From Pseudomonas silvicola (lineage in GTDB: Bacteria > Pseudomonadota > Gammaproteobacteria > Pseudomonadales > Pseudomonadaceae): DNA of 64,000 nt. The translations under genes and the position numbers were made by a program. The DNA is taken from the NCBI RefSeq assembly GCF_026651855.1, contig NZ_CP093280.1:6098501-6162500 (forward strand), in the 5' to 3' direction. The notes under the pieces were generated by a model. The model did no database searches, had not been told where the DNA came from, and saw only the letters and a list, made by a program, of their open reading frames with translations. This document shows, piece by piece, positions 1 to 64,000 of this stretch. Numbering within the stretch: position 1 is the first letter of the stretch; each line of letters opens with the position of its first letter.

Positions 1-34
1 CGGGGGGCGCCGATAGGAATGTTGGCGTGGAGGA

Positions 35-3000
35 TCAGTTGGGCAGCAGCAGGGTGGTGCGCTCCAGCACCAACTCAGCCTGGCGCTGCTCGTAGCGCTC
101 GCCCAGCCAGATCATCAGCCGCGAGCGTTCGCCCTCGGTCAGTTCCACCTGCTGGACCACGCCGTCCACCACGGTCAGGCGCGTGGGCAATTGCGCTTGC
201 AGCTCACCGATCAGGCCGACCGGCGGCGTGCCGCTGCGCGACGCGGGTGGCTCGCCCAAGCCCTCGATGTACTCGAAGGCATCCGCGCGCCAGTTGAGCA
301 GCGCATCAAAACGCTCGGCGTTGACTTTCTCCAGGTAGCGTACCCAGTAACGCTGGCGCACCAGCCAGCGCTTCATCCCGGCGCGGCCCTTGCTGCGCTC
401 CAGCGCCATCACTTCCTGCTCGACCCTGGTCACCACACGTTCGCTGACGTAGGCCTCGTAAATCATTCCGCCGTACTGCTCCGGCAGGTTCAGGCGCGTC
501 CCTAGCTGGATCTTCAGCTTGAGCAGGATCTCCGCGCGGTCAGGCACGTGGGCCTTGAGCACGGTGTCGGCAAGATCGTCACCCGGGTGCAGCGGTGGTA
601 CCCGTTCACCGTCGATGAGCAGCAACTGACGCCGCGCGGAACGGGACATGTAGATTTCATTGCCGACCGACTCCAGCAGCGACTGACGGTACAGGTTCCG
701 GGACACTTCCAGCAGGCTCCATGGCAACTCTTCGCCTCGGGAAGCGGCGGTCGCCGCCGCTTTCCAGACCGTGACGAGCGTCTTGCAGCGCTGCAGCAGC
801 AACGCGATGCCATCTCCGCACGTAGTGGCGGCGTCTTCACCCAGCTGGAACAGTTGGGTACGCAGTTCCATCAAGCCCAATGACGCCTCCTCAGCCGTCG
901 GCGCAACCAGCACCTTGAGCACGTCCCACATATCGCGCAGCGCAGCATCGCCCCGCACACGGAACTCCTGGGTCTCGATCAAGCGGCGCATCACATAGAA
1001 CAGATGATTGGCCTCGGGGTCGCGCTCCAGCGTACGAATGCTCGACAACAACGGTTCCGGGCAGCCCTGCAGCCAGCGGTCTTGATTGCGCTCGCCGGCC
1101 AGCAGGCCGTCTTCGTCCACCACCAGCCCTGCCCCGTTGGGCCCCGGTTCCAGGCGAGCGGCACGCAAGCGCTCGTGAGCCTGCGGCGACAGCGGATTGT
1201 TGGCGATGGAGAACGAATAGTCTTCATCCATCTCCTCCAGCACCTCGAATCGGTATTGCTCTGCAAAATGGCTGCCCACCAGCTCGGGCACCTCGACGAT
1301 AGCGTTGTTCGCCAGGTCCAGTGCCTGCAAGCGCGCGCCCGGGTCGAACATCAATTCAGCCAGGCCGGAGGGCCATTGGCTGATGCCGGTGTTGCGCAGG
1401 TTCAGCAATTGCAGGCGCAGCATCCCGGTGACCCGCGGCGGCAATTCCAGCGGGTTATAGCGCAGGTCCAGTTCACGCAGCCCGTTCATCCCGGCCAGGG
1501 CCTCGACACTCTCGGCGGTCAGGGTGATCTGGTTGTTGCCCAGGCGCAGGTAGGTCAAACGCCGCAGGCTCGCGAGCCGACGAAAACCCGCCGCGTCCAG
1601 CCGCACGGCGTTGCTTTCCACCGCCAGCTCGCGCAGGTCGCGACAGCTGGCCAGCACGTCCAGCGACGCCGCATCCAGGCTCAGGCTGTTGCCTTGCAGC
1701 AACAACTGCTGCAAACGGGGCGCGTCACGCAGGGCCTCCAGGCCGCCCTCGGCTTCGCTGATGCGGTTGCCCTCCAGGTCAAGGAACGTCAACTCCCGTG
1801 CCTGGCCGAGGGTGGCGGGAACCCGCGTCAGACGGTTACCGGACAACTTGATAGAGCGTACGTTGCTGAACTTTCTCAGGAACAGCTCCAACGAGGTGGC
1901 CTCGGCGCCGGAGGTGATGCTCATATCGTTGAGCAACAGCGTCTCAACGTGGTCGAAATTGGCCACCACCACGGGCAGCTCCCCGACTTCCATGCCGCGC
2001 AGGTCCAGCGTCAGCGACGGCACGAAGTTCAGCGGTGATGGGTGCCAGCTCTCACGCCGCCACACTTCACGGATACGCTCGGCCACTTGACGGCGGCTCT
2101 GCTCAGGAACCCCGATGGATTGCCCTTGCTCATCCACACGCACAGCGGCCTGACGTGTCCAGTCGGCCAACGAGCGGTCCAGCACCCGGTACTCCTGTTC
2201 CATTTGCATCGCATGGCTTTCCAGGTTCTTGCCCTGTGCGCGCCACTCGGCCTTGAGCGCTGCCCAATCCAATTCGCTCATGCCGGGGTACAGGGCACGC
2301 AGGCGCTCGAGCGGTGTGCGCAAGGCGCGACCACTGCCTTGGTATTCAATGTGCTGCACCCGTTCGGTGTACGGGCGCATCCACGCGACCTCCATCACCT
2401 GGCCCAACGTCCGCCCTGCCCGTTCACGGTCCTGCTCCACGGCCTTGGTGACCTGTGCCAACAGCGCATCGCTGTCGCTGACCTTCAGGCCCAGCGCATC
2501 GCGCTCACTGTCCGGCAGCGCGTGCAGAATGGCGGCGAACAGGCTTTCTTCATTGCCCAGCTCCTGGCCCAGAGCGTCGACGGCCTGATAACCCCGGCCA
2601 CGGCGCAGGATGAACTTGCGCTCGGCATCGGCAGCGTCTCCCGCGCTGACCAGCAACTCGCCGAAGGTCGTGCCCTCGCGCAGTTCCAGGCGGACCTTGC
2701 CGGTCCACCCCTTGAGCCAGGACATCCCACGCACACCAAGGCGGGCACTGTCGTCGCCCAGCAGCTGCGGGCGGTACAAACCATCGACCGCGCGGGCCAG
2801 GCGGGCCTCGCGGATCGCCACGCGCGCGGCCTCTGCCATCACCACGGGCGGTTGGCGGGTAGCGGTGAGCACGCCGCGCTCGGCATCGGTGGCCTGCTCG
2901 ACAATGCCGCGCGCCAAGCTGGCGTTCAGCTCGGGAAACGCCTCGAGCAACGCCCGGGCGCCATCATCGAGCTCAGGTTGGCGGGCCCGCTCCAGGCTGT

Positions 3001-5338
3001 CGAAGATGGCCGCACGCTCGCGTTGGGCCTCATCGGCCAGGCGCTGGCTGAGCACATCGGTGCGGGCCGCAGCGTTATTCGCGACACTGTCACCGAACAG
3101 ATGCTCCTGCCGCGCGGTGTCCAGCTGTGCCACCACCCGTTCGGCCAGCCGTCCCGCCTCCAGTTCCTGGCGAGTCACCGTCACGGTTTCAGTGGTTTGC
3201 CCCACCACTGCCTCGTACAAGGTACCGGGTAGTGCTTCGGCAGTCAGGCGCACGCCCACCTCGGCAGGCCACCGGGCCAGGTTCACCAGCAGGGGGGCGG
3301 GGTAGCTGTTGGCGGACGGAATCGGCACTTGTTCGCGAATCCCCTCTATGAGCGACTCGACTTGCTCGTCAACCTGAAACCGTCGCAGGCTTTCACCCAG
3401 CACCGCAGGCGGTTGGCGGTCATTGAACAGGCACTCACGTACCCTGCCCTCCGGCGTGCCACTGGCCAGGCGGGCCTGCTCCAGGGCGATGTCGTCCAGC
3501 CCTTCGGCCAGCGGCCCCAGGCGCCGCAGCAACTGCGGCCCTTTCCAGCTCAACGCTGATTCGTGCTCATGGCGCCACGCCCCGGCGCCATTGTCGCGAA
3601 GTGGTGGTCGATAGCGCGTCTCGTCGCTGGGGTGCACCACCTCCCAGCCGCCGCTGACAGGGTCATACACCTGCTCATACAGTCGCCCCTCGATGCGCAC
3701 ATAGGTACGACCGGCGACTTCATACTGCCCGAGGTGATTGGGCAGGGCCCCCATGGGCAATGCCACGGGGCTTTCATAGGGCTTGAGGTCCGGATACCAG
3801 AGCCGGGTCGTGGTGCCATCGTTCACAGCCACCATATCCTGGACAAACACCGAACGTTGCAACACATGAGCGGCCCCGGCAGTCGCGGCCACCACCGCGA
3901 GGTTTTCGGCTACCCCGATGAAGTGCTCGACGGCTTCGCTGCGCTGGTGGTGCTGCCATTCGGAGACGCCGATACACACCTCGTCTATCAGCTGCACAGC
4001 GCCCACCGCCGCCATCAACTCCCCGACACCAGGCACGAAAAACGATGCCAGCGTCAGCGCGTCCATTTCCAGCCCCAGGTAGTAGGCCAAACGGGCATCG
4101 CGCTCTTCGCGGTTCTTGATGGCGGTGGGCACGACGGCCATGCGCGCGTCGATCGACACCTTGGAGAGCATATGCTGGTGCAGCATACGCAGCAGCGAAG
4201 TGTCCTGAGGGGTCAGCTTGAGGTCCAGGTTGGCATTGGGGTCCGACTCCGGCACACCGCCGAACAATGGCCTGGGCTTGAGGACATCATTCAGGCGCTT
4301 CAGGAACGGTACCTGCTCGCGGCGTAACACGAACCGACGTAAATAATCCTGATAGCCGCGGTCGCGCAAGCGGGCACGCAACGCCGTGGCGAAATCGTCG
4401 GTACTGGCGTATTGCTTGAACACGTCATCAGGGTCGCCAGGCCTGTAGACCACGCAGGCGCCTGTGGCAGCGCAGCGAATCACCGCCATGCCAAGCAGCG
4501 AGTACGGCAGGCGGCCCAGCGCGTCCAGCAGGGTCACCTGACAAAAGCTGACCGGTTTGCCGTTCCAGCGCGCCTTTTCCGGCTCAGGGCCGCTGAGGGT
4601 CAACAGCAACTGGTACGCGCCCTCGTCCACGCCGCCCTTCATGCGCGCGATGTGCGCCTGCACGCTCAGTTCATCACGCAGCGAATACAACAGGTCGGTG
4701 GTCACCGCATCGGCCTCGGCATCCACGACCTGGGGGTTGCGCTTGCGCGGGTTGAGCACGCTGATCACATGCTCTTCGTAGCGAGCCCCCAGGTCCAGGG
4801 AACGGCAGAGCGCGGCAAACCCCTCCGCACTGATACCGACCACCTTGGAGGGGTGGTAACGGTAGACGCGCCTGTCCTGTTCATCGAGGCTGAAGCGGTG
4901 CTCGCCTTTGGGCAGGATCACTGCATAGCCTGGCGAAGGCTCCATGCGCTGGGCTTCATGGGGCTCGAAATTGACCAGTGCCGCCTCCAGCAGCGTTTGC
5001 TGGGTAGCGTCGAGTTGGCCGGTCACGACACCGCCATCCAGGCGAATACCGCTGACGTAGTGTGTGCGCACCAATACGTGCAGGTCGACATCGACCTGCA
5101 CGTCCGGGTACAGACGTTTCAGCTCGGCCTGCAGCAAAGGCCGGGCGAAATCGGTGGGGGATTGCAACGGGTCCAACCGCGCCTGGGCGGCCACCATCGA
5201 ATACAGGCTGACTCTGGCGCTGGCCAGATAGGCTTTGCGCAACGCCGAGGAGGCGCCGGTCAACCAGGCGGGCAGTCTTTCCTTGATCAGGTCATGGTGA
5301 GCAAGGGGGGTGGGGGTGGCTTTCGGTTCTGCAGACAT
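35..5338 (-). CDS. Giant LRR protein with C-terminal NEL E3 ubiquitin ligase domain (effector-like)
   Basis: The product is about 1767 residues. The first ~1050 residues resemble the large helical dermonecrotic-toxin-like (DUF6543) region of Pseudomonas effectors. Residues ~1105-1370 are leucine-rich repeats (LxxLxLxxN patterns such as LRELDLRYNPL and LTFLDLEGNRI). The last ~330 residues look like a NEL E3 ligase domain, with the catalytic Cys1507 in TTCGDG, matching the Cys-x-Asp motif of the IpaH/SspH family. Known NEL enzymes transfer ubiquitin to host proteins after type III secretion; no secretion genes are in this window, so delivery is unproven. I chose ATG 5338 because AGGAA lies about 10 nt upstream. 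A longer reading starts at TTG 5398 and would translate through the hairpin at 5348-5378. Family assignment is strong; substrate and host are unknown. Confidence 0.85.
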   Translation of the reverse strand: MSAEPKATPTPLAHHDLIKERLPAWLTGASSALRKAYLASARVSLYSMVAAQARLDPLQSPTDFARPLLQAELKRLYPDVQVDVDLHVLVRTHYVSGIRLDGGVVTGQLDATQQTLLEAALVNFEPHEAQRMEPSPGYAVILPKGEHRFSLDEQDRRVYRYHPSKVVGISAEGFAALCRSLDLGARYEEHVISVLNPRKRNPQVVDAEADAVTTDLLYSLRDELSVQAHIARMKGGVDEGAYQLLLTLSGPEPEKARWNGKPVSFCQVTLLDALGRLPYSLLGMAVIRCAATGACVVYRPGDPDDVFKQYASTDDFATALRARLRDRGYQDYLRRFVLRREQVPFLKRLNDVLKPRPLFGGVPESDPNANLDLKLTPQDTSLLRMLHQHMLSKVSIDARMAVVPTAIKNREERDARLAYYLGLEMDALTLASFFVPGVGELMAAVGAVQLIDEVCIGVSEWQHHQRSEAVEHFIGVAENLAVVAATAGAAHVLQRSVFVQDMVAVNDGTTTRLWYPDLKPYESPVALPMGALPNHLGQYEVAGRTYVRIEGRLYEQVYDPVSGGWEVVHPSDETRYRPPLRDNGAGAWRHEHESALSWKGPQLLRRLGPLAEGLDDIALEQARLASGTPEGRVRECLFNDRQPPAVLGESLRRFQVDEQVESLIEGIREQVPIPSANSYPAPLLVNLARWPAEVGVRLTAEALPGTLYEAVVGQTTETVTVTRQELEAGRLAERVVAQLDTARQEHLFGDSVANNAAARTDVLSQRLADEAQRERAAIFDSLERARQPELDDGARALLEAFPELNASLARGIVEQATDAERGVLTATRQPPVVMAEAARVAIREARLARAVDGLYRPQLLGDDSARLGVRGMSWLKGWTGKVRLELREGTTFGELLVSAGDAADAERKFILRRGRGYQAVDALGQELGNEESLFAAILHALPDSERDALGLKVSDSDALLAQVTKAVEQDRERAGRTLGQVMEVAWMRPYTERVQHIEYQGSGRALRTPLERLRALYPGMSELDWAALKAEWRAQGKNLESHAMQMEQEYRVLDRSLADWTRQAAVRVDEQGQSIGVPEQSRRQVAERIREVWRRESWHPSPLNFVPSLTLDLRGMEVGELPVVVANFDHVETLLLNDMSITSGAEATSLELFLRKFSNVRSIKLSGNRLTRVPATLGQARELTFLDLEGNRISEAEGGLEALRDAPRLQQLLLQGNSLSLDAASLDVLASCRDLRELAVESNAVRLDAAGFRRLASLRRLTYLRLGNNQITLTAESVEALAGMNGLRELDLRYNPLELPPRVTGMLRLQLLNLRNTGISQWPSGLAELMFDPGARLQALDLANNAIVEVPELVGSHFAEQYRFEVLEEMDEDYSFSIANNPLSPQAHERLRAARLEPGPNGAGLVVDEDGLLAGERNQDRWLQGCPEPLLSSIRTLERDPEANHLFYVMRRLIETQEFRVRGDAALRDMWDVLKVLVAPTAEEASLGLMELRTQLFQLGEDAATTCGDGIALLLQRCKTLVTVWKAAATAASRGEELPWSLLEVSRNLYRQSLLESVGNEIYMSRSARRQLLLIDGERVPPLHPGDDLADTVLKAHVPDRAEILLKLKIQLGTRLNLPEQYGGMIYEAYVSERVVTRVEQEVMALERSKGRAGMKRWLVRQRYWVRYLEKVNAERFDALLNWRADAFEYIEGLGEPPASRSGTPPVGLIGELQAQLPTRLTVVDGVVQQVELTEGERSRLMIWLGERYEQRQAELVLERTTLLLPN

Positions 5339-5347
5339 GGGAACGAA

Positions 5348-5378
5348 TTTCCTGAGGCTTGTGAAGGGCCTCAGGAAA
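5348..5378 (-). promoter_or_regulatory. Hairpin overlapping the ribosome binding site of the NEL effector gene
   Basis: A perfect 11-bp inverted repeat (TTTCCTGAGGC and GCCTCAGGAAA, arms 5348-5358 and 5368-5378) has a 9-nt loop. Read on the minus strand, the 3' arm carries the AGGAAA that serves as Shine-Dalgarno, about 10 nt before the ATG at 5338. In RNA the stem would hide the ribosome site. A control role is inferred; there is no T-run, so a terminator is less likely. Confidence 0.55.
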
Positions 5379-5455
5379 CCATTCCGCGCGTGGGGCAAGG
5401 CGGTATCTATTGCTGGGGGAAGTGATGCCGGGTACGCCAGCCACCGGTGAGCGCC

Positions 5456-6481
5456 CTACCAGAAGCGCTGTTGCGAAAGTTTGGTCCAGACGCGCGAAGC
5501 CAGATGCTCGACGCCCCCGGCAGCGGCCATGCCGACCCGCTCCTGCAGGCTCTTGCGCTCGGCATAGTGCAGATGAAACACCTCGGCATGGGCGGCGCGC
5601 TCGGCCAGGTATTCGTCGCTGGTCTTCAGTTCGTCGACCAACTGGTTCTCCAGCGCGGCGATACCCAGCCACACCTCACCGGTGGCCACTTGGTCAATCG
5701 CCAGTTGCGGGCGGTAGCGGGCAACGAAGTTCTTGAACAACTGGTGGGTCACGTCCAGGTCTTCCTGGAACTTCTCGCGGCCCTTCTCGGTGTTCTCGCC
5801 AAAGACGGTCAGGGTGCGTTTGTATTCGCCGGCGGTCAGCACTTCGAAGTCGATGTCATGCTTTTTCAGCAGCTTGTTGACGTTGGGCAACTGCGCCACC
5901 ACGCCAATGGAACCGAGCACGGCGAACGGTGCGCTGATGATCTTCTCACCGATGCAGGCCATCATGTAGCCGCCGCTGGCGGCCACCTTGTCGATGCACA
6001 CGGTCAACGGCACACCGGCCTGGCGGATGCGCGCCAGTTGCGAGCTGGCCAGGCCATAGCTGTGCACCATGCCGCCGCCGCTTTCCAGGCGCAGCACCAC
6101 TTCGTCCTTGGCCGTGGCCAGGGTCAGCAGCGCGGTGATCTCATGGCGCAGGCTCTCGGTGGCCGAGGCCTTGATGTCGCCATCGAAGTCCAGCACGAAC
6201 ACCCGCGGCTTGGTCTCGGCTTTCTTTTTGGCCTTTTTCTTCTCGGCCTTGGCTTCCTGCTTGCGCAGGGCCTTGAGCTGGTCCTTGTCCAGCAGCGTCG
6301 ACTCCAGACGCTCGCGCAGGCCCTTGTAGAAATCGTTCAGCTTGCTGACCTGCAACTGTCCGGCAGCCTTGCGGCGGCCCTTGCCACGCTGGGCGGCGAT
6401 GGCGGTCAACACCACGATGATCGCCAGCACCAGGGTGACGGTCTTGGCGAGAAAACTCGCGTACTCGGAGAGAAACTCCAC
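5456..6481 (-). CDS. sohB: Inner-membrane S49-family protease SohB
   Basis: This 341-residue serine peptidase resembles signal-peptide-peptidase relatives that cleave membrane-associated peptides on the periplasmic side. Residues ~5-30 form one hydrophobic anchor. A strongly basic Lys/Ala/Glu-rich linker (~60-90) precedes the S49 domain. The Ser-Lys dyad is visible: Ser169 in KVAASGGYM and Lys221 in AGEYKRT. The length matches SohB rather than the double-domain SppA. The start is GTG 6481, with GAGG about 7 nt upstream. The gene runs toward the effector gene but is separated from it by about 57 bp plus a long leader. Its upstream side is the REP array. Confidence 0.93.
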   Translation of the reverse strand: MEFLSEYASFLAKTVTLVLAIIVVLTAIAAQRGKGRRKAAGQLQVSKLNDFYKGLRERLESTLLDKDQLKALRKQEAKAEKKKAKKKAETKPRVFVLDFDGDIKASATESLRHEITALLTLATAKDEVVLRLESGGGMVHSYGLASSQLARIRQAGVPLTVCIDKVAASGGYMMACIGEKIISAPFAVLGSIGVVAQLPNVNKLLKKHDIDFEVLTAGEYKRTLTVFGENTEKGREKFQEDLDVTHQLFKNFVARYRPQLAIDQVATGEVWLGIAALENQLVDELKTSDEYLAERAAHAEVFHLHYAERKSLQERVGMAAAGGVEHLASRVWTKLSQQRFW

Positions 6482-8465
6482 GGGGGGTACCTCAAAGGCT
6501 TCAAAGCCTCATTCTACGGGGAGGATCTGGTGGGTGTCTAACGGCATGCAACTGGCAGCCCTCAGCCAATCCCACGCCAGACAAACAAGGCGGTCGAGGC
6601 CATCCCACAGACATAACTGGCCCGAAACAGATGTAGGAGCGAGGGGGGGCGCCTAGCCCTTGCTCGCGAAGCGCCGCGCGGGCGGCGCTCGGCCTCCAGG
6701 GCGCTGGAGAAACTCAATCCATGCGCCTAGAGGCCCTGATGCGGTGCCAAGCCGGAAAAACAAAGCGGTCGAGGCAATCCCACAGACATAACTGGCCCGA
6801 AACAGATGTAGGAGCGAGGGGGGCGCCTAGCCCTTGCTCGCGAAGCGCCGCGCGGGCGGCGCTCGGCCTCCAGGGCGCTGGAGAAACTCAAGCCATGCGC
6901 CTAGAGGCCCTGATGCGGTGCCAAGCCGGAAAAACAAAGCGGTCGAGGCAATCCCACAGACATAACTGGCCCGAAACAGATGTAGGAGCGAGGGGGGCGC
7001 CTAGCCCTTGCTCGCGAAGCGCCGCGCGGGCGGCGCTCGGCCTCCAGGGCGCTGGAGAAACTCAAGCCATGCGCCTAGAGGCCCTGATGCGGTGCCAAGC
7101 CGGAAAAACAAAGCGGTCGAGGCAATCCCACAGACATAACTGGCCCGAAACAGATGTAGGAGCAGAGCTTGCTCGCGAAGCGCCGCGCGGGCGGCGCACG
7201 GTCTCAAGGGCGCCGGAAAAACCCAAGCCATGCACCTAGAGGCCCTGACGCGGTCTCAAGCCGGAAAAACAAGGCGGTCCAGGCAACCCCACAGACATAA
7301 TTGGCCCGAAACAGATGTAGGAGCAGAGCTTGCTCGCGAAGCGCCGCGCGGGCGGCGCGCGGTCTCGAGGGCGCCGGAAAAACCAAGCCATGCACCTAGA
7401 GGCCCTGATGCGATTTCATGACAGGCTCTTAGGGCCCCGCTGGAGATCTCATCATGGCCACCAAGCGCTAGTCGATGGTGTTGTAGCGCCCTCGAGACCG
7501 TGCGCCGCCCGCGCGGCGCTTCGCGAGCAAGCTCTGCTCCTACATCTGTTTCGGGCCAGTTATGCCTGTGCCATTGCCTGGTCCGCCTTGGTTGTTCGCC
7601 TGGAGATTGGGTCGGGGCCTCCATGTGCATGCCTTGGTTTCTCTAGCGCCCTTGAGACCGTGCGCCGCCCGCGCGGCGCTTCGCGAGCAAGCTCTGCTCC
7701 TACATCTGTTTCGGGCCAATTATGTCTGCGCCATCGCCTGGACCGCCTTGTTTGCTTGGCTTGAAACCGTATCAAGGCCGCCAGGTGTATGGCTCAAGGT
7801 TTCCGGCGCCCTTGAGACCGTGCGCCGCCCGCGCGGCGCTTCGCGAGCAAGCTCTGCTCCTACATCTGTTTCGGGCCAGTTATGCCTGTGCCATTGCCTG
7901 GTCCGCCTTGGTTGTTCGCCTTGGGATCGGGTCAGGGCCGCCAGGTGCATGGCTGGATGCTTCTGGCGCCCTTGAGACCGCGCGCCGCCCGCGCGGCGCT
8001 TCCCGGGCAAGCCCGGTCCCACATCTGTTTCGGGCCAGTTATGTCTGGGGGATTGCCTGGACCGCCTTGTTTGTCCGCCTGGAGATTGGGTCAGGGCCTC
8101 CAGGCGAATGCCTTGGTTTCTCCAGCGCCCTCGAGACCGTGCGCCGCCCGCGCGGCGCTTCGCGAGCTTCGCGCGCTCCTACATCTGTTTCGGGCCAGTT
8201 ATGCCTGTGAGATTGCCTGGACCGCCTTGTTTGTCCGCCTGGAGATTGGGTGAGGGCCTCCATGTGCATGTATTGGTTTTTCCGGCGCCCTCAAGACCGT
8301 GCGCCGCCCGCGCGGCGCTTCGCGAGCAAGGGCTCGGCGCCCCCCTCGCTCCCGCAGTCGCCATTGCCAAACCCCAATTCAAACAAGCGTATGTTTTTTC
8401 ATTGACAGTCCCCCGCAAGCCCCATAACCTCCAAGGCACCTTCAACGTACCCGGACGACGCGGAC
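6482..8465. repeat. Mirror-symmetric array of eleven REP-type hairpin units (BIME-like)
   Basis: This ~2-kb gap between divergent genes is built from units of about 160-175 bp. Each holds a GC palindrome (GCGCCGC-GCGG-GCGGCGC) beside TGTAGGAGC and GCTCGCGAAGC. Five cores lie in plus orientation (6671, 6845, 7019, 7180, 7341). Six lie in the opposite orientation (7502, 7662, 7822, 7982, 8141, 8301). The divide is near 7420-7480. The outer units on both sides carry a longer spacer containing a GC-rich insert (GGGGGGCGCCTAGCCC type), while the inner ones are short. The flanking ~100 bp of each unit is also conserved. It is non-coding; the open frames through it are by-products of the repeat. Promoters for sohB and 8466 must lie in or beside it. 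Confidence 0.9.
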
Positions 8466-9167
8466 GTGGGCAGCATCTATCTGATTCGACATGGCCAGGC
8501 CAGTTTCGGTGCCGACGACTACGACGTGTTGTCGCCACTGGGCATGCGCCAGGCTCAGGTACTGGGCGCGCACCTGGCTGACCTTGGCCTGACGCTGGAC
8601 CGGTGCGTGGCCGGCAGCCTGCGCCGACAGCAGGCCACCGCCCACCTGGCGCTGGAAGCCATGGGCGCGAGCCACCTTGGCGTGGACACCGACGCGGCAT
8701 TCAACGAGTTCGATGCCGAAGCGGTCATCCGCGCCATGCTGCCTGACCTGCTGCCTCACGAGCCCGAAGCGCTGCACACCCTGCGCAACGCGACCCACAA
8801 CCGCAGTGAGTTCCAGCGGCTGTTCGCGTTGTTGATCGGCCGCTGGCACGGTGGGCAGCACCCAAGCCCGGACACTGAAAGCTGGGCCGCCTTCGTCGCC
8901 CGCGTCGAGGCCGGGCTGCACCGCCTGCTGGACCAGGCCGGCAGTGGGGCCAACATCGCCGTGTTCACCTCTGGCGGCACCATCGCCGCCCTGCTGCACC
9001 TGATTACCGGAATCTCTGCCGCCCAGGCTTTCGAGCTGAACTGGCAGATCGTCAACACCTCGCTCAGCCAGCTGAAATTCCGTGGCCGCGAGGTAGCCCT
9101 GGCTTCCTTCAACAGTCACACTCACCTGCAACTGCTGAAGGCGCCGGAGTTCATCACCTATCGATGA
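8466..9167 (+). CDS. Histidine phosphatase family protein (phosphoglycerate-mutase-like)
   Basis: This 233-residue protein opens with the RHG signature (LIRHGQ), whose His takes the phosphate. A second catalytic region lies near TSGGTIAALLH. Family members are phosphatases or mutases of small phosphoesters; the substrate cannot be read from the sequence. The start is GTG 8466 with no clear Shine-Dalgarno. It is followed 52 bp later by the SCP2-domain gene. In Pseudomonas such genes often accompany acyl-CoA metabolism genes, which fits the kinase and SDR at 15.6-17.4 kb. Confidence 0.88.
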   Translation: MGSIYLIRHGQASFGADDYDVLSPLGMRQAQVLGAHLADLGLTLDRCVAGSLRRQQATAHLALEAMGASHLGVDTDAAFNEFDAEAVIRAMLPDLLPHEPEALHTLRNATHNRSEFQRLFALLIGRWHGGQHPSPDTESWAAFVARVEAGLHRLLDQAGSGANIAVFTSGGTIAALLHLITGISAAQAFELNWQIVNTSLSQLKFRGREVALASFNSHTHLQLLKAPEFITYR

Positions 9168-9219
9168 GCCCGGCCCTGCCACACCCCTGTCGTTAGCCCT
9201 TCAAAGAAAGGATCGAACC

Positions 9220-9534
9220 ATGAGCACCCTAGACACCGCCGTAGAAGCCATGAAGGCCAAATTCGACCCCTCCGCCGCCGCCGGTCTGGACCTGGTCTTT
9301 GGTTTTCGCATCGATGAAACCAAGCACTTCTCCCTGATCGTCAAGGACAAGACCTGCGAACTGCAGCAAGGCGAGAACCCGGACGCCCAGGTGACCCTGG
9401 TGATGGACGAAGAAACCCTGAAAGGTATCGTCAGCGGCGAAACCGACGGCATGCAGGCGTTCATGGGCGGCAAGCTGCGCGCTGAAGGCGACATGATGCT
9501 GGCCATGAAACTGAGCGAACTGTTTCCAGGCTGA
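9220..9534 (+). CDS. SCP2 sterol-binding domain protein
   Basis: This 104-residue single-domain protein has the SCP2 fold pattern (DAQVTLVMDEETLKGIVSGE, then AFMGGKLRAEGDMMLAMKLSELF). Members bind acyl-CoA or other lipids in a hydrophobic tunnel, and a lipid-carrier role is inferred. The start ATG is preceded by AAGAAAGGA. It is the last gene before a strong terminator, so it is probably co-transcribed with the histidine phosphatase. Confidence 0.9.
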   Translation: MSTLDTAVEAMKAKFDPSAAAGLDLVFGFRIDETKHFSLIVKDKTCELQQGENPDAQVTLVMDEETLKGIVSGETDGMQAFMGGKLRAEGDMMLAMKLSELFPG

Positions 9535-9550
9535 TACATTTGCTGTAACA

Positions 9551-9587
9551 AAAAAGACCCCGGGTGCCTGCTCGGGGTCTTTTTTTG
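9551..9587 (+). terminator. Rho-independent terminator after the SCP2 gene
   Basis: AAAAGACCCCG and CGGGGTCTTTT form a strong stem followed by a run of T. It lies 17 bp after the SCP2 stop codon and separates that unit from efeU. Confidence 0.93.
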
Positions 9588-9697
9588 TCTGCTGCTAGCC
9601 AGCACCCCTGTCAGCGCTAGCCGAAACTGACGGCCTATTGCCAGCCCTTCTCATAAAATTTGCGCGAAACCCTCGCAAAAAGGGGGCGACGCAGTTC

Positions 9698-9716
9698 AAT
9701 AATGAGTCTCATTATG
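9698..9716 (+). promoter_or_regulatory. Fur box upstream of efeU
   Basis: The palindrome ATAATGAG-T-CTCATTAT (9699-9715) is a close match to the Fur operator pattern. It lies about 40-55 bp before the efeU start, in front of an iron uptake operon. Iron-dependent repression is inferred from the motif and the neighbours. Confidence 0.8.
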
Positions 9717-9753
9717 TTACAAGTCAGCATCCTTCTTAAGATTGTGGTGCGAA

Positions 9754-10596
9754 GTGCTGGTTCCATTCTTGATCATGCTGCGCGAAGGGATTGAAGCCGC
9801 GCTCATCGTTGGCATCATTGCCAGTTACCTGAAACAGACCGGCCGCGGCCAGTGGATGCCTGCCGTGTGGATCGGCGTGTTCCTGGCAGCCGCCATCGCC
9901 CTGCTGGTGGGCGGTGGCCTGGAGCTCATGAGCGCCGAATTCCCGCAAAAACAACAGGAACTGTTCGAAGGCCTGGTAGGCCTGGTGGCCGTGGTCATTC
10001 TCAGCTCCATGGTGTTCTGGATGCGCAAGGTCGCGCGCTCCATCAAGCACTCCCTGCACGAGTCCATGGACCGCGCCCTGGCCAACGCCAACCATCAGGT
10101 CATTGCCCTGGTCGCCATGGTGTTCTTCGCCGTGGCCCGCGAAGGCCTGGAGACCGTGTTCTTCCTGCTGGCCGTGTTCCAGCAGAGCGAAGGCGCCGGT
10201 GCGCCACTGGGCGCCCTGCTGGGCCTGATGCTGGCGGTAGCCGTGGGTTTCGGTATCTACACCGGCAGCATGCGCCTGAACCTGTCGCTGTTCTTCCGCT
10301 GGACCGGCCTGTTCATCCTGGTGGTGGCCGCTGGCATTCTGGCCAACTCGGTACAGGCGCTGCATGAAGCCGGTATCTGGAACTCGCTGCAGGATGTGGT
10401 CTTCGATGTCAGCGCTACGCTGCCGATGGACGGCCCGGTTGGCTCGGTACTGGCTGGCATGTTCGGCTACCAGGACGCCCCGACCATCAGCACCCTGGGC
10501 GCTTACCTGCTGTACCTGGTGTTCGCCCTGGTCATGTTCTTCCTGCCCGCCAGCGCCCCCGTCGGGCGCAAGCCGGCTCCCGCTACTCACTCCTAA
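9754..10596 (+). CDS. efeU: Ferrous iron permease EfeU (FTR1 family)
   Basis: This 280-residue polytopic membrane protein has about seven hydrophobic segments. It carries the two REGxE iron-binding motifs of the FTR1/OFeT family (LREGIEAALIV near the N terminus and AREGLETVFF near residue 130). It moves iron across the inner membrane, working with EfeO and EfeB. I chose GTG 9754 because the product then begins MLVPFLIMLREG, matching the usual EfeU N terminus; an upstream TTG at 9742 would add four residues. It is the first gene of the operon behind a Fur box, with efeO 14 bp downstream. Confidence 0.94.
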   Translation: MLVPFLIMLREGIEAALIVGIIASYLKQTGRGQWMPAVWIGVFLAAAIALLVGGGLELMSAEFPQKQQELFEGLVGLVAVVILSSMVFWMRKVARSIKHSLHESMDRALANANHQVIALVAMVFFAVAREGLETVFFLLAVFQQSEGAGAPLGALLGLMLAVAVGFGIYTGSMRLNLSLFFRWTGLFILVVAAGILANSVQALHEAGIWNSLQDVVFDVSATLPMDGPVGSVLAGMFGYQDAPTISTLGAYLLYLVFALVMFFLPASAPVGRKPAPATHS

Positions 10597-10610
10597 GGCT
10601 TCTTCCGTCA

Positions 10611-11801
10611 ATGTCCAATCAAGCCCCAGGCCTGTCGCCACGCGTGCTGCGCGTGGCCGTGGCCGGTTCCGTGGTGGTGATGCTCGCCGCCGGTGCACTG
10701 TTCTACTACGCCTCTCAGGTGGCCTCGTCCAAGCGCCAGGCCAACCACGATGAAATCGTCGTCAACATCCACCCGCACAGCTGCGAGCCCAACGCCCTGA
10801 CCATCCCGGCCGGGCATGCGAGCTTTCGCATCGTCAACAAATCCGAGCGCGCGGTGGAGTGGGAGATCCTCGACGGCGTGCTGGTGGTCGAAGAGCGCGA
10901 GAACATCACCCCGGGCATGAGCCAGGTGATCAACGCCAACCTGGCGCCCGGCGACTACGCCATTACCTGCGGCCTGCTCAGCAACCCGCGTGGCACCCTC
11001 ACGGTCACCCCTACCGCCGAGTCCGAAGCCAACGCCAAGGCCCGCCCGGCCATGGTGGCCTTCATCGGCCCACTGTCCGAATACCGCGTGTACCTGAGCC
11101 TGCAAGGCAGCGCCTTGGTGCGTGGGGTCGATGCCTTGAACCAGGCCATCGCCGCAGGCGACCTGGCCGCCGCCCGTGCCGCTTATGTGCCGGCACGCAG
11201 CGCTTACCAGAGCCTGGCGGCTGCGGCCCAGCGTTATTCAGAGCTGGACAACGCTATCAACGCCCGCGCCGACTACTACGAGAAACGCGAGCAGGACCCA
11301 GGCTTCGGCGGCTTCCACCGCCTGGAATACGGCCTGTTCCAGCAGTCGAGCCTGGACGGCCTGGCCCCCGTGGCGCAGAAGCTGGCCACCGACGTCGCTG
11401 CGTTGAAAACCCAACTGCTGGCGCAGAACCTGCCGCCTGAGCAGCTGGTCAGCATCGTGGCGCGCAACATCCGCAGCCTGGCCGAGGTACGCACCAACGG
11501 CGAAGAAGAGCGTTACAGCCACACCGACCTGAGCGGTTTCGCCGCCAACCTGGCGGGCGCGCGCAAAGTGGTCGACCTGCTGCGGCCATTGTTGGCCAAA
11601 TCGGCGGCCGACTTGCTGCCGAAAATCGACGCGGCGCTGAACGACCTGGGTACCCAGCTCGACAGCCTGCGCGACGGCGACGCCTACCGCGCGTACGACA
11701 AGGTCGGTCCGGATCAGCGCAAGCAGATCGCCGACAAGGCCAAGGCACTGGCCGATGCACTCGATGGAATCGATCCCGCCCTGGGCCTCTCGGCCCTGTA
11801 A
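10611..11801 (+). CDS. efeO: Iron uptake protein EfeO (cupredoxin plus M75 imelysin domain)
   Basis: The 396-residue product has an N-terminal hydrophobic segment (~15-35) that exports or anchors it. A cupredoxin-like domain follows (~45-135, with HPHSCEPNAL and a later ITCGLL). The rest is an M75/imelysin-like domain with the HxxE motif at 236-239 (FHRLEYGLF). Two-domain EfeO proteins are periplasmic iron-binding partners of EfeU. The order efeU-efeO-efeB is standard. The imelysin domain is a paralogue of the EfeM-like genes downstream. Confidence 0.94.
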   Translation: MSNQAPGLSPRVLRVAVAGSVVVMLAAGALFYYASQVASSKRQANHDEIVVNIHPHSCEPNALTIPAGHASFRIVNKSERAVEWEILDGVLVVEERENITPGMSQVINANLAPGDYAITCGLLSNPRGTLTVTPTAESEANAKARPAMVAFIGPLSEYRVYLSLQGSALVRGVDALNQAIAAGDLAAARAAYVPARSAYQSLAAAAQRYSELDNAINARADYYEKREQDPGFGGFHRLEYGLFQQSSLDGLAPVAQKLATDVAALKTQLLAQNLPPEQLVSIVARNIRSLAEVRTNGEEERYSHTDLSGFAANLAGARKVVDLLRPLLAKSAADLLPKIDAALNDLGTQLDSLRDGDAYRAYDKVGPDQRKQIADKAKALADALDGIDPALGLSAL

Positions 11802-11819
11802 CACAGACGACAGACACAC

Positions 11820-13127
11820 ATGAGCGACTCGAAAAACAGCAACACCCCTGTCGACGCCCAGCGGCGCCGTGTATTGATGGGCATGGGCGCCGCCGGCGTC
11901 GCCCTGGCTGGCGGCGCCCTGAGCTGCCCGGCCATGGCGGCTGCCGAGGCCCAGGTGGCTGAAGCGCCGAAAAGCGACAAGACCCAGGACCGCCACGACT
12001 ACCACGGCGTGCACCAGAGCGGCATCGTCACGCCGCGCCCGGCGGCCGGCATGATGGTGGCCTTCGACGTGCTGGCGGCTGACCGCAAGGATCTGGAGCG
12101 CCTGTTCAAGCTGCTGGACCAGCGCATCAAGTTCCTGATGACCGGCGGCGAAGTGCAGGAAATCGACCCGAAACTGCCACCCGTGGACTCCGGCATCCTC
12201 GGCCCGGTCGTCACCCCGGACAACCTGACCATCACCGTGTCGGTGGGCGCCTCGCTGTTCGACGAGCGTTTCGGCCTGGAACACGCCAAGCCCAAGCACC
12301 TGATCCAGATGGTCGGTTTTCCCAACGACGCCCTGGAGCCAGCCCTGTGCCACGGCGACCTGACGCTGCAGTTCTGCTCCAACACCCCGGACACCAACAT
12401 TCACGCCCTGCGTGACATCGTCAAGAACATGCCGGACCTGCTGCTGGTGCGCTGGAAACAGGAAGGCACCGTGCCGGCCCAGGCGCCGAAGAAGCCCAGC
12501 GAGCCGGCCGAAAGCGCGCGCAACTTCCTTGGTTTCCGCGACGGCTCGGCCAACCCGGACTCCAACGACAACAAGGCCATGGACGCCATCGTCTGGGTGC
12601 AACCGGGCAGCGAAGAGCCGGCCTGGGCCGCCAACGGCAGCTACCAGGCCGTGCGCCTGATCCGCAACTTCGTCGAGCGCTGGGACCGTACCCCCCTGCA
12701 AGAGCAGGAAAGCATCTTCGGCCGCAAGAAGATCACCGGTGCGCCGTTCGATGGTGCCACCGAGCATGACGTACCGGACTACCACAAAGACCCGGAAGGC
12801 AAGCTCACCCGGCTGGACTCGCACATTCGCCTGGCCAACCCGCGCACGCCCGAGTCCCAGGCCAACCTGATCCTGCGCCGCCCGTTCAACTACTCCAATG
12901 GCGTGAACAAGAACGGCCAGCTGGACATGGGCCTGCTGTTTATCTGCTACCAGGCCAACCTGGAGAAAGGTTTCATCACCGTGCAGACCCGCCTTAACGG
13001 CGAGCCGCTGGAGGAGTACCTCAAGCCCATGGGCGGCGGTTATTTCTTCACCCTGCCGGGGGTAAAAAACGACCAGGACTTCATCGGTCGTTCATTGCTG
13101 CAAGCTTCCAACACCAAAAACGCTTAA
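11820..13127 (+). CDS. efeB: Deferrochelatase/DyP-type peroxidase EfeB
   Basis: The 435-residue product has a twin-arginine signal ([18 protein letters not shown]) with the haem enzyme exported to the periplasm. The DyP signature GFRDG is present, as is the SHIRLANPR segment that holds the proximal haem His in this family. EfeB oxidises ferrous iron or releases it from haem for EfeU. The gene is intact. Its last 85 codons (from 12871) form the start of the 1452-bp duplicated segment, so a second copy of this 3' end lies at 14323-14579. Confidence 0.95.
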
Positions 13128-13154
13128 GTCTTTGACAACATCGGGGATCCTTTC

Positions 13155-13982
13155 ATGAAGAAGTCGCCACTCGCTTTGCTGCTGTCCCTTGGTTTGCTGC
13201 ACGCTCCGGTCTCGGCCTTCGCCGCCGACAACTCGGCCCTGGACCTGGTCCAGCCGATCTCCGACTACAAGATCTACGTGACCGAAGAGCTGGACAAGCT
13301 GGGCAGCGAAACCCAGAAGTTCACCGATGCCATCAAGAAGGGCGACCTGGAAACAGCCAAAAAGCTGTATGCCCCGACCCGCGTTCACTATGAAGCCATC
13401 GAGCCGATCGCCGAACTGTTCAGCGACCTGGACGCCTCGATCGACTCACGCGTCGACGACCACGAGAAAGGCGTGACCGCCGAGGACTTCACCGGCTTCC
13501 ACCGCCTGGAATACAGCCTGTACTCGGAAAAGACCACCAAAGGCCTGGAAGCCCTGGCTGACAAGCTGAACAACGACGTGAAGGACCTGCAGACCCGCGT
13601 GGCCGGCCTGACCTTCCCGCCGGAGAAAGTGGTAGGCGGCGCGGCCGCACTGATGGAAGAAGTGGCGGCCACCAAGGTCAGCGGTGAAGAAGACCGTTAC
13701 AGCCACACCGACCTGTATGACTTCCAGGGCAACGTTGACGGCGCGAAGAAAATCTTCGAACTGTTCAAGCCGCAAGTGCAGAAGAAAGACGCGGCCTTCG
13801 TGACCAAGGTTGAAAAGAACTTCGGCACCGTGGACAAGATCCTGGCCAAGTACAAGACCAAGGACGGCGGCTACGAGACCTATGACAAGGTCAAGGACGC
13901 TGACCGCAAGGCCCTCATCGGCCCGGTCAACACCCTGGCAGAAGACCTGTCCACCCTGCGTGGCAAGCTGGGTCTGAACTAA
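13155..13982 (+). CDS. efeM: EfeM-like periplasmic imelysin/M75 protein, copy 1
   Basis: The 275-residue product has a clear signal peptide (~1-24, ending SAFAAD) and a single M75 domain with HxxE at 116-119 (GFHRLEYSLY). It lacks the cupredoxin domain of EfeO and so corresponds to the short EfeO/EfeM type of iron-binding protein. It lies 27 bp after efeB in the same operon. The protein is identical to the copy at 14607-15434. Confidence 0.93.
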   Translation: MKKSPLALLLSLGLLHAPVSAFAADNSALDLVQPISDYKIYVTEELDKLGSETQKFTDAIKKGDLETAKKLYAPTRVHYEAIEPIAELFSDLDASIDSRVDDHEKGVTAEDFTGFHRLEYSLYSEKTTKGLEALADKLNNDVKDLQTRVAGLTFPPEKVVGGAAALMEEVAATKVSGEEDRYSHTDLYDFQGNVDGAKKIFELFKPQVQKKDAAFVTKVEKNFGTVDKILAKYKTKDGGYETYDKVKDADRKALIGPVNTLAEDLSTLRGKLGLN

Positions 13983-13991
13983 GGTTGTGCC

Positions 13992-14020
13992 TGTAGCCGC
14001 TGCCCAGGGCAGCGGCTACA
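13992..14020 (+). terminator. Hairpin after efeM copy 1
   Basis: A perfect 13-bp inverted repeat (TGTAGCCGCTGCC, loop CAG, GGCAGCGGCTACA) lies 10 bp after the efeM stop. It lacks a clear T-run, so it may be a processing or partial termination site, or a solitary REP-like element. It is repeated at 15444-15472. Confidence 0.55.
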
Positions 14021-14144
14021 TCGGCTGTATTGATCGCCCTGCAACACCCCCGCCAATAACACCCCCTCGCACTTGTCCCCTGCCCTGCCGCGCATTAGAT
14101 TGTTCAATGATCTGACGCCTCCAGAATAAGCAAAAGGGATAACC

Positions 14145-14579
14145 ATGGCGCTTACCGACCAATCCACCGCCGTGCGCAGCGGTGAAGAGCTCGATGCCGC
14201 GCGTATCGACCCGTACCTCAAGGCGCACATCCCCGGCCTCACCGGCACGCCAAGCATCAGCCAGTTCCCCGGCGGCGCTTCGAACCTGACCTACCTGGTC
14301 ACCTACCCCGAACAGGAATTCGTCCTGCGCCGCCCGTTCAACTACTCCAATGGCGTGAACAAGAACGGCCAGCTGGACATGGGCCTGCTGTTTATCTGCT
14401 ACCAGGCCAACCTGGAGAAAGGTTTCATCACCGTGCAGACCCGCCTTAACGGCGAGCCGCTGGAGGAGTACCTCAAGCCCATGGGCGGCGGTTATTTCTT
14501 CACCCTGCCGGGGGTAAAAAACGACCAGGACTTCATCGGTCGTTCATTGCTGCAAGCTTCCAACACCAAAAACGCTTAA
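14145..14579 (+). pseudogene. Hybrid ORF: kinase 5' end fused in frame to efeB 3' end
   Basis: The 144-codon frame begins with the first ~61 residues of the phosphotransferase ([10 protein letters not shown]... to FVLRRP). It continues with the last ~83 residues of EfeB ([10 protein letters not shown] onward). The join is at the 14-bp sequence common to both genes, and the frame is kept by chance or necessity. It keeps the kinase gene's own start region, so it may be translated. Neither half holds the catalytic residues of its parent, so I treat it as a by-product of the duplication. Confidence 0.9.
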
Positions 14580-14606
14580 GTCTTTGACAACATCGGGGAT
14601 CCTTTC

Positions 14607-15434
14607 ATGAAGAAGTCGCCACTCGCTTTGCTGCTGTCCCTTGGTTTGCTGCACGCTCCGGTCTCGGCCTTCGCCGCCGACAACTCGGCCCTGGACCTGG
14701 TCCAGCCGATCTCCGACTACAAGATCTACGTGACCGAAGAGCTGGACAAGCTGGGCAGCGAAACCCAGAAGTTCACCGATGCCATCAAGAAGGGCGACCT
14801 GGAAACAGCCAAAAAGCTGTATGCCCCGACCCGCGTTCACTATGAAGCCATCGAGCCGATCGCCGAACTGTTCAGCGACCTGGACGCCTCGATCGACTCA
14901 CGCGTCGACGACCACGAGAAAGGCGTGACCGCCGAGGACTTCACCGGCTTCCACCGCCTGGAATACAGCCTGTACTCGGAAAAGACCACCAAAGGCCTGG
15001 AAGCCCTGGCTGACAAGCTGAACAACGACGTGAAGGACCTGCAGACCCGCGTGGCCGGCCTGACCTTCCCGCCGGAGAAAGTGGTAGGCGGCGCGGCCGC
15101 ACTGATGGAAGAAGTGGCGGCCACCAAGGTCAGCGGTGAAGAAGACCGTTACAGCCACACCGACCTGTATGACTTCCAGGGCAACGTTGACGGCGCGAAG
15201 AAAATCTTCGAACTGTTCAAGCCGCAAGTGCAGAAGAAAGACGCGGCCTTCGTGACCAAGGTTGAAAAGAACTTCGGCACCGTGGACAAGATCCTGGCCA
15301 AGTACAAGACCAAGGACGGCGGCTACGAGACCTATGACAAGGTCAAGGACGCTGACCGCAAGGCCCTCATCGGCCCGGTCAACACCCTGGCAGAAGACCT
15401 GTCCACCCTGCGTGGCAAGCTGGGTCTGAACTAA
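14607..15434 (+). CDS. efeM: EfeM-like periplasmic imelysin/M75 protein, copy 2
   Basis: The protein is identical in all 275 residues to the copy at 13155-13982, with the same upstream 27 bp. It is intact with signal peptide and HxxE motif. Whether it is transcribed from the efe promoter or stopped by the hairpin at 13992 is unknown. It exists only because of the tandem duplication, or because of an assembly error that mimics one. Confidence 0.85.
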   Translation: MKKSPLALLLSLGLLHAPVSAFAADNSALDLVQPISDYKIYVTEELDKLGSETQKFTDAIKKGDLETAKKLYAPTRVHYEAIEPIAELFSDLDASIDSRVDDHEKGVTAEDFTGFHRLEYSLYSEKTTKGLEALADKLNNDVKDLQTRVAGLTFPPEKVVGGAAALMEEVAATKVSGEEDRYSHTDLYDFQGNVDGAKKIFELFKPQVQKKDAAFVTKVEKNFGTVDKILAKYKTKDGGYETYDKVKDADRKALIGPVNTLAEDLSTLRGKLGLN

Positions 15435-15443
15435 GGTTGTGCC

Positions 15444-15472
15444 TGTAGCCGCTGCCCAGGGCAGCGGCTACA
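15444..15472 (+). terminator. Hairpin after efeM copy 2
   Basis: This is the duplicate of the perfect 13-bp inverted repeat at 13992-14020, here placed before the intact kinase gene. Confidence 0.55.
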
Positions 15473-15596
15473 TCGGCTGTATTGATCGCCCTGCAACACC
15501 CCCGCCAATAACACCCCCTCGCACTTGTCCCCTGCCCTGCCGCGCATTAGATTGTTCAATGATCTGACGCCTCCAGAATAAGCAAAAGGGATAACC

Positions 15597-16664
15597 ATGG
15601 CGCTTACCGACCAGTCCACCGCCGTGCGCAGCGGTGAAGAGCTCGATGCCGCGCGTATCGACCCGTACCTCAAGGCGCACATCCCCGGCCTCACCGGCAC
15701 GCCAACCATCAGCCAGTTCCCCGGCGGCGCTTCGAACCTGACCTACCTGGTCACCTACCCCGAACAGGAATTCGTCCTGCGCCGCCCGCCCTTCGGGCAC
15801 AAGGCCAAGTCTGCCCATGACATGGGCCGCGAATACCGCATCCTCAACCAGCTCAACGCCGGGTTCCCCTACTGCCCCAAGGCCTACGCGCACTGCACCG
15901 ACGAATCGGTGATCGGTGCCGAGTTCTACGTGATGGAGCGGGTCAAAGGCATCATCCTGCGCTCGGACATTCCCGCCGAATTGGGCCTCGACCCGCAGAA
16001 GACCCGCGCCCTGTGCCACAACTTCATCGACAAGTTCGCCGACCTGCACCGGGTGGATTACGCCGCCTGCGGCCTGGCCGACCTGGGCAAGCCCGAAGGC
16101 TACGTGGCACGCCAGATCAGTGGCTGGAGCGACCGCTACGACAAGGCCCGCACCCCGGATGCCCCGGCGTGGGACAGCGTCAAGGCATGGCTGGCGGACA
16201 AGCAACCGGCCGACCACCCCAAGCCTGCCATCGTGCACAACGACTACCGCTTCGACAACGTCATCCTCGACGCCCAGGACCCGATGCAGATCATCGGCGT
16301 GCTGGACTGGGAGCTGACTACCCTGGGTGACCCGCTGATGGACCTGGGCAACACCCTGGCCTACTGGATACAGGCCGATGACCCGGCGCCGGTGCAACTG
16401 ATGCGCCGCCAGCCCAGCCACGCACCCGGCATGCTGACACGCCGCGAATTCGTCGACTACTACGCCGAACGGGCCGGCATCCAGGTGGACAACTTCGACT
16501 TCTATTACACCTATGGCCTGTTCCGCCTGGCCGGCATCGTGCAGCAGATCTACTACCGCTTCTTCCACGGCCAGACCCAGGACAAGCGCTTCGCCCAGTT
16601 CATTCACATGAACAAACTGCTGGAACAGATGAGCCTGAACGTCATCAAGCACTCCACCCTGTAA
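15597..16664 (+). CDS. APH-fold phosphotransferase (ACAD10-type acyl-hydroxyl kinase-like)
   Basis: The 355-residue product carries the aminoglycoside-phosphotransferase fold with the catalytic HNDYRFDN loop and the metal-binding DWE (VLDWELTTLGDP). Its length and pattern fit the group related to the kinase domain of ACAD10/11, thought to act on 4-hydroxyacyl-CoA. Specific function here is inferred. An AAAAGGGATAACC ribosome site precedes the ATG. It is followed 10 bp later by the SDR gene, so the two are an operon. Its 5' end is duplicated at 14145. Confidence 0.88.
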   Translation: MALTDQSTAVRSGEELDAARIDPYLKAHIPGLTGTPTISQFPGGASNLTYLVTYPEQEFVLRRPPFGHKAKSAHDMGREYRILNQLNAGFPYCPKAYAHCTDESVIGAEFYVMERVKGIILRSDIPAELGLDPQKTRALCHNFIDKFADLHRVDYAACGLADLGKPEGYVARQISGWSDRYDKARTPDAPAWDSVKAWLADKQPADHPKPAIVHNDYRFDNVILDAQDPMQIIGVLDWELTTLGDPLMDLGNTLAYWIQADDPAPVQLMRRQPSHAPGMLTRREFVDYYAERAGIQVDNFDFYYTYGLFRLAGIVQQIYYRFFHGQTQDKRFAQFIHMNKLLEQMSLNVIKHSTL

Positions 16665-16674
16665 GGAAACCGAG

Positions 16675-17442
16675 ATGTCCAAGACGCAATTGTTCGACCT
16701 CGACGGCAAGATCGCCTTCGTTTCCGGCGCCAGCCGCGGCATCGGCGAAGCCATCGCCAAACTGCTGGCCCAGCAGGGCGCCCATGTGATCGTCTCCAGC
16801 CGCAAGCTGGACGGTTGCCAGCAAGTGGCCGATGCCATCATCGCCGAGGGTGGCAAGGCCACCGCCATCGCCTGCCATATTGGCGAGATGGAGCAGATCC
16901 AGCAGGTGTTCGCCGCCCTCCGCGAGCAGTTCGGGCGCTTGGACATCCTGGTCAACAACGCCGCCACCAACCCGCAATTCTGCAACGTGCTGGACACCGA
17001 CCTGGGCGCGTTCCAGAAGACCGTGGACGTGAATATTCGCGGTTACTTCTTCATGTCGGTGGAAGCCGGCAAGCTCATGCGTGAGCACGGCGGTGGCAGC
17101 ATCATCAACGTCGCTTCCATCAACGGCATATCGCCAGGGATTTTTCAGGGCATCTACTCGGTGACCAAGGCGGCGGTGATCAACATGACCAAGGTATTCG
17201 CCAAGGAGTGCGCGCAGTTCGGTATCCGCTGCAACGCCCTGCTGCCGGGCCTGACCGATACCAAGTTTGCCTCGGCACTGGTCAAGAACGACGCCATCCT
17301 CAATACCGCTCTGGCGCAGATCCCCCTGAAACGTGTCGCCGCGCCCAGCGAAATGGCCGGCACCGTGTTGTACCTGGCCAGTGATGCGTCCAGCTACACC
17401 ACAGGCGTGGCGTTGAACGTGGATGGTGGTTTCCTGTCCTGA
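16675..17442 (+). CDS. SDR-family oxidoreductase
   Basis: The 255-residue classical short-chain dehydrogenase has the nucleotide-binding SGASRGIGEA, the NNAATN segment, and the catalytic Ser plus YSVTK (YxxxK). It ends VDGGFLS like many 3-oxoacyl-reductase relatives. The substrate is unknown; pairing with the acyl kinase-like gene suggests hydroxyacyl or related metabolism. GGAAACCGAG precedes the ATG. Confidence 0.92.
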   Translation: MSKTQLFDLDGKIAFVSGASRGIGEAIAKLLAQQGAHVIVSSRKLDGCQQVADAIIAEGGKATAIACHIGEMEQIQQVFAALREQFGRLDILVNNAATNPQFCNVLDTDLGAFQKTVDVNIRGYFFMSVEAGKLMREHGGGSIINVASINGISPGIFQGIYSVTKAAVINMTKVFAKECAQFGIRCNALLPGLTDTKFASALVKNDAILNTALAQIPLKRVAAPSEMAGTVLYLASDASSYTTGVALNVDGGFLS

Positions 17443-17446
17443 GCCG

Positions 17447-17476
17447 GAAGCTCGCTGGCGTGCCAGCGAGCTTTTT
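17447..17476 (+). terminator. Rho-independent terminator after the SDR gene
   Basis: AAGCTCGCTGGC and GCCAGCGAGCTT form a perfect stem with a 2-nt loop, followed by TTTTT. It lies directly after the SDR stop codon. Confidence 0.92.
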
Positions 17477-17494
17477 CCGCCCCAAGGGGCTAAA

Positions 17495-18301
17495 ATGCGC
17501 GCCCCGCCAAAAACAATGATCTACCCAATGCCCTTCGAACTCAGTACCGACCCCACTACCCTGCTCATTCTCGCCATCGTCGCCTTCGTCGCCGGTTTCA
17601 TCGATGCCATCGCTGGCGGCGGTGGGCTGCTGACCACCCCGGCGCTGTTGACCGCCGGCCTGCCACCGCATCTGGTGCTGGGCACCAACAAGCTCAGTTC
17701 CACCTTCGGCTCGGCGACCGCCAGCTTCACGTTCATTCGCCGCAAACTGTTCCACCCCCGTGAATGGTGGCCGGCGCTGATCTTCACCCTGGTGGGCTCG
17801 CTGATCGGCGCCGTGGCCGCGCACTACATGCCCTCGGAGTGGCTGAACAAGATGCTGCCGGTGATCGTCTTCGCCTGTGGTATCTACCTGCTGTTCGGCG
17901 GCACGCCCAAGGGGCCGGTGGACAGCCATGCGGTGATCAAGCAGAAACGCCAGATTCCCCAAGGCCTTGCACTGGGCTTTTATGACGGCGTGGCCGGGCC
18001 CGGCACTGGGGCGTTCTGGACCGTGACCTCGATGCTGATGTACCCCATCGACCTGGTGCGTGCCAGCGGCGTGGCACGCAGCATGAACTTCGTCAGCAAC
18101 GCGGCGGCGCTGGCGGTGTTCATCATCAACGGCAGCGTGGACTGGCTGATCGGCCTGAGCATGGGTATCTGCCTGATGGTGGGGGCCTTCTTCGGCGCCC
18201 GCAGCGCCATCAGCGGTGGGGCGAAGTTCATTCGCCCGGTGTTCATCACCGTGGTGCTGGGGCTCACCGTGCGCCTGGCCTGGCAGCACTGGTTCGCCTG
18301 A
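17495..18301 (+). CDS. TSUP-family membrane permease (TauE/SafE-like)
   Basis: The ~268-residue polytopic protein has about eight hydrophobic helices and the typical GFIDAIAGGGGLLTTPALL start and a second repeat near FYDGVAGPGTGAFW. TSUP proteins export or import small sulfur-containing or organic anions; the substrate is unknown. I chose ATG 17495 because AAGGGG lies 5 nt upstream. ATG 17528 would give the N terminus MPFELSTDP seen in many relatives and is a real alternative. Confidence 0.88.
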   Translation: MRAPPKTMIYPMPFELSTDPTTLLILAIVAFVAGFIDAIAGGGGLLTTPALLTAGLPPHLVLGTNKLSSTFGSATASFTFIRRKLFHPREWWPALIFTLVGSLIGAVAAHYMPSEWLNKMLPVIVFACGIYLLFGGTPKGPVDSHAVIKQKRQIPQGLALGFYDGVAGPGTGAFWTVTSMLMYPIDLVRASGVARSMNFVSNAAALAVFIINGSVDWLIGLSMGICLMVGAFFGARSAISGGAKFIRPVFITVVLGLTVRLAWQHWFA

Positions 18302-18324
18302 AGCGGCCCCCTCCGGGACCGGCG

Positions 18325-19155
18325 TCAGCCCGGGAGGACCGGCGCAGGCAGGCCCAGGCGCTCGGCCACGTAGTGATCGATCAGGTATCGCGCGATAGAC
18401 CGCGACGCCGGCAATGGCGGCAGGTCGTGCACATTGAACCACTGCGCATCCTCGATCTCGTCCGCCTGGGGCACGATCTCGCCGCTGTCGTACTCGGCGT
18501 GGAAACCCAGCATCATCGAATGGGGGAACGGCCAGCACTGGCTGCCCATGTAGCGGATGTTGCGGACCGTGACCTGCACCTCCTCCATCACTTCGCGGCG
18601 CACACAGTCTTCAGCCGATTCGCCCGGCTCGGCGAAGCCGGCCAGGGTGCTGTAGACACCGGTGACGAAGCGCGGTGAACGAGCCAGCAGAATCTCGTCC
18701 CCGCGCGTGATCAGCACGATCATGCTCGGCGAGATGCGCGGGTAGCTGCGCAGGTCGCACGCCTGGCAGTACATGGCGCGCTCCCAGTGAATCTGGGTCA
18801 TGGCCTGGCCACAGCTGCCACAGAAACGATGCTCGCGTGCCCAGGTGCCGATCTGGGCGGCGTAGGCGAGCATTTTGTAGGTATCGAAGTCACCCTGCAT
18901 CATGAACTGGCGCAGGCCTTGCCATTGCACCCCTTCCCATTCGGCCGCGCCGTGCAGCTCCAGCAAGTACACCGGCTCACCGTCGAAATGGCCGATGCCG
19001 TGCTCGGCCAGCACGTCCAGGGGCTGTTTCTTCAGCCATTCACGGGGAAACAGCACGCCATTGGCGTCGAAGGCGAAGCCCTGGGCGCAGCGGGCCACGG
19101 CCCAGCCCCCGGGCTGGCTGGTATCCAGTACTGCGGTGGTCCAGCGTTGAGACAT
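18325..19155 (-). CDS. nudC: NAD(+) diphosphatase / NADH pyrophosphatase NudC
   Basis: The 276-residue protein has a zinc ribbon of two Cys pairs (CGSCGQ and CQAC) followed by a Nudix box ([21 protein letters not shown]). NudC hydrolyses NAD(H) to NMN(H) and AMP and removes NAD caps from RNA. All signature Glu residues are present. It is convergent with the TSUP gene and lies 20 bp downstream of the isomerase gene on the same strand. Confidence 0.95.
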
Positions 19156-19175
19156 CAGGGGCTCCTTGTGTGATA

Positions 19176-19988
19176 TCAGTCGTCGAACTGCGGTGTCTGT
19201 TTGCTCATGCTCGCGGCCATGGCCACGCGCAAGTCGGTGCTTTGCAGCATCGCCGCGTTCCAGGTGGCGATGTATTCCAGGCCGTCGGCGATGCTGTGGT
19301 CGCGCATGTAGCTGATCATGGTCTTGGTGCCAGTGACCGCGATCGGTGACTTGGCGGCGATCTCCCGGGCGATGCCGAACACGCCTTCCAGCAGGCTGGC
19401 GGTGTCAGGGTAAACGCGGTTGACCAGGCCAATGCTGCGCGCTTCCTCGGCGTCGACCTGGCGCCCGGTGTAGGCCAGTTCCCTCAGGATGCCATCGCCG
19501 ATGATACGTGGCAAACGTTGCAGCGTGCCGACATCAGCGGCCATGCCCATGTCTACCTCCTTGATCGAGAAATGCGCATCGGCGGCGGCGTAGCGCATGT
19601 CGCAGGCGGCTATCAGGTCGATGGCACCGCCGATGCAATAGCCTTGCACCGCGGCCAGCACCGGCTTGCGGCAGTGGTCGACGGCATTGAACGAGGCCTG
19701 CATCTCGAGAATCTTGCGTCGCAGGGCGCGGGCGTTGCGACCGGTGTCCTTGCCCAGTTCGCTGGCCACCGAGGCCAGCAGGCTGAGGTCGATGCCCGCG
19801 GAAAAATGCTTGCCGGCACCGCTGAGCACCACCACGCGCACGGCCTCGGTATCATCGGCCCACTGAAAGATCTCGACGATCTCGCGCCAGAACGCTGCGT
19901 TCATGGCGTTGACCTTGTCGGGACGGTTGATCTGCACGTGAGCGACGTGGTCATTGAGTTCGACGTGGAAAGCCTGGTAGTCGGTCAT
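19176..19988 (-). CDS. Delta(3,5)-delta(2,4)-dienoyl-CoA isomerase-like crotonase
   Basis: The 270-residue crotonase-fold protein resembles mammalian ECH1 closely in pattern: [10 protein letters not shown] for CoA/oxyanion binding, [16 protein letters not shown], and [19 protein letters not shown]. This last keeps the Glu and Asp of the isomerase active site. It probably repositions double bonds during beta-oxidation of unsaturated acyl-CoAs. ATG 19988 has AAAGGAT upstream. An in-frame extension to 20057 adds a non-conserved stretch and is not preferred. Confidence 0.9.
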
Positions 19989-20120
19989 GGCGCAAATCCT
20001 TTTTGTTGAAATGGGCGATGGCAGGACTATACCAAGGCGCGGCGCTGGGAAAACCACTTACCCGAACTTGGCCAATTTGCCCTGTTGCCTGGTGGGAACC
20101 AGGGAAACGGCGGCGCTGCC

Positions 20121-20199
20121 TTCCCGAGCTTCGCCCGGTCCCACAGGGAAAACACCCACACCGCAGTTCACCCTGTGGGACCGGGCGCCAGCTCGGGAA
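20121..20199. repeat. BIME: inverted pair of REP elements
   Basis: Two ~27-bp elements (TTCCCGAGCTTCGCCCGG-type at 20121-20147 and its inverted relative at 20172-20199) face each other around a 24-bp spacer. The same family occurs at 26517-26610 and 62138-62217. It lies between the GH15 and isomerase genes. Confidence 0.85.
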
Positions 20200-20237
20200 G
20201 CGGGCGGCGCGGTCTACCAGGCGGGCTCCCAGGTCCA

Positions 20238-22031
20238 TCAAGCGCTTTTGGCGCGGTCCTGGGCAGGGCACTGGGCGCGGTGCAGGTTGAGGGCGGTGTT
20301 GATGATGCCGATGTGGCTGAAGGCCTGGGGGAAGTTGCCGAGCATGCGGCCGCCCCGCGGGTCGTATTGCTCGGCCAGCAGGCCGACGTCGTTGCACAGG
20401 GCGCTGAGGCGGCCGAACAGGGCCTGGGCATCATCCATGCGGCCCAGCATGGCGTACACATCGGCCAACCAGAACGAGCACACCAGGAAGGTGCCCTCAC
20501 CCGGATCCAGGCCGTCGCATCCGGTCTCGGTGTCATAGCGCAGCAACAGGCCGTCGCGCATCAGGCGATGCTCGATGTTGGCCAGGGTGGCCAGGAAGCG
20601 CGGGTCGTCTGCGGGCAGGAAGCCAGTGAGGGCGATCTGCAACAGGCTGGCGTCAGTCTGCAACGAGCCATAGGACTGCACGAAGCAGCCGCGCTGCGGG
20701 TCGACACCCTGGGCACAGACGTCGGCGTGGATCTGGTCTGCGACCGCCCGGTAGTGCTGCGCCCGCTCAGCGTCGCCGCCGTCACTGGCCTGCAGCTTGG
20801 CCGAGCGGTCAAACGCCACCCAGGCCATGACCTTGGAGTGCACGAAATGGCGCGGCTCGCCTCGAATTTCCCACAGGCCTTCGTCGGGCCGCTGCCAGAT
20901 GCTCTCCAGGTACGGCATGATCACCTGGAAGATCGCCCGGCTGCGCGGGTGGCGCGGCAAGCCGCCGCGAATGGCCTGGGTCATGGCGTCAGCCACTTCG
21001 CCGTACACGTCCAGCTGCAACTGGGTGGCCGCGGCGTTGCCGATGCGCACTGGCCGGGAGTTCTCGTAACCGTTCAGCCAAGGGAGGGTGTATTCGGGCA
21101 GGCGCCGCTCGCCTCCCAGGCCGTACATGATCTGCATCTGCTCAGGGTTGCCCGCTACCGAGCGCATCAGCCATTCGCGCCAGGCGCTGGCTTCCTCGAA
21201 ATAACCCAGGTTCATGAAGGCCAGCAAGGTCATGGTGGCGTCGCGCAGCCAGCAGTAGCGGTAGTCCCAGTTGCGTTCGCCACCGAGGAACTCCGGCAAC
21301 GACGTGGTGACCGCCGCGACGATACCGCCCGTGGGCTCATAGGTGAGCGCCTTGAGCACGATCAGCGAACGCTTGACCTGCGCCGTGTGGGGGCCGACAT
21401 CGGGGCAACGGTCGGAAAAGGCCCGCCAGAAGGTTTCGGTCTCCGCCAGGGCTTCGGCACCGTCGAAAGCCTCCCGCACCGGCAGGTTGGAGTCCTGGTA
21501 GGTCAGCACGAACTCCCGGCGCTCTCCCGGGGCGACACTGAAACGGCTGCCCGTGGCATGGTCCACCGCTTCCAGGGGCGCGGCGCTGCGCAGCACCAGC
21601 ATCTCCGGGCCGGCCACCGCCGTGAGCACCTGGGAATGAGCCTGCTCCACCCATGGCACGCTGCTGCCGTAGTCAAAGCGAATGATCAGCTCCATGTCGA
21701 ACTCGACGCTGCCGCTGACCCCCTCCACGATACGCACCACACTGCTGTGCTCGCCCGGGGGCATGAAGTCGATCAGCAAGGCCTCGCCCGTGGCCGTGGT
21801 GAAGGTGGTTTCCAGAATCAGCGTACCGTCGCGGTAACACCGGCGAGTTTCGGCCGGTGCCACCGGGTGCAGTTGCCAGCGGCCGTTGTGCTCGTCGCCC
21901 AGCAAGGCGGAGAAACACGCGGGCGCATCGAAACGGGGAAAACACAACCAGTCCAGCGAGCCCTGTTTGTCGACCAGCGCGGCAGTTCTGCAATTGCCGA
22001 GCAAGGCATAGTCTTCAATCAATGCGGCCAT
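20238..22031 (-). CDS. Glycoside hydrolase family 15 protein (glucoamylase/trehalase-like)
   Basis: The 597-residue cytoplasmic enzyme has an N-terminal beta domain (~1-220) and a GH15 (alpha/alpha)6 catalytic domain. Visible landmarks are WDYRYCWLRDA, LNGYENSRPVRIGNAA, DEGLWEIRGEP with the likely acid Glu, and GEGTFLVCSFW with the likely base Glu. The family includes glucoamylases and trehalases. It is the last gene of the gnd-zwf-HAD-GH15 unit, 27 bp after the HAD gene, which suggests feeding of glucose into that pathway. No signal peptide is visible. Confidence 0.92.
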   Translation of the reverse strand: MAALIEDYALLGNCRTAALVDKQGSLDWLCFPRFDAPACFSALLGDEHNGRWQLHPVAPAETRRCYRDGTLILETTFTTATGEALLIDFMPPGEHSSVVRIVEGVSGSVEFDMELIIRFDYGSSVPWVEQAHSQVLTAVAGPEMLVLRSAAPLEAVDHATGSRFSVAPGERREFVLTYQDSNLPVREAFDGAEALAETETFWRAFSDRCPDVGPHTAQVKRSLIVLKALTYEPTGGIVAAVTTSLPEFLGGERNWDYRYCWLRDATMTLLAFMNLGYFEEASAWREWLMRSVAGNPEQMQIMYGLGGERRLPEYTLPWLNGYENSRPVRIGNAAATQLQLDVYGEVADAMTQAIRGGLPRHPRSRAIFQVIMPYLESIWQRPDEGLWEIRGEPRHFVHSKVMAWVAFDRSAKLQASDGGDAERAQHYRAVADQIHADVCAQGVDPQRGCFVQSYGSLQTDASLLQIALTGFLPADDPRFLATLANIEHRLMRDGLLLRYDTETGCDGLDPGEGTFLVCSFWLADVYAMLGRMDDAQALFGRLSALCNDVGLLAEQYDPRGGRMLGNFPQAFSHIGIINTALNLHRAQCPAQDRAKSA

Positions 22032-22058
22032 GGTGGGGTCAACCTTGTGCAGGGGAAT

Positions 22059-22892
22059 TCAGGGGGTGTGCGGCGCCCTCGGCAAAATCAGGTCGCGGAT
22101 AGCGTCAGCCACGCCCTGTTCGCGGTTGCTGGCGGTGACGTGGTCGGCATGAGCCTTGACCGCGTCGTCGGCCTGGCCCATGGCCACCGACAGCCCGGCG
22201 CGCTTGAACATCGCCACGTCGTTGCCGCCGTCACCCAGCACGGCGGTCTGCCCGAGAGGGATCGCCAGGTGTTTGGCCAGCGCAGCCAGGGCATCACCCT
22301 TGTTGGCGAGCAATGCCGTGACGTCCAGGTAATAGGATTGGGAACGGGCAGCCAGGGCCTGGCCTTCGATCAGGCCGCCCAGTTCATGCTCCAACCTTGC
22401 CAGCAGCTCGAAGTCGCCGCAGGTCGCGACAATCTTGTCGACACGGTCCAGGTACGGTGTGAAGTCTTCCACCTGCACATAGCCGTAGCCCAGCGCGTCG
22501 ATCTCCTTTTGCAGGAATTGCGCATCGGGATTGGTCAGCAGCCACTGGTCATCGGCGAACAGCCAGACTGCCACCGGATGCCGGGCGAATAGCGCCAGGC
22601 TGGCATCCACGGCACGCCGGTCGACACTGTGGCGTTCCACCACGCTACCATCGGGGTTGGCCAACGTACCGCCATTGAACGCCGCGAACGGCACGTCGAT
22701 GCCCAGCTCACGGACGATATCGAGCATCGCCCGTGGCGGCCGCGCACTGGCCAGGCTGAACGCCACCCCGGCATTGCGCAACGTCGCCACGGCATCGACC
22801 ACCCGGTCGCCCAGGCTGTGGTCGGGCAGCAACAGCGTGCCGTCCATGTCGCTGAGCACCAGGCGGATGAGGTCGTTCGGGTGCTCACTCAT
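22059..22892 (-). CDS. Cof-type HAD-superfamily phosphatase
   Basis: The 277-residue HAD IIB hydrolase has motif I DMDGTLL, motif II-like SLASARPP, and motif IV GDGGNDVAMF. It probably removes phosphate from a sugar phosphate; the substrate is unknown. I chose ATG 22892 because it overlaps the zwf stop in an ATGA junction, indicating translational coupling. An upstream in-frame start at 22907 is possible. Confidence 0.92.
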   Translation of the reverse strand: MSEHPNDLIRLVLSDMDGTLLLPDHSLGDRVVDAVATLRNAGVAFSLASARPPRAMLDIVRELGIDVPFAAFNGGTLANPDGSVVERHSVDRRAVDASLALFARHPVAVWLFADDQWLLTNPDAQFLQKEIDALGYGYVQVEDFTPYLDRVDKIVATCGDFELLARLEHELGGLIEGQALAARSQSYYLDVTALLANKGDALAALAKHLAIPLGQTAVLGDGGNDVAMFKRAGLSVAMGQADDAVKAHADHVTASNREQGVADAIRDLILPRAPHTP

Positions 22893-24397
22893 CCCAGGCT
22901 GTGCCACGCGCGGCCGTCTCTGGCCAGTAGTTCGTCAGCCGACTCAGGGCCATCTTCGCCCGCGGCATAGCTGTCGATCTTGCCACCGTCGCGCCAGGCA
23001 TCCAGGAAAGGCTGCACCGCACGCCAGCCGTTCTCGATGTTGTCAGCCCGCTGGAACAGGGTCTGGTCGCCCGTGAGGCAGTCATAGATCAGCGTTTCAT
23101 AGCCGGTCGATGGCTGCATCTGGAAGAAGTCCTTGTAGGCAAACCCCAGTTCGACGTTCTCCATCACCAGCGCCGGGCCTGGGCGCTTGGCCATCAGGTC
23201 GAACCACATGCCCTCGTTGGGCTGGATCTGGATACGCAGGTAGTTAGGCTGGAGCCGTTCCACCTCGGTGTCGCGAAACTGCGCGTAGGGCGCCTGCTTG
23301 AAGCAGATGGCGATCTCGGTGTCGCGCACGCTCATGCGCTTGCCGGTGCGCAGGTAGAACGGCACGCCCACCCAACGCCAGTTGTCGATCATCACCTTGA
23401 GCGCCACGAAGGTCTCGGTGCGGCTCTCGGGGTCGACCTTGGGCTCCTGGCGGTAGCCGGGCTTGTCGCCTTCGCCGGCGGTGTACTGGCCGCGCACCGA
23501 GTTCTTCAAGGCGTCGGCCTTGGACCAGGGGCGGATGGCCCCCACCACCTTGGCCTTCTCGCCGCGCACCGCGTCGGCACCAAAGGCGGCCGGCGGCTCC
23601 ATGGCGACCATGGCCAGCAGCTGGAACAGGTGGTTGGGCACCATGTCGCGAAGGGCGCCGGTGCTGTCATAGAAATTGCCGCGTGTTTCCACACCCACGG
23701 TTTCCGCCGCGGTGATCTGCACGTGGTCAATGTAGTGATTGTTCCAGAACGCCTCGAAGATGCCGTTGGAAAAGCGGCTGATGAGAATATTCTGGACGGT
23801 TTCCTTGCCCAGGTAGTGATCGATCCGGTAGATCTGCTTCTCGCTCATCACACTCAACAGGCAAGCGTTGAGGGCTTCGGCGGTAGGCAGGTCGGAACCG
23901 AAGGGTTTTTCGATCACCACGCGGCGAAAGGCATCGGGCTGCTCCTGGAGCAACCCGGCATGGCCCAGGCGCTGCGCCACTTCACTGAAGAAGCGCGGCG
24001 AGGTGGCCAGGTAGAACACGGCATTGCCGGTGCGGTTCGCGGCGATGCGCTCACCAATCGCCTGATAGGTGCCATCGTCGAGAAAATCGCCACTGATGTA
24101 ACTGATGCGCTTGGCCAGTTTGGCCCACAAGGCCGGGTCGAGGGCCTGGTCGGCCCCCTCCGGGTTCTTGCTGCGCGCCTGCTCGATGATGAAATCGTGC
24201 AGTTTGGCAGCGAAGTCAGCATCGCTGACCTCGTTGTGGTCGACACCGACGATATGCAGGCCATTGTCCAGCAGACCGTCGCGACTCAGGTTGTACAGCG
24301 CCGGCATGAGCAGGCGCTTGACCAGGTCGCCATGGGCGCCAAAGAGAAACAGCGTGGTGGGGGGTGCTGCGTCTACCTTGGACTTTGCCCGTGTCAT
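22889..24397 (-). CDS. zwf: Glucose-6-phosphate 1-dehydrogenase
   Basis: The 502-residue enzyme makes 6-phosphogluconolactone with NAD(P)+, feeding the Entner-Doudoroff and pentose phosphate routes. The coenzyme motif [11 protein letters not shown] lies near the N terminus and the substrate/active-site motif RIDHYLGKE follows. It overlaps the gnd stop by an ATGA junction and the HAD start by another, so gnd-zwf-HAD are translationally coupled. Confidence 0.97.
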
Positions 24398-25371
24398 TTA
24401 GGAACCTCGATATGGCCGCCGAAACCAAAGCGCATCGCTGACAGCAGCTTGTCGCCGTAGGTGCTTTCCTGGCGGGAACGGAAACGTGCGAACAGCGAAC
24501 CCGCCAGCACCGGTACCGGTACGGCCTGCTCCACTGCAGCGTCAATGGTCCAGCGACCTTCACCGCTGTCGGACACCGAACCCGAGTAACCGTCCAGCGC
24601 GGGGTCACCGACCAGCGCGTCGGCGGTCAGGTCCAGCAGCCAGGACGAGACCACGCTGCCGCGGCGCCACACTTCGGCGATCTCGGCCAGGTTCAGGTCA
24701 AAGCGCTGATCTTCCGGCAGCGCGGTGCTGTTCTTGGTCTTCAGGATGTCGAAGCCTTCGGCGAAGGCCTGCATCATGCCGTATTCGATACCGTTGTGGA
24801 TCATCTTCACGAAGTGGCCGGAACCGGCCGGGCCTGCGTGGATGTAGCCATTTTCGGCATTGTTGTGCTCGCCTTCGCGGCCCTTGGTGCGGGGAATGTC
24901 ACCCACGCCAGGGGCCAGGCAGGCGAACAGCGGGTCCAGGCGCTCGAAAATCGCGGCTTCGCCACCGATCATCATGCAGAAACCGCGGTCCAGGCCCCAT
25001 ACGCCACCGGACGTACCGACGTCGACGTAGTGGATCTGGCGCTCGGCGAGCGCCTTGGCGCGACGGATGTCGTCCTTGTAGAAGGTGTTGCCGCCGTCGA
25101 TGATCACATCGTCCGGTTCCAGCAGATCGGCCAGCTGCTGGATGGTGTCCTCGGTAGGCGCGCCAGCGGGCAGCATGACCCACACAGCACGAGGTGCGTC
25201 CATCTGACGCACCAGGTCGGCGAGGTCGGAAGCCTTGACGGCACCTTCTTCACCCAGTTTTGCCACGGAAGACTGATCGCGATCCCAGACCACGGTCTGG
25301 TGGCCTCCGCGCATCAGTCTTCTCGAAATATTGCCGCCCATGCGGCCCAGTCCCACGATTCCCAATTGCAT
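24394..25371 (-). CDS. gnd: 6-phosphogluconate dehydrogenase, decarboxylating (short YqeC type)
   Basis: The 325-residue enzyme has a Rossmann motif at its start ([12 protein letters not shown]) and the catalytic region [19 protein letters not shown]. The length matches the short Gnd/YqeC class rather than the ~470-residue enzyme. It converts 6-phosphogluconate to ribulose 5-phosphate and CO2. ATG 25371 is preceded by GGAG at 8 nt; an in-frame start at 25407 is less likely. It leads the operon with zwf. Confidence 0.95.
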
Positions 25372-25703
25372 GCCGGTGCTCCACTGATGCGTAAATAGGT
25401 GTGTCACACCTTCAAAGCGCTAATGGTCTCAAAGCTTAGTACAGGGTTGCTACAGTTAGTTTCGACTTTCGCCGTTCGTCGGTGGCTTTTTTTTACCGGG
25501 GAGGCTGTCATCAAGCGTTCTTCAACGCTGACGGGCACTTGCCGCCACATGAAGAAAAAGACACGTGGACCATGAAAAATAAAAAAGTTCCCTTCACCAC
25601 AAAAAGAAATCAGAATTCGCGCCGACAGAGGAACAGCCCCGACTGGCAAACGCTCAAGGTCGGCTATCCTCAACTGTGAGACATGCCATTTGCGAGGTGA
25701 GCA
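25372..25703. other. Intergenic region upstream of gnd
   Basis: About 330 bp between divergent units. It holds a short palindrome GGTGTG-T-CACACC (25398-25410), close to the gnd start and a possible operator. An AT-richer stretch follows near 25485 with a T8 run. Short open frames on both strands lack good ribosome sites and I do not call them. Confidence 0.5.
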
Positions 25704-25889
25704 ATGGGAACTTTACTGCCAGCAACACGCCCCCAAACCCTCTATGTCACGGTGCGCCGTGACGAGCTGCGCGAATTGAAAGAAGAACGCGACCAATTGC
25801 AGAAGAAGGTCGCCCATCTGACCATGATGCTCTTGCAGTCCCAGCAGGACACCGGTATCGCCGGTGGTGCCCAGGCCCAGATCGCCTGA
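25704..25889 (+). CDS. Small conserved-looking coiled-coil protein, unknown function
   Basis: The 61-residue product has a GAGGTGAGCA ribosome site just before its ATG. Its middle (~18-50: RRDELRELKEERDQLQKKVAHL) is a heptad-like amphipathic helix that likely forms a coiled coil; the ends are small and polar. I do not recognise a family. Codon use matches neighbours. It stands alone, between gnd and the exported SnoaL-like gene. Confidence 0.7.
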   Translation: MGTLLPATRPQTLYVTVRRDELRELKEERDQLQKKVAHLTMMLLQSQQDTGIAGGAQAQIA

Positions 25890-26035
25890 CCCTCCCCTGT
25901 CCCCGTCCGCCGGCAGGCCCTGGCCTGTCGGCACACGCTGTAACCTTTGCAAAGAACACCTGATGCCGAATTGGCGCTAGATTGCCAGCCCTGAGCGTGC
26001 TGCATGCCGCGGCGCGCCGTCGCTGGAGTTCGACC

Positions 26036-26479
26036 GTGAAAGGAATCACGCTGCTTGCCCTGCTGGCCCTGCCGTTCGCCGCCCATGCCACCCCTGAGTG
26101 CCCCGCGAAACCGGATGTCGCCAGCCTGTTCGACCGCTGGAACGCCGCCCTGTCGACGGGCGAGCCCGCCCAAGTGGCCGCTACCTATGGCGCGGATGCC
26201 GTGCTGCTGCCCACCTTGTCCAACCGCGTACGCCTGACCCACGACGAACGCCTGGACTACTTTCAGCACTTTCTGGCCAACAAACCCTCGGGCCGCATCG
26301 TCAGCCGCACGTCACAGGCTGCTTGCGACAGCGCGCTGGACGCCGGCATCTACGAATTCACTTTCGCCACCACCGGCGAGACCGTCCAGGCTCGCTACAG
26401 CTTCAATTACCACTGGGACGGGCAGCAATGGCTGATCGCAAGCCATCATTCCTCCCTGATGCCTGAACCTGCGCATTGA
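26036..26479 (+). CDS. Exported SnoaL-like/DUF4440-type protein
   Basis: The 147-residue protein has a clear signal peptide (MKGITLLALLALPFAAHA, cleavage before TPECP). A ~125-residue NTF2-like domain follows, with FDRWNAALSTGEPAQVAATYGADAVLLPT and HWDGQQWLIASHHSS near the end, as in the SgcJ/EcaC group. It probably acts in the periplasm; activity is unknown. I chose GTG 26036 because GGAG lies about 7 nt upstream and it gives the cleanest signal peptide. Two Cys (near residues 21 and 100) may form a disulfide. Confidence 0.82.
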   Translation: MKGITLLALLALPFAAHATPECPAKPDVASLFDRWNAALSTGEPAQVAATYGADAVLLPTLSNRVRLTHDERLDYFQHFLANKPSGRIVSRTSQAACDSALDAGIYEFTFATTGETVQARYSFNYHWDGQQWLIASHHSSLMPEPAH

Positions 26480-26516
26480 ACAGCGTCCCCCTATAGCAGC
26501 CGACGCCGCAGCCAAC

Positions 26517-26610
26517 GCTGTGGGACCGGGCGCCAGTTCGGGAACGAGACGCCGCAGTGCAACAGGTCAATCGCGGCGCGGCCTTCCCGAGCTTCGCCCG
26601 GCCCCACAGG
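26517..26610. repeat. BIME: inverted pair of REP elements
   Basis: Elements at 26517-26545 and 26584-26610 are the same family as at 20121 and 62138, in head-to-tail-inverted order around a 38-bp spacer. It follows the SnoaL-like gene. Confidence 0.85.
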
Positions 26611-26877
26611 GGAAATCTCCCCAGGGATCGGCGCCCAATGCGCACACTTCTAGAAATCCCCCTCTAATCAGCACCCCGCCCAACCCCTTGAAAACAAAGG
26701 CCTTGTCACCCCATGCCCGACCGCCACCGTAGGGCATTACCATCCGTCAGTCGCACCATGACCACAGGGTCGCAAATATTTCCTACACTCAAAACTCAGC
26801 CCGCACACCGCTCGGAACCTTCGTACGCAAAAAGTCGAAACTTCTGAAATTGCGGCAGGTCAGGTTAAAGGTAGGCC
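26611..26877 (+). other. Leader/promoter region of the glgA operon
   Basis: About 270 bp without a convincing gene. CTACACT (26783-26789) resembles a sigma-S type -10 element (CTATACT), about 90 bp before the small ORF at 26878. A stationary-phase promoter is a guess consistent with known glycogen/trehalose regulation but not shown. Confidence 0.35.
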
Positions 26878-27042
26878 ATGGAAATGCTGTTCGTCTCTGC
26901 GGCCAAACCACCCCACTCCGTCAATTCGCCACCGGCAGGGTCGCCGGTAAGCGTTGCGCTTGCGCGCTTGCTTGACTGTGGGGCGCTGGATCACAAAACA
27001 GGTGCTTGCCACATTGCATTAATGCACGGGAGAGAACGATGA
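26878..27042 (+). CDS. Possible 54-residue leader ORF coupled to glgA
   Basis: An ATG at 26878 with AAAGG about 6 nt upstream opens a 54-codon frame (MEMLFVSAAKPPHSV... to MHGRER). It ends in TGA at 27040, overlapping the glgA ATG at 27039 in an ATGA junction. That is the same coupling seen at later genes of this cluster. The peptide has no recognised domain, and its last codons (AGA, CGA, TTA) are rare for this genome. It could be a leader peptide, a small protein, or a chance frame. Confidence 0.4.
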   Translation: MEMLFVSAAKPPHSVNSPPAGSPVSVALARLLDCGALDHKTGACHIALMHGRER

Positions 27043-28607
27043 TCAGTGCCGCTGTCGAAACCCATGGAGAGCGTTTTAACAAGCAGGAAAGCGAGCCGAC
27101 ACAACTGGCGCAGATCGCTTCGACAGGCAAGATCCATCACGCCGAAGCACGCGGTAACCCCAACCGCCAGAAAGTGCTGTTCGTAACGTCCGAGATCGCC
27201 GATCTGGTCAAGACCGGTGGCTTGGGCGACGTGTCACAGGCACTGCCCCGGGCGATGAGCCCGCTGCACGATGTCAGGGTGCTGATTCCCGGCTACCCGC
27301 AAGTACTCAACAGTGACAACCCGATCCACATCGTCGGTGAACTGGGCGGCCACGCCGCACTGCCGCCGTGCAAGATCGGGCGCATGGACCTCAAGGATGG
27401 CCTGGTCATCTACGTATTGATCTGCCCCGAACTCTACGAGCGTGATGGCACCCCCTACGGCGCCAACAACGGCCGCGACTGGCCCGACAACCATATTCGT
27501 TTCGCCCGCCTGGGCCTGGCGGCCGCCGACATTGCCGCAGGCCTGGGCATGGTGCACTGGAAACCCGACCTGGTGCATGCCCACGACTGGCCGGCCGGCA
27601 TGGCACCGGCCTACATGCACTGGCGTGGTTTGAACACCCCTACCCTGTTCACCATTCACAACCTGGCCTACCAGGGCGTGGTAAGCCGCGCCTGCTGCCC
27701 GGAACTCGGTGTGCCCGAACACGCGCTGCAACAAGAGGGCATGGAATTCTACGGCAAGTTGTCGTTCCTCAAGGCCGGCATGGCGTACTCCAGCCATATC
27801 ACCACCGTCAGCGCCACCTATGCAGAGGAAATCACCACCCCGGAATTTGGCTGCGGCCTGGACGGGTTTCTCAGCAGCAAGGCCTACCAGGGCCTGCTGG
27901 GCGGCATTCCCAACGGCATCGACGATAGCTGGGACTCGGCCACCGACGCGCACCTGGTGTGCCCGTTCAGCCTGAATGATTGGGAAGGCAAGAAGGTCAA
28001 CGCTGACCACGTGCGCCAACTGTTCGAACTGGACGACTCCGACGGCCCGCTGTTTGCCGTGGTATCGCGCCTGGTGTACCAGAAAGGCCTGGACCTGACC
28101 CAGGGTGTGGCCGAATTCATCGTCAACAATGGCGGGCAGATCGCAATCATTGGCCGTGGTGAGCCGGAGGAAGAACAGGCCATGCGTGAACTGGCCACCC
28201 GCTTTCCCGGCCGCATCAGCGTGCGCATCGGCTTCAATGAAACCGACGCACGGCGCATGTTCGCCGGCAGCGACTTCCTGCTGATGCCCTCGCGCTACGA
28301 GCCCTGCGGCCTGAGCCAGATGTACGCCCAGCGCTATGGTTCGCTGCCCGTGGCACGCAATACCGGTGGCCTGGCCGACACCATCGAAGACGGCGTCACC
28401 GGCTTTCTGTTCAACGAATCCACAGTGGCCAGCTACGAAGAAGCCCTGCGCAGGGCCTTCTATGTTTACGGTAAACCCGAGCTGCTCAATGCCATGCGCT
28501 GCCTGTCCATGACCCAGCCATTCAACTGGAGCCAGGCAGTGGAACCGTACGCCAAACTTTACGAGGAACTCGTGCACAAATCGGTGGCCGTATCAGGTAG
28601 CCACTAA
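27039..28607 (+). CDS. glgA: Glycogen synthase (ADP-glucose), GT5
   Basis: The 522-residue enzyme extends alpha-1,4-glucan from ADP-glucose. The KTGGLGDV motif near residue 56 is the ADP-glucose binding site, and EPCGLSQMYAQRYG plus NTGGLADTI mark the C-terminal GT-B domain. The first ~40 residues are a non-conserved extension. ATG 27039 has GGGAGAG upstream; an ATT/TTG-type in-frame extension to 27006 is less likely. It leads the treZ-malQ-treY cluster, 18 bp before treZ. Confidence 0.95.
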   Translation: MISAAVETHGERFNKQESEPTQLAQIASTGKIHHAEARGNPNRQKVLFVTSEIADLVKTGGLGDVSQALPRAMSPLHDVRVLIPGYPQVLNSDNPIHIVGELGGHAALPPCKIGRMDLKDGLVIYVLICPELYERDGTPYGANNGRDWPDNHIRFARLGLAAADIAAGLGMVHWKPDLVHAHDWPAGMAPAYMHWRGLNTPTLFTIHNLAYQGVVSRACCPELGVPEHALQQEGMEFYGKLSFLKAGMAYSSHITTVSATYAEEITTPEFGCGLDGFLSSKAYQGLLGGIPNGIDDSWDSATDAHLVCPFSLNDWEGKKVNADHVRQLFELDDSDGPLFAVVSRLVYQKGLDLTQGVAEFIVNNGGQIAIIGRGEPEEEQAMRELATRFPGRISVRIGFNETDARRMFAGSDFLLMPSRYEPCGLSQMYAQRYGSLPVARNTGGLADTIEDGVTGFLFNESTVASYEEALRRAFYVYGKPELLNAMRCLSMTQPFNWSQAVEPYAKLYEELVHKSVAVSGSH

Positions 28608-28625
28608 ACGGAAGAGGTTTCACCG

Positions 28626-30398
28626 ATGCCGCTACCGACACCTGAAACCTGGTCACATGGTGCACATCTGCTGGACTCGGGGTTGACCCGTTTCGCCCTC
28701 TGGGCGCCTGACGCATTCGCCGTCAGCGTCGAGTTGGGCGATGGCCAGTCCCTGCCCATGCTGAGCCAGGACGACGGCTGGTTCGTGATCAACACGCCCT
28801 GCCCCCCCGGTACTCCCTACCGCTACCTCATCGACGGCGAACTGCTGGTGCCCGACCCCGCGTCGCGAGCCCAGCAAGGCGACGTCCACGGCCACAGCCT
28901 GGTGGTCGACCCCAACACCTACCAATGGCAGTTTCCCGAATGGCAGGGCCGCCCCTGGCACGAGGCAGTGATTCATGAGCTGCATGTGGGCGTGCTCGGC
29001 GGCTTCGCCGCAGTGGAGAAACACCTGGGGCGCCTGGCCGATCTGGGCGTGACCGCCATCGAACTGATGCCCATTGCCCAGTTTCCGGGCGAGCGCAACT
29101 GGGGTTATGACGGCGTGCTGCCCTATGCCCCGCAGTCCTCCTACGGTACTCCCGAGCAACTCAAGCACCTGATCGATTGCGCCCACGGCCACGGCCTGAT
29201 GGTGATCCTCGACGTGGTGTACAACCACTTCGGCCCCGACGGCAATTACCTGGGGCGTTACGCCAAGGGCTTCTTTCGCCACGACCAGACCACCCCCTGG
29301 GGCGACGCCATCGATTTCCGCCGCCCCCAGGTGCGCGACTTCTTCATCGACAACGCCCTGATGTGGCTGCTGGAATACCGCTTCGACGGCCTGCGCTTTG
29401 ACGCCGTGCACGCCATCGAAGACCCCGGTTTCCTCAAGCAGATGGCGGCGCGCATTCGTCAGCAGGTAGACGGCCCGCGGCACGTGTGGCTCACCCTGGA
29501 AAACGAGCTCAACCAGGCGCACCTGCTGGAAGAAGGCTTCGACGCCCAGTGGAACGACGACGGCCATAATGCCCTGCACGTACTGTTGACCGGTGAAACC
29601 GAAGCCTATTACAGCGACTTCGCCGAACAGCCCACTGCCAAGCTGGCGCGCTGCCTGAGCGAAGGGTTCATCTATCAGGGCGAACGCAACCGCCATGGCG
29701 AACCCCGTGGTGAACCCAGCGCTCACCTGCCACCCAATGCCTTCGTGCTGTTCCTGCAGAACCACGACCAGATCGGCAACCGGGCCTTTGGTGAACGCCT
29801 GACCCGGCTGTGCCGCCCCGAGGCCCTGCGCGCCGCCACTGCCTTGTTGCTGCTGAGCCCCATGACCCCGCTGCTGTTCATGGGCGATGAAAGCGGCGCC
29901 GAAGAACCCTTCCTGTTTTTCACCAGCCACCACGGTGAGCTGGCCGAAGCGGTACGCGAAGGCCGACGCGCCGAGTTCAAGCACTTCGCCGTGTTCGCCG
30001 ACGCCGAGCAGCGCGAGCGCATTCCCGACCCCAACGCCGAGTCGACCTTCAGCGCCTCGTTGCCCAGCGTGGCGGCCCCCGACGATGCCTGGCCCACCCT
30101 CTACCGTACGTTGCTGAGCCTGCGCCACCAGCACATTACCGAACACCTGTCCGGCAGCCGCTCGCTGGGTGCCGAGGTGCTGGCCCCGGGTGCCCTGTAC
30201 GCCCGCTGGCAACTGAGCAACGGCAGTGTGTTGCGTATCGACCTCAACCTCAGCGACAGCGCCGTGGCGACGCACTTGCCCGCGCCGCGCCACCGACTGT
30301 TCGACAGCCGCCTGGCCCCTGCCGACGCGGCCCCACTGGATGTACAGCCCCCCTATAGCGCCCTGGTCAGCCTGACCCCAGCCGGAGATGATGCATGA
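28626..30398 (+). CDS. treZ: Malto-oligosyltrehalose trehalohydrolase
   Basis: The 590-residue GH13 enzyme releases trehalose from maltooligosyl-trehalose made by TreY. An N-terminal beta domain (~1-100) precedes the barrel. DVVYNHFGPDGNYL, GLRFDAVHAI (nucleophile Asp), TLENE (likely acid Glu) and LQNHDQIGNRAFGERL are the expected GH13_10 motifs. A GGAAGAGG ribosome site precedes it. Its stop overlaps the malQ start by ATGA. Confidence 0.96.
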   Translation: MPLPTPETWSHGAHLLDSGLTRFALWAPDAFAVSVELGDGQSLPMLSQDDGWFVINTPCPPGTPYRYLIDGELLVPDPASRAQQGDVHGHSLVVDPNTYQWQFPEWQGRPWHEAVIHELHVGVLGGFAAVEKHLGRLADLGVTAIELMPIAQFPGERNWGYDGVLPYAPQSSYGTPEQLKHLIDCAHGHGLMVILDVVYNHFGPDGNYLGRYAKGFFRHDQTTPWGDAIDFRRPQVRDFFIDNALMWLLEYRFDGLRFDAVHAIEDPGFLKQMAARIRQQVDGPRHVWLTLENELNQAHLLEEGFDAQWNDDGHNALHVLLTGETEAYYSDFAEQPTAKLARCLSEGFIYQGERNRHGEPRGEPSAHLPPNAFVLFLQNHDQIGNRAFGERLTRLCRPEALRAATALLLLSPMTPLLFMGDESGAEEPFLFFTSHHGELAEAVREGRRAEFKHFAVFADAEQRERIPDPNAESTFSASLPSVAAPDDAWPTLYRTLLSLRHQHITEHLSGSRSLGAEVLAPGALYARWQLSNGSVLRIDLNLSDSAVATHLPAPRHRLFDSRLAPADAAPLDVQPPYSALVSLTPAGDDA

Positions 30399-32476
30399 GT
30401 GACGAACGCCTGCGGCAATTGGCGCAATACGCCGGCCTGGCCGTGCACTGGACCGATGCCAACGGCCAGCCGCAGACCGTGGCCGACCCGGTGCTGCGCA
30501 AGGTGCTGGCCGGCCTCGGCCACCGCGCCGATGACGCCGATGCGGTAGAGGCCAGCCTCAGGGACCTGGAACAGGTACGCCGCGACACGCACCTGCCCCC
30601 ACTGCTGACCGTCGACCACGGCCAGCCGCTGGACCTGGGCCACTACTTCCCGCCCCACACGCCCCTGCAAGTGCACCTGGAAAACAGCGCCGTGCTGGAC
30701 TTGCGGCTAGACGCCCGGGGGGCCTTGCCCGGGCTGGTGCCGGTGGGCTACCAGGACGTGCGCATCGAGGGCCAGCAGTTCACCCTGGCCGTGGCCCCTG
30801 CACGCTGCTACAGCGTGGCTGACGCATTGGCCGAGTCGGCCCCGCGTGCCTGGGGCCTGAGCGCGCAGTTGTACAGCCTGCGCCGCCCTGGTGACGGCGG
30901 TTTCGGCGATACCCAGGCCCTGGAAGCCTTTGCGCGCAGCGCCGGCGAGCGTGGCTGCGACGCCCTGGCCATCAGCCCCATGCACGCCATGTTCAGCAGC
31001 GATGCGCACCGCTACAGCCCCTATTCCCCCTCCAGCCGGCTATTTCTCAACGTGCTGTACGCCGCCCCGGGCGCCATCCTGGGCGAGCGCGCCCTGCGCG
31101 TGGCCCTGGACGATGCCGACCTGGGCGCCACCCTGCAACAGCTGGAACAGTTGCCACTGGTTGACTGGCCCGCCGCGGCCGACGCCAAGTTCCGCCTGCT
31201 GCGTTCGCTGTACAACGGCTTCCGCCAAGGCGATCACCCGCTGACCGCCGATTTCGCCAGTTTCCGCCATGCCGGCGGCGAAGCGCTGGAAAACCACTGC
31301 CGCTTCGAGGCCTTGCAAGCCGACTGCGCCGCCTGCGGCGTAAGCCAGGACTGGCGCCAGTGGCCGGCCGAATGGCACGACCCGCGCCACCCGACCATCG
31401 CCGCGTTTGCCCGCGAGCACGCCGACGAAGTGGGTTTCCATGCCTTCTGCCAATGGCTGGTAGCCCGCAGCCTGGAGCGCGCGCACCACGCCGCCAAGGG
31501 CAGTGGCATGCGCATCGGCTTGATCGCCGACCTGGCGGTGGGCGCCGACGGCGCTGGCAGCCAGGCCTGGAGCCGCCAGGACGAGCTGCTGGCCGACCTC
31601 ACCGTCGGCGCTCCACCCGATATCCTGAACCGTGCCGGGCAAGGCTGGGGTATTTCCGCGTTTTCCCCTGAAGGGCTGGTGCGCAACGGCTTTCGTGCCT
31701 TCATCGAAATGCTGCGGGCCAACTTCGCCCACGCCGGCGGCCTGCGCATCGACCACGTGATGGGCCTGCAACGGCTGTGGGTGATCCCCATGGACTCGCC
31801 CCCCAGCGAAGGCGCCTACCTGCACTACCCCATCGATGACCTGCTGCGCCTGCTGACCCTCGAATCACACCGCCACAAGGCCATTGTCCTGGGCGAAGAC
31901 CTGGGCACGGTGCCTGACGGCCTGCGGGAAAAACTCGCCGCCCGGCACATGCTGGGCATGCGCGTGCTGCTGTTCGAACAAGCCCACGCCGGGCATTTCC
32001 ACCCCGTGCTGCACTGGCCAGACAACGCCCTGGCCACCAGCACTACCCATGACCTGCCCACCCTGCACGGCTGGTGGAAAGCCCGTGACATCGACTGGAA
32101 CCACAAGCTAAGCCTGATCGATGCACACACCGAGCACCAATGGCGCGACACCCGCGAGCACGAGCGCCGGGGCCTGCGTCACGTACTGGCCCAGGACAGC
32201 CAGAATTTCGTCGAAGCCGGCAGCGAGACCGATCAGGTCATCGATGCCTGCGTGCGTTTCCTCGGGCACACCCGCGCCCCCCTGGTACTGCTGCCACTGG
32301 AAGACGCCCTGGGCGTGGAAGAGCAACCCAACCTGCCCGGCACTACCGACAGCCACCCCAACTGGCGCCGCCGCTTCACCGGTGACAGCCAGACCCTGCT
32401 GGACGATGAAGACGCTGCGCGGCGCCTGGAACTGCTGGCCTGCGCCCGCCAACAAGCCAATGAGCGTGATCGATGA
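30395..32476 (+). CDS. malQ: 4-alpha-glucanotransferase (amylomaltase), GH77
   Basis: The 693-residue enzyme moves maltosyl or longer units between glucans. It has an N-terminal extension of ~140 residues, then the GH77 barrel with GGLRIDHVMGLQRLW (nucleophile Asp), LGEDLGTVPDGL (acid Glu) and TTHDLPTLHGWW. It is coupled by ATGA overlaps to treZ upstream and treY downstream, which ties it to trimming of glucan chains for trehalose release. Confidence 0.96.
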   Translation: MSDERLRQLAQYAGLAVHWTDANGQPQTVADPVLRKVLAGLGHRADDADAVEASLRDLEQVRRDTHLPPLLTVDHGQPLDLGHYFPPHTPLQVHLENSAVLDLRLDARGALPGLVPVGYQDVRIEGQQFTLAVAPARCYSVADALAESAPRAWGLSAQLYSLRRPGDGGFGDTQALEAFARSAGERGCDALAISPMHAMFSSDAHRYSPYSPSSRLFLNVLYAAPGAILGERALRVALDDADLGATLQQLEQLPLVDWPAAADAKFRLLRSLYNGFRQGDHPLTADFASFRHAGGEALENHCRFEALQADCAACGVSQDWRQWPAEWHDPRHPTIAAFAREHADEVGFHAFCQWLVARSLERAHHAAKGSGMRIGLIADLAVGADGAGSQAWSRQDELLADLTVGAPPDILNRAGQGWGISAFSPEGLVRNGFRAFIEMLRANFAHAGGLRIDHVMGLQRLWVIPMDSPPSEGAYLHYPIDDLLRLLTLESHRHKAIVLGEDLGTVPDGLREKLAARHMLGMRVLLFEQAHAGHFHPVLHWPDNALATSTTHDLPTLHGWWKARDIDWNHKLSLIDAHTEHQWRDTREHERRGLRHVLAQDSQNFVEAGSETDQVIDACVRFLGHTRAPLVLLPLEDALGVEEQPNLPGTTDSHPNWRRRFTGDSQTLLDDEDAARRLELLACARQQANERDR

Positions 32477-35256
32477 AGGCCATGACCGGCAGCCTGCGGC
32501 TGCAGTTTCACAAAGACTTCACCCTGGACGATGCCGCTGCCAGGGTGCCGTACTTCAAGCAACTGGGCATCAGCCATTTGTATGCTTCGCCCATCCTCAA
32601 GGCCCGCCCCGGTTCCATGCACGGCTACGACGTGGTCGACCCCACGCGCATCAACCCTGAGCTGGGCGGCGAGCCGGCCCTGCGCCGGCTGGTCAAGACC
32701 CTGCGCGAACACGACATGGGCCTGGTGCTGGACATCGTCTCCAACCACATGGCCGTGGGCGGCGGGCACAACCCCTGGTGGCTGGACCTGCTGGAGTGGG
32801 GCCGACGCAGCCCCTACTCGGAGTTCTTCGATATTCAGTGGCACTCTCCCGACCCCCTGCTCGAAGGCCAGTTGCTGCTGCCGTTCCTGGGCAACGACTA
32901 CGGCGCGTGCCTGTCAGCCGGGGATATTCCGGTGCGACTGGATGCCAGTGAAGGGCGGTTCTTCATCGAGCACTACGAGCACCGTTTCCCGGTATCGCCA
33001 CCCGACTACGCCGACTTGCTCAGCGCTGCCGATGACCCGGTACTGAGCAAGCTGGGCGGCCGCTTCGGTGCGCTCGAACAAGACCCCCATGCCTACGACA
33101 AGGCGGTGGAACTGCGCGCGGAGCTGGCCGCCCTGAGCCATAGCCACAAGCAGGCGCTGGATGCCCTGCTGCAGCGCTTTGACAGCACCACGCCGGAAGG
33201 CTTCGAACGCTTGCACCGGCTGCTGGAGAAACAGCACTACCGCCTGGCCAGTTGGCGCACGGCGGGGGACGACATCAACTGGCGGCGTTTCTTCGACGTC
33301 AACGAACTGGGCGGCCTGCGGGTAGAACGCGCCGCGGTGTTCGAAGCCACCCACGCGAAGATTTTCGAGCTGATCGAAGAAGGCCTGATCGACGGGCTGC
33401 GCATTGACCACGTGGACGGCCTGGCCGACCCGCGCGGTTACTGCCGCAAGCTGCGCCGGCGAGTCGAACGTCTGTTGAGCAAGCGACCGCCCAACGCGGC
33501 GGTGGCGCACTTCCCCATCTACGTGGAAAAGATCCTGGGCGCCGACGAACGCCTGCACCGCGACTGGCACGTGGATGGCACCACCGGCTACGAGTTCATG
33601 AACCAGGTCTCGCGCCTGCAGCATGACCCCGCTGGCGCCGAGCCTCTGGCCGAACTGTGGAGCAGCCTCAGCGGTCGCCCGGCGGTGTTCGAGGAAGAAG
33701 CCCTGGCCGCCCGCCACCTGGTGATCAATGGCAGCCTGGCCGGTGACTTCGAGTCCGTCGCCCAGGCCCTGCTGCAGGTGGCCAGGGGCGACCTGATGAG
33801 CCGCGACCTGACGTTGGGTGCCATCCGCCGCGCCTTGCAGGCGCTGGTGGTGCACTTTCCGGTATACCGCACCTACATCAGCGCCTGCGGGCGCCCCGCC
33901 GAGGATGAAGGTTATTTCCAGCAAGCCTTGGAAGGCGCCCGTGCCAGCCTCGGCGAGGCCGACTGGCCGGTGCTCGACTACCTCGCGCGCTGGCTGGGCG
34001 GCCAGCCTTGGCGCGACCTGCCACCGGGCCGGCCGCGCAAGTTGTTGCGCCATGCCTGCGTGCGCTTCCAGCAGCTGACGTCACCCACTGCGGCCAAGGC
34101 CGTGGAGGACACTGCGTTCTACCGCAGCGCGGTGCTGCTTTCACGCAACGATGTGGGTTTTGACGCTGAACACTTCAGTGCCCCGCCCGAGGTGTTCCAC
34201 CAGGCCTGCGAGCAGCGCCTGGCGGACTTCCCCGACAACCTGCTGGCCACCGCCACCCACGACCACAAGCGTGGCGAAGATACCCGCGCGCGCCTGGCCG
34301 TGCTCAGTGAGCGCAGTAGCTGGTACCCGGGCCGGGTCAACCATTGGCAGGAACTGGCAGAGCCCCTGCGCAGCCAGGTGGCCGATAACGTCGCGCCCAC
34401 CCCGGGTGATGAATTGATCCTGTTCCAGGCACTGCTCGGCAGCTGGCCCCTGGGCCTGGGCAGCGATGACACGCCGGGGCTTGAAGCCTACGCCGAGCGT
34501 CTGTTCCAGTGGCAGCAGAAAGCCTTGCGCGAAGCCAAACTGGCCAGTAGCTGGAGCGCGCCCAACGAGCCTTACGAGCAGGCCTGCAAGGCTTACCTGG
34601 AACGCCTGCTGCTTGACCCGCAGGGCCAGCAGTTGCGTGCTTCACTGGTGGCCGCCGTGCAACGTCTGAGCGTGGCTGGCGCCCTCAACGGCCTGGTGCA
34701 GACCTTGCTGCGCATGACCGTCCCAGGCATCCCCGACCTGTACCAGGGCGCCGAGTTCTGGGACCTGAGCCTGGTGGACCCGGACAACCGTCGCCCCGTG
34801 GACTACGCTGCTCGTGAGCAGGCACTGGCCACACCCGCCAGCCCCGCCGAGCTGCTGGCGCGCTGGCAGGACGGCCACCTCAAACAGCAGCTGATCGCCC
34901 GTACCCTGCGCCGCCGTGCCGAGCACGTGGCGCTGTTTGCCCGGGGCGCTTATCAGCCTCTGGAAGTCCGAGGCGAACAGGCTGAACGCGTACTGGCCTT
35001 TGCCCGAATCGGCGACGACGAACTGGCCATCGTCATCGTGCCACGACTGGCCAGCGAACTGCTGGGTGACACCGGCAGCCCGCTTATCGAGGCACCCAAG
35101 TGGGGAGACACCTGCGTCGTGCTACCGTCCAACTACACTCTGCCTACATTTAAGGGACTTTTTTCAGACGTGGCAGTCACAGCCAATAAGGAACTGCGGC
35201 TCGATGCCGCTCTGAAGGATTTTCCCGTCAATCTCTTAGTACAAAGTGACTTGTGA
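32473..35256 (+). CDS. treY: Malto-oligosyltrehalose synthase
   Basis: The 927-residue GH13_26 enzyme isomerises the reducing-end alpha-1,4 bond of a glucan to the trehalose linkage. Motifs in order are LDIVSNHMAVGG, GLRIDHVDGLADPRGY (nucleophile Asp), VEKILGADERL (acid Glu) and ATATHDHKRGEDTRARLAV. Full length for the family. ATGA overlap with malQ; a short GTG/ATG junction leads to the DUF2934 gene. Confidence 0.96.
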   Translation: MKAMTGSLRLQFHKDFTLDDAAARVPYFKQLGISHLYASPILKARPGSMHGYDVVDPTRINPELGGEPALRRLVKTLREHDMGLVLDIVSNHMAVGGGHNPWWLDLLEWGRRSPYSEFFDIQWHSPDPLLEGQLLLPFLGNDYGACLSAGDIPVRLDASEGRFFIEHYEHRFPVSPPDYADLLSAADDPVLSKLGGRFGALEQDPHAYDKAVELRAELAALSHSHKQALDALLQRFDSTTPEGFERLHRLLEKQHYRLASWRTAGDDINWRRFFDVNELGGLRVERAAVFEATHAKIFELIEEGLIDGLRIDHVDGLADPRGYCRKLRRRVERLLSKRPPNAAVAHFPIYVEKILGADERLHRDWHVDGTTGYEFMNQVSRLQHDPAGAEPLAELWSSLSGRPAVFEEEALAARHLVINGSLAGDFESVAQALLQVARGDLMSRDLTLGAIRRALQALVVHFPVYRTYISACGRPAEDEGYFQQALEGARASLGEADWPVLDYLARWLGGQPWRDLPPGRPRKLLRHACVRFQQLTSPTAAKAVEDTAFYRSAVLLSRNDVGFDAEHFSAPPEVFHQACEQRLADFPDNLLATATHDHKRGEDTRARLAVLSERSSWYPGRVNHWQELAEPLRSQVADNVAPTPGDELILFQALLGSWPLGLGSDDTPGLEAYAERLFQWQQKALREAKLASSWSAPNEPYEQACKAYLERLLLDPQGQQLRASLVAAVQRLSVAGALNGLVQTLLRMTVPGIPDLYQGAEFWDLSLVDPDNRRPVDYAAREQALATPASPAELLARWQDGHLKQQLIARTLRRRAEHVALFARGAYQPLEVRGEQAERVLAFARIGDDELAIVIVPRLASELLGDTGSPLIEAPKWGDTCVVLPSNYTLPTFKGLFSDVAVTANKELRLDAALKDFPVNLLVQSDL

Positions 35257-35270
35257 TCAGGAGCGTTGAA

Positions 35271-35642
35271 ATGAGTGCCGACGACAAACGTATACGCGAA
35301 TTTGCCTATCAGATCTGGGAATCGGAAGGCAAACCCGAAGGCCACGAAGACCGCCACTGGGAGATGGCGCGCAAGCTGGCTGAAGCCGAAGCCCTGGCGC
35401 CCACCAAGCCTGGCAAAGCCAAGCCCGCTGCCAAACCCAAGGCCGCCGCCAGCGCCGAAGGCAAGGCCAAGCCGGCCGCCAACGCCGCCGACGTCAAGGC
35501 CAAGCCAGCGCCCGCCGCTAAACCGGCCGCGCCCAAGGCGGCCGCGGCGGCCAAACCCAAACCTGCCGCGCCCTCTGCCCCGGTGAAACCGGCTGCCGAG
35601 AAAAAACCTCGCGCCGGCGCGAAGAAACCGCCCGCCAGCTGA
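35271..35642 (+). CDS. DUF2934 protein with a Lys/Ala/Pro-rich tail
   Basis: The 123-residue product has a small N-terminal DUF2934 domain (~3-45, with IREFAYQIWESEG and HEDRHWEMARKLAEAE). A low-complexity basic tail of KP, AK and AAA repeats follows to the end (~50-123), resembling histone-H1-like tails. Role is unknown; such tails bind nucleic acid or polyanions in other proteins, but that is not shown. GATCAGGAGCGTTGAA before ATG 35271 gives a ribosome site. Similar genes accompany treY/glgX in Pseudomonas. Confidence 0.85.
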   Translation: MSADDKRIREFAYQIWESEGKPEGHEDRHWEMARKLAEAEALAPTKPGKAKPAAKPKAAASAEGKAKPAANAADVKAKPAPAAKPAAPKAAAAAKPKPAAPSAPVKPAAEKKPRAGAKKPPAS

Positions 35643-35662
35643 TCCCGGCAACGCTCCCGTTG

Positions 35663-35693
35663 CTCCGGCCAGCCCACCCAGGGCTGGCCGGAG
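35663..35693 (+). terminator. Strong hairpin between the DUF2934 gene and glgX
   Basis: A perfect 13-bp inverted repeat (CTCCGGCCAGCCC, loop ACCCA, GGGCTGGCCGGAG) lies 20 bp after the stop. There is no T-run, so it may be a weak terminator or an RNA stabiliser. Confidence 0.6.
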
Positions 35694-35790
35694 TACGCGT
35701 GCGTCGTCACTCGCTCCCTGACCCGCCTCACTGGCCCCTGCGCCGGTACGGCCCGCTATCGCCCTGAATTCGCAGTGCAAAGGATATCCC

Positions 35791-37950
35791 ATGAGCCGTC
35801 AAAAGAAGTTCACCCCCGCCCCCGGCACCGATCCAACCCGCATTCGTGAAGGCCTGCCCTTCCCACTCGGGGCTACCTGGGACGGGCTGGGGGTCAATTT
35901 CGCGCTGTTTTCGGCCAACGCCACCAAGGTGGAACTGTGCCTGTTCGACTCCACCGGTGAAACGGAGCTGGAACGCATCGAATTGCCGGAGTACACCGAC
36001 GAGATCTTCCACGGCTACCTGCCCGACGCCCACCCTGGGCTGACCTATGGCTACCGCGTGTACGGCCCGTATGACCCCGAGAACGGCCACCGTTTCAACC
36101 ACAACAAGCTGCTGATCGACCCCTACGCCAAACAGATGGTGGGCCAGCTGAAGTGGTCCGAAGCCTTGTTCGGCTACACCATCGGCCACCCCGACGGCGA
36201 CCTCAGCTTCGACGAGCGTGACAGCGCGCCCTTCGTGCCCAAGTGCCGCGTCATCGACCCCGCCTACACCTGGGGCCGCGACCAGCGGGTCAACGTGCCG
36301 TGGGACAAGACCATTTTCTACGAGACCCACGTGCGCGGCATCAGCATGCGACACCCGGCGGTCCCCGAAGATCAGCGCGGTACCTTCGCCGGCCTCATGG
36401 TGCCTGAAGTGGTTGAGCACATCCGTAAACTGGGGGTGACCTCCATCGAGCTACTGCCCATCCACGGTTTCGTCAATGACCAGCACCTGCTGCAAAAAGG
36501 CCTGAACAACTATTGGGGCTACAACACCATCACCTTTTTCGCCCCGCACCCGCGCTACCTGGCCAACGGCAAGATCGCCGAGTTCAAGGAAATGGTCGCG
36601 CACCTGCATGACGCGGGCCTCGAGGTGATCCTCGACGTGGTCTACAACCACACGGCCGAGGGCAACGAGCAGGGCCCCACCCTGTCCATGCGCGGCATCG
36701 ACAACGCCAGCTACTACCGGCTGATGCCGGACAACAAGCGTTTCTACATCAACGATTCAGGCACCGGCAACACCCTGGACCTGAGCCACCCCTGCGTGCT
36801 GCAGATGGTGACCGACTCGCTGCGCTACTGGGCGACGGAAATGCACGTGGATGGCTTCCGCTTCGACCTGGCGACCATCCTGGGCCGTTACCACGAGGGC
36901 TTCGATGAGCGCCACAGCTTCCTGGTGGCTTGCCGCCAAGACCCGGTGCTGCGCCAGGTCAAGCTGATCGCCGAACCCTGGGACTGCGGCCCCGGCGGCT
37001 ACCAGGTAGGCGGCTTCGCCCCCGGCTGGGCCGAATGGAACGACCGCTTCCGCGACACCGCCCGGGCCTTCTGGAAAGGTGACGACGGCCAACTGGCCGA
37101 CTTCGCCGGGCGCCTCACGGGCTCCGGCGAACTGTTCAACCAGCGCGGCCGGCGCCCCTACACCTCGGTGAACTTCATCACCGCCCACGATGGTTTTACG
37201 TTGCGCGACCTGGTGTCCTACAACGACAAGCACAACGAAGACAACGACGAGAACAACCAGGACGGCAGCAACAACAACCTGTCCTGGAACCACGGCGTCG
37301 AAGGCCCCACCGATGACCGCGAAATCGTCGAACTGCGCCTGCGCCAGATGCGCAATTTCATGGCCACCCTGCTGTTCTCCCAAGGCACGCCCATGATCGT
37401 GGCCGGTGACGAGTTCGCCCGTACCCAGAACGGCAACAACAACGCCTACTGCCAGGACAGCGAGATCGGCTGGGTCAACTGGGACCTGGACGAAGACGGC
37501 AAGGCCTTGCTGCGCTTCGTGCGCCGCCTGATCCGCCTGCGCAATTCCTACCCCATTCTGCGTCGCAACCGCTTCCTGGTCGGTACCTACAACGAAGACA
37601 TTGGCGTCAAGGACGTCACCTGGCTGGCCCCCGACGCCAGCGAGATGACCACCGAGCAATGGCAAGACGGCAACGGCCGCTGCCTGGGCATGCTGCTCGA
37701 TGGCCGCGCGCAGACCAGCGGCATTCGCAAACCGGGGGCCGATGCCACCTTGCTGCTCATCGTCAACGCGCACCACGACGTGGTCAATTTCGTCCTGCCC
37801 GAGGTACCGGAAGGCGAATACTGGACCTGCCTGGTCGACACCAACCGCCCGGAACTGCGTGACCATGAACCGCTGCCATTCGGCAGCGACTTCCTGGTGA
37901 CCGGCCGCTCGCTGTTGCTGTTCGAGCTGCACCGGGAAGTGGAGGAATGA
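35791..37950 (+). CDS. glgX: Glycogen debranching enzyme GlgX
   Basis: The 719-residue GH13_11 isoamylase-type enzyme removes short alpha-1,6 branches from phosphorylase-trimmed glycogen. An N-terminal CBM48-like domain (~20-120) precedes the barrel. Key motifs are DVVYNHTAEGNEQGP, DGFRFDLATILGR (nucleophile Asp) and LIAEPWDCGPGGYQVGGF (acid Glu). AAAGGATATCCC precedes the ATG. Its stop overlaps the next gene by ATGA. Confidence 0.96.
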   Translation: MSRQKKFTPAPGTDPTRIREGLPFPLGATWDGLGVNFALFSANATKVELCLFDSTGETELERIELPEYTDEIFHGYLPDAHPGLTYGYRVYGPYDPENGHRFNHNKLLIDPYAKQMVGQLKWSEALFGYTIGHPDGDLSFDERDSAPFVPKCRVIDPAYTWGRDQRVNVPWDKTIFYETHVRGISMRHPAVPEDQRGTFAGLMVPEVVEHIRKLGVTSIELLPIHGFVNDQHLLQKGLNNYWGYNTITFFAPHPRYLANGKIAEFKEMVAHLHDAGLEVILDVVYNHTAEGNEQGPTLSMRGIDNASYYRLMPDNKRFYINDSGTGNTLDLSHPCVLQMVTDSLRYWATEMHVDGFRFDLATILGRYHEGFDERHSFLVACRQDPVLRQVKLIAEPWDCGPGGYQVGGFAPGWAEWNDRFRDTARAFWKGDDGQLADFAGRLTGSGELFNQRGRRPYTSVNFITAHDGFTLRDLVSYNDKHNEDNDENNQDGSNNNLSWNHGVEGPTDDREIVELRLRQMRNFMATLLFSQGTPMIVAGDEFARTQNGNNNAYCQDSEIGWVNWDLDEDGKALLRFVRRLIRLRNSYPILRRNRFLVGTYNEDIGVKDVTWLAPDASEMTTEQWQDGNGRCLGMLLDGRAQTSGIRKPGADATLLLIVNAHHDVVNFVLPEVPEGEYWTCLVDTNRPELRDHEPLPFGSDFLVTGRSLLLFELHREVEE

Positions 37951-38948
37951 ACCGGGTGCTGGCGGCAAGCCTGCAACGCCCGGCCTCTGGCTACCCGGAC
38001 GCCGCGGCGCTGCACCAGGCCTTGCAGGCCCTGGTGGCCGACGGCCTCGACCGCCTGGCCCTGCCGGGCAGCGGGCGCACCCTTGAGCGCTGGCGCTGCC
38101 TGGCCGTGGTCGCGGGCCAGGACCTGGGCCTGTGCAAGTTCTACGAAGGGCACACCGATGCCCTGGCGATCATGACCGAGCTGGCGGCGCCACGCGTGGC
38201 AGTGGGCAGCACCTGGGGCATGTGGGCGGCCGAACCGCCCAACGCCCGGGTCACTGTCAAACGCCACCGCGACGGCTACCAGCTCAATGGCCGCAAGGCC
38301 TGGTGTTCCGGCGCCGGGCACCTCAGCCACGCCTTGCTTACCGCCTGGGATGAACACGGCCAGCAGCAACTGGTGGCCGTGGCCCTGCGTCAGCCCGGTG
38401 TGACCGTGGTCAACGAAGGCTGGCAAGCGGTCGGCATGGGCGCCACTGCCAGCGTTCAGGTGCAATTCGACCAGGCCGAAGGCACGCCGGTGGGTGGCCC
38501 GGGCGAGTACCTTGAGCGCCCTGGGTTTTGGCAGGGGGCGATCGGCATCGCCGCCTGCTGGTATGGTGCCGCCCAGCAACTGGCCCTGCGCCTGCAGGCT
38601 CATCCGCGCGACGAGCCTCATGCCAGGGCGCACCTGGGTACCGTCGACAGCGCCCTGTTTGCGCTGCGCACCGTGCTGCGCCAGGCCGCCGCCAGCGTCG
38701 ACACGGCACCCGACGAATCCTGTGAATACCTGGCCCGACGGGTACGCGCCGTGGCGGAAGAGGCGTGCGAGCAGACCCTCATTCATGTCGGCCATGCCCT
38801 GGGCGCCGCGCCGTTCTGCCGTGACGCCCATTTTGCCCGCCTGGCCGCCGACCTCCCCGTGTACCTGCGCCAGAGCCATGCCGAGCGCGACCTGGCTGAA
38901 TTGGGCGCCCTGGCCAGCCAAACCGGGCCTAGCGAGTTCACCCTATGA
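37947..38948 (+). CDS. Acyl-CoA dehydrogenase-like protein
   Basis: The 333-residue product resembles the middle and C-terminal parts of acyl-CoA dehydrogenases: GSTWGMWAAEPP, YQLNGRKAWCSGAGHLSHALLTA, GMGATASVQVQFDQ, then a helical C-terminal half. It is shorter than typical (~380). The usual catalytic Glu position is not obvious, so it may not oxidise an acyl-CoA. It overlaps glgX and the PIG-L gene by ATGA at each end, so it is co-translated with them. The substrate is unknown. Confidence 0.75.
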   Translation: MNRVLAASLQRPASGYPDAAALHQALQALVADGLDRLALPGSGRTLERWRCLAVVAGQDLGLCKFYEGHTDALAIMTELAAPRVAVGSTWGMWAAEPPNARVTVKRHRDGYQLNGRKAWCSGAGHLSHALLTAWDEHGQQQLVAVALRQPGVTVVNEGWQAVGMGATASVQVQFDQAEGTPVGGPGEYLERPGFWQGAIGIAACWYGAAQQLALRLQAHPRDEPHARAHLGTVDSALFALRTVLRQAAASVDTAPDESCEYLARRVRAVAEEACEQTLIHVGHALGAAPFCRDAHFARLAADLPVYLRQSHAERDLAELGALASQTGPSEFTL

Positions 38949-39703
38949 AAGCCAACCCCATTGTCGGCCAAGGCACCGCGCCCGAAGCCTGGCAGGCCTG
39001 CCCGCTGCTGGCGAACCTGCCGTTCTGCGAGGTAGACCGGTTGGTCCCGGCGGGCGCCCGTGCAGTGATCGTTGCGCCCCACCCGGACGACGAGGTGCTG
39101 GGCTGCGGCGGCCTGCTGCAACACCTGCTGGCCCTGGGCCGGCCCGTGCAACTGATATCGGTCACCGATGGCACCGCCAGCCACCCGGGTTCGCAGCAAT
39201 GGCCGGTGGCGCGACTGGCCGCTGAGCGGCCTCGCGAAAGCGCTGAGGCATTGCGACGCCTGGGCTTTGAGCCGGGGGAATTGCCCTGGTTGCGCGTTGG
39301 CCTCGGCGACAGCCAGGTGCCAGCCGGCCAGGGCCGGCTGCAGGCCTTCCTGGAGAACCACCTGCTGCCCAGCGACGTGGTGTTCGCCACCTGGAGCCAG
39401 GACGGCCATTGCGACCACGAAGCCGTCGGCCTGGCCAGCCGCGCCGCGGCCGAAGCCGTGGGGGCCACGGTGCATGAACTGCCGATCTGGACGTGGCACT
39501 GGGCCACGCCCGGTGACCCTCGAGTGCCGTGGCAACGTGCCCGTAAAGTCCCCCTGAGTGCAGGTATGCTCGCCCGCAAGCGCCATGCCGCGCAGGCATT
39601 CACCAGCCAGCTGCAGGGCGACCCCGAGGCCGGGCTGGCACCGGTGCTGTCTGCCACGGTGCTGGAGCGCCTGATGCAATCCTACGAAGTGGTGCTGTTA
39701 TGA
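38945..39703 (+). CDS. PIG-L family deacetylase
   Basis: The 252-residue LmbE/PIG-L enzyme has the zinc motif APHPDDEVLGCGG and a later DGHCDHEAVG. The family removes N-acetyl groups from sugars such as GlcNAc conjugates. The target here is unknown. It sits between the acyl-CoA dehydrogenase-like and methyltransferase genes with 4-bp overlaps on both sides. Confidence 0.92.
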   Translation: MKANPIVGQGTAPEAWQACPLLANLPFCEVDRLVPAGARAVIVAPHPDDEVLGCGGLLQHLLALGRPVQLISVTDGTASHPGSQQWPVARLAAERPRESAEALRRLGFEPGELPWLRVGLGDSQVPAGQGRLQAFLENHLLPSDVVFATWSQDGHCDHEAVGLASRAAAEAVGATVHELPIWTWHWATPGDPRVPWQRARKVPLSAGMLARKRHAAQAFTSQLQGDPEAGLAPVLSATVLERLMQSYEVVLL

Positions 39704-40299
39704 GTGTCGCCGATACCGAGTTCGACCGCCTGTTCGCCAACAATGACGACCCCTGGGCCATGCGCCAGCGCTGGTACGAACAGCGCAAGCGGGCCTTGCT
39801 GCTGGCTTGCTTGCCGCGCGCCGAATACCAGTCGATCTTTGAGCCTGGCTGTGCCAATGGCGAAACCAGCGCCGTGCTTGCCCAGCGTTGCCGACGCCTG
39901 CTGTGCTACGACACGGCCGAGCGAGCCGTCGCCCTGACCCGGCAAAAACTGGCCGCCGTGCCCCATGCCAGCGTCGAGCAAGGCCGGCTGCCCGGTCAAT
40001 GGCCCAAGGGCCCGTTCGACCTGGTGGTGATCAACGAACTGGGCTACTACCTGGACGACGCCGACCTGACACACCTGATAGAAGCCTGCCGCGCCAGCCT
40101 CAGCGACGACGGCCAGGTCTTGGCCTGCCACTGGCGCACGCCCATTCACGGCTGCAGCCTGGACGGTGATGCCGTGCATCACCGGCTAGGCATTGGCTTG
40201 GGCATGACCTCATTGCTGGAGCACCGGGAAGCTGATTTCGTCCTGCAGCTGTGGGGCCGAGACCCGCGTTCGGTGGCCCAGCACGAAGGCTTGCGCTGA
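39700..40299 (+). CDS. NodS-like SAM-dependent methyltransferase
   Basis: The 199-residue class I methyltransferase has motif I as FEPGCANGETSAVLAQ, followed by LLCYDTAERAVALTRQKL and FDLVVINELGYYL. It is close in layout to NodS, an N-methyltransferase acting on a deacetylated glucosamine. Together with the adjacent PIG-L gene this suggests deacetylation then N-methylation of an amino-sugar, which is inference. It overlaps PIG-L by ATGA. Confidence 0.88.
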   Translation: MSVADTEFDRLFANNDDPWAMRQRWYEQRKRALLLACLPRAEYQSIFEPGCANGETSAVLAQRCRRLLCYDTAERAVALTRQKLAAVPHASVEQGRLPGQWPKGPFDLVVINELGYYLDDADLTHLIEACRASLSDDGQVLACHWRTPIHGCSLDGDAVHHRLGIGLGMTSLLEHREADFVLQLWGRDPRSVAQHEGLR

Positions 40300-40423
40300 G
40301 GCAGTGCCGGGCAAAGCTCGGGAAGAGGACTGTCAGGTCGACCGCGTTGTCCGCTTCAAGGGGAACCGATATCAAACGCCGCCGGTCCCAACCCATGAGC
40401 GCCCTGTCATCCAAGGAGCAACC

Positions 40424-41224
40424 GTGACCGCCCAAGCCCCCGGCCAGGCCAGCCGCCAGCACCCTCCCGAGCCCCCCGTGGCGGTGCATCGCATGCGCAT
40501 CCTGACCGTCAACACGCACAAAGGCTTCACCGCCTTCAACCGTCGTTTCATTCTGCCCGAACTGCGCGAAGCGGTGCGCAGCACCGGCGCCGACCTGGTG
40601 TTTCTGCAGGAGGTGCTGGGCGAGCATGACCGCCACGCCGAACGCCACCACAACTGGCCGCAAATGTCCCAGTACGAATTTCTCGCCGACAGCATGTGGA
40701 GCGACTTCGCCTACGGCCGCAACGCCGTGTACCCCGACGGCCACCACGGCAATGCGTTGTTGTCCAAATACCCCATCCTGCACTACCGCAACCTCGACGT
40801 CTCCATCACCGGCCCCGAACGCCGCGGGCTGCTTCACTGTGTGCTGCAAGTGCCCGGGCATGAGGAAGTGCACGCGATCTGCGTGCACCTGTCGCTGCTG
40901 GAGAGCCACCGCCAACAACAACTGGGCCTGCTGCGCCAATTGCTCGATTCACTGCCCGACGATGCACCGGTGATCATCGCCGGCGACTTCAACGACTGGC
41001 AGTTGCGCGGCAACACCACCCTCACCCGTGCCCGCGACTTGCACGAGGCCTTTGAGCGCCATAACGGCAGCCTGGCCCGAACCTACCCGGCGCGCTTTCC
41101 CCTGCTGCGCCTGGACCGGGTGTATTTGCGCAACGCCACCAGCCATGCCCCGACCATCCTGGGCAGCAAGCCATGGACGCATTTGTCCGACCACCTGCCA
41201 CTGACGGTGGAAGTGCACTTATAG
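40424..41224 (+). CDS. Endonuclease/exonuclease/phosphatase (EEP) family protein
   Basis: The 266-residue protein has the EEP fold motifs in order: LTVNTHKGF (Asn), LVFLQEVLG (metal Glu), AGDFNDW (Asp/Asn) and LSDHLPLTVEV (Asp-His). Members cut nucleic acids or phosphodiester lipids. I chose GTG 40424 because AAGGAG lies 6 nt upstream; an in-frame extension to 40304 covers REP-like sequence. A short REP fragment (40310-40325) precedes it. In Pseudomonas this gene often neighbours a cardiolipin synthase, not seen here. Confidence 0.85.
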   Translation: MTAQAPGQASRQHPPEPPVAVHRMRILTVNTHKGFTAFNRRFILPELREAVRSTGADLVFLQEVLGEHDRHAERHHNWPQMSQYEFLADSMWSDFAYGRNAVYPDGHHGNALLSKYPILHYRNLDVSITGPERRGLLHCVLQVPGHEEVHAICVHLSLLESHRQQQLGLLRQLLDSLPDDAPVIIAGDFNDWQLRGNTTLTRARDLHEAFERHNGSLARTYPARFPLLRLDRVYLRNATSHAPTILGSKPWTHLSDHLPLTVEVHL

Positions 41225-41526
41225 GGAATGTTTTGGAATAGCGTCAGCACTGGATAGATGCTCGTCTTCTCACACGCGTAATTGCGGCGCTTTTTCAATC
41301 ACTTGGAGGGCGTAACGAGCGCGATTCAAAAAGTTCCGGTTTCTTGACGCATGGCGGTGCGTCTCCTTAGCTTCAGATAACACAACACACCCTAAGAAAA
41401 CACCGACCCAACGCCTCTGGCCCGCGCCTTTCAGCGCTGCGCCCAGGCCTGGGCCGCTGGCTTCGGCCGCCTTGACTGCGACGCACACGGCGTACTCCCT
41501 TGCCAGACCAACACCCGGAGCTCGCC
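41225..41526. other. Intergenic region before the autotransporter-barrel gene
   Basis: About 300 bp with no supported gene. A small hairpin GACGCA-TGGCGG-TGCGTC occurs near 41346-41363. AT content is somewhat higher around 41290-41400. No clear promoter or RNA gene seen. Confidence 0.45.
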
Positions 41527-42234
41527 ATGACCACCCTTCATCATCCCCTGCTCTATGCCACCTGCACCTCGTTGCTGCTCAGCGTTTCCCCCCAGGCCGT
41601 CGCCGGCGAAACCGCCGACGATCCGCTCGGCCCACTGGACCTTGGCAACCGCGCCTACACCAGCACCGGGCTGTCCACCCCGGCCGACCAGGCCAGCCTA
41701 TTCAATGTCTTTGCTCACGGGTTGGGCGTGGCCTGGTCGGTGAGTTCCCAGGTCCAGGACAGCGGCCGGCCGGACAATGCCCGCGCCACCGCCGTGGCAT
41801 TGGGCGGCACGGTGGCCTTTGTGCTGGGCGAAAACTGGTCATTCGAACCCCAGGCGCAACTGATCAACCAACAACTGCTGCCCGGCCCTGGCGGCCAGGG
41901 CCCGCGGCTGCTGGCCAGCGACAGCCAGCCCAGCTGGAGCGGGCGAGTGGGCGCGCGGCTGTCCGGGCACTACCAGGTCGGCAGCACGGCCGTCGAGCCA
42001 TTCCTGCGCACCAGCCTGACCTACAGCTTCAGCAATGACAGCCCACTCGCCCTGGCGCAGGTAGACAAGATCAACAGCAGCCGCAACCCCACCGCCGTCG
42101 CCGTGGGCCTGGGGCTGGTGGCGCGCATGACCCCCACGGTCAGCCTGTTCGTCACGGCTGACTACAGCAGCCCTAGTGACGATAATGACCTGAATGGGCT
42201 GATTGGGGATGTGGGGGTGCGGGTGAGATGGTGA
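41527..42234 (+). CDS. Autotransporter beta-barrel domain without a passenger
   Basis: The 235-residue product has a signal peptide (~1-26, ending AVAGE). It then goes directly into what looks like the C-terminal barrel of a type V autotransporter: alternating strands such as GTVAFVLGENWSFEPQAQLI, GRVGARLSGHYQVG and FVTADYSSPSDDNDLNGLIGDVGVRVRW. It ends with an aromatic residue, as outer-membrane proteins do. The passenger is missing, and the barrel is short (~190 of ~270 residues). It could be a decayed autotransporter or a small stand-alone porin-like protein. GGAG lies 7 nt before ATG 41527. Confidence 0.7.
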   Translation: MTTLHHPLLYATCTSLLLSVSPQAVAGETADDPLGPLDLGNRAYTSTGLSTPADQASLFNVFAHGLGVAWSVSSQVQDSGRPDNARATAVALGGTVAFVLGENWSFEPQAQLINQQLLPGPGGQGPRLLASDSQPSWSGRVGARLSGHYQVGSTAVEPFLRTSLTYSFSNDSPLALAQVDKINSSRNPTAVAVGLGLVARMTPTVSLFVTADYSSPSDDNDLNGLIGDVGVRVRW

Positions 42235-42343
42235 GTTACCTGATCAACAGCCAGGCAAACAAGGCGGACCGCAGATCTGTGCGCCATCACCGCCAAGACC
42301 GTCTATCCTCCTTGGCACCCCTCACCAAGACACCACCCGCCCG

Positions 42344-43879
42344 ATGCCGTTTTTCCCCGACTCGCCACGCCGTTGCCGCCCACTGCGCTTGCTCGCCCCC
42401 TGGCTGGCGGGGGCGTTGCCGCTGGTGCTGGGCGTTGGCATCCTGTACTGGCAGGCAGAACGCGACCTGCAGGCAAACGCCAACGACACCGCCAACCAGG
42501 CCCTGGCCCAGTTCGACCTGATGCTGGACAACGTCGCCGCGGCGGCCAACGACCTGGTCCCCCTGGCTGGCCAGCCCTGCGCCGAGGTGACCCTGGCCCT
42601 GCGCGAACAGGTCACCCGCCGGCCCTTCGTGCGCTCCACCAACCTGGCGCTGGATGACCACCTGTATTGCAGCTCCCTTTTCGGCGACTTCAGCGAACCG
42701 GTCAACCCCGGTGATTACGTGGACGGCCGCCTGTGGCTGATGGATGGCAACCCCGTCACACCCGGCCAGGCACTGCTGGTGTACCGCGAGGCCAACGATG
42801 AACAGACCGCCCTGGCCACCCTGGACGGCTACCACCTGGCCAACGCGCTGCGCATGATCGGCCGCGAACAACCCGTGCTGTTGCAGGTGGGCAACAGCTG
42901 GCTGGCCCCGGACGGCAGCGTGCACGATGCCCCAGCGCCGACGTTCGAAGTAGCGCCGACGCAACTGGCCTCCAGTCGCTACCCGTTGAGCGTCATTACC
43001 GGTTACCCGGCCGGCGCCACCTGGGAGTGGATCGCCAGCCACCCATTGCTGCTGGCCTTGCTGGCATTTCTCGCTCTGCTGGCTGGCGGGCTGTGCCGCT
43101 GGCTGCTGCGCCGCGCCCACTCACCGCGCGCGGAATTGGCGCGAGCCCTGGACGCCAATGAGTTCATCCCTTACTACCAGCCGGTCGTGCGCGGCGTCAC
43201 TGGCCGTTGGGCCGGGGTGGAGGTGCTGATGCGCTGGCAGCACCCTCGCGAGGGCCTGGTACGCCCGGACCTGTTCATTCCTTTCGCCGAGCATTCCGGC
43301 CTGATCGTGCCCATGACCCGCCAACTGATGCACCAGGCCGCGGCCGACCTGCGCGCTCACGCCGAGCGGTTCGAGGACGGCTTTCACGTGGGCATCAATA
43401 TCACCGCCGAACACTGCCAGGACCTGGCCCTGCTGGATGACTGTCGGGACTTTCTCGCAGGCTTTGCCCCCGGGCGCATCACCCTGGTGCTGGAGCTGAC
43501 AGAACGCGAGCTGATACGTCCTACCGCGGTGACTCACCAATTGTTCGAAGCCTTGCACAACCTGGGCGTGACGATCGCCATCGACGACTTCGGCACAGGC
43601 CATTCGAGCCTGGCGTACCTGCGCGAATTCAAGGTGGACTTCCTGAAAATCGATCAAAGCTTCATTGCCACCATCGGCAAGGACGCGCTGTCGGGGCACA
43701 TCGTCGACAGCATCATCGAACTGTCGGGCAAGCTCGACCTGGGCATCGTTGCCGAAGGTGTGGAAGAACCGGTACAACGCGACTACCTGGTCCAGCGCCG
43801 GGTGGAATTCCTGCAAGGCTACCTGTTCGGCCGGCCCATGCCCTTGCAGGACCTGATCGACCACCTGCCGGCCGATTGA
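42344..43879 (+). CDS. CSS-motif EAL-domain cyclic-di-GMP phosphodiesterase
   Basis: The 511-residue membrane protein has two transmembrane helices (~17-36 and ~228-250) bracketing a periplasmic CSS domain with the YCSSLFG motif. The EAL domain spans ~260-505. Its EAL signature reads EVLMRW, which keeps the Glu and Arg of ExLxR. NITAEH, ELTERE, IDDFGTGHSSLAYL, DFLKIDQSF and AEGVEE are all present, so it is probably active. Known CSS-EAL proteins degrade c-di-GMP under redox control by periplasmic disulfides. Confidence 0.92.
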   Translation: MPFFPDSPRRCRPLRLLAPWLAGALPLVLGVGILYWQAERDLQANANDTANQALAQFDLMLDNVAAAANDLVPLAGQPCAEVTLALREQVTRRPFVRSTNLALDDHLYCSSLFGDFSEPVNPGDYVDGRLWLMDGNPVTPGQALLVYREANDEQTALATLDGYHLANALRMIGREQPVLLQVGNSWLAPDGSVHDAPAPTFEVAPTQLASSRYPLSVITGYPAGATWEWIASHPLLLALLAFLALLAGGLCRWLLRRAHSPRAELARALDANEFIPYYQPVVRGVTGRWAGVEVLMRWQHPREGLVRPDLFIPFAEHSGLIVPMTRQLMHQAAADLRAHAERFEDGFHVGINITAEHCQDLALLDDCRDFLAGFAPGRITLVLELTERELIRPTAVTHQLFEALHNLGVTIAIDDFGTGHSSLAYLREFKVDFLKIDQSFIATIGKDALSGHIVDSIIELSGKLDLGIVAEGVEEPVQRDYLVQRRVEFLQGYLFGRPMPLQDLIDHLPAD

Positions 43880-43893
43880 GGGAATTGTCCCTG

Positions 43894-45318
43894 CTACGCG
43901 CCGCGCAGGAAGTAATAGACCCGCGCGCCCACCACGACCTTCTCCATGACCACAAGGCCGCCGGCCGGCTCATCCTGGCGCTCCATTACCGCCACGTTCC
44001 CGGGCTGTTCGGCCAGGAAACGCACCACCGCCCCTTCGGTGGGCAGCGCTGGCAGCAAGCTGCGACTGTAGAATACCGCCGCGCCCGCCAGCCGCTCGCT
44101 GGGGGTCGCCAGCGCCACGGTGTGGCCTTCGGCCTGCAAGGCGCGTATGCGCTCGGTCAATGGCAGGAACGACTCGCCCCGGTCGGCCTGGGGGATGACC
44201 CACACCGCCACCCCCAGGTACGCCAGTACCATCAGCGCCATTACCCCGCTGGCGACGCCCCGCCACGGCACTGCAGCACGCCAGGCCTGCAACCGGGACA
44301 GCAGCACGCTGGCGTACTCGGCGCCGATCACCGCCGCGGCCGGTGCCAGCGACATCAGGTAAACCATGCGTTTGCTCGACGCCACGGTCAGCAGGGCAAA
44401 CTGCGCCAGCAACCACAGGCTGAAGAACATCACATGGGGCTGCGCGCGCCATTGCGTGCGAAAGTGCCACAAGCCCAGGTACACCAGCAGGTTCCAGGGC
44501 AGGAACGCTTCGGGCAGCTTGGCCAGGTAGTAATGAAACGGCTCGAAGTGCCCAGCTTCGGTGAACGAGCCACTGAAACGCCCGACGCTGTTGGCCCACA
44601 ACACGTCCGTGAGCGCCGGGGCACCGGCCTGCTGGTACAGCAGCGCCAGCCAGACCAGCAACGGCACCAGCCCCACCAGTGTCAGGCCTGCCGGCCACAA
44701 CCAGCGGCCCACCACCAGGCGCTGGTCGCGCACGGCTTCGGCCAGCAACCAGGCAAAGATCACCACCCCCGGCAATGCCAGCCCCAATACCCCCTTGCTC
44801 AGGGTGGCGATAGCGATGCCGGCGACGAACATCAGTGCGCTGGCCGCCGAGCGCTGGCGGCTGGCCAGATGGAAACCCAGCAACGCCAGGCTTACCCCCA
44901 GGCTCAGCAACGAGTCCTCGCCCACCTGGCGTACGTTGCCCCAGAAGCTGGCGGTAGTGGCCAGCATCAGCGCAGCCGTCATTGCCAGCGCCACGGGGCG
45001 GCCCAGGCGGCGCAACGTGGCGAACAGCAGCAGCACGCTGAATAGGCCAGCCAGTGCCGAGGCCAGGCGAACCGCCCAGGTGCCAGGGCCGAACACCGCC
45101 ATGGCGGCACTGGCCAGCCACAGGCTCAGGGGCGGTTTTTCCAGAAAGGGTTCGCCATTGAGGCGTGGGGTAACCCAGTCCCGGTGCAGGTACATTTCCA
45201 TGGCAATGCCCCCCACCCGCGGCTCCGTGGATCCCTGCAACTGATGGTTGCCCAGGGCGACGAAGAACAGCAGGCCGGTGATCAGCAGCAACAGCACGAA
45301 GCAGCGTTTCGACGTCAT
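43894..45318 (-). CDS. ArnT-like membrane glycosyltransferase (GT83 type), copy A
   Basis: The 474-residue polytopic protein has about twelve hydrophobic helices and the N-terminal periplasmic loop typical of ArnT/PMT relatives (TEPRVGGIAMEM, then LNGEPFLEKPPLSLWL). Such enzymes move a sugar from undecaprenyl phosphate to lipid A or another acceptor. No arnBCADEF genes are present, so the donor is unknown. ATG 45318 gives the signal-like helix CFVLLLLITGLLFF. It is divergent from a second relative at 45545. Confidence 0.85.
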   Translation of the reverse strand: MTSKRCFVLLLLITGLLFFVALGNHQLQGSTEPRVGGIAMEMYLHRDWVTPRLNGEPFLEKPPLSLWLASAAMAVFGPGTWAVRLASALAGLFSVLLLFATLRRLGRPVALAMTAALMLATTASFWGNVRQVGEDSLLSLGVSLALLGFHLASRQRSAASALMFVAGIAIATLSKGVLGLALPGVVIFAWLLAEAVRDQRLVVGRWLWPAGLTLVGLVPLLVWLALLYQQAGAPALTDVLWANSVGRFSGSFTEAGHFEPFHYYLAKLPEAFLPWNLLVYLGLWHFRTQWRAQPHVMFFSLWLLAQFALLTVASSKRMVYLMSLAPAAAVIGAEYASVLLSRLQAWRAAVPWRGVASGVMALMVLAYLGVAVWVIPQADRGESFLPLTERIRALQAEGHTVALATPSERLAGAAVFYSRSLLPALPTEGAVVRFLAEQPGNVAVMERQDEPAGGLVVMEKVVVGARVYYFLRGA

Positions 45319-45544
45319 GTCCCGGACCCTGAACAAAGAAGGCTTCAGAGTACGGCAGCGCTGTGAAAAAGCGGTGAAAACCCAGTCAAGGTGTTGACGA
45401 TTTCAGCGAAATGTTTGTAACGCTTTTTTCTCATTCCCCTGACGCAAAGCCAACGCCTGGCTACTTAGGCTATGCAGGAAAAACAGGTGGCCACGCCTGT
45501 TCAACACCCTCGGCCGGCACAGTTTCCATGCGGACTCATTCACG

Positions 45545-47101
45545 ATGAACACCTTCCCTCGTTTCCTGCACGCTGAGCGTGGGGCCCTGGCCCTGCTGCT
45601 GGGCTTCTCCGCCATTGCCCTGCTGTTGGGCCTGGGCCAGCGCGAACTGTGGGGCGCGGAAACCCGCTGGGCCACTATCGCCCTGCAGATGCTGCAGAGC
45701 GGCGACTACTTCGACCCGTACCTCAAGGGCGCGGCCTACTACGACAAACCCTTGCCTTCCTACTGGCTGATCACCGCCAGCGCGAGCCTGTTCGGTGGCC
45801 TGGGGCACTGGTCGCTCCGCCTGCCTTCGGTGATCGCAGCGTGGCTGAGCATCTGGCTGGTGTACCTGCTGGGCGAACAACTGTTCCGCCGAGGCACAGG
45901 CCTGATCGCTGGTTGGCTGCTGGCCACCACCTTCTACTTTCTGGTGTGGGCGCGGGTCGCCACCGCGGATGTGCTGACGGTGTTCGGTGTGTTGGCGGCG
46001 GTGTGGTGGTACTGGCGCGGGCCGCTGGACACGCGCTTCTCCCGCTATGCCACGTTCTTTCTGATCCTGGCCCTGACGTCGCTGCTCAAGGGGCTGATCG
46101 GGTTCATCCTGCCGGGCCTGATGCTGCTGCCGCATCTGCTCGGCGAAGGCCGCTGGAAAACCCACCTCAACCTGCGGCTGCCACTGGCCATGGCCTTGGC
46201 CCTGGCGCTGTACATGCTGCCCTTCCTGCTGTCGCACCTGTACGGTCAGCCAGCGTATGGTGAAAGCGGCCTGGCCCTGGTGGTGCGGGAAAACCTGGTG
46301 CGGTTCTTCCAGCCGTTCGACAACTTCGGCCCTGCCTATACCTATCTGCTGTACCTGCCGGTCTATACCCTGCCCTGGGCCCCCTGCTGGATCATCGCGG
46401 TATGGCTAGCGCTGCGCCATTGGCGCCATACCGACATCAATGTCCGCTGGCTGGTGATGGGGCTGGGCCTGATGTTCCTGTTCTTCACCGCGTGCGGCAG
46501 CCGCCGCAGCTACTATGTGTTGCCGCTGGTGCCTTTCGCTCAACTGCTGGGCGCCGCCTGGCTGTGCGAATACCTGGCCACCCACCCCGGGAGGGCCCGG
46601 CGCTGGGGACGGGGCATCGGCGCCAGCGCCCTGGTCATGACCGTGGTGGTGGGCGTCGCCTACCCGTGGAGCAATGGCAACGGCGGCATCATCGAGTTTG
46701 GTCGCGAGGTCCAGGCCCGCGCCAGCCTGCAAGCTCCCTGGCGGCAATGGCACCTGGTGATGATCGACGTGGACAACAAATTGCCCTTGTACGTGCAGAA
46801 CCAGGGCGCGCCGTACACCTATATCGGCGAGGACGAAGACTATCCCCGCCAGGGCACCAGCGCCGACTTCATGGCCTGGCTGGCCAAGCGCACCGGCCAG
46901 GCCTGGGACCCGGCGCGCACGCTGATCTTCGCCCAGTACCCGACACTGAAGGACCTGCCCCTGCGCTACCTGGCCGAAGACCATGACCTGGTGCTGACCC
47001 GGCCCGACAATGGCGCACGGCTGCTGCGCGCTCACGACAACCAGAGCGTGGCGTTCATTCCGCGGAACGTCCCTGCAACGGTGGCCGAGCGCCAACCCTG
47101 A
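45545..47101 (+). CDS. ArnT-like membrane glycosyltransferase (GT83 type), copy B
   Basis: The 518-residue polytopic protein shares the family layout: GQRELWGAETRWATIAL, then GAAYYDKPLPSYWLI in the first loop, about eleven helices, and a ~130-residue C-terminal periplasmic domain. It is clearly diverged from copy A, not a recent duplicate. Acceptor and donor are unknown. It is separated from the divergent copy A by 226 bp that must hold both promoters, and followed 39 bp later by the aminotransferase gene. Confidence 0.85.
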   Translation: MNTFPRFLHAERGALALLLGFSAIALLLGLGQRELWGAETRWATIALQMLQSGDYFDPYLKGAAYYDKPLPSYWLITASASLFGGLGHWSLRLPSVIAAWLSIWLVYLLGEQLFRRGTGLIAGWLLATTFYFLVWARVATADVLTVFGVLAAVWWYWRGPLDTRFSRYATFFLILALTSLLKGLIGFILPGLMLLPHLLGEGRWKTHLNLRLPLAMALALALYMLPFLLSHLYGQPAYGESGLALVVRENLVRFFQPFDNFGPAYTYLLYLPVYTLPWAPCWIIAVWLALRHWRHTDINVRWLVMGLGLMFLFFTACGSRRSYYVLPLVPFAQLLGAAWLCEYLATHPGRARRWGRGIGASALVMTVVVGVAYPWSNGNGGIIEFGREVQARASLQAPWRQWHLVMIDVDNKLPLYVQNQGAPYTYIGEDEDYPRQGTSADFMAWLAKRTGQAWDPARTLIFAQYPTLKDLPLRYLAEDHDLVLTRPDNGARLLRAHDNQSVAFIPRNVPATVAERQP

Positions 47102-47140
47102 CTGGTAAGGTGGGCCATCAACCCCAGGAAAGATGAGCCC

Positions 47141-48319
47141 ATGCTCGATATCAACCGCCTGCGCGCCGACACCCCGGGCTGCGAACAGCTTGTTCACTTC
47201 AACAACGCCGGGGCCTCGCTGTCCCCGGCCGTGGTCGCCGCGGCCATTGCCCGCCACCAGCAACGGGAAATCCGCCTCGGCGGCTACGAGGCGGCGGATG
47301 CCGCGCAGGCGGAGACCGCGGCGGTGTATGCCGGCGTGGCACGCCTGCTCAATGCCCGAACCGAAGACATCGCCCTGGTGGACAACGCCACCCGCGCCTG
47401 GGACATGCTGTTCTACGCCCTGCCGCTGAAGGCCGGCGATGTGGTGCTGACCTCGGCCAGTGAATACGCCGGCAATTACATCCCGTACCTGCAGCTCAAG
47501 CAGCGGCTGGGCATCCAGATCGAGGTGCTGGCCAACGATGAGCAGGGGCAAGTCTGCCTGGCAGCCCTGCAGGCACGCCTGCAAGGCCCCGGCGTGGCCC
47601 TGGTGTCGCTGCCGATGATCGCCAGCAACGGTGGCGTGGTGCAGCCGGTGCAGGCCATCGGCGCCCTGTGCCGCGCCGCCGGTGTGCTGTTCCTGGTGGA
47701 CGCCTGCCAGGCCGCGGGCCAGGTGCCACTGGATGTCCGTGCCATCGGTTGTCACATGCTGACCGCCACCAGCCGAAAGTACCTGCGCGGGCCGCGTGGG
47801 GTAGGTTTTCTCTATATCGAACAGGCGCTATGCCAACGTCTCGAACCGACGTTCCTGGACCTGCACGCCGCCAGCCTGGTGAGCGCCGACGCCTTCGAGA
47901 TCCGTGCTGACGCGCGGCGCTTTGAAAGCTGGGAGAGCAACCTCGCGGTACGGCTGGGGTTTGGCGCAGCGGTGGACTACGCCCTGGGCGTGGGCGTCGA
48001 CGCCTTGTGGGCGCGGATCCGACACCTGGCGAACTACCTGCGCACCGCGCTGCACACCCTGCCTGGCTACCATTGCCAGGACGTGGGCCGACCGTTGTCG
48101 GGGCTGGTGACTTTCACCAGCGAGCACCACGCCCCGGCCGCCATCCAGCACTACCTGGCCCATTTGCCCCAGCGCATCAACGTCTCGGTATCAGGCGCGG
48201 CGTCGACCTGGCTGGACATGCAACAGCGCGGCCTGGAGAGCGTGGTGCGGGCCTCGGTGCACGCCTACAACACCGAGGCCGAACTCGATAGCCTGGTCGA
48301 TGCCCTGCGCGCCCTGTAA
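47141..48319 (+). CDS. Class V aminotransferase / cysteine-desulfurase-like PLP enzyme
   Basis: The 392-residue fold type I enzyme has FNNAGASLSP at the start, LFLVDACQAAG with the cofactor Asp, and TSRKYLRGPRGVGFLYI with Lys213 as the likely Schiff-base residue. It belongs to the class V (NifS/isopenicillin-N-epimerase-like) group; the substrate is not clear. Bases 47250-47629 of this gene are the source of the 0.37-kb patch found in the yej operon at 53928-54306. The gene here is intact. Confidence 0.9.
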   Translation: MLDINRLRADTPGCEQLVHFNNAGASLSPAVVAAAIARHQQREIRLGGYEAADAAQAETAAVYAGVARLLNARTEDIALVDNATRAWDMLFYALPLKAGDVVLTSASEYAGNYIPYLQLKQRLGIQIEVLANDEQGQVCLAALQARLQGPGVALVSLPMIASNGGVVQPVQAIGALCRAAGVLFLVDACQAAGQVPLDVRAIGCHMLTATSRKYLRGPRGVGFLYIEQALCQRLEPTFLDLHAASLVSADAFEIRADARRFESWESNLAVRLGFGAAVDYALGVGVDALWARIRHLANYLRTALHTLPGYHCQDVGRPLSGLVTFTSEHHAPAAIQHYLAHLPQRINVSVSGAASTWLDMQQRGLESVVRASVHAYNTEAELDSLVDALRAL

Positions 48320-48386
48320 TCGTTCTGCAATGGGCGATGGCGCCTGCACCCATCTATCACCCCAAACAGCCCCACGGAGTTCCCCC

Positions 48387-49400
48387 ATGAAAGCGATAAC
48401 CCTGCAACACCCCGGTGGCCTCGACCACCTGCACCTCACCGACCTGGCTGACCCCGGCCAACCCGGCCCAGGTGAAATTCGCGTGGCGATCCACGCCACC
48501 TCGCTGAACTTCCACGACCTGCTGGTGGCCAAGGGCGCCATCCCTACCGCCGATGGCCGCGTGCTGATGGCGGACGGCGCCGGGGTGGTCGAGGCGGTAG
48601 GCGCGGGTGTCACTGAATTCAAGCCCGGTGACCACGTGGTGTCCGGGTTCTTCCCGCAATGGCCGGCCGGCCCGGCCTTCCAGCAGGTGGGCGACTTCGC
48701 CGGCACCCCAGGCGACGGCATTGATGGTTTCGCCGCCGAGTACGTGGTGCGCCCCGCCACGGCCTTCACCCTGGCGCCGCGCGGCTGGAGCCACGCCGAG
48801 GCCGCGACCATCACCACCGCCGGCCTCACCGCCTGGCGCGCACTGGTCGGCGATGCCGCGCTCAAGGCCGGCGACACGGTGTTGACCCTGGGCACCGGTG
48901 GGGTGTCGATCATCGCGCTGCAGATCGCCAAGGCCATGGGCGCGCAGGTCATCATCACTTCGTCCTCGGACGAAAAACTGGCCCGCGCCCGTGACCTGGG
49001 CGCCGACCACGGCATCAACTACCGCCAGCGCCCGGACTGGGGCAGCGCCGTGCGCGAACTGACCGCGGGCCGTGGCGTGGACCACGTGATCGAACTGGGC
49101 GGCCCCGGCACATTGGCGCAATCGATCGAAGCGGTACGGGTAGGTGGCCACATTTCGCTGATCGGCGTGCTCACCGGGCGCCAGGGCGATGTCCCTACCT
49201 CGCTGCTGATGGCACGCCAGGCGCGCTTGCAGGGGCTGATCGTCGGCAGCCGGCGCCAGCAGCAGGACTACGTGGCAGCCCTGGAGCAGACCGGCATCCG
49301 CCCGGTGATCGACCGCAGCTTTGCGCTGCATGAACTGGCCGAGGCATTTCGCTTTCAGGAAAGCGGCGGGCATTTTGGCAAGGTGGTGGTGGAGTGGTGA
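48387..49400 (+). CDS. Zinc-independent MDR-family oxidoreductase (quinone-reductase-like)
   Basis: The 337-residue medium-chain dehydrogenase has the GroES-like domain with SLNFHDLLVAKG and the nucleotide fold LTLGTGGVSIIALQIAKAMGA. It contains no cysteine, so it lacks the zinc ligands of true alcohol dehydrogenases; automatic names calling it zinc-dependent would be doubtful. It probably reduces quinones, enones or similar with NAD(P)H. ATG 48387 has GGAG upstream; in-frame extension to 48300 overlaps the previous gene and is not preferred. Confidence 0.9.
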   Translation: MKAITLQHPGGLDHLHLTDLADPGQPGPGEIRVAIHATSLNFHDLLVAKGAIPTADGRVLMADGAGVVEAVGAGVTEFKPGDHVVSGFFPQWPAGPAFQQVGDFAGTPGDGIDGFAAEYVVRPATAFTLAPRGWSHAEAATITTAGLTAWRALVGDAALKAGDTVLTLGTGGVSIIALQIAKAMGAQVIITSSSDEKLARARDLGADHGINYRQRPDWGSAVRELTAGRGVDHVIELGGPGTLAQSIEAVRVGGHISLIGVLTGRQGDVPTSLLMARQARLQGLIVGSRRQQQDYVAALEQTGIRPVIDRSFALHELAEAFRFQESGGHFGKVVVEW

Positions 49401-49434
49401 GGCACGGCTGAGGATATTACAGACCCTGGTTCGA

Positions 49435-49472
49435 TTGAGATCGAGCGCCGCCCACGCGGGGCTCGATCTCAA
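49435..49472. terminator. Bidirectional terminator-like hairpin
   Basis: A perfect 12-bp inverted repeat (TTGAGATCGAGC at 49435-49446 and GCTCGATCTCAA at 49461-49472) sits between the convergent MDR and permease genes. Confidence 0.7.
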
Positions 49473-49503
49473 GAGCGCCCAAAGCCTCAAGCCAAAAGCA
49501 AAT

Positions 49504-50910
49504 TCACTGCCCCACAGCCGCCACCCCCCGCCGGCGCACGAGTGGATACGCCACCGCCAGCAGCACGAACCACACGGGCGCCGCGCACAGCGCCTGGCGG
49601 GTGTCATCCTTGAGGGTCAACAAGGCCAGGATCACCACGAAAAACCCCAGCACCACCCAGCACATCGCTCGCCCACCCGGCATCCGGTACTCGGAAGCCG
49701 CGTGCAACGCCGGCCGCTGTCTGCGATAGGCCAGGTACGACAGCAGAATGATCGACCAGACGAACATGAACAGCAGCGCCGACAAGGTCGTCACCAGGGT
49801 GAAGGCCTCCATCAGGTTGGGCACCAGGTAAATCACTACCACGCCGAACAGCAGGCACAGGCAGGAAAACAGCAGGCCGTTGGACGGTACCGAGCGCTTG
49901 GACAGGCGCTTGAAGGACCGCGGCGCGTCCCCTTCCAGCGCCAGGCCGAACAGCATGCGGCTGGTGGAGAAGATACCGCTGTTGGCCGAAGACGCCGCCG
50001 AGGTCAGTACCACGAAGTTCAGGCACGCGGCCGCCGCCGGGAAGCCGGCGAGCAGGAACAGCTCGACGAAGGGGCTCTTGTCAGCCACCACTTCACGCCA
50101 CGGCGTGACCGCCATGATGGTCACCAGCGCCAGCACGTAGAACAGAATGATACGCACCGGGATCGAGTTGATCGCCCGTGGCAGGGTGTGGCGCGGGTCC
50201 TTGGTTTCCGCGGCGGTGGTGCCCACCAGCTCCAGGCCGACGAAGGCGAAGATGGATATCTGGAAGCCCGCGAAGAAGCCCATCCAACCGTGCGGAAACA
50301 GGCCCCCGTCATTCCACAGGTTGGCCAGGGACGGCACGTGGCCGCCAGGCGACGGTGCCGCGGTACCGACCAGGTACACTCCCGTGGCCACCAGCAAGGC
50401 AATGGCCACCAGCTTGATCATGGCGAACCAGAACTCGACCTCGCCAAACAGCTTCACGGTAATCAGGTTCAACGACAGCAACAGGCCCACGCAGGCGAGC
50501 GCGGGCGCCCATTGAGGCAAGTCGGGAAACCAGAAATGAGCATAGGATGACACGGCGATCACGTCGGCGATGCCGGTGACGATCCAGCAGAACCAGTAGG
50601 TCCAGCCGGTGAAGAAGCCGGCCCACGGCCCCAGGTAGTCCGTGGCGAAGTCAATGAACGACTTGTACTGCAGGTTCGACAACAGCAGCTCGCCCATGGC
50701 GCGCATGACGAAGAACAGCATGAAGCCGATGATCATGTACACGAAGATGATCGAGGGGCCAGCGAGGCTGATGCTCTTGCCCGACCCCATGAACAGGCCG
50801 GTGCCAATGGCGCCGCCCAGGGCGATCAGTTGAATGTGACGGTTGGACAGGTTGCGTTTCAGGCCCGTCGCGTCGTGCGGGCTGGGCGTAGTCGCCGTGG
50901 GGTCGGTCAT
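49504..50910 (-). CDS. cycA: CycA-like amino acid permease (D-Ala/D-Ser/Gly)
   Basis: The 468-residue APC-family permease has about twelve helices, the signature ALGGAIGTGLFMGSGKSI, and FVGLELVGTTAAETKDP. Pattern and length are closest to CycA, a proton symporter for D-alanine, D-serine and glycine; other AAT-family substrates cannot be excluded. Stand-alone gene with its own terminator downstream. Confidence 0.85.
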   Translation of the reverse strand: MTDPTATTPSPHDATGLKRNLSNRHIQLIALGGAIGTGLFMGSGKSISLAGPSIIFVYMIIGFMLFFVMRAMGELLLSNLQYKSFIDFATDYLGPWAGFFTGWTYWFCWIVTGIADVIAVSSYAHFWFPDLPQWAPALACVGLLLSLNLITVKLFGEVEFWFAMIKLVAIALLVATGVYLVGTAAPSPGGHVPSLANLWNDGGLFPHGWMGFFAGFQISIFAFVGLELVGTTAAETKDPRHTLPRAINSIPVRIILFYVLALVTIMAVTPWREVVADKSPFVELFLLAGFPAAAACLNFVVLTSAASSANSGIFSTSRMLFGLALEGDAPRSFKRLSKRSVPSNGLLFSCLCLLFGVVVIYLVPNLMEAFTLVTTLSALLFMFVWSIILLSYLAYRRQRPALHAASEYRMPGGRAMCWVVLGFFVVILALLTLKDDTRQALCAAPVWFVLLAVAYPLVRRRGVAAVGQ

Positions 50911-51015
50911 GCGGGGCTTCCAGGCAGGTGCGGTACAGCGCGGTGGGTCAAAGGCAAGGTGCTAGCCGATTCTGGTCGCGTACCATGCCACGGAAACCGT
51001 TCCAGCTCCAGCCGT

Positions 51016-51042
51016 CCGGGCGCGGCGCACGGCCGCGCCCGG
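51016..51042 (-). terminator. Hairpin at the end of the yej operon
   Basis: CCGGGCGCGGC and GCCGCGCCCGG (11-bp arms, 5-nt loop) lie about 60 bp downstream of the yejF stop. No T-run; termination is plausible but not certain. Confidence 0.55.
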
Positions 51043-51100
51043 TGGCGTTCAGTGGCTCTGCGGCGCTGGCGCCCCCTGGCCCTGGCCCTGGCCACGTGGG

Positions 51101-52669
51101 TCAAGTGAACCGAGCGCCCAGCAACTCACGGGTATAACGGTGCGCGGGGGCGCTGAAGACCTGCTCGGTCGCGCCGTACTCCACTGCCCTGCCCGCCTGC
51201 AACACCAGTACCTGATGAGCCAGGGCGCGCACCACGGCCAGGTCGTGGCTGATGAACAGGTAGGCCACGCCGTGCTCGTGTTGCAGGCGGCGCAACAGGG
51301 CAATGATCTGTTTCTGCACCGAGCGGTCCAGCGCCGACGTGGGTTCGTCCAGCACGATCAGCCGAGGCTTGAGCACCAGTGCGCGAGCAATGGCAATGCG
51401 CTGGCGCTGCCCACCGGAGAATTCATGGGGGTAGCGGTGGCGTGCCTCAGGGTCCAGGCCCACTTCCCGCAGGGCGTCGATCACCCGTGCCTCGCAGGCC
51501 TGGTCGTCCAGCCGCGAATGCACCTGCAAGCCCTCGGCAATGATCTGTTGCACACTCAGGCGCGGGCTGAGGCTGCCGAACGGGTCCTGGAACACGGCCT
51601 GCAGGTGCTTGCGCCAAGGCCGCATCGCCCGGCTGCCAAGCCCCTGCAATTCGCGGCCTTGAAACACCACGCTGCCTTCGCTGGGAATCAGCCGCAGCAG
51701 GGCCTGGCCCAGGGTCGACTTGCCGGAGCCCGACTCACCGACGATGCCCAGCGTCTGCCCTTGGCGTACCTGGAGGTCAAGGCGCTGCAGCGCCGTGAAC
51801 CGATTCCGGCGCCAAGGCAGCCCGCCACGGCCGAAGGCCACCCGCAACTGCGTCACGCTCAGCAGCACCGGCGCTGCCGGATCGGCCAACTCGGCGGCGG
51901 CAGGTTCGGCGTCCAGCAACTGCCGGGTGTAAGGATGGCGGGGGGCAGTGAATACCTGCTCGCAGGCGCCCTGCTCGACGATCCGGCCATGGCGCATCAC
52001 GGCGACGTGCTGGGCAATGTCGCGGACCAGGTTCAGGTCATGGCTGATCAACAGCAGCGCCATGCCCAGGCGCTGTTGCAGGCTTTTCAGCAGCGCCAGG
52101 ATGCGCCGTTGCACCGTGACGTCGAGGGCGGTGGTCGGCTCATCGGCGATCAACAGTTGCGGCTCGCACGCCAGCGCCATGGCGATCATCACCCGTTGGC
52201 GCTGGCCGCCGGACAACTGGTGGGGGTAACTGCCCAGACGCTGGCGCGGGGTGCCGATGCCCACCAGCCCCAGCAGTTCGACAATTCGCTCGCGGGCTTC
52301 GGCCGGGCCCATGCCACGGTGCAGGCGCAGGGTCTCTGCCAGTTGTTTTTCCACGGTGTGCAGCGGGTTCAGTGAACTCATGGGCTCCTGGAAGATCATC
52401 GTGATGCGGTTGCCCCGCAGCGCCTGCAAGCGCCGGGCACTTGCCCCCAGCAACTCCTCGCCCTGGTAGCGGATGCTGCCTTGGGTGTGGGTAATGGCCT
52501 GGGGCAGCAGCTGCAGAATCGAATGCGCAGTCACCGACTTGCCGGAACCGGACCCGCCCACCAACGCCAGGCACTCACCGGCGCGAATATCCAGGTCCAG
52601 GCCATGGACCACCGGGGTATCGTTAAAGGCCACGCGCACATCGCGCAGGGTGATCAGGCAATCAGTCAT
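51101..52669 (-). CDS. yejF: Peptide ABC transporter, fused double ATPase YejF
   Basis: The 522-residue protein has two ABC domains in tandem. Each has a Walker A (GGSGSGKS and GESGSGKST), a signature (LSGGQRQR and FSGGQRQR) and a Walker B (LLIADEPT and LIVLDEPT). This matches YejF of the YejABEF importer for oligopeptides and microcin C. ATG 52669 follows the yejE stop directly; an upstream in-frame start at 52696 overlaps yejE. Confidence 0.94.
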   Translation of the reverse strand: MTDCLITLRDVRVAFNDTPVVHGLDLDIRAGECLALVGGSGSGKSVTAHSILQLLPQAITHTQGSIRYQGEELLGASARRLQALRGNRITMIFQEPMSSLNPLHTVEKQLAETLRLHRGMGPAEARERIVELLGLVGIGTPRQRLGSYPHQLSGGQRQRVMIAMALACEPQLLIADEPTTALDVTVQRRILALLKSLQQRLGMALLLISHDLNLVRDIAQHVAVMRHGRIVEQGACEQVFTAPRHPYTRQLLDAEPAAAELADPAAPVLLSVTQLRVAFGRGGLPWRRNRFTALQRLDLQVRQGQTLGIVGESGSGKSTLGQALLRLIPSEGSVVFQGRELQGLGSRAMRPWRKHLQAVFQDPFGSLSPRLSVQQIIAEGLQVHSRLDDQACEARVIDALREVGLDPEARHRYPHEFSGGQRQRIAIARALVLKPRLIVLDEPTSALDRSVQKQIIALLRRLQHEHGVAYLFISHDLAVVRALAHQVLVLQAGRAVEYGATEQVFSAPAHRYTRELLGARFT

Positions 52670-52670
52670 C

Positions 52671-53693
52671 TCAAGCACTCGGGTCGAAGGCATCACGGCA
52701 GGCTTCGCCGATGAATACCAGCAAGGAAAGAATCAACGCCAGGGCACAGAACGCCGTCAACCCCAGCCAGGGCGCCTGCAGATTATTCTTGCCCTGGGCC
52801 ACCAGTTCCCCCAGCGAAGCACTGCCCGCCGGCATGCCGAAGCCGAGGAAGTCCAGCGCCGACAGCGTGGCGATGGCCCCGGTGACAATGAACGGCAGCC
52901 AGGTCAGCGTGGCGTTGAACGCGTTGGGCAGGATATGCCGGGTCATCAGGCGCAGGTCGCCGACGCCCAACGCGCGGGCGGCCCGCACATATTCCAGGTT
53001 GCGCCCGCGCAGGAACTCGGCGCGCACCACGTCCACCAGCGCCAGCCAGGTGAACAACGCCATGATGCCCAGCAGCCACCAGAAATCAGGCTCAACGAAA
53101 CCGGACAGGATGATCAGCAGGTACAGCACCGGCAAGCCCGACCAGATCTCCAGCAGCCGCTGGCCGAGCAGGTCCACCCAGCCGCCGTAATAGCCCTGCA
53201 GGGCCCCGACGGTGACACCGATCACGGCACTGATGGCGGTGAGTGCCAAGGCAAACAGCAGCGACACCCGCGCCCCATAGATCACTCGCGCCAACACATC
53301 GCGCGCCTGGTCGTCGGTGCCCAGCCAGTTCTGACCCGACGGCGGGCTGGGCGCCGGCGTGGTGAGGTCGTAATTCACCGTCTCGGCACTGAACGGCACC
53401 GGCGCGAACAGCATCCAGCCACCCTGCCCTTCGACCAGTTGGCGGGTGGACGCAGCGCGGTAATCGGGCTGGAATGGCAGTTGCCCGCCAAAGTCCTGTT
53501 CGGTGTAGCGCACCAGCGCCGGGAAGTAATAGCTGCCTTTCCACGCCAGCAACAGTGGCTTGTCGTTGGCCAACCCTTCGGCGCCCAGGCACAGGCCGAG
53601 CAACACCACGAACAGCCATAGCGACCAACAGCCGCGGCGGTGCTGGCGAAAGCGCTGCCAGCGGCGCCGGGCCACGGGAGAAAGCACATACAT
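52671..53693 (-). CDS. yejE: Peptide ABC transporter permease YejE
   Basis: The 340-residue permease has an N-terminal helix (WSLWLFVVLLGLCLG) and a periplasmic region. Five further helices follow, with the EAA-type loop (EFLRGRNLEYVRAARALG) that docks the ATPase. ATG 53693 has AAGGAG 7 nt upstream. The gene is intact. Its first ~50 codons and ribosome site are repeated at 54304-54460 as part of the rearrangement upstream. Confidence 0.94.
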   Translation of the reverse strand: MYVLSPVARRRWQRFRQHRRGCWSLWLFVVLLGLCLGAEGLANDKPLLLAWKGSYYFPALVRYTEQDFGGQLPFQPDYRAASTRQLVEGQGGWMLFAPVPFSAETVNYDLTTPAPSPPSGQNWLGTDDQARDVLARVIYGARVSLLFALALTAISAVIGVTVGALQGYYGGWVDLLGQRLLEIWSGLPVLYLLIILSGFVEPDFWWLLGIMALFTWLALVDVVRAEFLRGRNLEYVRAARALGVGDLRLMTRHILPNAFNATLTWLPFIVTGAIATLSALDFLGFGMPAGSASLGELVAQGKNNLQAPWLGLTAFCALALILSLLVFIGEACRDAFDPSA

Positions 53694-53942
53694 GGTCAGC
53701 TCCTTGCGGAAAAATCGATACGCGGGTCGACCAGGCGATAGCACAGGTCGCCCACCAACTTGATCACCAGCCCCGCGAGGGTGAACACCAGCAGCGAGCC
53801 GAACACCACCGGATAGTCCCGGGCCACGGCCGCCTCGTAGCTCAGGCGGCCCAGGCCATCGAGGGAAAAGATCACCTCGACCAGCAATGAACCGCCGAAC
53901 AGCACGTTGATCAGGGCATTGGGCAACCCCGCCACCAGCAAC
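53544..53942. repeat. Downstream copy of the duplicated yejB/yejE junction segment
   Basis: The ~399-bp segment matches 54297-54695 at a constant offset of 753 bp. It covers the yejE 5' end (intact gene) and the yejB 3' end (fragment). It ends at the 15-bp sequence CCCGCCACCAGCAAC (53928-53942), which also occurs in the aminotransferase gene at 47250-47264. Confidence 0.93.
53696..53942 (-). pseudogene. yejB 3' fragment (last ~81 codons)
   Basis: This repeats the end of intact yejB (54449-54695) exactly in the translated part: LLVAGLPNALINVLFGGS to the stop. Upstream of 53942 it runs into the aminotransferase-derived patch in the wrong strand and frame, so it cannot make a permease. It keeps the intact spacing to yejE. 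Confidence 0.9.
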
Positions 53943-54306
53943 GGAAATCCGCCTCGGCGGCTATGAGGCGGCGGATGCCGCGCAGGCGGAGACCGCGGCG
54001 GTGTATGCCGGCGTGGCACGCCTGCTCAATGCCCGAACCGAAGACATCGCCCTGGTGGACAACGCCACCCGCGCCTGGGACATGCTGTTCTACGCCCTGC
54101 CGCTGAAGGCCGGCGATGTGGTGCTGACCTCGGCCAGTGAATACGCCGGCAATTACATCCCGTACCTGCAGCTCAAGCAGCGGCTGGGCATCCAGATCGA
54201 GGTGCTGGCCAACGATGAGCAGGGGCAAGTCTGCCTGGCAGCCCTGCAGGCACGCCTGCAAGGCGCCGGCGTGGGCGTGGTGTCGCTGCGGATGATCGCC
54301 AGCAAC
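53931..54306 (+). pseudogene. Class V aminotransferase internal fragment inserted in the yej operon
   Basis: About 376 bp match 47253-47629 with the middle apparently identical. Differences cluster at the ends. On the left there is a 1-bp deletion just after 53942 and a C-to-T change near 53973. On the right there are about four substitutions between ~54265 and 54290. It has no start or stop of its own gene and lies antisense to the yej operon. No transposase, inverted ends or target duplication is seen. Confidence 0.9.
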
Positions 54307-54446
54307 AGTGGCTTGTCGTTGGCCAACCCTTCGGCGCCCAGGCACAGGCCGAGCAACACCACGAACAGCCATAGCGACCAACAGCCGCGGCGGTGCTGGC
54401 GAAAGCGCTGCCAGCGGCGCCGGGCCACGGGAGAAAGCACATACAT
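54153..54446 (-). pseudogene. yejE 5' fragment (first ~50 codons) with out-of-frame tail
   Basis: It repeats the yejE start (MYVLSPVARRRW through NDKPLLLA) including its ribosome site. It then runs into the antisense aminotransferase patch and ends after about 47 unrelated codons. If translated, it would give a ~97-residue peptide with one membrane helix. Confidence 0.88.
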
Positions 54447-54695
54447 GGTCAGCTCCTTGCGGAAAAATCGATACGCGGGTCGACCAGGCGATAGCACAGG
54501 TCGCCCACCAACTTGATCACCAGCCCCGCGAGGGTGAACACCAGCAGCGAGCCGAACACCACCGGATAGTCCCGGGCCACGGCCGCCTCGTAGCTCAGGC
54601 GGCCCAGGCCATCGAGGGAAAAGATCACCTCGACCAGCAATGAACCGCCGAACAGCACGTTGATCAGGGCATTGGGCAACCCCGCCACCAGCAAC
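54297..54695. repeat. Upstream copy of the duplicated yejB/yejE junction segment
   Basis: Matches 53544-53942 at an offset of 753 bp. It begins at the 10-bp CGCCAGCAAC (54297-54306), shared with the aminotransferase gene at 47620-47629 and with yejE at 53544-53553. Confidence 0.93.
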
Positions 54696-55507
54696 AGCAT
54701 GGCGTTGCGAAACACATGGCGGTACAGCACCTGGCGCTCGCTGAGCCCCTTGGCGCGCGCTGTGACCACGTACAGGCGGCTGATTTCACTGAGCACGCTG
54801 TTCTTGGTCAACAGGGTCAGGGTGGCGAAACCGCCCACCACCAGTGCCGTGACCGGCAGCACCAGATGCCAGAAATAGTCCACGACCTTGGCCAACGGAT
54901 TCAGCTGGCTGAAGTTGTCCGACACCAGCCCGCGCACCGGGAACCAGTCCAGGGCAGTACCGCCGCCAAACAGCACGATCAACAGCAGCGCGAACAGAAA
55001 GGCCGGCATGGCGTAGCCGATGGCAATCAGCGCACTGCTCCAGCCGTCGAACGCCGTGCCGTTGCGCACCGCCTTGCCGATGCCGAGCGGAATCGACACC
55101 AGGTAGGTGATCAGGGTCGCCCAAAGGCCCAGGGACAGGGTGACCGGCAACTTGGACACCATCAGGTCAGTGACCTTGGCGCCGCGAAAAAAGCTGGTGC
55201 CCAGGTCCAGGTGCGCGTAGTTGTCCAGCATCAGCCACAGGCGCTGCAACGGCGGTTTGTCGAAGCCGTACTGGCGCTCGATGTCGGCGACCAGCGCCGG
55301 GTCCAGCCCCCGGGTAGCGCGGGCGTCGCTGCCCACCCGCTCCGTGGCCGCACCGCCGGCGGCTACCGCGCCAAGGCCCTGAAGACGGGCGATGGCCTGC
55401 TCCACCGGGCCACCGGGGGCCGCTTGCACAATCGCGAAATTGACCAGCAAAATGCACAGCAGGGTCGGCCCCATCAGCAGCAGGCGCCGCAGACTATAGG
55501 CCCACAT
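54449..55507 (-). CDS. yejB: Peptide ABC transporter permease YejB
   Basis: The 352-residue permease has an N-terminal helix (LLLMGPTLLCILLVNFAIV), a periplasmic segment, and five more helices with the EAA-type loop (RLYVVTARAKGLSERQVLYRHVFRNAML). It overlaps the yejA stop by 14 bp. The gene is intact. Downstream, the operon continues through the rearranged 0.75-kb stretch before reaching intact yejE. Confidence 0.94.
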   Translation of the reverse strand: MWAYSLRRLLLMGPTLLCILLVNFAIVQAAPGGPVEQAIARLQGLGAVAAGGAATERVGSDARATRGLDPALVADIERQYGFDKPPLQRLWLMLDNYAHLDLGTSFFRGAKVTDLMVSKLPVTLSLGLWATLITYLVSIPLGIGKAVRNGTAFDGWSSALIAIGYAMPAFLFALLLIVLFGGGTALDWFPVRGLVSDNFSQLNPLAKVVDYFWHLVLPVTALVVGGFATLTLLTKNSVLSEISRLYVVTARAKGLSERQVLYRHVFRNAMLLLVAGLPNALINVLFGGSLLVEVIFSLDGLGRLSYEAAVARDYPVVFGSLLVFTLAGLVIKLVGDLCYRLVDPRIDFSARS

Positions 55508-57398
55508 GACGCTCGCCCTCCTCGGCTCGCTGCATCTGCACGCTGGTGAGCGCCGTCGGGCTTATCTGCCACCAGGTATCCAGCCCGGGCTCGTTGTCGG
55601 CCTGCAGGCGCGGGCGGCCGTAGCGGTTCCACCACACCGACGACACACCGGGCGGGTAGTAGTTGGGAATCCAGTAGTAGCCCCACTGCAGCACGCGGTC
55701 AAGGGCATGGGCGTAATGCACCATGCGCCCGCGGCTGTCGGCATCGACCAGGCCTGCGATCAGGCCGTCCACGGCCGGGTCGCGCAGCACCGCGTAGTTG
55801 TTGGAGCCCGGATCAGCCGCGCTCTCGGAGCCATAGTAGTTGTACAGCTCGCGTCCAGGCGTGGGCGAAACCGGGTACGCCGCCACGATCATGTCGTAGT
55901 CCCGGGCCCGCACGCGGTTGGTGTACTGCGCCGAATCAACCTGGCGAATGCTGAAGCCGACACCAATCTGCGCCAGGTTGCGCTTGAACGGCAGCAACAG
56001 GCGCTCGAAACCGCGCTGTACGTTGAGGAAGGTAAAGCTCAGCGGCTGGCCCGCGGCGTTCACCAACTGGTCACCGCGTGGCCGCCAGCCGGCGCTTTCC
56101 AGCAACCGCAAGGCCTGCAACTGCTGTGCGCGGACAATGCCACTGCCATCGGTTTTCGACGGCTCGAAGGCCTGGGTGAATACCTCGTCGGGGATCTTGC
56201 CGCGCCAGGGTTCGAGGATGTTCAGTTCCTCGGTATCAGGCAGGCCTGTGGCCGCCAGGTCGCCATGGGAGAAATAGCTGCGCTGGCGGATGTACAGGCT
56301 GCGCATCATCTGCCGGTTGCTCCACTCGAAGTCCCACAGCAGGGCGATAGCCTGGCGCACGCGGCGGTCCTGGAACATCGGTTTGCTCAAGTTGAACACA
56401 AAGCCCTGGGCCTCCTGGGCGGCGCCGGGCGCCAGGTGCTCGCGTACCAGGCGGCCATCGTCCAGTGCCGCACCGTCGTAACCCAGGGTATAGCTCGTGG
56501 CCGAGAACTCGCGGTTGTAGTCCAAGGCCCCCCCTTTCAGCACCTGCCGCGCTACCTCGGTATCGCCGAAAAACTCCACGCTCAGCTCGTCGAAGTTGTA
56601 CAGGCCACGGCTGACCGGCAGGTCGCGGCCCCACCAGTCCTTGTTGCGCTCGAAATGAATACTGCGGCCCGGGTCGACGCGGCTCACCCGGTAAGGCCCG
56701 CTGCCCAGCGGCGGCTCGAAACCACCGCCGCTGGCAAAGTCGCGGCTTTTCCACCAGTGCTCGGGCAGCACCGGCAAGCCAGCGATATCCAGGGGCAGGT
56801 TGCGGTTGCCCGTGTTCTTGAAGGTAAAGCGTACCTGGGTGGGTGACTCCACCCGCACCTGATCGACGTCGGCAAACTGCTGCCGGTATTTGAGGCTGCC
56901 CTGGGTCATGAACAGCGTGAAGGTGTAGCGCACGTCTTCGGCGGTGATGGGCTGGCCATCGGCGAAACGCGCCTTGTCGTTGAGCACCACGCGCAGCCAG
57001 CTACGGTCCGGCGCCAACTCGAACTGCCGGGCTACCAGGCCGTAGACCGTGTAGGGCTCGTCCTTGGAGCGGTACCCCAAGGGCGAATACAGCCAACTGT
57101 CCACCTGGGTCACACCGGTACCCCTGTCCACGTAAGGCACGATGTGGTCAAACGCGCCGTCTTCCGTGGACGAGCGTCGCAGGCTGCCGCCCTTGGGTGC
57201 CTGGGGGTTGACGTAATCGAAGTGCTCGAAACCGTCGGCGTAGCGCGGTGCTTCGCCGTAGACCGTGAGGTACCCCTGCGGGGCGCCCCAGGCCGCGGAC
57301 GCCAGGCACAACGTGGTCAGCAGCACACCGAAACCGTGCCTGCCTGACAGGTTGTGCAACCAGAGCCGTTTTTTTATAGGGCAAGGCTTAGAATACAT
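55494..57398 (-). CDS. yejA: Peptide ABC transporter substrate-binding protein YejA
   Basis: The ~634-residue exported family 5 binding protein begins with a basic stretch and a hydrophobic signal (~25-43, VLLTTLCLASAAWG), then YLTVYGEAPRYADGFEHFDYVNPQAPKGG, the usual YejA opening. In E. coli and Salmonella YejA delivers peptides and microcin C to YejBEF. ATG 57398 is chosen to give the signal peptide at a normal distance; ATG 57425 is an alternative. It lies 46 bp after the TonB receptor on the same strand, suggesting one transcription unit. Confidence 0.9.
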   Translation of the reverse strand: MYSKPCPIKKRLWLHNLSGRHGFGVLLTTLCLASAAWGAPQGYLTVYGEAPRYADGFEHFDYVNPQAPKGGSLRRSSTEDGAFDHIVPYVDRGTGVTQVDSWLYSPLGYRSKDEPYTVYGLVARQFELAPDRSWLRVVLNDKARFADGQPITAEDVRYTFTLFMTQGSLKYRQQFADVDQVRVESPTQVRFTFKNTGNRNLPLDIAGLPVLPEHWWKSRDFASGGGFEPPLGSGPYRVSRVDPGRSIHFERNKDWWGRDLPVSRGLYNFDELSVEFFGDTEVARQVLKGGALDYNREFSATSYTLGYDGAALDDGRLVREHLAPGAAQEAQGFVFNLSKPMFQDRRVRQAIALLWDFEWSNRQMMRSLYIRQRSYFSHGDLAATGLPDTEELNILEPWRGKIPDEVFTQAFEPSKTDGSGIVRAQQLQALRLLESAGWRPRGDQLVNAAGQPLSFTFLNVQRGFERLLLPFKRNLAQIGVGFSIRQVDSAQYTNRVRARDYDMIVAAYPVSPTPGRELYNYYGSESAADPGSNNYAVLRDPAVDGLIAGLVDADSRGRMVHYAHALDRVLQWGYYWIPNYYPPGVSSVWWNRYGRPRLQADNEPGLDTWWQISPTALTSVQMQRAEEGERHVGL

Positions 57399-57444
57399 TT
57401 TCGCAAACCCGCCATTGGCGATCATCAAAGTGCATAACGCCGCC

Positions 57445-60324
57445 TCAGAAGTTGTAGGCAATCTTGGTGAACAGCACTCGACCGTAGGGGTCGGCGTATT
57501 TGGGGTCGTAGCCACTCTGGAAGGTGTAGGTCTGGTTGCTGAAGGGCGGTTCGCGGTCGAACAGGTTCTGCACCCCGGCGGTGAAGTCGACGCTCTTGCG
57601 CCAGTGGTAGGTGCCGGCCAGATCCCACACGTTGTAGGAAGCGACGCTGTGGTGGGTGTCAGGGTCGGAGTCGTGGTAGCCGCTGGTGAAGCGGTTGACC
57701 AGGCTGGCGCCATACGGGCCCTGGTTCCAGCTCAGGGTCAGGCTCTGGCGCCAGCGGGCAACGGCGCCGGCCGAGGAGAAGTCGCCACCCCTGAAATCAC
57801 CGACCTTATCGATGAATGGGCCACCAATCTGTTCCTGGTAGTCATAGCGGGTCACGTATGTGCCCTGCAGGCCCAGGCCGAATTGACCGTAGGGGGAATC
57901 GGGGAATCGGTAGTCCAGGGACACGTCGATGCCGCTGGTCTTGACCTTGCCCAGGTTGGCCAGGCCCGTGATGATGTGGTCGATCGAGCCGTCGGCCTTG
58001 CGCACGATGCGGTCGGCGAACGCATCGGGGTTGTCGAAGATGGCCGACTCGGGAAATTCGGCGATCTGGTTGGCGATCTTGATCCACCAGAAGTCCAGGC
58101 CCACGGACAGGTCGCGCACCGGCTGGTAGACGAAGCCGAAAGTGACGTTGCGCGCCGTCTCTGGGCTCAGCTGGGTGTTGCCACCGGTGCGGCTGAAGAA
58201 CTGCTGGGCGCAGTCGCGGTTGGCGATGCCGCCATTGCTGGGGTTGCCGCCGGCGCACAGGCGCGGGTCGTTGTAATTGGCGTTGGTGTAAGTGGTGTAG
58301 TTGGGGTTGTACAGCTCATACAACGATGGGGCACGGAAGCCTTCGCTGTAGGCGCCACGCAGCACCAGCTCCTTGAACGGCTGGAAGCGGAACGAGTATT
58401 TGGGGTTGGTGGTACTGCCGAAGTCACTGTACTTGTCGTGGCGCACGGCGGCGCTCAGTTCCAGGCTGTCGAGCACCGGCACGTTCAGTTCGGCGTATTC
58501 GGCCTGCACCGAGCGGTCGCCGGACACGGCGGCGTTGGGGTCTACCCCCAGGCTCTGCACCTGGGCGGCGAACTGTTCATAATCCTGGTGGAACTCTTCC
58601 TTGCGGTATTCGCCGCCGATGGCCAGGGCTGCGGGGCCAGCGCCAAACCAGTCGCCGATCTCGCGGCTGGCGCGCCCGTCAACGGCTTTCACCCGTCCCA
58701 GGGCAGTGCGGTAATCACCGTCCACGGCATTGGCGGCCAGATAGGCGGCGCCTGCCGCGCTCTGTGGGCCGAAGGGGTTGAGGGTGCCGTCGGCAATGCC
58801 GGTGCTCACGGCTGTGTCATTGACGTAGCCACTGTTGATGCTGTTGACCACTTTGTTCTGGTTGTAGGAGGCGCCTACGTTGTAATCCCAGCCGGCAGCG
58901 TTGCCCTCGAACGTCAGCAACAAGCGCTGGCTGGTGTTGTCAGCGCTCTGGCGGCGCGGGCCCACGTCGCTTTCACGCCAGTTGACGTCCACTGGCTGGG
59001 TGGGGTCCAGGGCGAAGCCGGTCGGGCCGGGGGTAATGCCGTTGCCGGGATAGTACGCAGTGCCGGGGTTCACTTGCAGGCCGCTCAACGGCGCGGCGCC
59101 TACCTGGGTGCGGCTCTGGTTCTTGGCGAAGAAGTATTCCAGGCTCACGGTCTGGTCATCGGCCAGCTTGCCACTGGCCTTCGTGAACAGCGAAGTCTTT
59201 TCCGATTCGGGAATCAGGTCCAGGGAACTCCACAGGCTTTCGCGGCAAATACCATTGCGCAGAATCAGCCCTGGCCCCTTGCAGCCGCTGGCGGCCAAGG
59301 GGTTGGTGGCATTGCTGCCCTGGCTCCAGTTGGCCGGCGAGGTGGTACCGCTGGTGGAGTCCAGGCCACGGTTGGGCTGGTAGTTGTAGGTGTAGCTTCG
59401 GTCCTTGGCGGCCAGGCTGTCCTGCTTGTCGAAGTTGGCCACGGCAAATACGTTGAAACGATCCTGGTCCAAGTCGCCGAAGCCGTAGCTGGCGCTCAGG
59501 TCATGCGTGTCGCCGTCGCCGGCGTGGGTCGGGCTGGTGAGGCCGCCACTGATCTGGCCGCCGATCACGCTTTTCCTGGTGATGAAGTTGATCACCCCAC
59601 CGATGGCATCGGTGCCGTACAGGGCCGAAGCGCCATCTCGCAGAATTTCCACACGGTCCAGGGCGGCAAAGGGAATGGTATTGAGGTCGACGCCAGTGCC
59701 ACTGATGGCGTTGTTGCTCAGGCGTCTGCCGTTGAGCAGCACCAGGGTCTTGTTCGGGCCGATGCCGCGCAAGTCCGCGAACGAAGCTCCGCCGCTGTCG
59801 GAGCCCACGGCACGGCTGGAATTGACCGAGGACTGGTTGCTGGCGATGCGGCTGACCAACTGCTCGACGCTGGTCACACCCTGTTCCTTGAGCTGCTCGA
59901 CGTGCAGGATGGTGACGGGCACCGCGGTCTCCGCGTCCACCCGGCGAATGGCACTGCCGGTCACCTCCACCCGCTCCAGCTGGGTGGTGGGGGGCGCGCT
60001 GACGGCCGCCGCAGGCGTGGCGCTGATATCGGGGCTGATGACCACGCCGGTGCTGCTGGTCTCGCTGTGCAGGCCGCTGCCCTGCAGGGCAGCGCGCAGC
60101 GCCTGGTCAACGCTCAAGTCGCCCTTGACCGGGGGGGCCATCTGGCCTTGCACCAGTCGCTGATCGAAAGCGATGGTCTGGCCGGTCTGTCTGGAAATCT
60201 GCAGCAGGGTCGAATCCAATGGGCCGGCCGGCACGTCGAACGTCACGGCCAGGGCCCATTGGGGGGCCAGGTTCAGCCCCAGCAACAGGCCGGCACTGAT
60301 TCGGGTCAAGGTCATTGGTTTCAC
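57445..60324 (-). CDS. TonB-dependent receptor with N-terminal STN signalling domain
   Basis: The 959-residue outer-membrane receptor has a signal peptide (~1-26), an STN domain (~27-100: VTFDVPAGPLDSTLLQISRQ), a plug (~115-250: LRGIGPNKTLVLLNGRR, VEILRDGASALYGTDAIGGVINFIT) and a barrel ending in KIAYNF. STN domains contact FecR-type sensors. Its plug style resembles receptors for peptides or sugars more than classical siderophore receptors, which is a pattern judgement. It starts at GTG 60324 or ATG 60315. It is probably controlled by the adjacent fecIR and co-transcribed with yejABEF. Confidence 0.92.
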   Translation of the reverse strand: MKPMTLTRISAGLLLGLNLAPQWALAVTFDVPAGPLDSTLLQISRQTGQTIAFDQRLVQGQMAPPVKGDLSVDQALRAALQGSGLHSETSSTGVVISPDISATPAAAVSAPPTTQLERVEVTGSAIRRVDAETAVPVTILHVEQLKEQGVTSVEQLVSRIASNQSSVNSSRAVGSDSGGASFADLRGIGPNKTLVLLNGRRLSNNAISGTGVDLNTIPFAALDRVEILRDGASALYGTDAIGGVINFITRKSVIGGQISGGLTSPTHAGDGDTHDLSASYGFGDLDQDRFNVFAVANFDKQDSLAAKDRSYTYNYQPNRGLDSTSGTTSPANWSQGSNATNPLAASGCKGPGLILRNGICRESLWSSLDLIPESEKTSLFTKASGKLADDQTVSLEYFFAKNQSRTQVGAAPLSGLQVNPGTAYYPGNGITPGPTGFALDPTQPVDVNWRESDVGPRRQSADNTSQRLLLTFEGNAAGWDYNVGASYNQNKVVNSINSGYVNDTAVSTGIADGTLNPFGPQSAAGAAYLAANAVDGDYRTALGRVKAVDGRASREIGDWFGAGPAALAIGGEYRKEEFHQDYEQFAAQVQSLGVDPNAAVSGDRSVQAEYAELNVPVLDSLELSAAVRHDKYSDFGSTTNPKYSFRFQPFKELVLRGAYSEGFRAPSLYELYNPNYTTYTNANYNDPRLCAGGNPSNGGIANRDCAQQFFSRTGGNTQLSPETARNVTFGFVYQPVRDLSVGLDFWWIKIANQIAEFPESAIFDNPDAFADRIVRKADGSIDHIITGLANLGKVKTSGIDVSLDYRFPDSPYGQFGLGLQGTYVTRYDYQEQIGGPFIDKVGDFRGGDFSSAGAVARWRQSLTLSWNQGPYGASLVNRFTSGYHDSDPDTHHSVASYNVWDLAGTYHWRKSVDFTAGVQNLFDREPPFSNQTYTFQSGYDPKYADPYGRVLFTKIAYNF

Positions 60325-60333
60325 GGAAGGGGC

Positions 60334-60362
60334 ATCCCTGATATCTGGTTGTTTTCAGGGAT
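60334..60362 (-). promoter_or_regulatory. Hairpin covering the receptor's ribosome binding site
   Basis: ATCCCTGA and TCAGGGAT (8-bp arms at 60355-60362 and 60334-60341) with a 13-nt loop. On the minus strand the second arm contains AGGGA, the likely Shine-Dalgarno, about 10 nt before GTG 60324. Regulation by pairing is inferred. Confidence 0.45.
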
Positions 60363-60433
60363 GTGCAACGAACCAACGGGAATTACAGGGGTAACGCCTA
60401 GACCGAAATCTGCTGAGCTTATACCGCCCCCAT

Positions 60434-61393
60434 TCAGGCGGCCCGCACATCGATGCTGACCCAGTAAGGGCTGAAGCGCGTCACCTCGATCGGTAACGAC
60501 AGGCCCAGCAACTGCAGGGCACGGTCGCTGTCGTCCAGCGGGAAGATCCCGCTCAGGCGCAGTGCCGCCGCCTGGGGGCTGACGCGGATGATGCCCGGGC
60601 GATAGTCGCGCAATTGCTCGATGATGCTGCCCAGGCGCCAGTCCCGTGCCTCCAGGCGGCCCTGGGTCCAGGCGTCGGCGTTGCCGGCCGCTTGCACCTG
60701 CAGCACCCCGCGGGCATCGAAGCGGGCGCTGCTGCCCGCCTCTACCCATTGCCGCTCACCGCTGGCCATCATGACCAGGCTGCGGGCGTGCAGTACCGCC
60801 AATTGCGTGGCGTCGTCCTGAAGCGCGACCACCACCCGCGACCCCGTGGCCTGAATCTGGCCGTGCTCGGTGGTGATCATGAAGGCCCGGCGCGGGTCGG
60901 TGGCCACATCCAGCCACACGCTACCGGCATGCACTTGCAACAACCGCTGCTGGCTATCGAAGTGTTGCGCCACCCGTGTGCGGGCATTGAGTATCAACGC
61001 GCTGCCATCGGCCAGGGTCAGCGCCTGGCGCTGGCCGATGCCCGTCTGCAATTCATCGCTAGCTGGCCAGAGGCTTTCCCTGCGCCCCAGCCAGTGCACG
61101 CCCCCCAGCAGCGCAACCACGCCCAGGCCACCCTGCAGCAAACGCCGCCGGCTGCTGGTAGGCGCCTGCAAACTGCGCAACAGGCTTTGCCGCGGCACAC
61201 CACGCAAGGTCGCGCTGGGCAACTGCCCCACCCCCTGGCTCATCACCTGCCAGACCTCTTCATGGCGTGCATCGCTGCTGCGCCACTGGGCAAGCGCCTG
61301 GACCTGCTGCTCACTGGCCTGGCCGGAATGCAGCAAGGCCATCCAGCGCGCTGCCTCCTCGACGATCACGCCATCGGGTGCGGTGCGATTCAT
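60434..61393 (-). CDS. FecR-family anti-sigma/sensor protein
   Basis: The 319-residue protein has a DUF4880-type cytoplasmic N terminus (EEAARWMALLHSG), one transmembrane helix (~85-103, GGLGVVALLGGVHWLG), and a periplasmic FecR domain (RQALTLADGSALILNARTRV... AVLHARSLVMM). It passes a signal from the receptor STN domain to the sigma factor. ATG 61393 overlaps the sigma factor stop by ATGA. Confidence 0.94.
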   Translation of the reverse strand: MNRTAPDGVIVEEAARWMALLHSGQASEQQVQALAQWRSSDARHEEVWQVMSQGVGQLPSATLRGVPRQSLLRSLQAPTSSRRRLLQGGLGVVALLGGVHWLGRRESLWPASDELQTGIGQRQALTLADGSALILNARTRVAQHFDSQQRLLQVHAGSVWLDVATDPRRAFMITTEHGQIQATGSRVVVALQDDATQLAVLHARSLVMMASGERQWVEAGSSARFDARGVLQVQAAGNADAWTQGRLEARDWRLGSIIEQLRDYRPGIIRVSPQAAALRLSGIFPLDDSDRALQLLGLSLPIEVTRFSPYWVSIDVRAA

Positions 61394-61902
61394 GCGTCGA
61401 CCATCACGTGGTAGCACCGGGCGAATGCCTGAGCCATGTACTGCTGCACCCGGCTGACCGACACCCCCAACTGCCGGCCGATTTCGGCATAGGTCAGGCC
61501 GTCGAGCTGATGGTAGAGGAACGCGGCCTTGGCTTTCGCCGACAAGCCGTCGAGCAAGCGGTCGACGGCCACCAGGGTTTCGATCAGCACCGCCCGCTCC
61601 TCGGGAGAGGGATGCACGGGCTCGGGCACCAACGCCAGGCTCTCCAGGTACGCCCGTTCCAGATCCTGGCGACGCCAACCCTCATAGACCAGGCGTTGGG
61701 CGATGGTGGTCAACAGCGCCCTGGGCTCACGGATAGCGGTGGGGTCAGGCAGGGCCAGCACTCGCACGAAGGTTTCAGCGGCCACGTCCTGGGCGTTGTA
61801 GGGGCAGCCCAGCACACGCCCGATGCGGGCACACAGCCAGGCATAGTCGCGCTTGAACAACTGGCCGATCAGGGGGTAATGCGAAGTGGGAGTTGCGCCC
61901 AT
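61390..61902 (-). CDS. FecI-like ECF sigma factor
   Basis: The 170-residue sigma factor has region 2 (DYAWLCARIGRVLGCPYNAQDVAAETFVRVL) and region 4 (LDGLTYAEIGRQLGVSVSRVQQYMAQAFARC), as in FecI. It should direct transcription of the receptor after a signal through FecR. GGAGCACCCCG precedes ATG 61902. I do not see a convincing Fur box upstream, so control may not be by iron. Confidence 0.94.
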   Translation of the reverse strand: MGATPTSHYPLIGQLFKRDYAWLCARIGRVLGCPYNAQDVAAETFVRVLALPDPTAIREPRALLTTIAQRLVYEGWRRQDLERAYLESLALVPEPVHPSPEERAVLIETLVAVDRLLDGLSAKAKAAFLYHQLDGLTYAEIGRQLGVSVSRVQQYMAQAFARCYHVMVDA

Positions 61903-62329
61903 CGGGGTGCTCCATGCCGAGAAAACACTACAGGCCCCGCAGGGCAGACGGGGCCACTCTGCAACAGAGTCGGAGATTTCAGGAAGGAATTAAAAGTTTA
62001 CAATCACGATACAAATGGCATAAGCGTACCACTTCAGCCCGGCGGCGCCGGTGACGGCGGCCCGCGTGCAAGGCCGGCAGCAGCCACTGTCGTCATGAGA
62101 GCTGTAGCCAGGCAACGCGGTCGATCTGGCAGGCCCTTTCCCGAGCTTCGCCCGGTCCCACAGGATTGATGCGGCGTTCGGGGTTCACCGCTGTGGGACC
62201 GGGCGCAAGCTCGGGAAGGCCGGGCCGCGTTCCACCTGTCGCACCGCAGCGCCCGGTTCTACCGGCTTGTCAGGGACCTGCAGCGGCCGTAAGGCCGCTA
62301 CCAGGCGTTCGGGGGCCGGCCTGCCTGGT
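61903..62329. other. Intergenic region between fecI and the second receptor
   Basis: About 430 bp. It holds the BIME at 62138-62217 and an AT-rich stretch (61985-62025) that probably contains the fecI promoter. No gene is supported. Confidence 0.6.
62138..62217. repeat. BIME: inverted pair of REP elements
   Basis: Elements at 62138-62164 and 62190-62217, same family and arrangement as 20121-20199. Confidence 0.85.
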
Positions 62330-64000
62330 TTACCAGCTGTACCCCACTTTCGCGTAGTAGAACGCCCCGCTGTAACCAAACGGTGAATACGTGCTGTACG
62401 CCAGGTTGCCACCGCTGGAAGCGTAATCGCTGAGCTTGGCCGGGTACTTGTCCGTCACGTTGTCCCCCCCCAAGGTAAACAGCCAGTTCTTGTAGCGATA
62501 GTCCACCGCCAGGTCCAATACCCACGCTGCCTGGAAGTGCTGGTCGTTGACCGCGTCGGCCTGGTAGCTGGTGTATTCGCCGTAGCGCACCAGGGTGCTG
62601 TGCAGCGCCCAATTGCCATAGTTGAAATCGTTGCCCAGGGTCAACTTGTGCTCGGGCGTGGTGTTGCCCAGCAGGCCATTCTTCTCGCGGCGGTCGACCC
62701 GTTGCAGGTTCACCCCCAAGGCATCGAGCACCGCCGGGTTGGCTTTGACGTCAGTGACTTTGGTGTGGTTGTAGTTGTAGCCCAGGGTGCTGTTCCAGCG
62801 GATGCCATTGTCGAACTGGTAGCGGTAGTTGGCCACCAGGTCGATGCCGTTGGTGCTGGTGTCCACGGCGTTGGTGAAGTACCGGGCACTGGTGTAGTTG
62901 ATGTTCCCTACTCCGTTGGCCTGCAGGTAAGCGATGGCGGCGTTGTTGAGCACCAGGTTGGACGACAACGTGATGCGGTCGTCGATGTCGATGCGGTACA
63001 CGTCCGCCGTCACCGTCAGGTTGTCGGTGGGCTGCAGCACCAGCCCCAGGCTGTAATTGCGTGACTTCTCCGGTTTCAGGTCTTCGGCGCCCAGCAACTT
63101 GGCCACCTGACTGTTGGCCGGGAAGGTACCGGCTTCCTGCACCGTGTTACCGATCAACTGCGACGAGGTGTAGGTGAAATTCTGCTGGGCCAGGGACGGC
63201 GCTCGGAAGCCCGTGGAGATACTGCCGCGCAGCGCCACTTGAGGGGTGAAGGCGTAGCGCGCCGACAGGGCGCCCGTGGTGTTGGCGCCGAAGTCGCTGT
63301 AGTCCTCGCGGCGCACTGCGGCCGAGCCACTGAGCTTGTCGGTGAAGTCGGTCTCCAGGTCCAGGTACTCGGCCACGCTGTGGCGGTTGTAGCTGCCCGC
63401 GTCAGTGTCACGGAAGCCACCCAGGCCGGAGCTGCCGGTCTGGTAGTACGAAGCCGGGTCGCCGGACTTGATCTGGTAATCCTGGTCCAGGTACTCGGTA
63501 CCCACCGACAGCGACACGGGGTTGGCCAGCCAACCCAGGCGAAATTCCCGAGACAGGTCCAGGCTCAGTTGCTTCTGGTCGTTCTCCAGGGTGCCGTTGT
63601 AGAAGTGGGTGGGCGTCGCCAGGCCCAGCGAGGTGTTGATGGTACGGGTATTGATCTCGTAGCTGTTCTTGCCGTAGTTGGCCGACAGGTCGTAATGCCA
63701 GTCATCCAGCCACTGCCCGCGCACGCCCACCACCAGCGACGTGTCCTCCAGGGTTCCGCGGATCAGTGGCAGGTAACCGTTGGGGTACAGCGCCGCCAGG
63801 TTGTTGGACGCGTTGCTGGCCCGGTAGAACGCCGCCGTCTCGCCGGTGCGGTGGCTATAGCCGCCGAAGCTGTAGAGCTGGGCATTGTCGTTGAGGTCGA
63901 ACTCGCTGTTGAAGAACAGCTTGCCGTCCTTGGTGGCCGGCTCGCCCTGGCGGAACACGTGCTGGCCATAGGTGGTGGAGCCGATGCTGGCCGTGCGGTA
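62330..64000 (-). CDS. Second TonB-dependent receptor (5' end outside the window)
   Basis: About 557 C-terminal residues of an outer-membrane receptor barrel are present. Long amphipathic strands with STGFRAPSLAQQNFTYTS, the TonB-receptor barrel pattern, run to FYYAKVGYSW with the terminal aromatic residue. The plug and signal lie beyond the right edge. It points the same way as fecI. Ligand unknown. Related in style to the receptor at 57445 but clearly diverged. Confidence 0.9.
   Translation of the reverse strand, partial: YRTASIGSTTYGQHVFRQGEPATKDGKLFFNSEFDLNDNAQLYSFGGYSHRTGETAAFYRASNASNNLAALYPNGYLPLIRGTLEDTSLVVGVRGQWLDDWHYDLSANYGKNSYEINTRTINTSLGLATPTHFYNGTLENDQKQLSLDLSREFRLGWLANPVSLSVGTEYLDQDYQIKSGDPASYYQTGSSGLGGFRDTDAGSYNRHSVAEYLDLETDFTDKLSGSAAVRREDYSDFGANTTGALSARYAFTPQVALRGSISTGFRAPSLAQQNFTYTSSQLIGNTVQEAGTFPANSQVAKLLGAEDLKPEKSRNYSLGLVLQPTDNLTVTADVYRIDIDDRITLSSNLVLNNAAIAYLQANGVGNINYTSARYFTNAVDTSTNGIDLVANYRYQFDNGIRWNSTLGYNYNHTKVTDVKANPAVLDALGVNLQRVDRREKNGLLGNTTPEHKLTLGNDFNYGNWALHSTLVRYGEYTSYQADAVNDQHFQAAWVLDLAVDYRYKNWLFTLGGDNVTDKYPAKLSDYASSGGNLAYSTYSPFGYSGAFYYAKVGYSW

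Follow-up and report, generated by a model that had tools for sequence, protein, structure and literature searches.

An insert that lengthens the spacing between yejB and yejE in Pseudomonas silvicola by 753 bp is made up of yej and aminotransferase sequence only, with both of its ends inside pre-existing repeats. On balance, we read it as the net product of two direct-orientation joins at short direct repeats, likely a tandem duplication followed by a deletion. As a single event this scar is of a known kind; it is more interesting as a member of a large set of duplications in the same chromosome.

The window (the whole stretch of 64,000 nucleotides that was analysed, to which all positions without a contig prefix refer) carries the yej operon on the minus strand, in the order yejA-like, yejB, yejE, yejF-like. 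Both yejB (54449..55507, minus strand, 352 aa; NCBIfam NF011712, 474.7 bits) and yejE (52671..53693, minus strand, 340 aa; NF011596, 481.3 bits) match their models nearly end to end and above cut-off, so that the survival of both genes, as proposed in an earlier sequence-only reading of this DNA, is borne out. The same operon includes a yejF-like ATPase gene (51101..52696, minus strand), scoring below the equivalog cut-off, and a yejA-like solute-binding protein gene with an ORF of 739 aa (55494..57713, minus strand). The latter matched only SBP_bac_5 in Pfam; its name is assigned from its position, and its true start probably lies further in. To the left, on the plus strand, lies an intact gene for a class-V aminotransferase (47141..48319; best NCBIfam model EgtE, below cut-off), which contains the donor segment of the insert.

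Self-comparison of the window revealed an exact direct repeat of 399 bp at an offset of 753 bp (53544–53942 and 54297–54695), each copy comprising the 5' end of yejE and the 3' end of yejB. In copy 1 (53544..53942) the yejE part belongs to the intact yejE and the yejB part is a truncated copy, while in copy 2 (54297..54695) the yejB part belongs to the intact yejB and the yejE part is truncated. Between them lies a templated patch (53943..54296, plus strand), in the orientation of the donor and antisense to the operon, whose full match (53928–54312) aligns to 47250..47635 on the plus strand, within the aminotransferase gene, at 98.2% identity (6 mismatches and 1 gap across 386 columns, with 300 bp of the match uninterrupted). 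The donor lies to the left of the patch at an offset of 6,677–6,678 bp, and what now separates yejB from yejE is a yejE start in truncated form, the patch, and a yejB end, likewise truncated. The first join falls in a 15-bp sequence, CCCGCCACCAGCAAC, present on the plus strand at 53928..53942 and also at 47250–47264 and 54681–54695; it includes CCACCAGC, which on the opposite strand reads as the Chi site of E. coli. The second join falls in a 10-bp sequence, CGCCAGCAAC, at 54297..54306 (plus strand), and also at 47620–47629 and 53544–53553. These results confirm, to the base, what had been noticed from the sequence alone: a segment of ~400 bp repeated at a 753-bp offset, a piece of an aminotransferase gene 6.7 kb away lying between the copies, and joins in 15-bp and 10-bp sequences shared by donor and target. 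The intervening 0.37 kb had been described as a piece of 47250–47629; its source is correct, but it is an imperfect copy, with 5 substitutions and 1 missing G.

The changes in the patch are not evenly spread. One G is missing at the first join, a single silent C>T lies 22 bp past the lost G, and four C>G changes fall within 26 bp near the second join, with a further G/A difference just beyond it. All four C>G changes alter amino acids in the donor frame, making 4 of the 5 substitutions non-synonymous, and all five lie in the outer 65 of ~365 positions (P ~2e-4, for bounds set after seeing the data). A third template for the clustered C>G changes was sought, and no long match was present in the sampled sequence. 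At these four sites the donor residues are shared by Pseudomonas sp. M47T1, one of the sampled relatives (4/4), and by congener L122 (3/4), L18 and L123 being outside the alignment; by this comparison, the allele of the donor seems to be the ancestral one. These changes would be accounted for by error-prone DNA synthesis close to the joins or by patch ends left unpolished, but not by allele exchange. The combination of changed ends with a perfect interior of 300 bp could itself represent unpolished sequence.

The insert is probably functionless in itself; a simple scan of 53400–54800 for promoter-like or terminator-like sites returned none. Among four named relatives of the aminotransferase, L022, L023, and L025 showed no yej gene in the DNA covered (10-kb flanks; 6 kb in total for L025), and L024 (10-kb flanks) gave distant ATPase matches only and no yej operon. 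Among the congener matches listed, yejB and the aminotransferase were hit separately, with only short matches elsewhere.

We propose that the 15-bp repeat in the aminotransferase gene would have mispaired with its copy in yejB, giving a tandem duplication of 6,678 bp, and that a deletion of 5,924 bp at the 10-bp repeat would then have stripped most of the second unit, leaving yej, a 354-bp aminotransferase piece, and yej again. When these two steps were scripted from the empty site, the product was 754 bp longer than that site; set against this product, the window shows 5 mismatches and lacks 1 base, with identical sequence downstream. The sequence anatomy, both repeats, and a class of similar events are observed directly; the order of the steps, RecA-independent annealing, and correct assembly at yej are inferred.

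The sequence-only reading had instead attributed the footprint to two template switches, and its account of templated copying with joins at short shared sequences stands, but a duplication followed by a deletion yields the same product. In the single-event version, akin to FoSTeS/MMBIR, the nascent strand would have left yejB at the 15-bp repeat, copied ~354 bp, and returned at the 10-bp repeat upstream of its departure point, a course of events that we regard as possible though somewhat unlikely. It predicts identical junctions, and the templated insert has microhomology at both joins (15 bp and 10 bp). Mutagenic synthesis close to the switches would place changes where the patch has them, towards its ends; at cysNC (see below), three joins make up a complex direct event; and junctions of 3–30 bp of microhomology are described for template switching in lac amplification in E. 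coli (PMC3161906). However, inverted pieces would also be expected, and no inverted pairs of at least 200 bp at 95% identity occurred in the chromosomal stretches, the stretch of contig C2, or the two congeners compared (contig C3, which carries its own inverted 251-bp pairs, was left out). Single-join tandem duplications, moreover, dominate the chromosome, and structure alone cannot tell one event from the two-step route. Our preference is for two steps; it is modest and goes back to how common single-step tandem duplications are in this chromosome and to the direct orientation of all sampled pieces. Transposition or integration of a mobile element, which the sequence-only reading had rightly set aside, is highly improbable: a piece from a foreign position between direct repeats is all that recalls it, whereas the insert is part of a gene resident in this genome and has both ends in pre-existing repeats, and a 399-bp repeat far exceeds a target-site duplication. 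According to the ORF list, the insert has no transposase frame of its own, and the hallmarks of transposition (a transposase, terminal repeats, and a short target duplication) do not fit a 399-bp repeat around a piece of a resident gene. A search for the 354-bp unit elsewhere in the genome gave no match beyond the window copy and the donor.

Eight stretches of the same chromosome, totalling 2,062,500 bp and including the window, were self-compared for simple head-to-tail copies of at least 97% identity. This yielded 13 simple arrays with units of 563–2,106 bp, one of them a triplication: six in stretch A, two in B (one being the triplication, of 1,079 bp), one in D, and four in H. The other four stretches gave none; three of them (E, F, and G, together 600 of the 2,062.5 kb) were also free of decoded rearrangements, and the fourth, C, held two spaced duplications (C1:2104578 and C1:2099629) outside the decoded set. 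The window itself contains a second duplication (12871..15788, plus strand), a tandem of 1,452 bp with 14 bp of junction homology, TCCTGCGCCGCCCG, and 2 substitutions, a context that the sequence-only reading had missed, as it had the arrays beyond the window. A further tandem array of 1,863 bp, including sbcD, was met in a separate gene search (C1 near 6671900–6674530; L185 1115–3771). By the same limits, no arrays were detected in 200 kb from each of two congeners, in contig C2 (200 kb compared), or in E. coli K-12 (50 kb compared); the rate of this chromosome predicts ~2.5 simple arrays for 400 kb of congener DNA, which makes this control weak when taken alone. The lineage seems to make or keep short-homology tandem duplications unusually often.

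The arrays consist of direct head-to-tail copies with short homology at their junctions, as in short-junction tandem duplication. Exact homology was measured at 11 of the 13 junctions (14, 2, 3, 7, 14, 1, 13, 9, 14, 13, and 13 bp), amounting to 7–14 bp in eight and 1–3 bp in three; the junctions of 2, 3, and 1 bp sit in imperfect overlaps of 16, 14, and 6 bp, respectively. The remaining two arrays, the triplication and one other, have BLAST overlaps of 15 and 17 bp. Random junctions (n = 20,000, spaced 500–2,200 bp) had a mean of 0.76 matching bases, and only 2 of them reached at least 13 bp, which excludes chance. Homology of this kind is a mark of annealing at short repeats, and alone it fails to separate cells from computer programs.

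Besides yej, two more decoded rearrangements carry templated pieces. In hrpA (C1:7057356–7060162; L163 17356–L164 162), a 653-bp piece of the 3' part of the gene lies between two 244-bp copies in an A–B–A arrangement that interrupts the frame, with donor and patch in direct orientation, as at yej. The cysD–cysNC rearrangement (C1:2036866–2040625; L102 16866–L103 625) has three joins, which fall in exact repeats of 15, 16, and 15 bp, two of them at GGCAAGAGCACCCTG within the P-loop codons for GKSTL; its outcome is a cysN-containing frame of 981 aa and a separate frame of 192 aa that fuses the cysN start to the kinase part. In prfB (release factor 2 by NCBIfam; C1:7127537–7129483; L167 7537–9483), an internal tandem duplication of 967 bp is joined at the codons for IKDL, and both copies presumably keep the apparent +1 frameshift site. 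Judged from the sequence, the copies might give two release factors read as one chain, or the second might be made from an inner start. Together with prfB, whose 967 bp would be in frame via the +1 frameshift site, four other within-gene duplications (909, 732, 942, and 777 bp) keep the frame. We considered frame-keeping as proof of selection and rejected it: among comparable same-gene repeat pairs (13–19 bp, spaced 400–2,500 bp), 213 of 224 are in frame by composition anyway.

Unexpectedly, almost all differences between copies outside yej are silent. Of the 26 interior differences in six arrays and in the patch of hrpA, 24 were synonymous, against a fraction of ~0.29 expected for random substitutions; the hrpA patch has seven differences from its donor, all silent in the hrpA frame. 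Adding the sbcD array (5/5 in the 794 bp of overlap covered) brings the count to 29 of 31 across seven arrays and the hrpA patch, truncated copies included. Differences within 17 bp of the left end of a match, or within 3 bp of its right end, are left out of this count, and the frames behind the silent-site calls come from a gene caller that is a crude codon-usage script. Seven of the 13 arrays have no interior differences, and the 1,079-bp triplication holds three different versions. Neither read error nor neutral decay should produce such a silent bias, and decay after duplication does not fit it, since many of the copies are truncated. By their pattern, the differences look like alleles once under selection in other cells, which would mean either that DNA of relatives entered one copy or that strains were mixed in the assembly.

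The former possibility, in which DNA taken up from close relatives was integrated through homology at one side and joined through short homology at the other, so that tandem copies would be alleles of different strains, appears to us doubtful as an account of these arrays. In its favour are the 29 of 31 synonymous differences, found also in truncated copies, the three versions in the triplication, and a comEC match above cut-off, natural competence being putative here; tandem-duplication merodiploids arise by transformation in pneumococcus (PMC3784515). Against it, interior differences are lacking in 7 of the 13 arrays, the changes in the yej patch are not allele-like (4 of 5 alter an amino acid in the donor frame), and later ordinary recombination with relatives could also bring alleles into existing copies. 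Its extension to the whole chromosome is equally tentative: there would be dozens of 'micro-merodiploid' arrays, from sub-gene size to a few genes, with copies in many of them being alleles of different strains, made by homology at one end and 10–17 bp at the other and kept long enough for deletions to reshape them into patches like that at yej ('dozens' extrapolates from 13 arrays in 2.06 Mb to the 7.6-Mb contig). The other possibility is an assembly artefact, in which chimeric or mixed-strain sequence was joined at short overlaps and the 753 bp existed in no cell. The contamination estimate of the genome (8.04, versus 0–3 in 58 congeners) points the same way as the excess of duplications; contig C3 (84,880 bp) consists of one 42,440-bp sequence present twice, exactly and head to tail, either as a dimeric plasmid or through doubling in the assembly; the differences between copies elsewhere look allelic; the changes in the yej patch cluster at its ends; and junction homologies of 13–17 bp are close to assembler k-mer size. 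Nevertheless, the assembly has three contigs, no N occurred in the 462.5-kb stretch counted, and coding density is normal (0.74–0.90 in the eight chromosomal stretches versus 0.84–0.85 in two congeners), so the bases look well polished. Unlike raw long-read error, the interior differences of the 13 arrays are substitutions only, with indels confined to the joins, and three junctions have only 1–3 bp of exact overlap, which overlap-merging programs should reject. Moreover, recA, mutS, recB, comEC, recJ, exonuclease I, and mutL each gave one match over cut-off, indicating no general doubling, and strain variation fails to explain the seven arrays in which the copies have no interior difference. 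We consider an artefact unlikely, and keep to duplication followed by deletion as the favoured reading of the yej scar.

A lost repair gene was sought as the cause, and none was missing among those searched. Scores over the family cut-offs were obtained for recA, recB, recJ, exonuclease I, sbcD, mutS, mutL, and comEC; sbcC scored below its cut-off, but it lies within an open frame of 1,223 aa downstream of sbcD. As all of these were found, the search identified no cause for the excess of duplications. With RecA present, tandem repeats of 1 kb should tend to be lost, and the persistence of the arrays despite recA counts against the favoured explanation.

Short-junction tandem duplications that arise by illegitimate recombination at short direct repeats are known in E. 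coli and Salmonella, where they are rare and mostly seen under selection. Counts of small tandem duplications usually come from laboratory selections, and such duplications are regarded as short-lived. In E. coli mutation-accumulation lines, verified tandem duplications numbered 0 in 67 wild-type lines and 1 in 37 mutS lines (PMC10292909), and in starving E. coli amplification proceeds by template switching at microhomology (PMC3161906). The events described here resemble the duplications of E. coli and Salmonella, and template-switch amplification in E. coli (PMC3161906), in their direct tandem copies, junctions of a few to tens of bp, and complex forms with extra pieces; unlike the E. coli and Salmonella cases, many are present in one chromosome, and selection is not known. 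With MMBIR/FoSTeS they share a templated insert between target copies, microhomology at both joins, and changes near the ends of the patch, but the sampled events are in direct orientation only and a duplication–deletion route explains the same sequence. The duplications made by transformation in pneumococcus are ~100–900 kb long, with one small one of 3,276 bp, and are unstable (PMC3784515). Tandem copies that are potentially different alleles are common to those merodiploids and to the present arrays; in contrast to those cases, the repeats here are ~0.4–2 kb and competence is putative. The pairing of one homologous with one illegitimate join likewise recalls homology-facilitated illegitimate recombination (PMC3240628). 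A literature search confined to titles and the openings of abstracts, mostly of non-subscription articles, returned no report of a chromosome so rich in arrays of this kind.

Where a chromosome retains many duplications, some of them with silent differences, the way in which they form, persist, and turn into patches in nature could be tested directly. If the arrays are an artefact, they mark a failure mode in a genome that scores 99.99% for completeness. If the exchange reading is true, small duplications would have a standing source in gene exchange and would not stem from replication slippage alone, and the same would hold for new gene fusions such as the tandem prfB and the split cysN/cysC.

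Several kinds of repeat had been dropped before the arrays were counted. These were short-period arrays (43, 106, 114, 132, 160–175, 332, and 380 bp) and other pairs below 97% identity, an adhesin repeat at C1:4087557 (94.6%), all of contig C3, and two pairs in stretch E lying 119 kb apart (99.6% and 97.2%, with one interior indel each), which were counted as ordinary repeats. At 6538–8331 in the window, long inverted repeats connect two adjoining tandem arrays, whose periods are ~174 and ~160 bp, and arrays resembling these occur at C1:6192075–6193693. A perfect 43-bp tandem array of ~31 copies lies at C1:1332891–1334237 (L082 12891–14237).
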